A stretch of DNA of 31,357 nt from a virus. Positions 1-31,357 of the stretch are shown piece after piece. The stretch spans positions 1 through 31,357 of the IMG/VR virus record IMGVR_UViG_3300047457_000408. One strand, written 5' to 3'. Made by a program: the position numbers and the translations under genes. Position 1 is the stretch's first letter, and each line of letters opens with the position of its first letter. The notes beneath the pieces are model-generated. The model worked only from the letters and a program-made list of their open reading frames with translations. It searched no databases and was not told the DNA's origin.

Positions 1-78
1 GATGTTAATGGTTGGTCATTTAAAGATGATTGTTATAATTTACAAATAGAAAAATTGAATCAATTTAAAAAGGTATGA
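1..78 (+). CDS. 3' end of an unidentified gene (partial)
   Basis: The first 25 codons of the window are open in frame 1 and end at TGA 76-78. The peptide is polar (it contains NGWSFKDD and ends NQFKKV). The stop overlaps the next start in an ATGA arrangement (75-78), which supports this being a real coding 3' end in the same operon. The stretch is AT-rich. Too little is present to name a family. Confidence 0.6.
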   Translation, partial: DVNGWSFKDDCYNLQIEKLNQFKKV

Positions 79-257
79 CAACGGAAGACCGGGGATATAA
101 AACGGTTGTTTACTGGAAAGACCAGATGCTTTCATTTGAGCCAGTCCCGGATGCTGAACTTGAAAAGACCCTAAAAAAATATCGGAAAAAAGGATTTAAT
201 TCCGAGCCGATATCGGATGACCTGATAAAAAAAATTGCAGAAAAGTTGAAAATATAA
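75..257 (+). CDS. small hypothetical protein, 60 aa
   Basis: Unrecognised small charged protein, rich in Lys and Glu, with no membrane segment. A helical, basic C-terminal half (residues 28-60) follows a short beta-like N-terminus. The ATG overlaps the upstream stop by 4 nt, so it is probably translationally coupled to the truncated gene before it. The next gene has its own promoter in the 22-nt gap that follows. Function unknown; position suggests an early phage gene. Confidence 0.55.
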   Translation: MTTEDRGYKTVVYWKDQMLSFEPVPDAELEKTLKKYRKKGFNSEPISDDLIKKIAEKLKI

Positions 258-275
258 AAATTTATACTATATTTG
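246..275 (+). promoter_or_regulatory. Bacteroidetes-type early promoter
   Basis: TTG at 246-248 and TATATTTG at 268-275 match the Bacteroidetes -33/-7 pattern with 22 nt between element starts. Only CATC separates the final G from the ATG at 280, so transcription would begin at or next to the start codon. The same spacing recurs at 26392-26421 and 31096-31125. Confidence 0.75.
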
Positions 276-279
276 CATC

Positions 280-501
280 ATGGAAATCACATTTAAGCAA
301 ACCACAGCAGGAGAATATACTGCCGAATTTGAACACGATGACGTACTTTTTCAGATTGATTGGGAAGATGACAGCAATACGGTGTATATCTTCCAGCAGT
401 TTGGTTTTGACAATCGCAAATTGATTGCTTTGCCTGTTGAAACCCTTGAACCTATAATCAGAATTTTAACACAAATCAAAAATAATCAAGACAATGAATG
501 A
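280..501 (+). CDS. small hypothetical early protein, 73 aa
   Basis: Unrecognised 73-aa acidic protein. Residues 1-45 alternate in a beta-strand-like pattern (acidic DWEDD around residues 27-31) and are followed by an amphipathic helix with a polar tail. It is the first gene behind the promoter at 246-275, and its mRNA is predicted to be leaderless. The stop overlaps the start of the Rad52-like gene by 8 nt, so it is co-transcribed with the recombination gene. Whether it takes part in recombination cannot be told from sequence. Confidence 0.65.
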   Translation: MEITFKQTTAGEYTAEFEHDDVLFQIDWEDDSNTVYIFQQFGFDNRKLIALPVETLEPIIRILTQIKNNQDNE

Positions 502-955
502 CATTTTAACCGCACCCATTCAGTCCAATGAGATTGAATGGCGAGTGCAACAACAGACAAGCACAGGCAAGTTGATTATCGTGCCGTACATTAACAACAG
601 ATGCGTGATGCAACGCTTTGACGCTGCCTTCGGGCCGACAAATTGGACAAGTGAGTTTAGGGAAATCGGCAACGGTTTTATCTGTCGTTTGACTGTGACC
701 GTAGACAAGAAAACTGTGTACCGGGAAGATGGTGCATCCAAGACCAACATCGAACCTGAAAAGGGTGGTATCTCGGATGCAATGAAAAGGGCTGCTGTGC
801 AGTTTGGATTGGGCAGATGCCTGTACGATTATCCAAAAGTAATGATAGAAACGGATGGAAAGTTCATCCCTGATTGGGCGCATGATAAACTTGGCAAACT
901 TGTCGATTGGATAAACGCTGGTAACTGGAAGGAAATAATAATTTTGAAGCCATGA
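494..955 (+). CDS. Rad52/Rad22-like single-strand annealing protein
   Basis: Phage recombinase of the Rad52/22 family, predicted to bind single-stranded DNA and anneal complementary strands during phage recombination or replication. Visible family features are the N-terminal WRVQ (16-19), the PYINNR-x4-RFDAAFGPTNW block (31-51), the beta strands around FICRLTVTV (62-70), and the signature KGGISDAMKRAAVQFGLGR (90-108) followed by LYDYP. At 153 aa it is a minimal version with only the annealing core and a short tail. It overlaps both neighbours (8 nt upstream, 4 nt ATGA downstream). No exonuclease partner is recognisable in the window. The family call is confident. Confidence 0.9.
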   Translation: MNDILTAPIQSNEIEWRVQQQTSTGKLIIVPYINNRCVMQRFDAAFGPTNWTSEFREIGNGFICRLTVTVDKKTVYREDGASKTNIEPEKGGISDAMKRAAVQFGLGRCLYDYPKVMIETDGKFIPDWAHDKLGKLVDWINAGNWKEIIILKP

Positions 956-1356
956 CGGATGTAGTTAAATTGATGTTTGATGTTGAGGAAGGCAACGCAT
1001 CCGCTTTGGATGCGTTCTGCCAACTCACTCGCCTTGAAAAGCAAATCAAAGCAGCCAAAGAGCAAATCCAATCCCAAGCTATAAACGAAGCACAGATGTA
1101 CGGCAAGACTTTCAATCACATGGGTTTTGAAATTCAATGCCGTTCAGGTGCAGGCCGATGGAAGTTTGACCATTTGAATGAATGGGTTGTTGAGAAAAAC
1201 AAAATGGCCGCCATTGAACACGCTGCAAAGTGGGCTTATCAGTCCATTGAAAAGGGCATCACTCCCATTACGGATGACGGGGATATAATTGAACCTGCTG
1301 TGTATGTGGCAGGAAGTGACACCATAGCATTAAAGGAGATTAGCCATGCTGATTAG
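952..1356 (+). CDS. hypothetical protein downstream of the annealing protein, 134 aa
   Basis: Unrecognised. Residues 20-50 form a charged, heptad-like helix (LEKQIKAAKEQIQ), and the middle contains a short motif ending in GRWKFDHLNEW (about 63-73). The C-terminus is acidic and beta-like. The start forms an ATGA overlap with the Rad52-like stop, and the last codons overlap the next gene by 11 nt, so it belongs to the same operon. Its place next to an annealing protein makes a recombination or replication accessory role possible, but nothing in the sequence demonstrates it. Confidence 0.65.
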   Translation: MTDVVKLMFDVEEGNASALDAFCQLTRLEKQIKAAKEQIQSQAINEAQMYGKTFNHMGFEIQCRSGAGRWKFDHLNEWVVEKNKMAAIEHAAKWAYQSIEKGITPITDDGDIIEPAVYVAGSDTIALKEISHAD

Positions 1357-1528
1357 ACGTGAAATTCCGAAGTCAATAGAGAGATGGCTACCACCTTGCG
1401 AAGAAGAAGTCATTGAAGCACAGCCATACGATTACAGCCAAATGCCTGATGACTTGCCCAGCGTTGATGATTGGTTTAAAATCAGGGTTTGGGTTGATGA
1501 AATTGAAGGCAAATCCCTGACAGGTTAA
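1346..1528 (+). CDS. small hypothetical protein, 60 aa
   Basis: Unrecognised. It begins with a basic segment (MLIRREIPKSIERWLPP) and continues as an acidic, Pro/Tyr-rich region ending in WFKIRVWVDEIEG. It overlaps the previous gene by 11 nt. Last gene before a 187-nt gap. It could be a small early regulator or interaction peptide, but no domain is visible. Confidence 0.5.
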   Translation: MLIRREIPKSIERWLPPCEEEVIEAQPYDYSQMPDDLPSVDDWFKIRVWVDEIEGKSLTG

Positions 1529-1561
1529 TGTGCTATAAAATGCACTATATCATTTAAACAA

Positions 1562-1575
1562 TGTCAAATGTGACA
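1562..1575. promoter_or_regulatory. short inverted repeat, possible operator
   Basis: TGTCA-AATG-TGACA forms a 14-bp palindrome in the gap between 1528 and 1716. It has the size of a dimeric regulator site, but short palindromes arise by chance and no repressor gene is visible. Confidence 0.25.
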
Positions 1576-1609
1576 CAATGGATATGAATAGTGAAATATA
1601 CCGCACTTT

Positions 1610-1699
1610 ATGTTAGCACTCGGATTGCTGTTGTATATTGCCCCTGTGGTTCTTGCATTCATTGACTTTTTGGTGGATGTTAGCAACCGCAGGGGTTAA
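1610..1699 (+). CDS. possible 29-aa single-pass membrane peptide
   Basis: A short ORF in the 1529-1715 gap encodes one hydrophobic segment (LLLYIAPVVLAFIDFLV, residues 6-22) followed by a basic tail ending NRRG, a typical small membrane protein layout with positive C-terminus. It overlaps a hairpin in the same DNA (1641-1695), so the region could be selected as RNA instead. No homologue is recognised. Confidence 0.4.
   Translation: MLALGLLLYIAPVVLAFIDFLVDVSNRRG
1641..1695 (+). other. long-range hairpin upstream of the phosphoesterase gene
   Basis: CCCCTGTGGTT (1641-1651) pairs over 11 bp, with one G-U, to AACCGCAGGGG (1685-1695), enclosing a 33-nt loop. It sits 20 nt before the phosphoesterase start and is followed by CTACTTTTATAG, an element shared with several late genes. 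It may be a weak terminator or a leader structure. Confidence 0.4.
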
Positions 1700-1715
1700 C
1701 TACTTTTATAGATAG

Positions 1716-2582
1716 ATGATAAAAGAAACAAAACGCATCTCTCGCAATATTCATGCTGTGTATTGCGAAAAACAAATCAACCTGCTTCTTATGTCCGACC
1801 TGCACTGGGATAACCCAAAATGCGACAGGGCATTGCTCAAAAACCACCTTGATGAAGCAGTCAAAAGAAATGCTAAAATCATTATTAACGGTGATTTCTT
1901 CTGTATGATGCAGGGGAAGTATGACCCAAGAAGAAGTAAAAAAGACATTCTGCCTGAACACAATAAAGCCAATTACATTGATGCAGTCATTCAAGATGCC
2001 GTTGAATATTTTGCACCGTATAAAGACCATATTTTATTGATTGGCTATGGCAACCACGAAACAGCTATATTGAAGTCACTTGAAACAGACCCAATTCAGC
2101 GATTTGTTGACCTATTTAACACAACACATTCAGCCAATATTTATTCGGGTGGTTATGGTGGTATCGTTGATTTCAAATTTCAGCTGACAGAACACGGCCA
2201 CAGGCGCAAATGGACACTGCGATATTATCACGGCTTTGGCGGTGGTGGTATTGTGACCAAAGGCGTAATTCAAGACCAGCGCATGATGTCATTTATGGAA
2301 GGTTATGATTGTATATGGCAAGGTCACGTTCACGAACTTTATCATCACATCAACCCTGTTGAAACTTATGACAGCCATCAGAAAAAAATTAAAGCACGAA
2401 ATGTGCATCAGATAAGGACAAGCACATATAAAGAAGAATATGAAGATGGATTTGCAGGATTTCATATTGAAAAAGGCAGACCGCCAAAACCACTGGGAAG
2501 TATGTGGTTGACATTGTGCGGAACCCGTGCCGAAAGTGAAATAATCCCTGAATTTACCTTTTGCAATAAATATTATGTTTAG
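1716..2582 (+). CDS. calcineurin-like metallophosphoesterase
   Basis: Two-metal phosphoesterase of the calcineurin-like superfamily, 288 aa. All core motifs are present: D28-x-H30 in MSDLHWD, G59-D60, G112-N-H-E115, H172 and G203-H-V-H206. Substrate cannot be read from sequence; phage members may act on nucleic acid ends or nucleotides. Residues 61-90 form a charged insertion (KYDPRRSKK) between motifs II and III. The start is the ATG after the CTACTTTTATAG element; the stop overlaps the next gene by 8 nt. Despite the recombination neighbours it lacks an SbcD-like C-terminal extension, so exonuclease function is not assured. Confidence 0.85.
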   Translation: MIKETKRISRNIHAVYCEKQINLLLMSDLHWDNPKCDRALLKNHLDEAVKRNAKIIINGDFFCMMQGKYDPRRSKKDILPEHNKANYIDAVIQDAVEYFAPYKDHILLIGYGNHETAILKSLETDPIQRFVDLFNTTHSANIYSGGYGGIVDFKFQLTEHGHRRKWTLRYYHGFGGGGIVTKGVIQDQRMMSFMEGYDCIWQGHVHELYHHINPVETYDSHQKKIKARNVHQIRTSTYKEEYEDGFAGFHIEKGRPPKPLGSMWLTLCGTRAESEIIPEFTFCNKYYV

Positions 2583-2838
2583 CACTCCTTTATGTTTGGA
2601 AGTCATCGCAGGGGATGAAATGGAAGATGCACTCTATGAAATGGGCATTGCACCTGCTGAAACAGACCTTTACAAAGAGCCTACATTCCCGGTTTGTTTT
2701 TACAAGATTGACGCAATGATGATGGATAACCGCAGCACCTTAAAAAAGCCATTGACAATTATCGTCTGCGGAGAATTGACATATCTTGTCAAATTCAGCC
2801 TTGAATATATGATTGAATTGGTGCGGTTGCACCGATAG
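2575..2838 (+). CDS. hypothetical protein, 87 aa
   Basis: Unrecognised. A mixed alpha/beta pattern with hydrophobic strands near KPLTIIVCGELTYLV (about 58-72) and a C-terminal amphipathic helix. It starts inside the end of the phosphoesterase gene (8-nt overlap) and is the last plus-strand gene of the left block, ending just before the convergent terminator hairpin. No transmembrane segment or cofactor motif is evident. Confidence 0.6.
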   Translation: MFSTPLCLEVIAGDEMEDALYEMGIAPAETDLYKEPTFPVCFYKIDAMMMDNRSTLKKPLTIIVCGELTYLVKFSLEYMIELVRLHR

Positions 2839-2841
2839 TTT

Positions 2842-2865
2842 TTACTCAAAACATTGAGTAATTTT
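2842..2865 (+). terminator. terminator between convergent gene blocks
   Basis: A perfect 8-bp stem, TTACTCAA (2842-2849) with TTGAGTAA (2854-2861), encloses AACA and is followed by TTTT. It lies between the last plus-strand early gene (stop 2838) and the end of the minus-strand late block (stop 2868). The stem can form in both transcripts, but the T-run favours the plus direction. Confidence 0.7.
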
Positions 2866-2867
2866 GC

Positions 2868-3497
2868 TCAACCGAATGTGCAAAATAGGGTAAAATCAAT
2901 GGTCTGTCCCTGATTAAATCGTTTCACAATCTCGAACCAGTGCCTATCTGGAACTACTTGACATCCTGCTGACCACTTATTTACCCAATCCCCCAACCCG
3001 GCACGGTGGAAATTTATCCCAAACAACCCAAACTGTGTAATTTTTTGGTCAATCTGCCTGTCTTTATTGCCATCCCGGTAAATGGTAATTGGCAAAACCT
3101 GCTGAAAATAAGGTGCTTTGCCCCATAAATTTGACCAATTCGCACCCGTTACAAAGCGGTGAGACCCGACAACTTGCTGTTCAATGGGTACTGCTGTGCC
3201 TGTTATACCGCCAACAGTGAATGGATTATAAATATAAAAGTCACCTGCGGTGGTCGAAGCAGGACAAACGTAGACAATTTGGCCATATTTGTACACCACA
3301 CAGAAATCATCGAACTTATTTGTGAGCTTATCGTCTGTTCGCAGCCATACAATGCCGTGATATTGCGGTAGCCATTTGCGTTTTTTCAACTCATTGCCTA
3401 TGTAGTTGGCCAGTGCTTCGGTAGATTTCGGGCCGATAATCCCATCCGCTTTCAGGTTTGCCCCGTTTTTGTTCAATAGTTCTTGCAGTGTTTTCAT
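2868..3497 (-). CDS. endolysin-like protein: peptidoglycan-binding segment plus L,D-transpeptidase-type catalytic motif
   Basis: Predicted cell-wall enzyme, 209 aa, last gene of the late block. Residues 2-33 resemble a short peptidoglycan-binding repeat (LQELLNKNG, then ADGIIGPKSTEAL). The C-terminal half has H164 in INFHRAG and S176-A-G-C179 in KWSAGCQVV, the H-x(14)-C arrangement of YkuD-type L,D-transpeptidases. A lytic or peptidoglycan-editing role fits the adjacent small membrane proteins. The ATG at 3497 gives a 4-nt ATGA overlap with the gene before it; a longer reading from an upstream GTG is less likely. No signal peptide is visible, so export would depend on a holin-like partner. 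Confidence 0.7.
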   Translation of the reverse strand: MKTLQELLNKNGANLKADGIIGPKSTEALANYIGNELKKRKWLPQYHGIVWLRTDDKLTNKFDDFCVVYKYGQIVYVCPASTTAGDFYIYNPFTVGGITGTAVPIEQQVVGSHRFVTGANWSNLWGKAPYFQQVLPITIYRDGNKDRQIDQKITQFGLFGINFHRAGLGDWVNKWSAGCQVVPDRHWFEIVKRFNQGQTIDFTLFCTFG

Positions 3498-4000
3498 TTT
3501 GCTATGAATAATAATGATGAAAGGATTGCCAAATTTCGCCACATATTTCGTTTCCTACGCATTTTATTGTTGTCTGTGATACATTGTTCCATTTGTTGCC
3601 TTTGAGTGCTTGTAATGGCTTCTAAATGCGTAATCGCACTATCCTGTAATTTAATGACCTGTGATTGACTATAAATTATGATGCTATCTTCTTCGATAAT
3701 CTCCCAGCATAGGCGGTTTTCATCAATTATTGAAATGAGTTTGACCGTGTCTTTTTGCAGTTCGGTAATGGTCAGCGTATCGTGGACATATTTTGTCCTA
3801 ATTTGACGGAGTGTTTTTACCTTTTCAGGTCGGTTAATAAGCAGCGCAGCATACTCGTTTTTTATGCTGTCAATTTCGGCTTGTAAACTATCTACCAGTC
3901 TTGTGTCTGCCTGTGGTTTTTCTGATACCGGGCATGACCTAAATACAAGCACACTGACAAGTATGCCAAAAAGCACAAAAAACCAATCATTTCGCTTCAT
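3494..4000 (-). CDS. membrane-anchored coiled-coil lysis-cassette protein (spanin-like candidate)
   Basis: 168 aa. An N-terminal membrane segment (WFFVLFGILVSVLVF, 6-20) is followed by a long helical region (about 35-150) and a second hydrophobic stretch at the C-terminus (LAILSSLLFIA). This resembles inner-membrane spanin or lysis-accessory proteins, but no lipobox or partner is evident. The start is the ATG directly preceded by AGAGG; the reading extended to a TTG nine bases earlier is less likely. It overlaps both neighbours. Confidence 0.6.
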   Translation of the reverse strand: MKRNDWFFVLFGILVSVLVFRSCPVSEKPQADTRLVDSLQAEIDSIKNEYAALLINRPEKVKTLRQIRTKYVHDTLTITELQKDTVKLISIIDENRLCWEIIEEDSIIIYSQSQVIKLQDSAITHLEAITSTQRQQMEQCITDNNKMRRKRNMWRNLAILSSLLFIAK

Positions 4001-4175
4001 CCTCTGCAAAGAAATTAGTCACGAACTTACCGATAGCACCGCACACACCTGAAATCAGCATCAATTTGGGATTGTCCAAATTCAGTCCGGCAATGAATAA
4101 TGATGCAGCGGCAATGCTGTCACCCAAAACCCTGAAACGCTTGGGGGTGGGTTGGAAATAGTTTTTAAATTTCAT
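3987..4175 (-). CDS. small membrane protein, holin candidate (62 aa)
   Basis: Two hydrophobic stretches (SIAAASLFIAGLNL, about 19-32, and LMLISGVCGAIGKFVTNFF, about 38-56) with a basic N-terminus and an acidic tail suggest a small two-segment membrane protein. The ATG at 4175 has GGAAG directly upstream; a GTG start 90 nt earlier would add a basic, low-complexity leader. Position beside the lysin and a second membrane protein suggests holin or antiholin function (inference). Confidence 0.6.
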   Translation of the reverse strand: MKFKNYFQPTPKRFRVLGDSIAAASLFIAGLNLDNPKLMLISGVCGAIGKFVTNFFAEDEAK

Positions 4176-4274
4176 CTTCCTTGTCCTCTGTATGGTTTTG
4201 CTGATTTGTGTTTGTTGGCTGATTTGGTATGTCTGCCCAATCTTCGCTTTGGCTTTGGCTGCCACTTTACTATC

Positions 4275-4436
4275 TCACTTTTTTTTGCCATTGAAGAACT
4301 TGTAAATGCCTATGCAGGATAAAACAAGGGCAGCGGTGAAAGATAGGAACTGCACAATGGGAAGCAACTTTGCAGCAGCCCCGGCCAACCATAACAGCCA
4401 CGAACCAACGATGCTTTCGGACAAATTATATTTCAT
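4275..4436 (-). CDS. small membrane protein, second holin candidate (53 aa)
   Basis: Two predicted membrane segments (VGSWLLWLAGAAAKLL, about 10-25, and VQFLSFTAALVLSCIGIYKF, about 28-47) and a Lys-rich C-terminus (NGKKK) match the size and charge layout of small phage holins. The ATG at 4436 overlaps the previous stop by 11 nt; an upstream TTG start is possible. Which of the two small membrane proteins is the holin cannot be decided from sequence. Confidence 0.6.
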   Translation of the reverse strand: MKYNLSESIVGSWLLWLAGAAAKLLPIVQFLSFTAALVLSCIGIYKFFNGKKK

Positions 4437-4668
4437 AAGATGGTTCAATAACTTCAAATTCTGTCGGCTGACCTAACACGGGCAACAATGATTCATCAAA
4501 AATAATGTACCAAAAAGGGGGTGTATTTAATCCTGCAAATCGGTAATCAACCCAATTTTGTGTAACATCATCAGGCGCAACAGGAATGCCATAATAAGCA
4601 TCACACGCTTCACGTGCATTGATTGCTTCCTGTTCTGTTGTAAATTTATATCCGTTAATAAATGCCAT
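4426..4668 (-). CDS. hypothetical protein, 80 aa
   Basis: Unrecognised soluble protein with no membrane segment. N-terminal MAFINGYKFTTEQEAINARE suggests a strand followed by a helix; the middle is rich in aromatic residues (NWVDYRF, PPFWYIIF). It lies between the adhesin-like gene (14-nt overlap) and the lysis genes, the usual place for small tail-tip, chaperone or assembly proteins. A chaperone for the adhesin is one possibility, not supported by any motif. Confidence 0.6.
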   Translation of the reverse strand: MAFINGYKFTTEQEAINAREACDAYYGIPVAPDDVTQNWVDYRFAGLNTPPFWYIIFDESLLPVLGQPTEFEVIEPSYEI

Positions 4669-5524
4669 AATAAGTGTTTATATTGCTTTCAATTCCTGTA
4701 CGATTTGAAGATTGATTTGAATGATAAACAATTATTTCACCAATCTTACCATTCATATAAAAAGAAGGTGATGTTAATTGATATACAACACCTATACTTG
4801 TTACTATTGTACCGGTCAAAGTGGTAGATAATGATGTTGCTGTTGTACCTATTGAACTATTGATATAATTACTCATAGTTGATGTTGCGCCTTGTATTAT
4901 GCCTGTGAATAATGAATAATTTGTTGTTGTATATGTTTTAAAAGCAGTTGGAAAGGATGCCCCACTTCCTACCTGTAAATCATAACGACTATTTGCAACG
5001 TAATTAAAAAACTCTCTATTGTTGCTCGATACAGTTGTTGAACTTCTACTAAAAATTGTTTTTGCATTTGTATCTACGATACTTTTTATCGTTCCAAAAA
5101 TAGAACCTGTTGCTAATGAATATGAGCCACTTGCGTTTAAAAAATCATTACTTCCATCAAATACAACAATGGGTACATTATTTTCTTTTTCAATAGTTCC
5201 TGAATTAACAATGCGCGGTTGATTGTTTGCTGTGCTTTGAGTGGCATTTCTTCCATTGCCGCTTTGGTCATACCAAGTGGTGACAAAACCATTTCCAGCA
5301 CCGCAAAAAGTTGTTAATGCTGTTGTATCTAAACCACCACTTGAATTAAATCCAATGTCCTGCTCTGTGTTGTCCGATGACCTACGCACACGGATAGCAC
5401 TACCCGTATATGCTGTGCGTAATAATCTCAAAGAATAAGCAGCAGCAGCACCTGTATAGGTATCAAGTACACCAATATATGGCTCACCACCTGCTACAAA
5501 TGACCGAACACCTATTCTTATCAT
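4655..5524 (-). CDS. lectin-like tail adhesin (concanavalin-A-like fold, arabinofuranosidase-B-type domain)
   Basis: 289 aa. The segment from about residue 28 to 95 (YSLRLLRTAYTGSAIRVRRS, then TTWYDQSGNGRNATQ) resembles the concanavalin-A-like jelly-roll domain seen in fungal alpha-L-arabinofuranosidase B and in phage surface proteins. The rest is Ser/Thr/Asn-rich and beta-predicted, ending GKIGEIIVYHS-x-IESNINTYYG, typical of the last strands of LamG-like folds. Likely role: virion adhesin binding host surface glycan; enzymatic activity is uncertain. The DNA is more AT-rich than the flanking structural genes, suggesting exchange of a receptor-binding module. It overlaps the next small structural gene by ATGA. 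Confidence 0.65.
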   Translation of the reverse strand: MIRIGVRSFVAGGEPYIGVLDTYTGAAAAYSLRLLRTAYTGSAIRVRRSSDNTEQDIGFNSSGGLDTTALTTFCGAGNGFVTTWYDQSGNGRNATQSTANNQPRIVNSGTIEKENNVPIVVFDGSNDFLNASGSYSLATGSIFGTIKSIVDTNAKTIFSRSSTTVSSNNREFFNYVANSRYDLQVGSGASFPTAFKTYTTTNYSLFTGIIQGATSTMSNYINSSIGTTATSLSTTLTGTIVTSIGVVYQLTSPSFYMNGKIGEIIVYHSNQSSNRTGIESNINTYYGIY

Positions 5525-5790
5525 ACGTTGTAAGCTACGATGCTGCCGCTTGTCAGGGTTATGCTGCTGAAATAGTCACCTTCGGGAAGCGAAATGAAAG
5601 TGCCTTGTTTCAGGGTGATGCCTGTCAGTCCGAGGGTTGTCATTACACTTGCCGCATTTTTGTCAAGGGCTGCGGAAACAACCGCATCTGCGTTAACGAC
5701 AAAACCCTGCCAACGGCCGGTGTTTGCACCTGTTCCTGATAATACCTTGCAGCCCGTGAAGCCGCTCATAAATTCTGTTGCTGTACTCAT
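5521..5790 (-). CDS. small virion-associated protein candidate, 89 aa
   Basis: A small Gly/Ala/Thr-rich, beta-predicted protein (ends LPEGDYFSSITLTSGSIVAYNV) without membrane segments. Composition and length resemble phage decoration proteins or tail-fibre-base proteins. It lies one base after the connector-like gene and overlaps the adhesin start by 4 nt, so it may form a mount or cap for the adhesin (inference). No named family recognised. Confidence 0.6.
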   Translation of the reverse strand: MSTATEFMSGFTGCKVLSGTGANTGRWQGFVVNADAVVSAALDKNAASVMTTLGLTGITLKQGTFISLPEGDYFSSITLTSGSIVAYNV

Positions 5791-5791
5791 T

Positions 5792-6256
5792 TTATTCTAT
5801 TATTGGGAATGTTAAATTGTTGTTTGGTGTGTCGCAGTAGTCACGTAGGTTTGGACAATGATATTCGATAACGGCTGCAACTCCGCTAACGATGTCCGTT
5901 TGTGCATCATAAAATGGGGTGATGCTGTCATTGATTACCCATGTTCCGGCTATGTTGTTTCGGTAAACATAGCGCAGCATAGAGTAAATGTCTAACATAA
6001 CCGTGTGCATATCTGAAATCCTCTCCACCGCATCGGTGAAATCTTCTCTGTGTCTGTCAGCAATGGCAACCGCAAATCGGTAAATCACCTTGTCAACGGT
6101 CACCTGACTGCCATCAGGGAAAATCCGCATAAGTGGATAAAGCTGTTCACCGCTTGTATTGATGTTTGGCTCAATATTTACGATGGTTGCCTTTATCTGC
6201 TTGTGGTTGTTTCCCGCAGTTTCCAGAGCTTCCAGTAGTTGGTTGATTGTTACCAT
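5792..6256 (-). CDS. connector / tail-terminator-like protein candidate, 154 aa
   Basis: An N-terminal helix (INQLLEALETAGNNHKQI) is followed by alternating strands and helices, including VTVDKVIYRFAVAIADRHRED and IVSGVAAVIEYHC. The strand-helix order and size resemble tail-completion or neck proteins that follow head-tail connectors. It lies 46 nt downstream of the DUF6712-like gene. The family assignment rests mainly on size, predicted fold and position. Confidence 0.5.
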   Translation of the reverse strand: MVTINQLLEALETAGNNHKQIKATIVNIEPNINTSGEQLYPLMRIFPDGSQVTVDKVIYRFAVAIADRHREDFTDAVERISDMHTVMLDIYSMLRYVYRNNIAGTWVINDSITPFYDAQTDIVSGVAAVIEYHCPNLRDYCDTPNNNLTFPIIE

Positions 6257-6301
6257 TGAGATAGATTTTCAGTTTGTTTTCGTTTTTTGTCCTGACTTTA
6301 T

Positions 6302-6853
6302 TCATGAAAAGAAACCACGTAAAAATTTGTAATCATCATCTTCACCCAAGTAAAACCCACCAAATAAATATTGGTTCTGTGGGTTAATCACGTCAAGACC
6401 ACTTGCAGGGTTTTGATATTCGGGGAAAAGTGTATCGTTTTCGGCAAGATACAAACGCAATCTTTCAGCGTAGTATTCTGCCTTGTTTTGGTAACGCTGT
6501 TCAATCATGCGAAGTTGGTCAACATCCACAGCATTTGCGTTTTCTGCTCCACGACTTGCCGCTGACTTATTCATCATTTTGTAGGTCAATGGCAGCATTG
6601 AGTCCAAAATCACGTAATGATATAGGCAAGGTGCAACATATTTATTGACCAATGTCAGGTAGTTACCACCAAGCCCAGCCCCGTTGATGTCATCACAAAT
6701 CTTGTCATATAGGGTAGAACCCAAAATATCACGGATATAAACATCCTGTGCGGTACGCATGGCAGTCTGCAACAACTTGCTATCAACATTCTCATCGATA
6801 GGGGTGTTTTTCTTGACATCCTGCTCACTTACGAAATATGCGAAATTAGCCAT
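6302..6853 (-). CDS. head-tail connector (DUF6712-like)
   Basis: 183 aa, mostly helical. The pattern DSKLLQTAMRTAQDVYIRDI, then LGSTLYDKICDDI, then YLTLVNKYVAPCLYHYV resembles the DUF6712-like proteins of Bacteroidetes phages, which occupy the neck position after the portal. It starts 8 nt inside the end of the portal gene, consistent with a portal-adaptor pair. A central insertion (SAASRGAENANAVDV, about 96-110) precedes a long helix. The neck role is inferred from resemblance and position. Confidence 0.6.
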   Translation of the reverse strand: MANFAYFVSEQDVKKNTPIDENVDSKLLQTAMRTAQDVYIRDILGSTLYDKICDDINGAGLGGNYLTLVNKYVAPCLYHYVILDSMLPLTYKMMNKSAASRGAENANAVDVDQLRMIEQRYQNKAEYYAERLRLYLAENDTLFPEYQNPASGLDVINPQNQYLFGGFYLGEDDDYKFLRGFFS

Positions 6854-8597
6854 TGTTTCTTCTCCTTACTATTCTTTGTTTCCATTCGTGACGACAATGC
6901 GGAATGTGCAAAGGTGGGTCAGTGTTTGGCACGGTATACCAACCGCCACGCCTTAACCATACAGAATAGTCCATGATTTGCGACATTTGTTCAATTTCAT
7001 CACGAGTATAAAGTTTGCCCATTTGCATCATGCGGACACAAAATTCACGGCTTTTTCCACCCGGTTGCAATTTTGGTGCATCAGGGTCTAAATCATACTT
7101 GTATCTTAACTCCAACTTGGGCAGTTCTGTGTCTGCAATCTCGCCACGGCCAATGTCAGTAATTTTGATTGCATTATTAGTCCAGTTAATCTTACCGCTG
7201 TCCTGCAACTGCTTCAAAATCTTAATGACTTCTTCTTCGCCTATTTTGGTGGCGGTAGAAATGTCTTTCAGCGTGGCTTTTTCATCGGAATTTACCACAG
7301 CCAATACCTTTTTTTCTTTGTTATCAAGTGCAAATGCAAGTTTTACTTCTTCAAATTCGCTTTCATCAGCCCCAAATTTGGCAAAAACTGACAAGTCATC
7401 ATCCGACCATTTGTGAAATTCGCAGGTGTTACCGTCAAACTTCTGCGCCTGAATAGTGGTGTTTTGCAGTCCGAGTGCTGCCCTTGCTTCCTCACGGGTT
7501 ACTATACCTGTTTGATATAATGCCACGTAATCAACTCCCAAGAAATCGCTGTCTTTGGTGCTTAATTCAATACCGGGATAAACGTAATCCAAAGTATTTT
7601 CAAGGCAAGTGTCAATCTTTTCCTGTCTGCGGTTCACGTATGATTTATGGAACAACTCATACGCTTCAATCATTTCATTGCGCTGACCAAGTGCGCCTTC
7701 GGTTGCGTAGCCCAGCAGAATTTTCGGGAAGTTGTGACCGATAAAGATTTCATCCTGCACGGTTTCGTTAAGTTGCAGGAATTGTTTGTCCATGTCGGAA
7801 GGTTGCAAATGCGCAATCTCTGCCGACTTTTCGTTCATCTCGTTGAACTGAATAAGCACACCACCTGCATTGTCCGTGCCTGTGGTTTTCTGCTTGAACT
7901 TTCTCTCAAAGTTGTAGGCAATTTCCTCTGTCGGTTGACCTTTGAACAACTGCACCAGCGTTCCGTTGGCAAACCCGTTGCGGATGTTGTTGTTGTGGAA
8001 GTTTGCAATCTCAACATCTATTTCAATGTACTGTAAGCAATGCTGATAAGGTGGCAATGGATAAACACCCAAGGCAGGTGCATATTCACGGAAGTAGAAC
8101 AACTGAACTTCCATCGGCTGCGCCTTGTTTGGATTGAACGGAGCATAGTGCTTCATGTCCTCATGCTTTGCCTTTTTCCAATCCTCGGCATACATATAGA
8201 TTTCGTGGTCAAGTGTCCTGACATTGCTGAAATCTACGTGGTAAAGTGCAGAAATTTGCCCAACTTTGTTGTAGTGTACCTCATAAGCAAACCCGTTGAA
8301 CAATTCATAATCGAGAGCCAATTTATTTTTGAACTCCTGAATGCCCTCGTATGGGTTCACGTATTCAATTACCTTAACTGCGCTGGGGTTGCCATCCACA
8401 AGGGTTTCTTCACCTGCAACAAAACGGGCTTTCTGCCGTACAATAGCCCCATGTTTTGGGCTGCGGTTGTAAAATTCAAGTAACGTATCTGGGAAATCGT
8501 TTTTTTCCCCATAGGTAACGATGCCTTTATTCTTGTTTTCCTTGAATTTAGGCAACTTTGACTCCGTGAAATTTATGCGTAGTAAATCGAAACTCAT
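6846..8597 (-). CDS. portal protein with C-terminal winged-helix-like and MuF-like domains
   Basis: 583 aa. Residues 1 to about 385 form a phage portal: N-terminal clip/wing segments (IVTYGEKNDFPDTLLEFYN), KLALDYELFNGFAYEV (92-107), NIRNGFANGTLV (204-215), and the helical HNFPKILLGYATEGALGQRNE region (288-308). Residues about 427-485 look like a winged helix (TLKDISTATKIGEEEVIKIL, then GKINWTNNAIKIT). The last 75 residues contain SREFCVRMM (516-524) and PPLHIPHCRHEW (561-572), like the C-terminal part of MuF/SPP1-gp7 head proteins. The fusion would place a MuF-type module directly on the portal. ATGA overlap with the gene before it; 8-nt overlap with the connector. Confidence 0.85.
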   Translation of the reverse strand: MSFDLLRINFTESKLPKFKENKNKGIVTYGEKNDFPDTLLEFYNRSPKHGAIVRQKARFVAGEETLVDGNPSAVKVIEYVNPYEGIQEFKNKLALDYELFNGFAYEVHYNKVGQISALYHVDFSNVRTLDHEIYMYAEDWKKAKHEDMKHYAPFNPNKAQPMEVQLFYFREYAPALGVYPLPPYQHCLQYIEIDVEIANFHNNNIRNGFANGTLVQLFKGQPTEEIAYNFERKFKQKTTGTDNAGGVLIQFNEMNEKSAEIAHLQPSDMDKQFLQLNETVQDEIFIGHNFPKILLGYATEGALGQRNEMIEAYELFHKSYVNRRQEKIDTCLENTLDYVYPGIELSTKDSDFLGVDYVALYQTGIVTREEARAALGLQNTTIQAQKFDGNTCEFHKWSDDDLSVFAKFGADESEFEEVKLAFALDNKEKKVLAVVNSDEKATLKDISTATKIGEEEVIKILKQLQDSGKINWTNNAIKITDIGRGEIADTELPKLELRYKYDLDPDAPKLQPGGKSREFCVRMMQMGKLYTRDEIEQMSQIMDYSVWLRRGGWYTVPNTDPPLHIPHCRHEWKQRIVRRRNNG

Positions 8598-8971
8598 CCT
8601 ATATGGTGCTGCTTAATGGTTGTATTGACCTCGTGGTCGTTAAATGCGGTATGTGATGCCGTTACATAAGCCAATCCCCTGTCAATTTCCTGCGATGCAA
8701 GTAATGGATTGGTATTCGTTGGGGAGGTTTGTGCGTATAATGCCCAGTAATGCGTTCCTACGGCCAATGTTTTTGCTGCGCTGCTGCCCTCTACAAATGA
8801 AAATAACTGATATCTGTTGGGTGCTGTGCTGGTATCGGTTACAATAAATGCCTTTTGTTCCTGCGACATTTCACTTTCAAAAACAAGCAGATAGTAAACG
8901 GGTGAAACCGTTACTTTTTCCCTGCCGGTGATGATTAGTTCAGGTGTGCCGCCCTTTGTAATGTAAAGCAT
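8594..8971 (-). CDS. small structural protein upstream of the portal, 125 aa
   Basis: Beta-rich protein beginning MLYITKGGTPELIITGREKV and containing PVYYLLVFESEMSQEQKAF and LAVGTHYWALYAQTS, ending in a polar His-containing tail. The pattern resembles small beta-sandwich virion proteins often seen next to portal genes in Bacteroidetes phages, though no named family is assigned. A hairpin (7-bp stem, 8972-8989) sits directly before the ATG and could limit translation. The stop overlaps the portal start (ATGA). Confidence 0.6.
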   Translation of the reverse strand: MLYITKGGTPELIITGREKVTVSPVYYLLVFESEMSQEQKAFIVTDTSTAPNRYQLFSFVEGSSAAKTLAVGTHYWALYAQTSPTNTNPLLASQEIDRGLAYVTASHTAFNDHEVNTTIKQHHIG

Positions 8972-8989
8972 CCTACCTATATAAGTAGG
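8972..8989 (-). promoter_or_regulatory. start-proximal hairpin containing a CTACTT element
   Basis: On the minus strand the 18 nt before the ATG at 8971 form a 7-bp stem (CCTACTT with AGGTAGG, one G-U) and an ATAT loop, ending one base from the start codon. It contains the CCTACTT element that precedes several other genes of this phage. It could modulate translation. Confidence 0.4.
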
Positions 8990-9006
8990 TCGGTTTCATG
9001 TTAAAC

Positions 9007-9031
9007 AAAAAAGGCCGGGAAAACCCGACCT
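9007..9031 (-). terminator. rho-independent terminator downstream of the tail-tube candidate
   Basis: In the minus-strand transcript AGGTCGGG pairs with CCCGGCCT (8 bp, one G-U) around TTTT and is followed by five T. It lies between the gene ending at 9055 and the gene starting at 8971. It would lower expression of the portal segment relative to the capsid/tail-tube segment. Confidence 0.8.
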
Positions 9032-9054
9032 CCTTTGCATGAAAAACACAAAAA

Positions 9055-9567
9055 TCAAAGACCCAGCGAAGTTACAACAGCCGCTTGAACTTTCAAAGGC
9101 AAATCAGTTTCTTTGTGCAAGAAATTTAAAACGTGACCTTTGAAGTCACCGAACGCCTGTCCGAAGTTGGTTTCTGATTGCTGCAACTGAACGCCATAGT
9201 CAGCACCCAACAGCCAGTAGTCACCACTTGCATCAAGGGCAATGGCCAGCATTCTGTTTTGAGCGAGCAACTTAATCTCGTTGCGCTGTGCGGTAGTAAC
9301 TTTGTGCAGACGGGCAACAAGGTCAGCTTCATAGAACACAGTTCCGTTTTCAGTTGAAGGGATGGTTCTCCAAGTCATAGACCCGGTTTCCTTTTCAAGC
9401 TCATATTTGAAGTAGCTTTTGCCACCACTCAAAGTGTGGGCAGAAACTTCGCCTGATGATTTGGTTAATGTTGATTTGGCATCGAACTCAACGAGCCAAA
9501 TATTTTTGATACCTGCGGCTGCGGTTTTGCAGTCAAGGGTAAATCCAGTTGTTAATACACAAGCCAT
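9055..9567 (-). CDS. structural protein, major tail (tube) protein candidate
   Basis: 170 aa, beta-rich. The pattern SYFKYELEKETGSMTWRTI (about 51-69), a central helix (TTAQRNEIKLLAQNRMLAIA), then GADYGVQLQQSETNFG and GQAFGDFKGHVLNFLHKE (about 134-151) resembles phage tail-tube proteins, in which a phrase like GxAFGDxxGYxLTF is common. It directly follows the major capsid gene, is isolated by a GC-rich hairpin upstream and a terminator downstream, and has an A-rich leader, all consistent with a highly expressed virion protein. A head decoration role is the alternative. Confidence 0.55.
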   Translation of the reverse strand: MACVLTTGFTLDCKTAAAGIKNIWLVEFDAKSTLTKSSGEVSAHTLSGGKSYFKYELEKETGSMTWRTIPSTENGTVFYEADLVARLHKVTTAQRNEIKLLAQNRMLAIALDASGDYWLLGADYGVQLQQSETNFGQAFGDFKGHVLNFLHKETDLPLKVQAAVVTSLGL

Positions 9568-9584
9568 ATTTTTTTTAAATTAAA

Positions 9585-9611
9585 GGGGGGTAGGGTTTTT
9601 CCCCACCCCCC
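9585..9611 (-). terminator. GC-rich hairpin after the capsid gene
   Basis: Six G (9585-9590) pair with six C (9606-9611); a further T-A pair, an A/C mismatch and three G-C pairs close a TTTTT loop. On the minus strand it falls 30 nt after the capsid stop and ends 18 nt before the next start. Only weak T-tracts follow, so it may be a 3'-end stabiliser or a partial terminator. Confidence 0.55.
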
Positions 9612-9641
9612 GGGTTAAACTTTCTCTATTCGGTTAAATGA

Positions 9642-10589
9642 TTAGAGAGTGAAAAGAACAACTTGCTCAGGGTAAGCAACCTGCACACCGTATTTGAAAG
9701 CGGTGTGGAATTGTACTCTGCGCTCGAAAGGATTGAAGATAAATTCAAACTCTTCTTCTTCGTTCATCATGTCAGTACCCAAGAAGAAGTTAGACCACAG
9801 ACCAGCAACGATTTTGTTGGTGCTGTTCATGCCGTGCAGACCATAAATCTTGATGCCAGTGATAGGGTCAACGATTTCCATCTCTGCGATTTCGTTTGCA
9901 GGGTAGTGGTAAAGGTTAGCAGTTACCAACCACTGTCTGTACAGACGGAAGGTGTCAGTACCCATTGCGATGAACAGGTCGGGTTTGCCCAACAGTTCAG
10001 CAGGAATAACGCTGTAAATGGTAGTGATGATGTCATCGATGTTTGAAGCAGTGATAGAAGCATAAGCGTTACCCACGTTTCCTTTGATTGGGTCACCTGC
10101 ACCACCGAAACCTAAATCACCCAAGATAGTCAGGAAGCCATCCCAAAAGCCGTTGTTTCCAACGCCACCTGTGGTATCACCCTGCCAAATAGCAGTTTCG
10201 ATTGCTTCAGCAATTTTGGCAGCTTTTTCAGCACCTATTTGCTCGGTGAATACACCCATGTCGATAGCTTCACCAGCGGCAAGAGCTTTCTGTGTGTATT
10301 TGGTTTCGAGGTCTTTGGGGCAAAGAGTCTCTTGAACTTTTACTTTTCCAACGGTCAAAGTGCGCTTGGACAGGGTAGTGTTGCCACTGGTCTGGTAAGA
10401 GCAGCTGTCAGATTGGAAGTAAACATCGCTGTACAGCAGAGGCAGTATTTCAGCGGATTTGATACCGGGGAGAACCTGTCCAGCACCCTGCAACATACGT
10501 GCAGTTTTGGCGGTGAACATTGCTTTGGTCAGAAGGTTTAAGCTCTCTTCTTTGGTGTAATTAGTTAGACCTGTTACGTCAAATGCCAT
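9642..10589 (-). CDS. major capsid protein (HK97-fold)
   Basis: 315 aa. The N-terminal segment (LTNYTKEESLNLLTKAMFT) and the following TLTVGKVKVQETLCPKDLE (about 78-96) correspond to an N-arm and E-loop region. The E-T-AIWQGDTTGG section (around 130-145) and the domain with PDLFIAMGTDTFRLYRQWL (about 204-222) suit the P- and A-domains of HK97-like capsid proteins. The C-terminus (FKYGVQVAYPEQVVLFTL) is the usual terminal strand. It follows the protease and scaffold candidate. No obvious cleavable delta domain is present, in line with a separate scaffold. The ATG has an A/T-rich leader with no Shine-Dalgarno. Confidence 0.9.
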   Translation of the reverse strand: MAFDVTGLTNYTKEESLNLLTKAMFTAKTARMLQGAGQVLPGIKSAEILPLLYSDVYFQSDSCSYQTSGNTTLSKRTLTVGKVKVQETLCPKDLETKYTQKALAAGEAIDMGVFTEQIGAEKAAKIAEAIETAIWQGDTTGGVGNNGFWDGFLTILGDLGFGGAGDPIKGNVGNAYASITASNIDDIITTIYSVIPAELLGKPDLFIAMGTDTFRLYRQWLVTANLYHYPANEIAEMEIVDPITGIKIYGLHGMNSTNKIVAGLWSNFFLGTDMMNEEEEFEFIFNPFERRVQFHTAFKYGVQVAYPEQVVLFTL

Positions 10590-10601
10590 GATTTTATTTT
10601 A

Positions 10602-11168
10602 TTATTTGATTGATTTGATTGCGGAAACAAAGCCAAAGAAATTTTCCTCTTTTTCGGGTTTAACTGAACCGAATGGCTTTTTGGTCGGCTCAGGGGTTTT
10701 TGCTGCAAACTTTTCAAACACGCTGAAAGTTTCCTCAACTTTGCCAAGCACGTTGATAAGGGCAGTTTCAAGTTTGGCAATTTTACCTGCCAGTTCTTCG
10801 TTAGCGGCACGTAAAGCATCGAACTGCTCAACGGATGCAAATTGATTTTCAACCTCAACTTCGGCAACTTCTGCTTCGGCTTCTTTGGTTTCAATCATTT
10901 CAACCACACCATCTTTGGTTGTCACCAAAAGTCCGGTTGTAGTTTCATGCACTCCATCGGGAGCAGGAACAATACCCTCTTCGCCTTTAACATTCAGGAG
11001 CATTCCGGCTGCAAGTTCTTCGCCTTCAAAAACTACGATTGTGCCGTCAACAAGTGTCAACTCACCAAACGCAATCTCGGCAGGAACTTCGCTGAAACGC
11101 TGCTTAACCTCTGACATAAATGCTGTCAATGAGGCTTTCATTTCGGCTAATTCTGATTTAAATTCCAT
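10602..11168 (-). CDS. head scaffold-like protein candidate, 188 aa
   Basis: It sits between the prohead protease and the capsid gene, where scaffolds are encoded. The N-terminal helix (MEFKSELAEMKASLTAFMSE) is followed by a small beta domain (FGELTLVDGTIVVFEGEEL, about 34-52), a Glu/Ala-rich linker (EAEAEVAEVEVEN), a coiled coil (EQFDALRAANEELAGKIAKL, about 114-133) and a basic C-terminus suited to capsid binding. Acidic, helical composition fits scaffolds that are cleaved by the adjacent protease. The beta domain is unusual for a scaffold and may be a spike-like module. Confidence 0.65.
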   Translation of the reverse strand: MEFKSELAEMKASLTAFMSEVKQRFSEVPAEIAFGELTLVDGTIVVFEGEELAAGMLLNVKGEEGIVPAPDGVHETTTGLLVTTKDGVVEMIETKEAEAEVAEVEVENQFASVEQFDALRAANEELAGKIAKLETALINVLGKVEETFSVFEKFAAKTPEPTKKPFGSVKPEKEENFFGFVSAIKSIK

Positions 11169-11194
11169 ATCTTAAAAGGTAGTTAGTTTTTATC

Positions 11195-12202
11195 CTATGC
11201 AAAATTTTTCAGCATGGCGGTTATTTCACGCATCATTTCCAGCACTTCATCCTGTTCTTCCATATCAAACAAGCCCTCAACTGAAAATCCTTTCCATTCG
11301 CCATCCTTTACTTTTGCCCATATTTCTTCATTGTCTATTAAATAGGTCAGAAACCAACTTCCATCCTTTGCATCTTCGTACCCGGTTGGTGGCATCACAC
11401 CACGTTTGCGGTCAATAAAGTAACTCTCAATCATGTGGACACCCTCTTTCACGGGGTTGGCGTGGTCGGTATTGACTGCTTTGTAGGCATCATTGCGGAC
11501 AAATTTCTTTGCAATTTTCCAAATGGTATCAGCATCGAATGTCACGTAGTACTCACCACGTATGTCATCGTATCGGTAAATCGGTAAATCAGCCAACATT
11601 GCAGGGCCTGTCACAATACGCTTTTCTTCGGACTGCACAGCATATGCCTGACGCATATCTATTTGTTGAAGTTTGCGACTTGCCCATTCGATGCCCTCGT
11701 CACCACCCCAAGCTAACCACATCAGGCGGCCACATCCATCTCCAAGTTCTTTGTCGCTGTTCTGCCTATGCCTTTCAAACCCTGCCATCCTTGCAATGGT
11801 GTCACGGGTGATGGCTTCACCATTGGCTAACTGGTTCGCCCTGATTTTACCCACCGCAGTTCCGCAGTCACCCCATCCGTTTTCCTCTGCCCAACGGAGT
11901 GCTACCTTTGCATTTTCTTTTGCAGCTTCGGGATAGTCATCGTAGCTTTCAAACTGCTGTCGGCTTTCCCATTTGGAATAACACACGGCTGCTGCCTGTT
12001 CCTGCTCCATACCCTCGCCAATCATTACCGGGATGCAACGGCTGATAAATTCTTCTTCATTTTCAGTCGGGCCGGGTTCAACAAACTGCTCATTAAACAG
12101 CATGAAGTCCTTTTGTATGGCAGGTCTGTCAACGAGAGAAACAAAGTCAACCCCTGTTTCATCATCGTCATTGACCACTATTTTGTAAACGGGTAATTCC
12201 AT
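11195..12202 (-). CDS. prohead protease, XkdF-like, with an inserted domain
   Basis: 335 aa. The N-terminus (MELPVYKIVVNDDD, then VDFVSLVDRPAIQKDF) and the C-terminal part (IVTGPAMLADLPIYRYDD to WKGFSVEGLFD) match the XkdF-type phage serine protease fold related to S78 prohead proteases. H247 in NTDHANP and S307 in GFSVEG are the likely catalytic pair. Residues about 88-182 form a separate insert (YPEAAKENAKVALRWAEENG, RANQLANGEAITRDTIARMA, GCGRLMWLAWGGDEG). A shorter EFISRCIPVMIGEGM-x-AAVCYSKWE motif precedes it. The ATG at 12202 follows CCTACTTTTAAAT; an upstream in-frame GTG is less likely. It would mature the scaffold and capsid. Confidence 0.8.
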   Translation of the reverse strand: MELPVYKIVVNDDDETGVDFVSLVDRPAIQKDFMLFNEQFVEPGPTENEEEFISRCIPVMIGEGMEQEQAAAVCYSKWESRQQFESYDDYPEAAKENAKVALRWAEENGWGDCGTAVGKIRANQLANGEAITRDTIARMAGFERHRQNSDKELGDGCGRLMWLAWGGDEGIEWASRKLQQIDMRQAYAVQSEEKRIVTGPAMLADLPIYRYDDIRGEYYVTFDADTIWKIAKKFVRNDAYKAVNTDHANPVKEGVHMIESYFIDRKRGVMPPTGYEDAKDGSWFLTYLIDNEEIWAKVKDGEWKGFSVEGLFDMEEQDEVLEMMREITAMLKNFA

Positions 12203-12218
12203 ATATTTAAAAGTAGGT

Positions 12219-14252
12219 TTAGACAACACTGGTATTTCTTAACCTGCGGACACGAGTCTGTGTTTTGGTGATGTCACCTTCAAGAACGTACACTCTGCCC
12301 ATGCCACCGAACTGACCTTCTTGTGGAAGTCCACCGCCTGTCAAGGGGATTGCTGGGGCTGGGGCTGTTCCTGCTGCACCCATTCCGCCACCGCCACCAC
12401 CACCGCCTGAACCGCCTTTGAGAATAGCTTTTGCACGTGACATCGCACCCAATACGGCTGCGACTTGCTGTGCATAAAATATTGGAAAAGCGTATGGTGC
12501 TGCTGGGCCTGTACCTTCTGCACCTTTTTGAGCAATACTTAAACCTTGTGCAAAGCCTACACCTGTTTTGATTGCAATGTCCAAAAGTGCTGCTGCCTTT
12601 GCTGCATCACTTCCCTCTTTTAATATACCACCCAGCGCACCAATAGCGTTTGCTGCTTCGGTTAATGTTGCCATCTGTGCTTCACGTTTTGCCTTTTCGC
12701 TTTCCTCTTTTGCTTTTTTGTCGGCATCGTAAATTTCCTTTTTCTTTTGAGCCAGTTGCAATTCTAATTCAACCGTGCTTTGACCATATTTTTGTGCATT
12801 TGTAATCTGTGCTTCCAACCTTTGAACTTCAAGTTGTGCCAATGCTTCATTATTTCCGACAAGCGCAGCCTGTTGTTTTTTGTAATATTCATCGGTTGCT
12901 TTTATGGCATCGGCTGCTTCTTTTTCTTTTCGTGCTTTTTCTTCTGCTGCTGCTTTTTCCTGTGCTGCCTTTTGTTCCTCATCAAACTTTTCCTGTATAG
13001 TTTTAACTTTTAAATCGTGTTCACGTTTTAACTGTTCTTTGGTTAAATTCTTTTTGGCTTCACCTTTTACTTCTAATGCCCATGCCATTTCAAAGGCATC
13101 AATCCTTTCTTTCAATGTTTTGGCTGTTTGCTGTGCATATTCAGCGTCAGCCCTTGCCCTATCTTCGGCAATCTTATTGACTGTTTCTGTTCCTTTTGTT
13201 GCAGCTTCTTGATTTTGTTTTTGCATTGAAAGCAATATCCCTGCCTGTTGATTTTTAAGGTCAAGCAATGTGGCTTCTGCTTCTGCAATAACTTTGTCAC
13301 CCTCTTTGGCTGTTTCTTCGGGGTCAAAGATTGCACCTGCAATTGTTTCACCTAAATTGAATTTCCAATCCGCACCTAAAAAATTTGCTACTTTTGTGAC
13401 TGCATCAATAATTAATTGTAAGGGTTTATAAAGAAAATTAATTATTCCTTTTAAAATATCTTTGTTTCTTTTGGCTGCTTCAATCTGTGCATCTCTTGTT
13501 ATTTTGGCATTTTTTACAGATGTTTCCGCATTTGCAATGGCAAGTTTCAACTGGTCAAGTTTCATCTGCCTGATTTCATTTTCAGACTTGCCCTGTAACT
13601 TTAATATATTGTCAGATTTATTAAGAACATCAAGTTGCTTTTGGTTGGTTTCAAGGTTCTTTTGTGTTTCTTCATTTAGTTTTTTCTGTTCAGCCGAAAC
13701 ACCACTTATCGCAACCTTAATCTCATCCCAATAAGCAACAACGGCAGCAATGGCAGTCAATATTAAACCGATACCCGTCAGCATAAAGGCCTTTGATGCT
13801 GATGTCATTCCTTTGAATGCTTCAATGCCTTTTGTTCCAAGTGACTTTAATTCCTTACCAGCTTCACTTAACCCTTCTAATCCCTGTGCGAATGCCATTG
13901 CTCCCTGAACTTTTAACAAGGCCTTTTGGACATCTTCACTTTCAGCACCGAAAAGAGCCATTGCTCCATGTGCAGCTTCAAATCCATGTGCTACTGATTT
14001 TGCTATTGTTTGAAACTGCTGAAATTTGTTAAGTCCAAGTGTTTGAATATTCTTTTGAACATTGCCGAGTTCCTCTTTTAAATCAGCAACTTTTTGCGCT
14101 GCCTTTGTTGCTTCGGGTGAAAATTCCCCAAATTTTTGAGCAAGGGAAATTGCTTCGTTTGATGCCTCTGAAAGTTGTGTTTTCAGAGATTTGATACTTT
14201 CAGTGCCACTGGTTTTGGCTTCTAAATTTATTGCTACTGTGGTTGTTGCCAT
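12219..14252 (-). CDS. tail tape measure protein
   Basis: 677 aa, long and helical, with heptad-rich N-terminus (LKTQLSEASNEAISLAQKFG), a hydrophobic segment (MLTGIGLILTAIAAVVAYW, about 155-173), extended Ala/Lys/Glu coiled coils (about 360-520) and a Gly-rich stretch near the end. This composition is characteristic of tape measure proteins, which set tail length and are ejected with DNA. With the family's roughly 1.5 angstrom per residue the tail would be on the order of 100 nm. It lies next to two large tail proteins. Unusually, it is followed directly by the prohead protease gene. Confidence 0.88.
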   Translation of the reverse strand: MATTTVAINLEAKTSGTESIKSLKTQLSEASNEAISLAQKFGEFSPEATKAAQKVADLKEELGNVQKNIQTLGLNKFQQFQTIAKSVAHGFEAAHGAMALFGAESEDVQKALLKVQGAMAFAQGLEGLSEAGKELKSLGTKGIEAFKGMTSASKAFMLTGIGLILTAIAAVVAYWDEIKVAISGVSAEQKKLNEETQKNLETNQKQLDVLNKSDNILKLQGKSENEIRQMKLDQLKLAIANAETSVKNAKITRDAQIEAAKRNKDILKGIINFLYKPLQLIIDAVTKVANFLGADWKFNLGETIAGAIFDPEETAKEGDKVIAEAEATLLDLKNQQAGILLSMQKQNQEAATKGTETVNKIAEDRARADAEYAQQTAKTLKERIDAFEMAWALEVKGEAKKNLTKEQLKREHDLKVKTIQEKFDEEQKAAQEKAAAEEKARKEKEAADAIKATDEYYKKQQAALVGNNEALAQLEVQRLEAQITNAQKYGQSTVELELQLAQKKKEIYDADKKAKEESEKAKREAQMATLTEAANAIGALGGILKEGSDAAKAAALLDIAIKTGVGFAQGLSIAQKGAEGTGPAAPYAFPIFYAQQVAAVLGAMSRAKAILKGGSGGGGGGGGMGAAGTAPAPAIPLTGGGLPQEGQFGGMGRVYVLEGDITKTQTRVRRLRNTSVV

Positions 14253-14253
14253 T

Positions 14254-16998
14254 TTATTTGTTTGTTAATGCGTACCATTCCGTTCCGTCGCACACAAGGC
14301 AAGCCGTTCCGTATTGGTTATTGATTGTGTAATTAGCCGCCCCGTCGATTAGTTCGTCTGAGTATGCGTCAATCGTGAGTGTACCCTGCGCACCTTTTTT
14401 GACTACCCAATACATTTTGCCAGTTGCCGTCGATGCTTGTGGAAGTGTTAATGTGTGGTTGCCCGTTCCAAGCGAAATTATAATGTCATCGTGCAATGCC
14501 ATTGTATAGTTGCCAGCTGGGTAAACAAATCGATTACTATTAAAATTGTTTGGGGTTATCTGCTGCCCTTGTATCCATACTTCGTTACACCCCACTGGTT
14601 CGGCTGGGGCTTCACCAATCACTATGCTGTCGTCGCATAGAAATGTAACTCCGCTGGTGGCAAAAGCTGCATTTCGATTGCCAAAATTTGTGATAGCATT
14701 TCCAATCATTACACCACTTCCAGCATCATTGTATTGTCCGATTGAAAAACCTTTGTTTTGGATAACCCTTCCCGGCAAATTACTTCCATCATAAGGGTCA
14801 TATTCTGTTTGTCCACTACCACCACTTGACTGCGTTCCACCACCGCCAACGCTTCCTGTGGTTGCTGTGAATGTCGGCCCGGTTTTAAGGAACAGAAACT
14901 CGCAGATATTGACCGATGGGTTAATCGGGTCATAGTCCTCAATTTTATTCAACCTGAAATAATTGCCATCAAAAAAATACAAGTCACGAAATGACAACTT
15001 TTCCATATCAGCAGGTGTAAGGTAAAAATTACCCCGAACTATCTTGCTGTCCTTATCTGTTATCTCGCTGATGTACTTTGACCAATACGCATTATAAGTA
15101 TTGTTGTTGGTTACGGGTGTGCCACCGGGTAATCCTATGTATCTTGGCAAACCGAAATTGATGTCAGTTGTGGAAGCGAGAGGGTCATCCAAATGTCCCA
15201 TATATGGGTAATTGGTTTTTGTTGTTGTGGTTGGTGAAGAAACTGGTGTTGATTTGCCATAATAAATTGTGTATGTTTTGCAAGACAGATATTTGTATTG
15301 CAGCAATCTTAATTTACCAGCCTTGCCATCCTGATTGTCTGTTGAGTTTCCGGGCAAATATTTGTCATCAAAACCAACACTAATTATTGTGGTGGGCTGA
15401 AAACCAATCTCAACTTTCTTTTCTTCTTTTATGAAATCGTTGTTTATAATAATTTGCCTATCTCCATAAATTCTATCGAAATCCTGTTTGTATGACTTGT
15501 TGTCTTCATCATCACCTTCTGCATAAGTAAATAGATATTTTCCTGCATCAAGTTCGCCCATCGGTGTAATGTCAAGTGGCTGTGACAAATCACGTTTTTC
15601 TGTCCAATCCTGTACGGTTGAAGTGTAAAAATCCTCACGAGGTAAAACAACTAATTGCTTATTGATTTCTGTTGGTTCAATATACAAATTGAACAACGTG
15701 AAAATCCACTTCATAAAATCACGCTGCTTTGTTTCATCCTGAAAGAAGCCACCGAAATCTATTGTTTGGTCATAACCCCATGTGGTTGGTCTTACTTCGT
15801 TATATAAAATACTACCAGTTTTTTGAGTATATGTCCACCCAGTTAAAGGAACTTTTAAAGTATAATCAAAAATATCAAAGAGCTTTATTTCAACAGTATC
15901 GTTTTTGTTCAAATATAAATTGTAAAAATCAACACGCTGATTTATTGTTGCATTACCAGCAGCATTTGCAATTCCTCTTTCACTTATTCCGTCATAGGTT
16001 AATTTACCATTGACATATATTACATAAATTGCAAAAAATACCTGATTTGCCGCCAAACCGGATAATGTCGCATTGTTATCTATGAAAATATTGTATTCTC
16101 CTGAATACTGACAGGTGTAAATTCCTGTTGTGTTATTGTATTGATTTGAATTATCATATATTTCATTATTAAAAATCAATGTTCCATTTTTTGCTATGGT
16201 GACATCGGTTGACCTTTCAACTTCAAATTCTCGTAATGCTATATCATCCTCGCCCAATATCGGAAATCTTGTCGGACACGGCACAACCAATCTTTTAAAC
16301 TGCGCTGTGTTGAAGAATGAACCACTTGAATAGCTGTAACCTGCACCGCTGAATATTTTATCTACAACGGTTTTGGCATACATATAAACGGTCATGCTAT
16401 CAACATTTAGATTTTGATAGTTTGCATAAGTTCCGTTATCTGTCCATCCGTACACATAACCCTCGCCTGTCGGTGCGCCACCGCTAAAATTCACATATCC
16501 GCTTGAACCATTTTTGACAATCGAAGTGTCCCAGCTATTGAAAATATTTGTTGCATTTAAAATATGGTTATACTCCGTGAAATCAAGGTCGGCAAGTTTG
16601 GCATCTGAAATCTTTGCAAATAGGTCGGCAAGTTCCCCGTGCATTGAGCATTCATATTCAATTTGGTTAAGGTCGTTCACCTTAATCGACAACAAACGGA
16701 TAAAGCCCTCTATCTGGGTTACTTCATCTACGGTCAACAGCGCATCGGCTTTCAGGTTTGGGTTAAAATCAGGGCTAAAATTGGTGGATGTCGTGTTGCG
16801 GATGGACAAGTTCAAATCAAACAAGTGCGTGAACAGCTTGTTGTTGGTCTTTGTACCCGGCAGCGTGAATGTCTTTGTCCAATCCGATGACCTGCTTTCG
16901 GGCTCCCGAATGTCGGCAATGCTCTTATTTATCTGTATTCCAAAATCGGTGGGCAGGTCAACGCTGTACCCACCGCAAACTAATCTTACGTTGTTCAT
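14254..16998 (-). CDS. large tail/baseplate protein with C-terminal tip domain
   Basis: 914 aa. The N-terminal part (VDLPTDFGIQINKSIADIRE, then SSDWTKTFTLPGTKTNNKLF) resembles large tail-tip proteins of Bacteroidetes siphoviruses. The middle is beta-rich with aromatic loops. At about 715-728 a Gly/Ser linker (GSVGGGGTQSSGG) leads to a roughly 185-residue C-terminal unit containing IGQYNDAGSGVMIGNAITNF, ITPNNFNSNRFVYPAGNYT and ending GTACLVCDGTEWYAL, typical of fibre or spike tips. It overlaps the preceding tail gene (ATGA) and abuts the tape measure gene. Likely functions: distal-tail hub or receptor-facing baseplate component. Confidence 0.75.
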   Translation of the reverse strand: MNNVRLVCGGYSVDLPTDFGIQINKSIADIREPESRSSDWTKTFTLPGTKTNNKLFTHLFDLNLSIRNTTSTNFSPDFNPNLKADALLTVDEVTQIEGFIRLLSIKVNDLNQIEYECSMHGELADLFAKISDAKLADLDFTEYNHILNATNIFNSWDTSIVKNGSSGYVNFSGGAPTGEGYVYGWTDNGTYANYQNLNVDSMTVYMYAKTVVDKIFSGAGYSYSSGSFFNTAQFKRLVVPCPTRFPILGEDDIALREFEVERSTDVTIAKNGTLIFNNEIYDNSNQYNNTTGIYTCQYSGEYNIFIDNNATLSGLAANQVFFAIYVIYVNGKLTYDGISERGIANAAGNATINQRVDFYNLYLNKNDTVEIKLFDIFDYTLKVPLTGWTYTQKTGSILYNEVRPTTWGYDQTIDFGGFFQDETKQRDFMKWIFTLFNLYIEPTEINKQLVVLPREDFYTSTVQDWTEKRDLSQPLDITPMGELDAGKYLFTYAEGDDEDNKSYKQDFDRIYGDRQIIINNDFIKEEKKVEIGFQPTTIISVGFDDKYLPGNSTDNQDGKAGKLRLLQYKYLSCKTYTIYYGKSTPVSSPTTTTKTNYPYMGHLDDPLASTTDINFGLPRYIGLPGGTPVTNNNTYNAYWSKYISEITDKDSKIVRGNFYLTPADMEKLSFRDLYFFDGNYFRLNKIEDYDPINPSVNICEFLFLKTGPTFTATTGSVGGGGTQSSGGSGQTEYDPYDGSNLPGRVIQNKGFSIGQYNDAGSGVMIGNAITNFGNRNAAFATSGVTFLCDDSIVIGEAPAEPVGCNEVWIQGQQITPNNFNSNRFVYPAGNYTMALHDDIIISLGTGNHTLTLPQASTATGKMYWVVKKGAQGTLTIDAYSDELIDGAANYTINNQYGTACLVCDGTEWYALTNK

Positions 16999-18188
16999 GC
17001 GTTTTGCAACCTTTCAGGTTCTGTATATTCAACTGTGATTTGCAGGTTGTTCGGGCCGTCTATGTAGTCCATTACCTCATAGCTTGTGTCGGTAATGTTG
17101 ACCGGGATTGTGCCGAGAAACACCACAGGCGATGCAATCAAATCTTGCAGCCACTCAAATTCGGTTTCGGTCAGCCAGTTCGTGTTTAGGACAACTTGCT
17201 TTGTCTTTTCGGTTGCATAGGTTGTCATGCCGTGCTTACTTGTATCGTATGCAAAGGTGTTTCCTGTCAGCGTGTAGTTATTGCGTTTGAATTGCTTTCT
17301 GCTGACCGTGTATTTGTCCTTATTCATCATGCTGCACCGCACACTTTCAAAGCCGCCCAACGGGTTAAGAAAATATAAATACTGCGGAGTGTATTTGCTG
17401 CACTCCTCAACCACATCAAAGCGGTATAATTCTGTTTGTGCGTTTGATGATGCGTTAATTACCTGCATTGTATAGTAACTTGTGTTGGCTGGGATGATAT
17501 TACCTGCTGTGCCGCTTACCAATTCCCCTGATGCAACATCATTCAGGTTATCAGGCCCGGCAGGACAACGAAGCAAAAACTCCGATTTGTCCCCAGCATC
17601 TGTGAAGCTATTATTTATCACGCTGGTAGTTGTGCCACCTGTTCCATTATATGCAATAATTTTCACATCACTGCCATTGGCTACATTGCCACGCAAAAAA
17701 TAAAGGTAGTCAGCTTGACCAAGTGACACCCTACGAGTGCGGACACGGGTCAGGAATTGTGCTGAACCTGATAATGGCAGTTGATATGTGGCTGTGGTTT
17801 CACTGCCGTACAAATTAAATAACCCGTTCCACACATATTTACCCGTGTCGGATGCAAGTGCAAGGTATTCAGTGCCACCATACTCCTCGCCAAACTCAAC
17901 GCTGTATGCCAAATAAGAATTGGTGCATTTTGAGATAGCCGCCAAAGATTGTGTGAAGTCATACGTAACATAGTTTTGCAGTATGCGGCTGATGTTAAAC
18001 ACACCCTTGTCCGTAGTGCCGTGAAATATCGGGGCTTTCAGTTTGGCTATGGTGGTTCCGGCTGCATTTTTTACAACCGCAATGAATTTGAAGTTTGCCT
18101 GTGCGTAGTTGGTCGAAGTGACCACGTATGAAATATCTGAATATACCGGGCTGATGTCGTTTGGCTCGGTGTTAATAGTAATTGCCAT
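16995..18188 (-). CDS. tail protein, distal-tail/baseplate candidate
   Basis: 397 aa, beta-rich. N-terminus MAITINTEPNDISPVYSDIS with an Ig-like pattern (YVVTSTNYAQANFKFIAVVK), a middle jelly-roll-like section, and a C-terminal segment (TEFEWLQDLIASPVVFLGT, then VEYTEPERLQ) reminiscent of distal-tail proteins that interact with a hub. It is immediately upstream of the 914-aa tail protein with a 4-nt overlap, suggesting the two act together. The start follows a CCTACTTTTTTAAGTA leader. No enzymatic motif is visible. Confidence 0.65.
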   Translation of the reverse strand: MAITINTEPNDISPVYSDISYVVTSTNYAQANFKFIAVVKNAAGTTIAKLKAPIFHGTTDKGVFNISRILQNYVTYDFTQSLAAISKCTNSYLAYSVEFGEEYGGTEYLALASDTGKYVWNGLFNLYGSETTATYQLPLSGSAQFLTRVRTRRVSLGQADYLYFLRGNVANGSDVKIIAYNGTGGTTTSVINNSFTDAGDKSEFLLRCPAGPDNLNDVASGELVSGTAGNIIPANTSYYTMQVINASSNAQTELYRFDVVEECSKYTPQYLYFLNPLGGFESVRCSMMNKDKYTVSRKQFKRNNYTLTGNTFAYDTSKHGMTTYATEKTKQVVLNTNWLTETEFEWLQDLIASPVVFLGTIPVNITDTSYEVMDYIDGPNNLQITVEYTEPERLQNA

Positions 18189-18215
18189 TACTTAAAAAAG
18201 TAGGAAATCGGCTAC

Positions 18216-18797
18216 CTATGTAGTGGTTTCGCTGCTAACGTAAACAGCAATCGGTTTGCCTAACATCTCGCCAAGATGCTGCCCAATATTTTCAATGGTT
18301 TGTGGTGTTAACACATCCCCAATAAATCGGCTACCTTTATATCCAAAACGCTTGATTGTACCTTTGCTTCTTATTTTTCCTGCAATGGCTACCGCAAATG
18401 ACTTGACGGCTTCCTGCATTGTTTGTCCTTGCTTTGGTTTAACCTCACGATAAACGATGCGTTTATTTCTTATCCAATTTTGAAGGGAAGCAATATCAAC
18501 TTTTCTGCCGGGCTTTGTTCCGTATTCTACATCTTCCCAATACGATGCCATTTTGATTTCAATGCTGACACCATTTGCATCTTCGGTAATGTTTGTTGGG
18601 TCAATGCTGCCTTTCAAATTACCCGTAGCAACAAGGTCTTTTTCCTCAATGCTTTTGCGCAATGTATCAACGAGAACCTGTGCAACACCAATTACAGCAT
18701 CAGCGAGTAATGAATTTGGCATCGGGCTGTCAGGTATGCCGAACTTATCCAGCAACCCTTTGTTGATTGCATCCAGTTGGTTTTTGGTAATGTTCAC
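18216..18797 (-). CDS. HK97-gp10-like tail completion/neck protein
   Basis: 193 aa. The block LVATGNLKGSIDP (about 55-67), followed by strands and YWEDVEYGTKPGRK (about 86-99), and a C-terminal helix (AVKSFAVAIAGKIRSKGTIK) match the gp10-like family of neck or tail-completion proteins. The start is a GTG inside ATGTG; the ATG one frame away stops at once, so GTG is preferred. The leader is CTACTTTTATAG, directly after a stable hairpin. Here the gene lies between the chaperone pair and tail-tip genes rather than next to capsid genes. Confidence 0.7.
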   Translation of the reverse strand: MNITKNQLDAINKGLLDKFGIPDSPMPNSLLADAVIGVAQVLVDTLRKSIEEKDLVATGNLKGSIDPTNITEDANGVSIEIKMASYWEDVEYGTKPGRKVDIASLQNWIRNKRIVYREVKPKQGQTMQEAVKSFAVAIAGKIRSKGTIKRFGYKGSRFIGDVLTPQTIENIGQHLGEMLGKPIAVYVSSETTT

Positions 18798-18807
18798 ATC
18801 TATAAAA

Positions 18808-18843
18808 GTAGAAACCCCAGCAGGGTGGGCGCCGGGGTTCTAC
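18808..18843 (-). terminator. stable hairpin, terminator-like, before the gp10-like gene
   Basis: GTAGAA (808-813 of this kb) pairs with TTCTAC and CCCC with GGGG with a single bulged A, around a GC-rich 15-nt loop, followed on the minus strand by TTTTATAG. Its base touches the 3' end of the tRNA-like element, so it may terminate or help process that RNA. Confidence 0.6.
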
Positions 18844-18928
18844 TTCCGTATGGGATTTGCACCCATGTCCTCACAAAAGTGAGATGCTACTCAAAGGCAG
18901 TATTCATTCCTGCTTACACCAACGGAAA
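18843..18928 (-). tRNA. type-II tRNA-like element (anticodon arm non-canonical)
   Basis: The 86-nt minus-strand sequence has a 7-bp acceptor stem (TTTCCGT with ACGGAAG, one G-U), T8-G9, a D-arm (GTGT with ATAC, loop containing GG), a variable arm (CTCAC-TTTT-GTGAG) and a T-arm (ATGGG with CCCAT, 7-nt loop TGCAAAT). This is the layout of Ser/Leu-type tRNAs. The anticodon arm is odd: only TGC/GCA pairs cleanly around CTTTGAGTA, so the anticodon is not assigned (UGA, Ser, is one reading). The T-loop has G where T is nearly universal. No CCA is encoded. It may be a degenerate tRNA or a tRNA mimic. Confidence 0.55.
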
Positions 18929-18935
18929 TTCAAAG

Positions 18936-19253
18936 TTACAACATTTCTTGCATCAATGCAATTTTGTAAACCGTGCTATCTTTGGCAGACTTTGCCGACT
19001 GCGCTGCCGTGTTCAGACGTTCAGTCCTTGCCCTGTCTTTTTCGGTTTGGAAACTGACCGCGTTCAGGAACTCAACCAATGGCATATTTAAAAAGAAATC
19101 CCACTTGGTGCGGTCACCCCCTGCAATGTTGTCAACCGTTTTCAACCAACTGATGGCTGGTCGGTCTTTTCTTCGGCTATCTTCTTCAACTTCGCCACTT
19201 CCTGCTCTAAAAATACTTGGGTAACTTCGAGTAATTCCGGCAAGCATAGAGAA
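18936..19253 (-). CDS. tail assembly chaperone, frameshift extension (gpT-like part)
   Basis: This frame is open from the U9 tract (19252-19260) to a stop at 18936 and lies -1 relative to the upstream chaperone frame. Its downstream part (SWLKTVDNIAGGDRTKWDFF, then NMPLVEFLNAVSFQTEKDRA) is protein-like and continues about 68 residues beyond the stop of the upstream frame. Slippage on T-TTT-TTT (19259 to 19253) would join 161 residues of the first frame to 105 of this one, giving about 266 aa. This matches the gpG/gpGT arrangement of lambda-like tails, where the extended form helps recruit the tape measure and tube proteins. An internal ATG at 19247 is an alternative. Confidence 0.7.
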   Translation of the reverse strand, partial: FSMLAGITRSYPSIFRAGSGEVEEDSRRKDRPAISWLKTVDNIAGGDRTKWDFFLNMPLVEFLNAVSFQTEKDRARTERLNTAAQSAKSAKDSTVYKIALMQEML

Positions 19254-19735
19254 AAAAAAAGCGTGTAGGCGTATGCAAACGAAATCGGCATCCGTTCCCT
19301 AAACTGGGCAGCAATCTTTTCAAAGTCATCTGTCTTGAGTTCTTTGCGTTTTGGTGGGAATATCCGGTAAGGAACGCACAGGGCCGCCATAATCGTGTGA
19401 AGGTTCTGCACCCACTTGTCTTTTTCGGCAAACAAGTCCTGCACCATGATAAATTGATGCGCTTGTAAATGGTGCTGATTGGCTGCGAATTTATACAGCG
19501 TGTTGCCGATGCGGAAGCTACCTACATTTTTTGCGGTGGGTAATTCTGCCATGAATGCAAGTTTCGATAGTGCTGCCGTGATGTCCACTATTCGCATCTC
19601 TTCAATTATGTCCAGTTTTTTTCCTGATAAAATGGACAAAGTTTTGAGCTGATTGTCAAAACTTGGTTCGGTTAGCAACTGCAATTCTTGGAACTGCGCT
19701 ATGCTGATTTCATTCCAATTCTTTGGTAATTTCAT
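19142..19735 (-). CDS. tail assembly chaperone (gpG-like)
   Basis: 197 aa, mostly helical: MKLPKNWNEISIAQFQELQL, LKTLSILSGKKLDIIEEM, TAALSKLAFMAELP, and a C-terminal segment SFAYAYTLFFSLCLPELLEV. Short soluble helical proteins with an overlapping -1 frame and a homopolymeric slip site are the hallmark of tail assembly chaperones. The ATG at 19735 forms an ATGA overlap with the terminase stop; a longer upstream reading is not favoured. The slip site is about four-fifths of the way along, at 19253-19259. Its position immediately after terminase, before the tail genes, is unusual. Confidence 0.75.
   Translation of the reverse strand: MKLPKNWNEISIAQFQELQLLTEPSFDNQLKTLSILSGKKLDIIEEMRIVDITAALSKLAFMAELPTAKNVGSFRIGNTLYKFAANQHHLQAHQFIMVQDLFAEKDKWVQNLHTIMAALCVPYRIFPPKRKELKTDDFEKIAAQFRERMPISFAYAYTLFFSLCLPELLEVTQVFLEQEVAKLKKIAEEKTDQPSVG
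19252..19260 (-). promoter_or_regulatory. -1 ribosomal frameshift site (U9)
   Basis: A run of nine T in the mRNA sense, placed so that the zero frame reads C-TT TTT TTT TCT. The T-TTT-TTT heptamer permits both tRNAs to re-pair after a one-base backward slip. The -1 frame is open on both sides of the slip and continues to 18936. Confidence 0.7.
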
Positions 19736-20919
19736 ATTATTACAAATACTCCTTTTTTGTTTTTTTGTGAACAATAACGGGCAAGTGCCAACGCACAAAC
19801 TGCGTCATCGTGTAACCCTGATGGTGCAGAATACCGCAACCCGGTTGCGGTGTGTTCAAATTCAAAGTTCCGCATTTCATCTGCAATTATGCCTTCGGGG
19901 AATTTAATCAACCCAGCATGAACGTCAGCTGTTAATTGTTCCATCATCTGTTGTTTTGATACGGATGTGAACTTCACTCCAACAGAACGTGGGCAATGCC
20001 GTTGTATCTTCTCAACAATCGGGTCACCTACTCCCGTGCTATCTATTGCCGCAGGGGTGTTGCCTACAATCCGAATGATGTGCTGTTCAGTTTGCGCCCA
20101 GTCCTTTTGAAATCTCTCAAAATGACAGACACGATATTCGGAGTCAAGGCCAATTATCACAGTGTAGTCGCTGTACTTTGCAAGGTCAATCCCGTACCAT
20201 TCCACAGGTGCGGTGGAAATCGGTGCAATGCACTGCGAAATGTAGCTCAATCCAAATGGGTTGCTGCCATCCTCGGTTGGCTCGGCAAGATACAGCTCGG
20301 AAAATATATGCTGCGGCAGGTCACGTTTTGCCTGTTCAACTTCCTCAAATTTCAGGACACCAGCGTTGACTGCGTCATAAGCGGTAATCTTAAAAAACCC
20401 GTAGTTCGGCTCTCCCATCCTTGCCCGTTCACTCAACTTGTAACCCCAGTTCTTTTTGCCTTTTACGTTACCGATTAGCTTTGCTTTGCCTTCGGTCTTG
20501 GTCAGGGTAGAACGCAGGGCAAACCACGCATCTTCCCTCGCCCGTGTGAACTCATCAAATACCGCAGCATAGACATCATCACCATACAGGTTGTCGGGCT
20601 TGTCAGCGGACTTAAATTCAATTATCCCACCGGTTGGTAGGGTTAAACGCAACTTGCTTTCATTGACCTTAAAAAAGTCACGCACGGTCACTTGGTTACG
20701 CATACGCCTGAATGCTATCTCCGCTTGTTGGTACACGGGTGCAACCCACCAAACAGATTGGTTTTCTTTTAACTTCAACGCTTGTTCAAACAGCCAAATG
20801 ATGTGACTTGCTGTCTTGCCCACTTTGGTGGCAGCAGCGGTCACGGTGTACCTATCAGGGCTGTCAAGTATCGCCCTTTGGTAATCCGTTACGAATGGCC
20901 GGGTGTAGCTAATGTGCAT
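19732..20919 (-). CDS. large terminase subunit
   Basis: DNA-packaging ATPase/nuclease, 395 aa. Walker A is AAATKVGKT (28-36), Walker B is AAVFDE (118-123), and the RNase-H-like nuclease half has D245 in GIDLAKYSD, D293 in AIDSTG and D371-D372 in LHDDAV. It is compact but complete. A KLIGNVKGKKNWGYKL segment (148-162) matches the coupling motif region. It overlaps the upstream glycosyltransferase gene by 31 nt and the chaperone by 4 nt (ATGA). The separated small terminase candidate lies about 1.4 kb upstream. Confidence 0.93.
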   Translation of the reverse strand: MHISYTRPFVTDYQRAILDSPDRYTVTAAATKVGKTASHIIWLFEQALKLKENQSVWWVAPVYQQAEIAFRRMRNQVTVRDFFKVNESKLRLTLPTGGIIEFKSADKPDNLYGDDVYAAVFDEFTRAREDAWFALRSTLTKTEGKAKLIGNVKGKKNWGYKLSERARMGEPNYGFFKITAYDAVNAGVLKFEEVEQAKRDLPQHIFSELYLAEPTEDGSNPFGLSYISQCIAPISTAPVEWYGIDLAKYSDYTVIIGLDSEYRVCHFERFQKDWAQTEQHIIRIVGNTPAAIDSTGVGDPIVEKIQRHCPRSVGVKFTSVSKQQMMEQLTADVHAGLIKFPEGIIADEMRNFEFEHTATGLRYSAPSGLHDDAVCALALARYCSQKNKKGVFVII

Positions 20920-21947
20920 TGATAAAATTCCAATCGGTCTTTGTTTATGGCTTCAAGGTTATGGTATTGGTTGCAGTAAGTTTTATTTGCTTCGCCCCTG
21001 ATTTTGTTTGCTTCGGGTTGGCTCTCCATTGCTTGCTTCATTGCCTTATACCAATCATCAGGTGTGTTCAAACAGAACTTTACCCCTGCATTGTTCAGGT
21101 GTTGCAGGTAGGGTTCAACACCTGATGCAATCACGGGCAATCCATACGCAGCCGCTTCAATGATTTTCAGTTCACTTTTGCAGCTGTTCCATTCGTTTTG
21201 CTCCAATGGTGCAAGTGCGCAGTCAAATAAGCGGTAGAAGTTCCCATATTCGTTTGGTTGCTGTGCATGGCTGACTAATACTTGTGGCCGAAGCACCGGG
21301 TTGTTTCCGTTAAACTTATACAGGATGCTATCCCAAATGTAATTATTGGCCATCCAACCACACAAAACGAAGCGGACATTATCATGCTCATTGCAGATGC
21401 GTTCAATGGCTTCCGATAGTATCATGATGTCATTGCTGTGAGTAAGTCCACCCACCCAGCCAAAGGTAAAATACTCCCTTTCCTGCGGTGTGGCCAACCA
21501 CTGGTCATCAGTCAGGTCAAGTGCATTCGGCAGCACCTGAACATTACGGTTGTACTTCGCTATCTTTTGAGCAAGGTAATCAGTTGTGGTGGTCACACCA
21601 TCGGCATAGCGGATGCCGTCAATTATCTGCTGCTTTAATTTATGCTCCCGAAAGTATTTGTAAGTCGGGTGGTGTTTTGGAAGTAGCCAGTAGTCATCAA
21701 TGTCCACGATGTATTTGATGCCGTTCTTTGCCAAGTAGTGCAGGATTTCGTAGTGGTCTGCACCCAGCCACCTGTTGAAAATGACAAGGTCGTAGTTAGA
21801 TAAATGTGGTATTCCATTGCGTTCAAAGTTTTGTGATATGCTGACGGTGATGTCATCAGGGTAATCAATTTGCAATCGTTTCAGGGGTGTGTACAGGCGG
21901 TGATATTCAACTCCACCCATGCCTTCCCATAGTGCAAGTACTTTCAT
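20889..21947 (-). CDS. GT-B (GT4-like) glycosyltransferase
   Basis: 352 aa with two Rossmann-like halves. N-terminal MKVLALWEGMGGVEYHRLYT, VDIDDYWLLP (81-90), NALDLTDDQW (141-150), FGWVGGLTHSNDI (162-174), and CKSELKIIEAAAYGLPVIAS (256-275), the donor-binding segment of GT4-type enzymes with E259 and E264. Probably transfers a sugar from a nucleotide donor; the acceptor (virion protein, DNA or host surface glycan) is unknown. It lies inside the packaging segment between the small and large terminase genes, where glycosyltransferases are not usual. Overlaps both neighbours. Confidence 0.85.
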   Translation of the reverse strand: MKVLALWEGMGGVEYHRLYTPLKRLQIDYPDDITVSISQNFERNGIPHLSNYDLVIFNRWLGADHYEILHYLAKNGIKYIVDIDDYWLLPKHHPTYKYFREHKLKQQIIDGIRYADGVTTTTDYLAQKIAKYNRNVQVLPNALDLTDDQWLATPQEREYFTFGWVGGLTHSNDIMILSEAIERICNEHDNVRFVLCGWMANNYIWDSILYKFNGNNPVLRPQVLVSHAQQPNEYGNFYRLFDCALAPLEQNEWNSCKSELKIIEAAAYGLPVIASGVEPYLQHLNNAGVKFCLNTPDDWYKAMKQAMESQPEANKIRGEANKTYCNQYHNLEAINKDRLEFYQCTLATPGHS

Positions 21948-22084
21948 TGTAGTAATAGGTATTTTATGCGGTCAAAGATTGCCCTGATTTCGGCTGAATG
22001 TAATTTGAGGTATGCCGTGCGTAATTTAATATCACGTTTTGTTTTTGTCCTGCTTAATCGCAGTCGCTGTGCGTAGTGTTTCAT
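21944..22084 (-). CDS. small basic protein, 46 aa
   Basis: An ORF of 46 codons that starts in an ATGA overlap with the preceding gene (ATG at 22084) and ends in an ATGA overlap with the glycosyltransferase start (stop 21944-21946). The peptide is strongly basic and helical (MKHYAQRLRLSRTKTKRDIK; C-terminal IRAIFDRIKYLLLQ). The fit to both overlaps is the main evidence that it is real. A nucleic-acid-binding or packaging accessory role is possible. Confidence 0.7.
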   Translation of the reverse strand: MKHYAQRLRLSRTKTKRDIKLRTAYLKLHSAEIRAIFDRIKYLLLQ

Positions 22085-22284
22085 TCGTAGGTTTCTGTAA
22101 AATATTCGTATGCGTCAATGTCATCATCAAATATGGTGGCGTTTACCGCATCCATTATCTGTTGCTTTTCCATTTCTTTGGCCTGTTCAAAATCTCCATT
22201 TTCTTTCATGAAATTATATATTTCAAAATCACTCATATAAATTCTTTGAATTAGCCACTCTACTGCTGTCTGTTTATTGCCCAT
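22081..22284 (-). CDS. small conserved-type phage protein, 67 aa
   Basis: Helical protein with TAVEWLIQRIYMSDFEIYNF, then FEQAKEMEKQQIMDAVNATI and an acidic C-terminus (DDDIDAYEYF). The TAVEWL...FEQAKxMEKxQI pattern is familiar from Bacteroidetes phage and prophage small proteins, but no function is established. It overlaps the small terminase candidate upstream by 11 nt and the 46-aa gene downstream by 4 nt. Confidence 0.65.
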   Translation of the reverse strand: MGNKQTAVEWLIQRIYMSDFEIYNFMKENGDFEQAKEMEKQQIMDAVNATIFDDDIDAYEYFTETYE

Positions 22285-22636
22285 CGAGATTTAATGTTAT
22301 TTTTATTTCGCCTGTGACCGTCTGGTTTACATCGGCCGTTTCCTTTGGTTTGCCATACACCCTTGAAAGCAAGGTTTCAATAGAGTACAAGCTGCCCTTT
22401 TCAAGTGACTTCCGCATGGCATTCGCAATGGTCTTTTCCAACACCGTTGCCTTCGGGTTCTGCCACACTTCTTTCAGTTCATCCAAGTCCATTGACAGCA
22501 TTGCCTGAATGGTGTCGTTTATTTCGGCAAGTTTGTATCCTTGCTCTTTGAGTAGAGTGACGTACTTTTTTGGTCTGCCGTTGGGGTTGGCGACCTCGCC
22601 TTTTTTGAATGGTGTTAAGTTGTGTTCGTTTGCCAT
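22274..22636 (-). CDS. small terminase subunit candidate (NPNGRP protein)
   Basis: 120 aa. N-terminal FKKGEVANPNGRPKKYVTLL resembles the leader of DUF5681-type small terminase-like proteins. A helical core (IQAMLSMDLDELKEVWQNP, then LEKTIANAMRKSLEKGSLYS) and a C-terminal tail with TGEIKITLNLDG follow. A DNA-recognition role in packaging is inferred from the family resemblance and from lying about 1.4 kb before the large terminase in the same operon. The N-terminus is basic, as needed for DNA binding. Confidence 0.65.
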   Translation of the reverse strand: MANEHNLTPFKKGEVANPNGRPKKYVTLLKEQGYKLAEINDTIQAMLSMDLDELKEVWQNPKATVLEKTIANAMRKSLEKGSLYSIETLLSRVYGKPKETADVNQTVTGEIKITLNLDGQ

Positions 22637-22654
22637 TTTCTCACTATTGTTTCA

Positions 22655-23077
22655 CTATTTTCCACATGTTGGACACATTTCTTTTGGTTCGGGTTCATCC
22701 TTGATTTCGGGTAGGTCAACTCCCCATGTGATTAACTCCTCTGCATCCCACTCGTTTGCCAATTCATCCCAATTCCACTCACCGAAAGATATGTTATCCT
22801 TTATCAAAAATTCATCACGCTGTTTGATTGTCCACTCATCTGCCAATATGATTGGAACTTCTACCGCCCCGATGTCGCAAAGTGCCTTATATCTTTGATT
22901 ACCCCCCAAAATTGTATATCCACCAAAATCATTTGTAACACATACAAGCGGTCTTGCTGTTAGCATTTCAGGGAATTCAATAATTGAACGCTTCAGCTTA
23001 TTAAATTTGTCATCCTTAATAATTCTAGGATTATTTGGATGCGGTCTGATATCTGTTAATTTAACCCATTTAATCAT
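22655..23077 (-). CDS. ParB/sulfiredoxin-fold protein
   Basis: 140 aa. WVKLTDIRPHPNNPRIIKDD (4-23), ITARPLVCV-like TARPLVCV, GGYTILGGNQRYKALCDIGA (52-71) and VPIILADEWTIKQRDEFLIK (74-93) match the ParB N-terminal nuclease-like domain found widely in phages. The end carries MCPTCGK, a single Cys pair rather than a complete zinc site. Phage versions are often fused to a methyltransferase; here it is free-standing. The N-terminus is duplicated on the other side of the homing endonuclease gene. ATGA overlap with that gene. Confidence 0.85.
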   Translation of the reverse strand: MIKWVKLTDIRPHPNNPRIIKDDKFNKLKRSIIEFPEMLTARPLVCVTNDFGGYTILGGNQRYKALCDIGAVEVPIILADEWTIKQRDEFLIKDNISFGEWNWDELANEWDAEELITWGVDLPEIKDEPEPKEMCPTCGK

Positions 23078-23565
23078 GCGTACTTGTTTTTTATGCCATA
23101 ATCATTTAAAGCATTTGTGTAAGCATTTTTTGCTTCATCAAACTTTTCATAAAATCCTAAATGATGCCATTTCTTTTTATATTGGAAATATGCTCTCCAT
23201 TTGTTCTCTTTTTTTGCCCAACAAACACCAACATGATATCCCTTTGATTTTCTACGATGTGATTGATTTTCCATTTGTGTCACATACTCTAGATTATCAA
23301 TAGAATTATTCAAAATGTTTCCATCAATATGATTAACCTGTAAATCACTCTTTCCTAAAAAAGCCCATGCAATCAATCTGTGTTTTCTGAAATAGAAAAT
23401 TTCTTTTTGGTCGTTTACTAGTGTTATTTTTAAATAACCATCCTTGTCTTTTGAGCCAATAATTTCTCTTTTTTTGTTTTTTGTAGTTGAAAAAACTTTA
23501 CCACAGCTTGTAAATGTATAGCTGCTAAAACCATCTATCTTTTTTTCCATACTACTAATATACAT
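23074..23565 (-). CDS. HNH homing endonuclease (NUMOD4-HNH-AP2 type)
   Basis: 163 aa from the ATG at 23565 (an ATG at 23550 is also possible). N-terminal segment EKKIDGFSSYTFTSCGKVFS is NUMOD4-like; the core HRLIAWAFLGKSDLQVNHID, then NNSIDNLEYVT-x-EN, is a classic HNH_3 nuclease; the C-terminal GVCWAKKENKWRAYFQYKKK, then HLGFY-x-DEAKNAYTNAL is AP2-like DNA binding. The gene is distinctly AT-rich compared with neighbours. It has landed at the beginning of the ParB-like gene: its stop overlaps the ParB ATG, and a second ParB-like start lies on its other side. Likely a free-standing mobile endonuclease, not intron-borne. Confidence 0.85.
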   Translation of the reverse strand: MYISSMEKKIDGFSSYTFTSCGKVFSTTKNKKREIIGSKDKDGYLKITLVNDQKEIFYFRKHRLIAWAFLGKSDLQVNHIDGNILNNSIDNLEYVTQMENQSHRRKSKGYHVGVCWAKKENKWRAYFQYKKKWHHLGFYEKFDEAKNAYTNALNDYGIKNKYA

Positions 23566-23590
23566 ACTATCCCCCAATAAAGCAAATGTT

Positions 23591-23671
23591 TTATTTATCA
23601 AAGTTATACACATTGATTACACTGGGATTGTTCGGGTTTGGTCGAACTTGTGTTAATTTAACCCACTGCAT
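23591..23671 (-). pseudogene. remnant 5' end of a ParB-like gene
   Basis: An ATG (23671) opens a 26-codon frame beginning MQWVKLTQVRPNPNNP, which matches the start of the intact ParB-like protein (MIKWVKLTDIRPHPNNP) and stops at 23591 within the endonuclease leader. A 15-bp block, TGTTAATTTAACCCA on the plus strand, is identical at 23054-23068 and 23651-23665. This looks like the original gene start left behind when the homing endonuclease and a donor-derived ParB start were inserted. Confidence 0.75.
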
Positions 23672-24275
23672 ATATTCTTACGTTTCTGTTTATGTGTTTA
23701 TCAGGTGTGAAACCGAACTGCGCCATCAAATGGTCAAGCCCGGCATGGCTGAAAATTGTGCAATGCCCGATTTCAGGATTGATATATGCGTCTGCTTCTG
23801 TCAGCCAATCGGAAAAGGAAGTTTCAATCATTACCTTGCTGCCGGGGTGGCACAGCTCTTTTATTTCGGCCAGCTCGGCAAATGGTGCGGTCAGGTGTTC
23901 GATTACCTCGGTCAGCACAATTACATCATAGTCCTTTTTAAGGGACAAAACATCGGCATAATATCCGTTATAAGGGTCATAACCATCGCAGTCGATTAAA
24001 TTATCCTGCATAAAAGTTACCATTAAACCAGTGCCGCAGCCGTAGTCCAAAATGGTGGGCTTGTCCTTACCTGATATTTGGCGGATGCGTTCTAACCGGG
24101 TTTTATTCATATCATCCGTGTTGCGAGTATCTTCATTGCCACCGCCAACCATGCCTGATTGGTCTAATTTTTTGCAGAAGATATTACCCAAGTCGTCAGT
24201 GTAGTATTGCACCCCGCCTTTGATGAATGCCTTTTTGGCTACCTTACCCGTGATGGCTGATTTCGTTTTGCTCAT
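23658..24275 (-). CDS. SAM-dependent methyltransferase (class I)
   Basis: 205 aa. Motif I is TILDYGCGTGLM (74-85); the acidic motif II position DGYDPYNG (97-104) and DVIVLTEVIEHL (about 117-128) follow, as in the small-molecule/Methyltransf_23-like group. No DNA-methylase catalytic motif (PPY or PC) is visible, so DNA is not the expected direct target; a sugar, lipid or protein methylation is more likely. It overlaps the GT9-like gene by 32 nt, suggesting a shared biosynthetic step. Its last codons overlap the ParB remnant. Confidence 0.82.
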   Translation of the reverse strand: MSKTKSAITGKVAKKAFIKGGVQYYTDDLGNIFCKKLDQSGMVGGGNEDTRNTDDMNKTRLERIRQISGKDKPTILDYGCGTGLMVTFMQDNLIDCDGYDPYNGYYADVLSLKKDYDVIVLTEVIEHLTAPFAELAEIKELCHPGSKVMIETSFSDWLTEADAYINPEIGHCTIFSHAGLDHLMAQFGFTPDKHINRNVRIYAVG

Positions 24276-25023
24276 ATTTTGATTTCAATATCTGTGTCAG
24301 GTTCATTATTGTCCATGCACCAAACCCATTGTCACCAGTCGGGATGACGTTGTGGGCAGTTGGGCATATTTCAACAACTCGTGGGTGTTTTATTACTTCG
24401 GCTATTGCGTATGCCATTGATTGATTGCCGACAAATAACTCACAACCCTTTATGATGCCGCACAGCTCCGCAAAGTCCTTGACTTGGATGTGTTCAATAT
24501 CAGGCAGCTTGGCCGAAATAATCCGGTATTCATCGGGCAGCCCCACGAATTTAATCTTGTCCTGATACCTGCGCAGAATAGAATAATCAAAAGTAGGGTT
24601 GTGATAACGGGCTGTGCGGTTCAAAATGATTTCGTTTTGCCCTATCGGGAAAACATCAAACGTAATCGGCTCGGCAAGGTTGCAGGTAAGTTCGGGGTAA
24701 ATATGAAAATACCACTGGGAGATGTGGCCCGTGTAATTATGAAACTTCCTGAATAGGTTAAAATTGTAGTCGCATTTTGCGGCTTCATCCGTGATTGTGC
24801 ATTTACCGATAAAGTCGGTAGACATCAGCAACGGTACAAGCATCTGTGCCATCTTCAAATTCATTTGCACCTTGCCCATCGGGTGGTTGAAACCATATTG
24901 AGCAGGTACATCCACCTGTAAATACACATGCACCTTGCTATCGTGCAACCGAGATGCTGCTCTCATTGCTGGTAGTGAATAAATCAAATCCCCTGCGTTA
25001 CCGCCATGAATTATGCTAACCAT
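24244..25023 (-). CDS. GT9-like glycosyltransferase
   Basis: 259 aa. The N-terminal IIHGGNAGDLIYSLPAMRAA (4-23) is the GT9/heptosyltransferase-type opening (GDxxxxLPA); the C-terminal CELFVGNQSMAYAIAEVI (194-211) and CPTAHNVIPTGDNGFGAW (220-237) resemble the donor-binding half, where heptosyltransferases have a G-D/N-S/T-x-x-M/H pattern. It is shorter than typical heptosyltransferases. Together with the adjoining methyltransferase and the later GT4-like enzyme it suggests a glycan-modifying set; substrate unknown. It overlaps both neighbours. Confidence 0.7.
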   Translation of the reverse strand: MVSIIHGGNAGDLIYSLPAMRAASRLHDSKVHVYLQVDVPAQYGFNHPMGKVQMNLKMAQMLVPLLMSTDFIGKCTITDEAAKCDYNFNLFRKFHNYTGHISQWYFHIYPELTCNLAEPITFDVFPIGQNEIILNRTARYHNPTFDYSILRRYQDKIKFVGLPDEYRIISAKLPDIEHIQVKDFAELCGIIKGCELFVGNQSMAYAIAEVIKHPRVVEICPTAHNVIPTGDNGFGAWTIMNLTQILKSKYEQNEISHHG

Positions 25024-25222
25024 TGAGTGCTTCCCTATATAGTTTTTTTAAGGCATCAAACATACACGACCTACATGCTGGAAATGGCTGACCATACAAC
25101 TGCCGATGCACTTCGTTTAATTTGGCATAGTACCCGGCTTCAAGTGAGTAAGTGCCGGTCTTGTTTATCCGGTCGATGTGCGGTTTCAAATCAAGGCAAA
25201 GTGAACGCTGTTCGGGTGTCAT
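25016..25222 (-). CDS. small hypothetical protein, 68 aa
   Basis: Helical protein with a C-R-S-C pair near residues 50-53 (ACRSCMFDALKKLYREAL). A single CxxC is not enough for a zinc ribbon by itself, but a dimer could share a metal. The N-terminus (MTPEQRSLCLDLKPHIDRIN) is amphipathic. It forms an ATGA overlap with the tiny membrane peptide upstream and an 8-nt overlap with the GT9-like gene downstream. Function unknown. Confidence 0.65.
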   Translation of the reverse strand: MTPEQRSLCLDLKPHIDRINKTGTYSLEAGYYAKLNEVHRQLYGQPFPACRSCMFDALKKLYREALNG

Positions 25223-25305
25223 ATATTTTTGATTATGAAGTAAACAAATAGGCTCACGCTAACCGAAATTATACTTCCAATCATGGCTAATTCAACTATG
25301 CTCAT
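25219..25305 (-). CDS. 28-aa membrane peptide
   Basis: Very short ORF, MSIVELAMIGSIISVSVSLF followed by VYFIIKNI, forming one membrane helix with a positive C-terminus. Its ATG overlaps the stop of the previous gene (ATGA at 25302-25305) and its stop overlaps the start of the next (ATGA at 25219-25222). Such a double overlap without a gap strongly argues for translation. Confidence 0.65.
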   Translation of the reverse strand: MSIVELAMIGSIISVSVSLFVYFIIKNI

Positions 25306-25556
25306 AGGTATCGGTCAATTATTGCACCAAAGATAGCACACAAAGCACCATAAATCACACCATATATTCCGTACTCGGCAATGAACCAAGACAAACCAGT
25401 CCACCAAGATAGGCAAAACCCACATTCAAAAGGCTTAATCGTTGGTCGAAATCTGCTGTCAAGTTTAAAAATGCCCGAAATAATTGGCGGGAAGAAGTAA
25501 CGGGAAAGCAGAACGCATAAGGCTGCCACTCCTAAAATATCAGTCATCGTATTCAT
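25302..25556 (-). CDS. integral membrane protein, 84 aa
   Basis: Two or three hydrophobic segments: ILGVAALCVLLSRYFFPPII (about 7-26), CGFCLSWWTGLSWFIAEYGI and GVIYGALCAIFGAIID near the C-terminus. ECGFC contributes a Cys pair between helices. The ATG at 25556 or at 25547 may be used; both overlap the sigma-like gene. Could be a phage membrane factor such as an exclusion or superinfection protein, but position and size alone do not show this. Confidence 0.6.
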   Translation of the reverse strand: MNTMTDILGVAALCVLLSRYFFPPIISGIFKLDSRFRPTIKPFECGFCLSWWTGLSWFIAEYGIYGVIYGALCAIFGAIIDRYL

Positions 25557-26073
25557 TGTATTTTTCTTTTATTTGTGTTTTGATTGCGTTAATGATTTGG
25601 CTGATTTCCCGGTAGTTTATTTTCGTGTCACGGGCAATCATTGCCATACTTTGTTTGTCTTCCCATAACTGCCAAAGTTTCACCACATACCACTCACTCC
25701 GGTTAAAATGGTTTGCAACTTCTTTGAAATTGATGCTTTCCACAGCTTCTTGTTTTCTGCGGATGTGGGTTTCGTCGTAATCTTCGGCTTCCTCATCGTA
25801 GTTTTCAGGCAGCGTTTCGGTTGTTCGCAGGAAATCACGATAAAACTTTGTGTATCTGTTGCCGTTTACCGCATTGCATCCTACCCTTACTAAATAGTAC
25901 ACAAGTCCATTATTTTCGTGTAGCTTTATCAGTCGGTCAGCATCCATTTCACAGCAGATTAAAAGAAGGTGTTGTTGTAGGTCGGCAGCAACGTGACCCC
26001 CAATTTTGTTGCAGAAGTCTGGAAGCCATTTACTATTGGCTAATTCAATCAGTATCTTGGTGCGGTTTTCCAA
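25540..26073 (-). CDS. sigma-70-like (possible late regulator) protein
   Basis: 177 aa. The N-terminal half (AADLQQHLLLICCEMDADRL, then GLVYYLVRVGCNAVNG) is helical like sigma region 2; the C-terminal half (WYVVKLWQLWEDKQSMAMIA, then KINYREISQIINAIKTQIKE) resembles a region-4 helix-turn-helix. An acidic linker (ENYDEEAEDYDETH) separates them. Such small sigma-like proteins in Bacteroidetes phages are good candidates for late-transcription control, and its place at the head of the late block supports this. The start is TTG, because a stop lies close upstream and no ATG is available. It overlaps the HNH gene by 29 nt. Confidence 0.55.
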   Translation of the reverse strand: MENRTKILIELANSKWLPDFCNKIGGHVAADLQQHLLLICCEMDADRLIKLHENNGLVYYLVRVGCNAVNGNRYTKFYRDFLRTTETLPENYDEEAEDYDETHIRRKQEAVESINFKEVANHFNRSEWYVVKLWQLWEDKQSMAMIARDTKINYREISQIINAIKTQIKEKYNEYDD

Positions 26074-26314
26074 GTCGGATTGCGTGGACTTTTTTTAGCC
26101 AGTCCTTGAATTGTTTGTTATCCCCATACCGGGCGTGGTCTTTCCTACACAAGGCCATCAGGTTTTCAATTACATCAGCGTGTTTGTTTCCACCCATTCC
26201 ACGAGCTTCAATGTGATGAATGTCCACAGCAGCAGCACCACACACTTCGCAAGGAATGAATGAGCTTGTATCATAGCCGAAATGCTGCATATAGATTTTC
26301 GTGTGCTTCTTCAC
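26045..26314 (-). CDS. HNH endonuclease
   Basis: 89 aa. Residues with IPCEVCGAAAVDIHHIEARG (about 20-39), then MGGNKHADVIENLMALCRKD, HARYGD form an HNH fold with CxxC and C-x2-H metal ligands (C22, C25, C56, H59 approximately). This kind is often encoded near terminases and may assist genome packaging, or act as a defence/exclusion nuclease. First gene of the late block. The start is a GTG exactly 4 nt after AAAATTTG; an in-frame ATG eight codons later is the alternative. Confidence 0.8.
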   Translation of the reverse strand: MKKHTKIYMQHFGYDTSSFIPCEVCGAAAVDIHHIEARGMGGNKHADVIENLMALCRKDHARYGDNKQFKDWLKKVHAIRLGKPHQDTD

Positions 26315-26425
26315 GCTACAAATTTTATTCGCAAATAATCTATTCTGTAAAATTGTGGATAACTTTTATAAAAATAATTTAACAAAAACTATTGCAAGTA
26401 TAGAAAACTATATTACATTTGCAGT
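26315..26425. promoter_or_regulatory. divergent promoter region between the late block and the replication block
   Basis: Plus strand: TTG (26392-26394) and TACATTTG (26414-26421), followed by 4 nt and ATG 26426. Minus strand: AAAATTTG (26326 down to 26319), followed by 4 nt and the GTG of the HNH gene at 26314; its -33 element is not clear. AT-rich DNA between the two could carry an operator, but no convincing inverted repeat is visible. Confidence 0.6.
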
Positions 26426-26644
26426 ATGGAAAACACAAAAACACCTTTTGAAATGGGCTATGAGGCTTGTCAGCAATTTAACTACTGGGGAACAAATGGC
26501 GAAAATCCGTTTGAACTTAACTCCGATGACTTCAAAGAATGGGAAAAGGGATGGCAATGGTACATCACCCAGACAATCGAATGGGAACGTGACGAGCAAA
26601 GCGACATAGATTACCACGAAAGACAGCAATATTGTAACGAATAA
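26426..26644 (+). CDS. small RMF/CrpP-like protein, 72 aa
   Basis: An N-terminal helix (KTPFEMGYEACQQF) followed by NPFELNSDDFKEWEKGWQWY (27-46) resembles the small ribosome-modulation-factor-like proteins, which carry a G-x2-A...NPY/F...W-x2-GW signature. In phages and plasmids such proteins have varied roles. The rest is acidic and polar. It begins at a predicted leaderless promoter and is the first gene of the right early block. The resemblance is only to a short motif. Confidence 0.65.
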   Translation: MENTKTPFEMGYEACQQFNYWGTNGENPFELNSDDFKEWEKGWQWYITQTIEWERDEQSDIDYHERQQYCNE

Positions 26645-26676
26645 TTTGGAAATTTAAAATCTTTGTTTTATAATTG
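26645..26676 (+). promoter_or_regulatory. promoter for the structured RNA
   Basis: TTTG (26645-26648) and TATAATTG (26669-26676, one mismatch to TAnnTTTG), spaced 23 nt between element starts. Transcription would start at about 26681, at the first bases of the structured RNA. Confidence 0.55.
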
Positions 26677-26680
26677 CATA

Positions 26681-26812
26681 TCGGAACAACACGACTGAAC
26701 CCCGTGCCGAAAATACAGAGCAATGAACAATCACCTAATTAACACCCACGCAAGTAAAAGGTCGGCTGACTCTGGGCCGGGTTCAACCTTTGAAAGTGTG
26801 GGTGTTTTTTTT
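26681..26812 (+). ncRNA. pseudoknotted structured RNA ending in a terminator
   Basis: The predicted transcript folds into: P1, CGG/CCG (682-684 with 707-709) plus CACG/CGTG (690-693 with 703-706), loop ACTGAACCC; a 31-nt A-rich linker; P2, AACACCCACGC (741-751) with GTGTGGGTGTT (796-806), 11 bp; an internal loop AGTA/GAA (753-756 and 792-794) of sarcin-ricin type; P3, AAAGGT/ACCTTT (757-762 with 786-791); P4, CGGC/GCCG (763-766 with 776-779). TGAACC of the P1 loop (696-701) is complementary to GGTTCA (780-785), giving a pseudoknot. P2 and the following T8 (805-812) form a terminator. It may be a small RNA or an attenuator or riboswitch-like leader for the gene at 26813. Confidence 0.7.
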
Positions 26813-27025
26813 ATGAACATCTACAAACCAACACCCCTACCAGTCGCATATTGCGACAAACAAATCGAAGAACTTGAACTGCGAAAAGAGTATGAAGATT
26901 ACAGGCGTATCAATGGTTTAATCACGTTATTACAATGTAATTACCTTTGTATTAAACATGATATGCAAATAATCTATTATCAGCAATGCAAAAAACTAAC
27001 CCTTAAACAAAATAACCATGCCTAA
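26813..27025 (+). CDS. small hypothetical protein, 70 aa, directly after the terminator
   Basis: Unrecognised. Cys- and Tyr-containing, with a coiled helix (DKQIEELELRKEYEDYRRIN) and a C-terminal helix with CIKHDMQIIYYQQC. The start ATG touches the T8 of the RNA terminator, so expression would require readthrough or regulated anti-termination. A longer reading from an ATG at 26723 runs through the structured RNA and is not preferred. It overlaps the next gene by 8 nt. Confidence 0.6.
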   Translation: MNIYKPTPLPVAYCDKQIEELELRKEYEDYRRINGLITLLQCNYLCIKHDMQIIYYQQCKKLTLKQNNHA

Positions 27026-27221
27026 AAGAACCGTATTTATTGACAAAACAGACCCATTGAAAGAACTTACACCAGCACGTTCAGGTGATAACAAGTTTTT
27101 TGCTTTGATATTTTATGATAAAAATAAGAACCAAAGTTTTGTCATTGAACTTGAAAAATCTGCTGCCATAGAATTTTTGGCAGAATGTGAAGTCAGAATC
27201 AAAAAACTTGACGATGAGTAA
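27018..27221 (+). CDS. small hypothetical protein, 67 aa
   Basis: Beta-hairpin followed by a helix: MPKRTVFIDKTDPLKEL, then KFFALIFYDKNKNQSFVIEL and EKSAAIEFLAECEVRIKKLD. Compact and soluble, perhaps a small DNA- or protein-binding unit. Overlaps the previous gene by 8 nt and the replisome organiser by 8 nt, so it belongs to the replication operon. No family assigned. Confidence 0.6.
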   Translation: MPKRTVFIDKTDPLKELTPARSGDNKFFALIFYDKNKNQSFVIELEKSAAIEFLAECEVRIKKLDDE

Positions 27222-27873
27222 CGGCTGGATTAAGATACACAGGAAGTTTATAGAATGGCAATGGTTTGGCAACTCGGAAGCCGTGCATTTATTCATTTAT
27301 ATTCTTTTGAAGGCAAACCACGCTGACAAAATGTGGCAAGGTCACGAAGTAAAACGTGGTCAGCTCATTACTTCAATAGGTCATTTGTCAATAGCCACGG
27401 GCATTTCACAGCGTTCAGTTAGAACATTGCTAAAAAAGTTTCAAAACACAGGCGAAATTGAAATAAAAACGACAAACAAATTTACCCTTGTAAGTGTCTG
27501 TAAATATGAATGTTACCAAATTGCTGACGATGAAAGTGACAAACAAAACGTCACTCAAACGACAATTAAACGACAAACAAGTGACAAACAAGTGACAACA
27601 AACAAGAATGTAAAGAATGATAAGAATGAAAAGAATGTAGAAATATATAGGCAAATTTTGCATTTGGAAATCACAAGGGCAGAAGTTGACAAGCTAATTG
27701 CTGATGGCTATACCATTGACCAAATTGATGACATTCTGGACAGGGCAGAAAATTGGAAAGGCATTGCAAACAAAAGGTCACTATACCTTACCGCAAAAAA
27801 TTGGCTATCTGCTGACATAAAGAAAATCACAGCAGAAGTTTACCGCACACCAAAAGAAAACTTTTTAACATGA
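27214..27873 (+). CDS. replisome organiser / replication initiator with a helix-turn-helix
   Basis: 219 aa. N-terminal MSNGWIKIHRKFIEWQWFGN, then HLFIYILLKANH and HLSIATGISQRSVRTLLKKF (winged-helix DNA recognition, about 70-89) match the phage replisome-organiser family. A Lys/Asn/Gln-rich linker (about 110-145) follows and is encoded by DNA with repeated GTGACAAACAA units. The C-terminal half (ITRAEVDKLIADGYTIDQID, then NKRSLYLTAKNWLS) is helical and may load the helicase encoded immediately downstream. The ATG at 27214 is chosen (8-nt overlap with the preceding gene). The final codons overlap the helicase gene by ATGA. Confidence 0.8.
   Translation: MSNGWIKIHRKFIEWQWFGNSEAVHLFIYILLKANHADKMWQGHEVKRGQLITSIGHLSIATGISQRSVRTLLKKFQNTGEIEIKTTNKFTLVSVCKYECYQIADDESDKQNVTQTTIKRQTSDKQVTTNKNVKNDKNEKNVEIYRQILHLEITRAEVDKLIADGYTIDQIDDILDRAENWKGIANKRSLYLTAKNWLSADIKKITAEVYRTPKENFLT
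27536..27650 (+). repeat. iterons and A-rich 9-nt repeats: candidate replication origin
   Basis: GTGACAAACAA occurs at 27536-27546 and 27581-27591, with close copies CGACAAACAA (27571-27580) and GTGACAACAAAC (27592-27603); the last three are 10-11 bp apart. Directly downstream AAGAATG recurs at 27604, 27613, 27622 and 27631 (9-nt period), followed by AAATATATAG. Iterons next to an A-rich unwinding region inside the initiator gene is the layout of the lambda O origin. Confidence 0.6.
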
Positions 27874-29105
27874 TAGAGCAACAAATTCTCGGAACGTGGT
27901 TGCAAGGTAAGCAACTTGACCTTACCGCAATCGTACGCAGCGAATGGTTTACTGAACCAAAATACAGAACACTATGTCTGACCATTCAGGCAATGTACAT
28001 CAATAACGAACACATAGACAATGTGGCGGTGGTAATGAAACACCGTGACATGGCAATGGACATCGCAGGGTTAAACAACCATTACACAGGTGAAAGCATT
28101 ACCCGGTTTGTGGCAATGTTGCATCAGGAATATATCCGTAAAACCTTGACCATTGACTTGACAAAAATTGTCAATGACCTGACCAAAGGTAGCGACATAA
28201 TGGAAAGCATTTCGGGAGTGCAGAAAAGCATTGATGAAATACAACTAAATGAAAACGGCCAAGCCATTGACCTTGTGAAGTTGCTGGGTGACCGCTTCGA
28301 CAACTTGGAAAAGCGGAGCAAGGCCGAAATCAAAACAATCGGACTGCCCACCGGGTTCACCAAATTGGACAAGTACATCGGGGGGTTTGTTCCCGGTGAA
28401 AATGTGGTTGTGGCTGGTCGGCCCGGAATGGGTAAGACAGCATTCGCAGTCAGCATCGGAATTGCCCATGCAAAGCTTGGTGGAAGGGTTGTCATGTTCA
28501 GCATGGAAATGAGCAAAGAACAACTCGCCGACCGCATACTTTCATCCCTTGGCCGGGTGGACAATTTGAAAGTCCGAAATGCTGATGTCAATGAATTTGA
28601 GTTGGAAAACATTGCCCGTGAATTACTGCTCATTGACTACAAATTTGAGATAGAAGACAGCACCATGCTCGACATTGCCCAAATTAAAACCCGAATTAAG
28701 ACAATGAAAGTAAAGCCCACGCTGGTCATCATTGACTACATGCAGTTGGTTAAAAGCACAGGCGGTAAAAATCGAGAGCAAGAAATAGCCAACATCAGTA
28801 GGCAATGCAAACTGATAGCCAAAGAGTGCGGATGTACCGTAATGCCATTATCACAACTTAACAGGGGAACAGAGGAAGGCAACAGCCGCCCAAAATTGGC
28901 AAACCTTCGGGAAAGCGGAGCAATAGAACAGGATGCAGACACGGTGTTATTCCCTTACCGCCCTGATTATTACGAAGCCCAAAAGTCCGGGGGCAACCCA
29001 CCTGAACTTGAAGATGCTGAACTTATCATAAGCAAGTGTCGGAATGGGATGACCGGAACATTGCAATGCAATTTTATGGGAAAAACAGTTGAATACATTT
29101 TTTAA
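27870..29105 (+). CDS. DnaB-like replicative helicase
   Basis: 411 aa, RecA-fold helicase of the DnaB family, predicted to unwind DNA at the fork. Walker A GRPGMGKT (183-190), H1a FSMEMSKEQL (210-219), Walker B VIIDYMQL (286-293), H3 MPLSQLNR (325-332), and LRESGAIEQDAD (346-357). The N-terminal collar (1-130) is short, beginning MIEQQILGTWLQGKQLDLTA. It starts in an ATGA overlap with the replisome organiser, the expected loader partner. Its stop is 27 nt before the next promoter-driven gene. Confidence 0.95.
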   Translation: MIEQQILGTWLQGKQLDLTAIVRSEWFTEPKYRTLCLTIQAMYINNEHIDNVAVVMKHRDMAMDIAGLNNHYTGESITRFVAMLHQEYIRKTLTIDLTKIVNDLTKGSDIMESISGVQKSIDEIQLNENGQAIDLVKLLGDRFDNLEKRSKAEIKTIGLPTGFTKLDKYIGGFVPGENVVVAGRPGMGKTAFAVSIGIAHAKLGGRVVMFSMEMSKEQLADRILSSLGRVDNLKVRNADVNEFELENIARELLLIDYKFEIEDSTMLDIAQIKTRIKTMKVKPTLVIIDYMQLVKSTGGKNREQEIANISRQCKLIAKECGCTVMPLSQLNRGTEEGNSRPKLANLRESGAIEQDADTVLFPYRPDYYEAQKSGGNPPELEDAELIISKCRNGMTGTLQCNFMGKTVEYIF

Positions 29106-29120
29106 TTAAATATAAATAAC

Positions 29121-29128
29121 TATATTTG
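29121..29128 (+). promoter_or_regulatory. -7 element for the Mom-like gene
   Basis: TATATTTG followed by 4 nt (CGCT) and ATG 29133, the same arrangement as at three other plus-strand genes. A -33 TTG at the usual distance is not evident; a run of T (29098-29103) is the nearest candidate. Confidence 0.6.
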
Positions 29129-29132
29129 CGCT

Positions 29133-29795
29133 ATGAATTATCAAGTTAAGTCAATAGATTATAACGATTGTAAAGAGTGGTTTTTGAAAAAGCATTATGC
29201 TAAAAGAATACCAATGGTACAATTTGCATTTGGATTGTTTGATGGAGATTCTATTGTTGGAGTGTGTAGTTATGGAACTACATTAGCGATAGATATAAGA
29301 AAGCGATTTGATTATAATGTATATGAATTAAATAGATTAGTTGTAAATGATGGTTTGCCAAAAAATGCCTTATCATTTTTTGTTGGTCAAACTATACAAA
29401 TGATGCCCAAACCTTGTGTGTTATTATCTTATGCCGATAGGAGTAAAGGACATCATGGTTATATTTACCAAGCAACTAATTGGATTTATACTGGATTGTC
29501 TGCAATAGTCAAAGAATATAAGGTTAGGGGCGAAGAAGACATGCATAGTCAAACACTATTTGATAAAAGTAAAGGGAAACCAGACCGAGTTGCTTATTTA
29601 AAAGAATTATATGGTGACCGATTATATATGGATTATAGAGAAAGAAAGCATAGATATTTCTTTTTTTTAGGAAATAAATATCATAAAAAACAAATGAAAA
29701 ATCAATTACCATATACAATAGAATCCTATCCAAAAGGAGAAAATAAAAGATATGATGCGTCTTATAAACCATTAACACAAATCAAATTATTATGA
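29133..29795 (+). CDS. Mom-like DNA modification protein (GNAT-like)
   Basis: 220 aa. ELNRLVVNDGLPKNALSFFV (65-84) and LLSYADRSKGHHGYIYQATN (97-116), followed by WIYTG, resemble phage Mom-type proteins, which modify adenine in DNA and protect it from restriction, and have a GNAT-related fold. N-terminal WFLKKHYAKRIPMVQFAFGL with VGVCSYG fits as well. The gene is clearly more AT-rich than the helicase gene before it, suggesting a separate origin. The chemistry cannot be predicted. The stop overlaps the next gene (ATGA). Confidence 0.7.
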   Translation: MNYQVKSIDYNDCKEWFLKKHYAKRIPMVQFAFGLFDGDSIVGVCSYGTTLAIDIRKRFDYNVYELNRLVVNDGLPKNALSFFVGQTIQMMPKPCVLLSYADRSKGHHGYIYQATNWIYTGLSAIVKEYKVRGEEDMHSQTLFDKSKGKPDRVAYLKELYGDRLYMDYRERKHRYFFFLGNKYHKKQMKNQLPYTIESYPKGENKRYDASYKPLTQIKLL

Positions 29796-30247
29796 GAATA
29801 AAAATCAAAGCACCACAACACAACAGCAGGACAACATTTAGACGAAGCGAGATTGAACGGCTTAAAGAAGTAATCTACCACCAGTCAATCCGCATCAACG
29901 AACTTGAAAGGATGCTCAAAGTTGACCAAATGGACATGTCGGAACACTACATCAAGGCCGCACATCTTGCAATTAAATCGGTTTTCGCTGAATACCAGCC
30001 CGAATTTATCACCATTGAAACCCGGAAGCGTGATGTGGTGGAACTACGACAAATTTTTCAATGGCTTTGCCGCAATAAGACTACTTTATCGTTGCAGAAA
30101 ATCGGGCAAATATGCGGTGGCCGTGACCATTCCACGATTATAAATTCGTGCAGGGTGGTGGATAACCTGATGCTGTATGACAAAAGGTTTGCCCGGAACC
30201 TTGAAACCGTGAAAAACAAGTTTGAAAATTTTGCAGAACAGATATGA
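29792..30247 (+). CDS. DnaA domain-IV-like protein
   Basis: 151 aa. The C-terminal part contains ETRKRDVVELRQIFQWLCRN (76-95), LSLQKIGQICGGRDHSTIIN (99-118) and SCRVVDNL, the signature of the DNA-binding domain IV of DnaA, which reads DnaA boxes with the GRDHST motif. No AAA+ ATPase domain is present; instead a basic, coiled N-terminus (RSEIERLKEVIYHQSIRINE). It may bind phage or host DnaA boxes, as an accessory or competitor in initiation. Base composition matches the replication genes, not the AT-rich genes on each side. ATGA overlaps at both ends. Confidence 0.85.
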   Translation: MRIKIKAPQHNSRTTFRRSEIERLKEVIYHQSIRINELERMLKVDQMDMSEHYIKAAHLAIKSVFAEYQPEFITIETRKRDVVELRQIFQWLCRNKTTLSLQKIGQICGGRDHSTIINSCRVVDNLMLYDKRFARNLETVKNKFENFAEQI

Positions 30248-31092
30248 ATGTATTATCTTTATTTGATGGTATGAGCTGCGGTCAAATTGCACTCAATAAT
30301 TTAGGTTTTCAAATTGAAAATTATTTTGCATCCGAAATAAAAAAACACGCAATACAATGCACATTAGACAATTTTCCTAACACAAAACAAATTGGTGATG
30401 TCACTAAAATAAATGGAAAACATTTACCAAAAATTGATTTGTTAATTGGTGGAAGTCCATGTCAAGATTTTTCAAGAGCTAATAGTGTAAGAGATGGACT
30501 AAAAGGTATGAAATCCATGTTATTTTATGAATATGTTAGATTGCTTGAAGAAACAAAACCAAAATATTTTTTACTTGAAAATGTTATTATGGATGATTTG
30601 GGTTATAATACCATTACAGAAATTATGGGTACAGAACCAGTTAGATTGTGTGGAAGCAAAGTAAGTGGTGCATTAAGAGATAGGTTATTTTGGACAAACA
30701 TAGGCCCGGAATATAGAGATTTATTTGGGAATAGAAAATGTGCAATACCACAACCGATTGATAAAAAAATAATGTTGAATGACATTTTGGAATATGGTTA
30801 TTCTGATAAAAAGAAACACACTTGTCTAAATACAAGTTCAGGTAGAGATGCAAATCAAAGATATATGCTTCATAGATATGCAACAACAGGAATGACAACA
30901 ATTATTTATACTGATGAAAACATGGATGTTTCAAAAGGTGTTAGGTATTGCACACAAAGAGAATTAGAAAGATTACATAACATACCAGAAGGATATACAA
31001 GAAACCTAAATAAAGCACAAGCCGGTAATTTAATTGGTGATGGTTGGACAGTTGGAATTGTTGAACACATATTTTCATTCTTAAACAAATAA
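30244..31092 (+). CDS. C5-cytosine DNA methyltransferase
   Basis: 282 aa. Motif I LSLFDGMSCGQIAL (4-17), motif IV GGSPCQDFSRAN (69-80, catalytic C73), motif VI FLLENV (109-114), motif VIII-like GALRDRLFWTNIGP, motif IX-region RELERLHNIPEGYT and motif X AQAGNLIGDGWTVGIVEHIF. All key residues are present, so it is probably active. The target-recognition region between VIII and IX is short. No partner restriction enzyme is seen, so it is likely an orphan enzyme protecting phage DNA. AT-rich like the Mom-like gene. ATGA overlap with the DnaA-like gene. Confidence 0.93.
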   Translation: MNVLSLFDGMSCGQIALNNLGFQIENYFASEIKKHAIQCTLDNFPNTKQIGDVTKINGKHLPKIDLLIGGSPCQDFSRANSVRDGLKGMKSMLFYEYVRLLEETKPKYFLLENVIMDDLGYNTITEIMGTEPVRLCGSKVSGALRDRLFWTNIGPEYRDLFGNRKCAIPQPIDKKIMLNDILEYGYSDKKKHTCLNTSSGRDANQRYMLHRYATTGMTTIIYTDENMDVSKGVRYCTQRELERLHNIPEGYTRNLNKAQAGNLIGDGWTVGIVEHIFSFLNK

Positions 31093-31095
31093 CCT

Positions 31096-31125
31096 TTGCA
31101 GAACAGATTTAATTTACTATATTTG
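31096..31125 (+). promoter_or_regulatory. Bacteroidetes-type early promoter
   Basis: TTG (31096-31098, within TTTG) and TATATTTG (31118-31125), 22 nt apart, followed by CACC and ATG 31130. Spacing is identical to the promoters at 246-275 and 26392-26421. Confidence 0.75.
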
Positions 31126-31129
31126 CACC

Positions 31130-31357
31130 ATGTTAATACTCGATATATGTTTAAGTGATTTGCCAAGTGATGCAATCACCACCGGAAAGAACGGAAAGAA
31201 GTACATCAAGCTCGTATGTGCTGAAAGAAAGACCGAAGGAAAGTTCGGTGAAACACACTACATTGCCCTGTCGCAAACCAAAGAAGAACGGGAAGCGAAG
31301 AAACCTGCAACCTATGTGGGGGGTGCTAAAAATGTAAGTTACAAAAATGTAACATCC
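31130..31357 (+). CDS. hypothetical early protein, 5' part (partial)
   Basis: An open frame of 76 codons from a promoter-proximal ATG to the window end, with no stop. It begins MLILDICLSDLPSDAITTGK, then KKYIKLVCAERKTEGKFGET, HYIALSQTKEEREAKKPATY. The pattern of strands with basic residues, and the position in the replication block, would suit a small nucleic-acid-binding protein such as a single-stranded DNA-binding factor, but this is only a guess. It is predicted to be leaderless. Confidence 0.75.
   Translation, partial: MLILDICLSDLPSDAITTGKNGKKYIKLVCAERKTEGKFGETHYIALSQTKEEREAKKPATYVGGAKNVSYKNVTS

Follow-up and report, generated by a model that had tools for sequence, protein, structure and literature searches.

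The initiator gene in the viral DNA analysed here, a stretch of 31,357 nucleotides referred to as the window, carries within its linker codons a set of 11-bp iterons and an adjoining 9-bp array, both of which are kept as DNA and are not a by-product of the protein. The array is nearly invariant and recurs in otherwise unrelated phages. Collectively, the results suggest that this region is likely an intragenic iteron replication origin with an adjoining conserved array. Origin activity, binding, melting and helicase loading are inferred, and there are no experimental data. The initial annotation had proposed a lambda-like origin within the replisome organiser gene; this was supported for the layout but not for the type of iteron.

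Iterons and array in the initiator linker

About six degenerate 11-bp units were found within the initiator gene at 27536-27602 (Table 1), where they encode linker residues of about 108-130. Their core spacings are 12, 11, 11, 11 and 11, and TRF independently gave a period of 11 with 5.4 copies over 27546-27603. The three or four iterons initially annotated, with the last three 10-11 bp apart, were thus an undercount, as the register also includes ACGACAATTAA (27559) and a degenerate unit, ACGTCACTCAA (27548). The 11-bp repeats translate in differing frames (SDKQ / RQTS / SDKQ / VTTN). Since 11 is not a multiple of three and both frames and peptides differ, an amino-acid repeat cannot account for the iterons.

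Table 1. Features of the proposed origin and its initiator gene in the window
Feature	Position	Strand	Remarks
Iteron 1 GTGACAAACAA	27536..27546	+	12 bp before next register
Iteron 2, degenerate ACGTCACTCAA	27548..27558	+	in 11-bp register
Iteron 3 ACGACAATTAA	27559..27569	+	in 11-bp register
Iteron 4 ACGACAAACAA	27570..27580	+	in 11-bp register; TRF
Iteron 5 GTGACAAACAA	27581..27591	+	in 11-bp register; TRF
Iteron 6 GTGACAACAAA	27592..27602	+	lag-11 match stops 5 bp before array
9-bp array AAGAATGTA AAGAATGAT AAGAATGAA AAGAATGTA (AAGAATGNN x4)	27604..27639	+	frozen codons; 0/57 synonymous changes
AT-rich stretch GAAATATATAGGCAAATTTTG	27640..27660	+	with array, least stable part near iterons
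Initiator (replisome organiser) gene, DnaD-like / O-like	27214..27873	+	ATG 27214; PHROG 2514 and PHROG 345 profile matches
N-terminal domain, winged-helix fold	27214..27516 (residues 1-101)	+	AlphaFold2 pLDDT mostly about 86-95; best winged-helix match Z 9.5
C-terminal domain	27643..27870 (residues 144-219; modelled 144-209)	+	swapped among relatives, junction at array; AlphaFold2 model
Phage DnaB-type replicative helicase, presumed load	27870..29105	+	Pfam DnaB_C 1.3e-74; PHROG 19 4.5e-89

Downstream of the iterons, AAGAATG occurs at 27604, 27613, 27622 and 27631, confirming the four copies at an exact 9-nt period that had been annotated, and the tract said to follow them is AAATATATAG at 27642-27651. 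This block proved to be the most conserved part of the region and not a side detail. It codes in frame for residues 131-142 (KNV KND KNE KNV), so that the DNA-level evidence for the array rests on codon choice only; this codon evidence is strong. The array is proposed, by inference, to be an unwinding or helicase-loading element. AT content is 76% across 27595-27660, on the 3' side of the iterons, and 27599-27658 belongs to the 1.4% of 60-bp segments in the window with the lowest stability. The array segment, although rich in AT, is surpassed in instability elsewhere in the window. Over the 48 nt of 27598-27645, the motif 5'-TnnT-3', two of which are required by Bacillus subtilis DnaD (PMC10201434), occurs 17 times on the bottom strand and once on the top strand, a bottom-strand count reached by 0.17% of 48-bp segments. 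This periodicity follows from the amino acids, because the codons for K, N, D and E share A as their middle base, and the codon choice is therefore not explained by TnnT.

The initiator is a protein of 219 residues, most of which (residues 2-207) is matched by PHROG 2514, a DnaD-like helicase loader family (E=8.7e-32). Other DnaD-like families also matched in the PHROG profile search, and the match to the 'O-like' PHROG 345 was weaker (2.9e-12). In tblastn the initiator matched O proteins of HK75-type phages; lambda O itself was not compared. It has 153 relatives among viral contigs. No Pfam match to PF07261 (DnaB_2/DnaD C-terminal domain) was found in the window protein, whose C-domain has no DnaD-family match, although one relative (L057) does match PF07261 (4.3e-14). 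In the AlphaFold2 model, an N-terminal winged-helix-like domain spans residues 10-101 and the linker is disordered, with pLDDT <50 at residues 105-141. The claim that the repeats encode the flexible linker of the initiator fits this model. The N-terminal domain is presumed, without binding data, to be the iteron binder, and the DnaB-type helicase gene lies directly downstream of the initiator gene.

Other elements of the window were also observed. A conserved non-coding block precedes the replication genes at 26645-26812 (+) and folds with a pseudoknot in which TGAACCC pairs with GGGTTCA; 4/6 counted pairs were changed on both sides across 16 relatives. Partial support was also obtained for a second pairing, which takes in CAGAG just before an ATG, and an 11-bp stem followed by T8 is terminator-like. 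The structure is 97% paired and its covariation exceeds 500/500 shuffles. Rfam gave no match to the block at gathering score and only a weak match to TEG147 (E=0.012). It is possibly a new regulatory RNA or an attenuator of the replication operon. The window also encodes a phage protein in which DnaA domain IV occurs on its own (29792-30244, +; Bac_DnaA_C 6.2e-17), conceivably a regulator using host DnaA boxes, and a Rad52/Rad22-family annealing protein (494-955, +; 8.7e-18) that might drive module exchange at the initiator linker.

Conservation of the repeats as DNA

To separate DNA from protein-level causes, we held the protein fixed and permuted the gene's own codons among synonymous positions. 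The gene contains 21 8-mer repeat pairs compared to a shuffle mean of 1.6 (p=2e-4), and the 9-mer repeats (p=5e-5), the lag-11 matches (41/64, p=1.5e-4) and the four AAGAATG copies (p=1.5e-4) were likewise in excess, the observed repeats being equalled in only 0.005-0.02% of shuffles. Among window-type close relatives, synonymous changes were seen at 162/509 comparable codons (32%) in the N-domain and 110/297 (37%) in the C-domain, compared to 4/118 (3%) in the iteron linker and 0/57 (0%) in the array. Because some sequences occur in more than one of the pairs, the comparisons are not independent; even so, the difference is about tenfold. The proposal would have been refuted had relatives kept the amino acids and lost the nucleotide repeats. 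The opposite was found, since linker amino acids vary among these relatives although synonymous sites hardly do.

The same layout was found across the family. Linker repeats exceeded synonymous resampling (p<0.05) in 46/49 distinct, non-redundant initiators; the best repeat lag was 11 bp in 33/49, and 11, 22 or 33 in 41/49. The repeated iteron sequences themselves differ between initiators despite the common lag. In 25/49 initiators, as in the window, the downstream repeat copy stops 5 bp ahead of the array. Most of the larger distances, namely 14 and 23 (8 more initiators), equal 5 plus whole 9-bp units and reflect array units overlooked by the search motif. The iteron-to-array distance is thus usually fixed. 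When aligned on the array, the units consist of an invariant or nearly invariant AAGAAT, then G, then two variable bases. In the relatives examined, the iterons and array adjoin a helicase or helicase-loader gene.

Four types of N-domain (A-D) and three types of C-domain (1-3) are combined among the relatives. Between L017, whose N-domain is of type B, and L067 the N-domain is 99% and the iterons 100% identical, compared to 24% for the C-domain; between the window and L017 the C-domain and array are each 97% identical, compared to 36% for the N-domain and 63% for the iterons. The iterons therefore segregate with the N-domain and not with the C-domain, which is the expected outcome if, as proposed, the N-domain binds them. 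Wherever an A, B or C N-domain meets a C1, C2 or C3 C-domain, the junction lies at the array. Type D initiators (the L029 group) combine an unrelated N-domain (Pfam DUF6291, 3.6e-23) with the window's C-domain and helicase and have a different array, (AATGTW)n, which indicates that array type, too, tracks the N-domain family and neither the C-domain nor the helicase.

The array codons are frozen across phages and hosts. In codon-unbiased sets, array codons were AAG in 194/201 and AAT in 166/167 cases, compared to 240/759 (32%) and 1623/2625 (62%) for context-matched controls elsewhere in the same loci. The 36 codons just upstream, in the iteron part, show the opposite preference (AAA 119/156, AAC 162/217). 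The search for relatives was seeded partly by the peptide KNDKNEKN, so that relatives with this peptide were partly favoured by the search, but the codons of the seed were left degenerate. When viral contigs were scanned with a codon-degenerate pattern, 64 distinct matches were obtained. Nearly all of them are initiators, and AAA was the only Lys codon in the four short ORFs that matched by chance. Across 84,980 genomes of bacteria and archaea, this pattern occurred at 77 distinct places, where 20 motif-recognised initiators (L465 being excluded as a regex false positive) used AAG in 59/60 and AAT in 60/60 cases, and unrelated proteins mixed AAA, AAG, AAT and AAC. The prophage hosts were Bacillota, Bacteroidota, Desulfobacterota/Deltaproteobacteria, Chlorobi and Omnitrophota, with Phycisphaerae among further matches that were recognised as initiators by eye only. 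Host labels are provisional, as many of the genomes are MAGs, and the counts from several of the scans are samples and not censuses.

Other array types show the same behaviour. In NN-type arrays the second Asn is AAT in 183/186 and Asp is GAT in 60/62 cases, while the first Asn varies; non-initiators with this pattern have codon use near 50:50. For NVNVNVND linkers, a degenerate scan gave AAT for Asn in 379/380 and GTA/GTT for Val in 280/288 cases, compared to AAT in 462/740 outside the linkers. AATG, in a 3-nt register, is the core common to the array types. NVNVNVND linkers frozen as (AATGTW)n were seen in DUF6291-type and other initiator-like proteins (L029-L037, L280-L339), and DUF6291, listed as of unknown function, may possibly be a DNA-binding initiator domain.

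Proposed origin and alternative readings

In the proposed origin, the N-terminal winged-helix domain would bind the 11-bp-spaced iterons in its own linker sequence, roughly one per helical turn, and a nucleoprotein complex would build up along a single face of the helix. The adjoining 9-bp AAGAATGNN array and AT-rich stretch would then open, and the DnaB helicase from the neighbouring phage gene would be loaded at the opened array. Binding, melting and helicase loading are taken by analogy from established knowledge of iteron origins. Retention of AAG at positions where AAA would ease melting suggests that the array is recognised by its sequence. Which strand is read, and by which protein, is a matter of speculation, single-strand recognition as by B. 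subtilis DnaD being one possible candidate. The cumulative GC-skew minimum, suggested initially as a check, falls at 26.5-27.5 kb, near the initiator gene, and fits the proposal; it is confounded, because gene orientation switches there.

Several simpler causes of the array were rejected. Avoidance of A-tracts (AAAAAT) or of CpG (AACG) is insufficient as the source of the codon bias, since elsewhere in the same phage loci AAG for K before N is used at 32% and AAT for N before G at 62%. Selection for AT-richness alone is a poor fit, as the array keeps AAG over AAA. DnaA-trios fit only one triplet in three, and an out-of-frame internal ORF from the array ATGs meets an immediate stop in the window.

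That the repeats arise merely from the amino-acid composition of a low-complexity hydrophilic linker can be almost entirely discounted. An in-frame KN array and a predicted lack of order in the linker would fit this reading, but the frame-crossing repeats, the protein-fixed shuffles and the synonymous-site conservation all contradict it. Another possibility, which we consider improbable, is that the true origin is the divergent intergenic region at 26315-26425, acting via host DnaA or the phage DnaA-domain-IV protein. This region has a perfect DnaA box (TTATCCACA, minus strand, 26354-26362) that is retained in nearly all close relatives regardless of N-domain, it includes the window's least stable 80 bp (26335-26414), and the GC-skew minimum is equally close to the box and to the initiator gene. 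However, there is only one box; it lies ~70 bp ahead of where the first early gene begins, next to a TAnnTTTG motif resembling a promoter, so that an operator is equally likely; three relatives (L007, L009 and L011) have no exact box yet keep the iterons and array; and the frozen iterons and array would be left unexplained.

The array might also be chiefly a recombination boundary, a short common sequence for exchange of N- and C-domains via annealing recombinases. All of the A/B/C x C1/C2/C3 junctions do lie at the array, and the phage encodes the Rad52-family annealing protein, but this reading, which we judge unlikely, does not by itself explain the fixed iteron distance, the variable number of frozen units, or codons frozen across phyla and in the (AATGTW)n arrays of another N-domain family. 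Recombination at the array is probably more a consequence than a cause and is compatible with an origin as a side effect. We also consider it unlikely that the repeats, as a cis element, serve gene regulation instead of replication, whether as an operator for autoregulation or as a signal in the mRNA. Intragenic operators exist, and sequence conservation alone cannot tell DNA from RNA function; however, the repeats lie >300 bp into the gene, and iterons with an AT-rich layout beside a helicase or helicase-loader gene resemble known phage origins (PMC7466680, PMC6316719).

Returning to the origin reading, a bolder version holds that the array is an undescribed origin element in phages of many hosts, a general signal for duplex opening or helicase loading and a phage counterpart of DnaA-trios. 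Its units would contain AATG in 3-nt register, with a 9-bp period for AAGAATGAN or AABAATGAT and a 6-bp period for AATGTW. They would follow phage-specific iterons at a defined distance and be written into the linker via codon choice. The present evidence falls a little short of favouring this version. No description of DnaD-like phage origins with such arrays was found in the literature searched, most subscription papers being outside its scope. Origins within phage initiator genes have been known case by case, and here the layout was resolved by comparison alone. Phage-specific iterons obeying an 11-bp rule, together with a nearly invariant array, would provide a simple signature for origins in uncultured phages. 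The origin reading also offers a reason for initiator modules recombining exactly at the array, and it raises the question of which factor recognises AATG-type arrays in phages whose hosts span several phyla.

Relation to known origins

Origins inside initiator genes have precedents in ORF20 of the staphylococcal phage 80-alpha and gene 38 of SPP1 (PMC5499656; PMC6316719) and in the O genes of lambdoid phages (PMC7466680). The lambda origin in gene O resembles the window in having iterons in the initiator linker, an AT-rich 3' side and the gene for a helicase partner next to it. It differs in its 18-bp iterons, annotated at 20-24-bp steps; the window has 11-bp non-palindromic units and does not meet the 18-bp criterion. 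In lambda the annotated iterons were seen but no AAGAATG/AATAATG array. The helicase partner also differs, as the window phage encodes its own DnaB and lambda a P-type loader.

SPP1 gp38/oriL and 80-alpha ORF20 similarly have an origin in the replisome organiser gene with direct repeats and a DUE (PMC6316719, PMC5499656). The 80-alpha origin was placed genetically in ORF20 (PMC5499656), where we detected repeats (lag 30, p=0.004), behind which lie an AAT-rich AATAATGAN block and AATAATGAT/AATAATGAA blocks. It differs from the window in this 30-bp lag and in a DnaC-type loader downstream. In orf11 of the lactococcal phage r1t, the linker again has more repeats than codon choice would give by chance; their lags are 11 and 15 bp, and there are three copies of GATAAGAAT, once more using AAG/AAT; its array period is 15 bp, its N-domain is another one, and a DnaC-like loader lies downstream. 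The rep gene of TP901-1, included as a positive control, gave no significant repeats in the same test.

At the protein level, the winged-helix N-domain is comparable to that of RepA_N plasmid initiators (pSK41 RepA, 4pt7/5kbj; Z 8.6 over 94 residues). Relatedness is not shown by this, because CRP-family domains score equally high, and a PDB sequence search with the family alignment gave nothing significant. At B. subtilis oriC, the DnaD recognition element lies opposite DnaA-trios that adjoin DnaA boxes. Both differ from the window array, which has no adjacent DnaA boxes (the nearest consensus box is 1.2 kb off) and whose 9-bp consensus is stricter than TnnT. The two systems share a triplet-register motif beside initiator sites (PMC10201434), and the DnaD recognition element, at least two TnnT on one strand, is met by the TnnT-rich bottom strand of the array.
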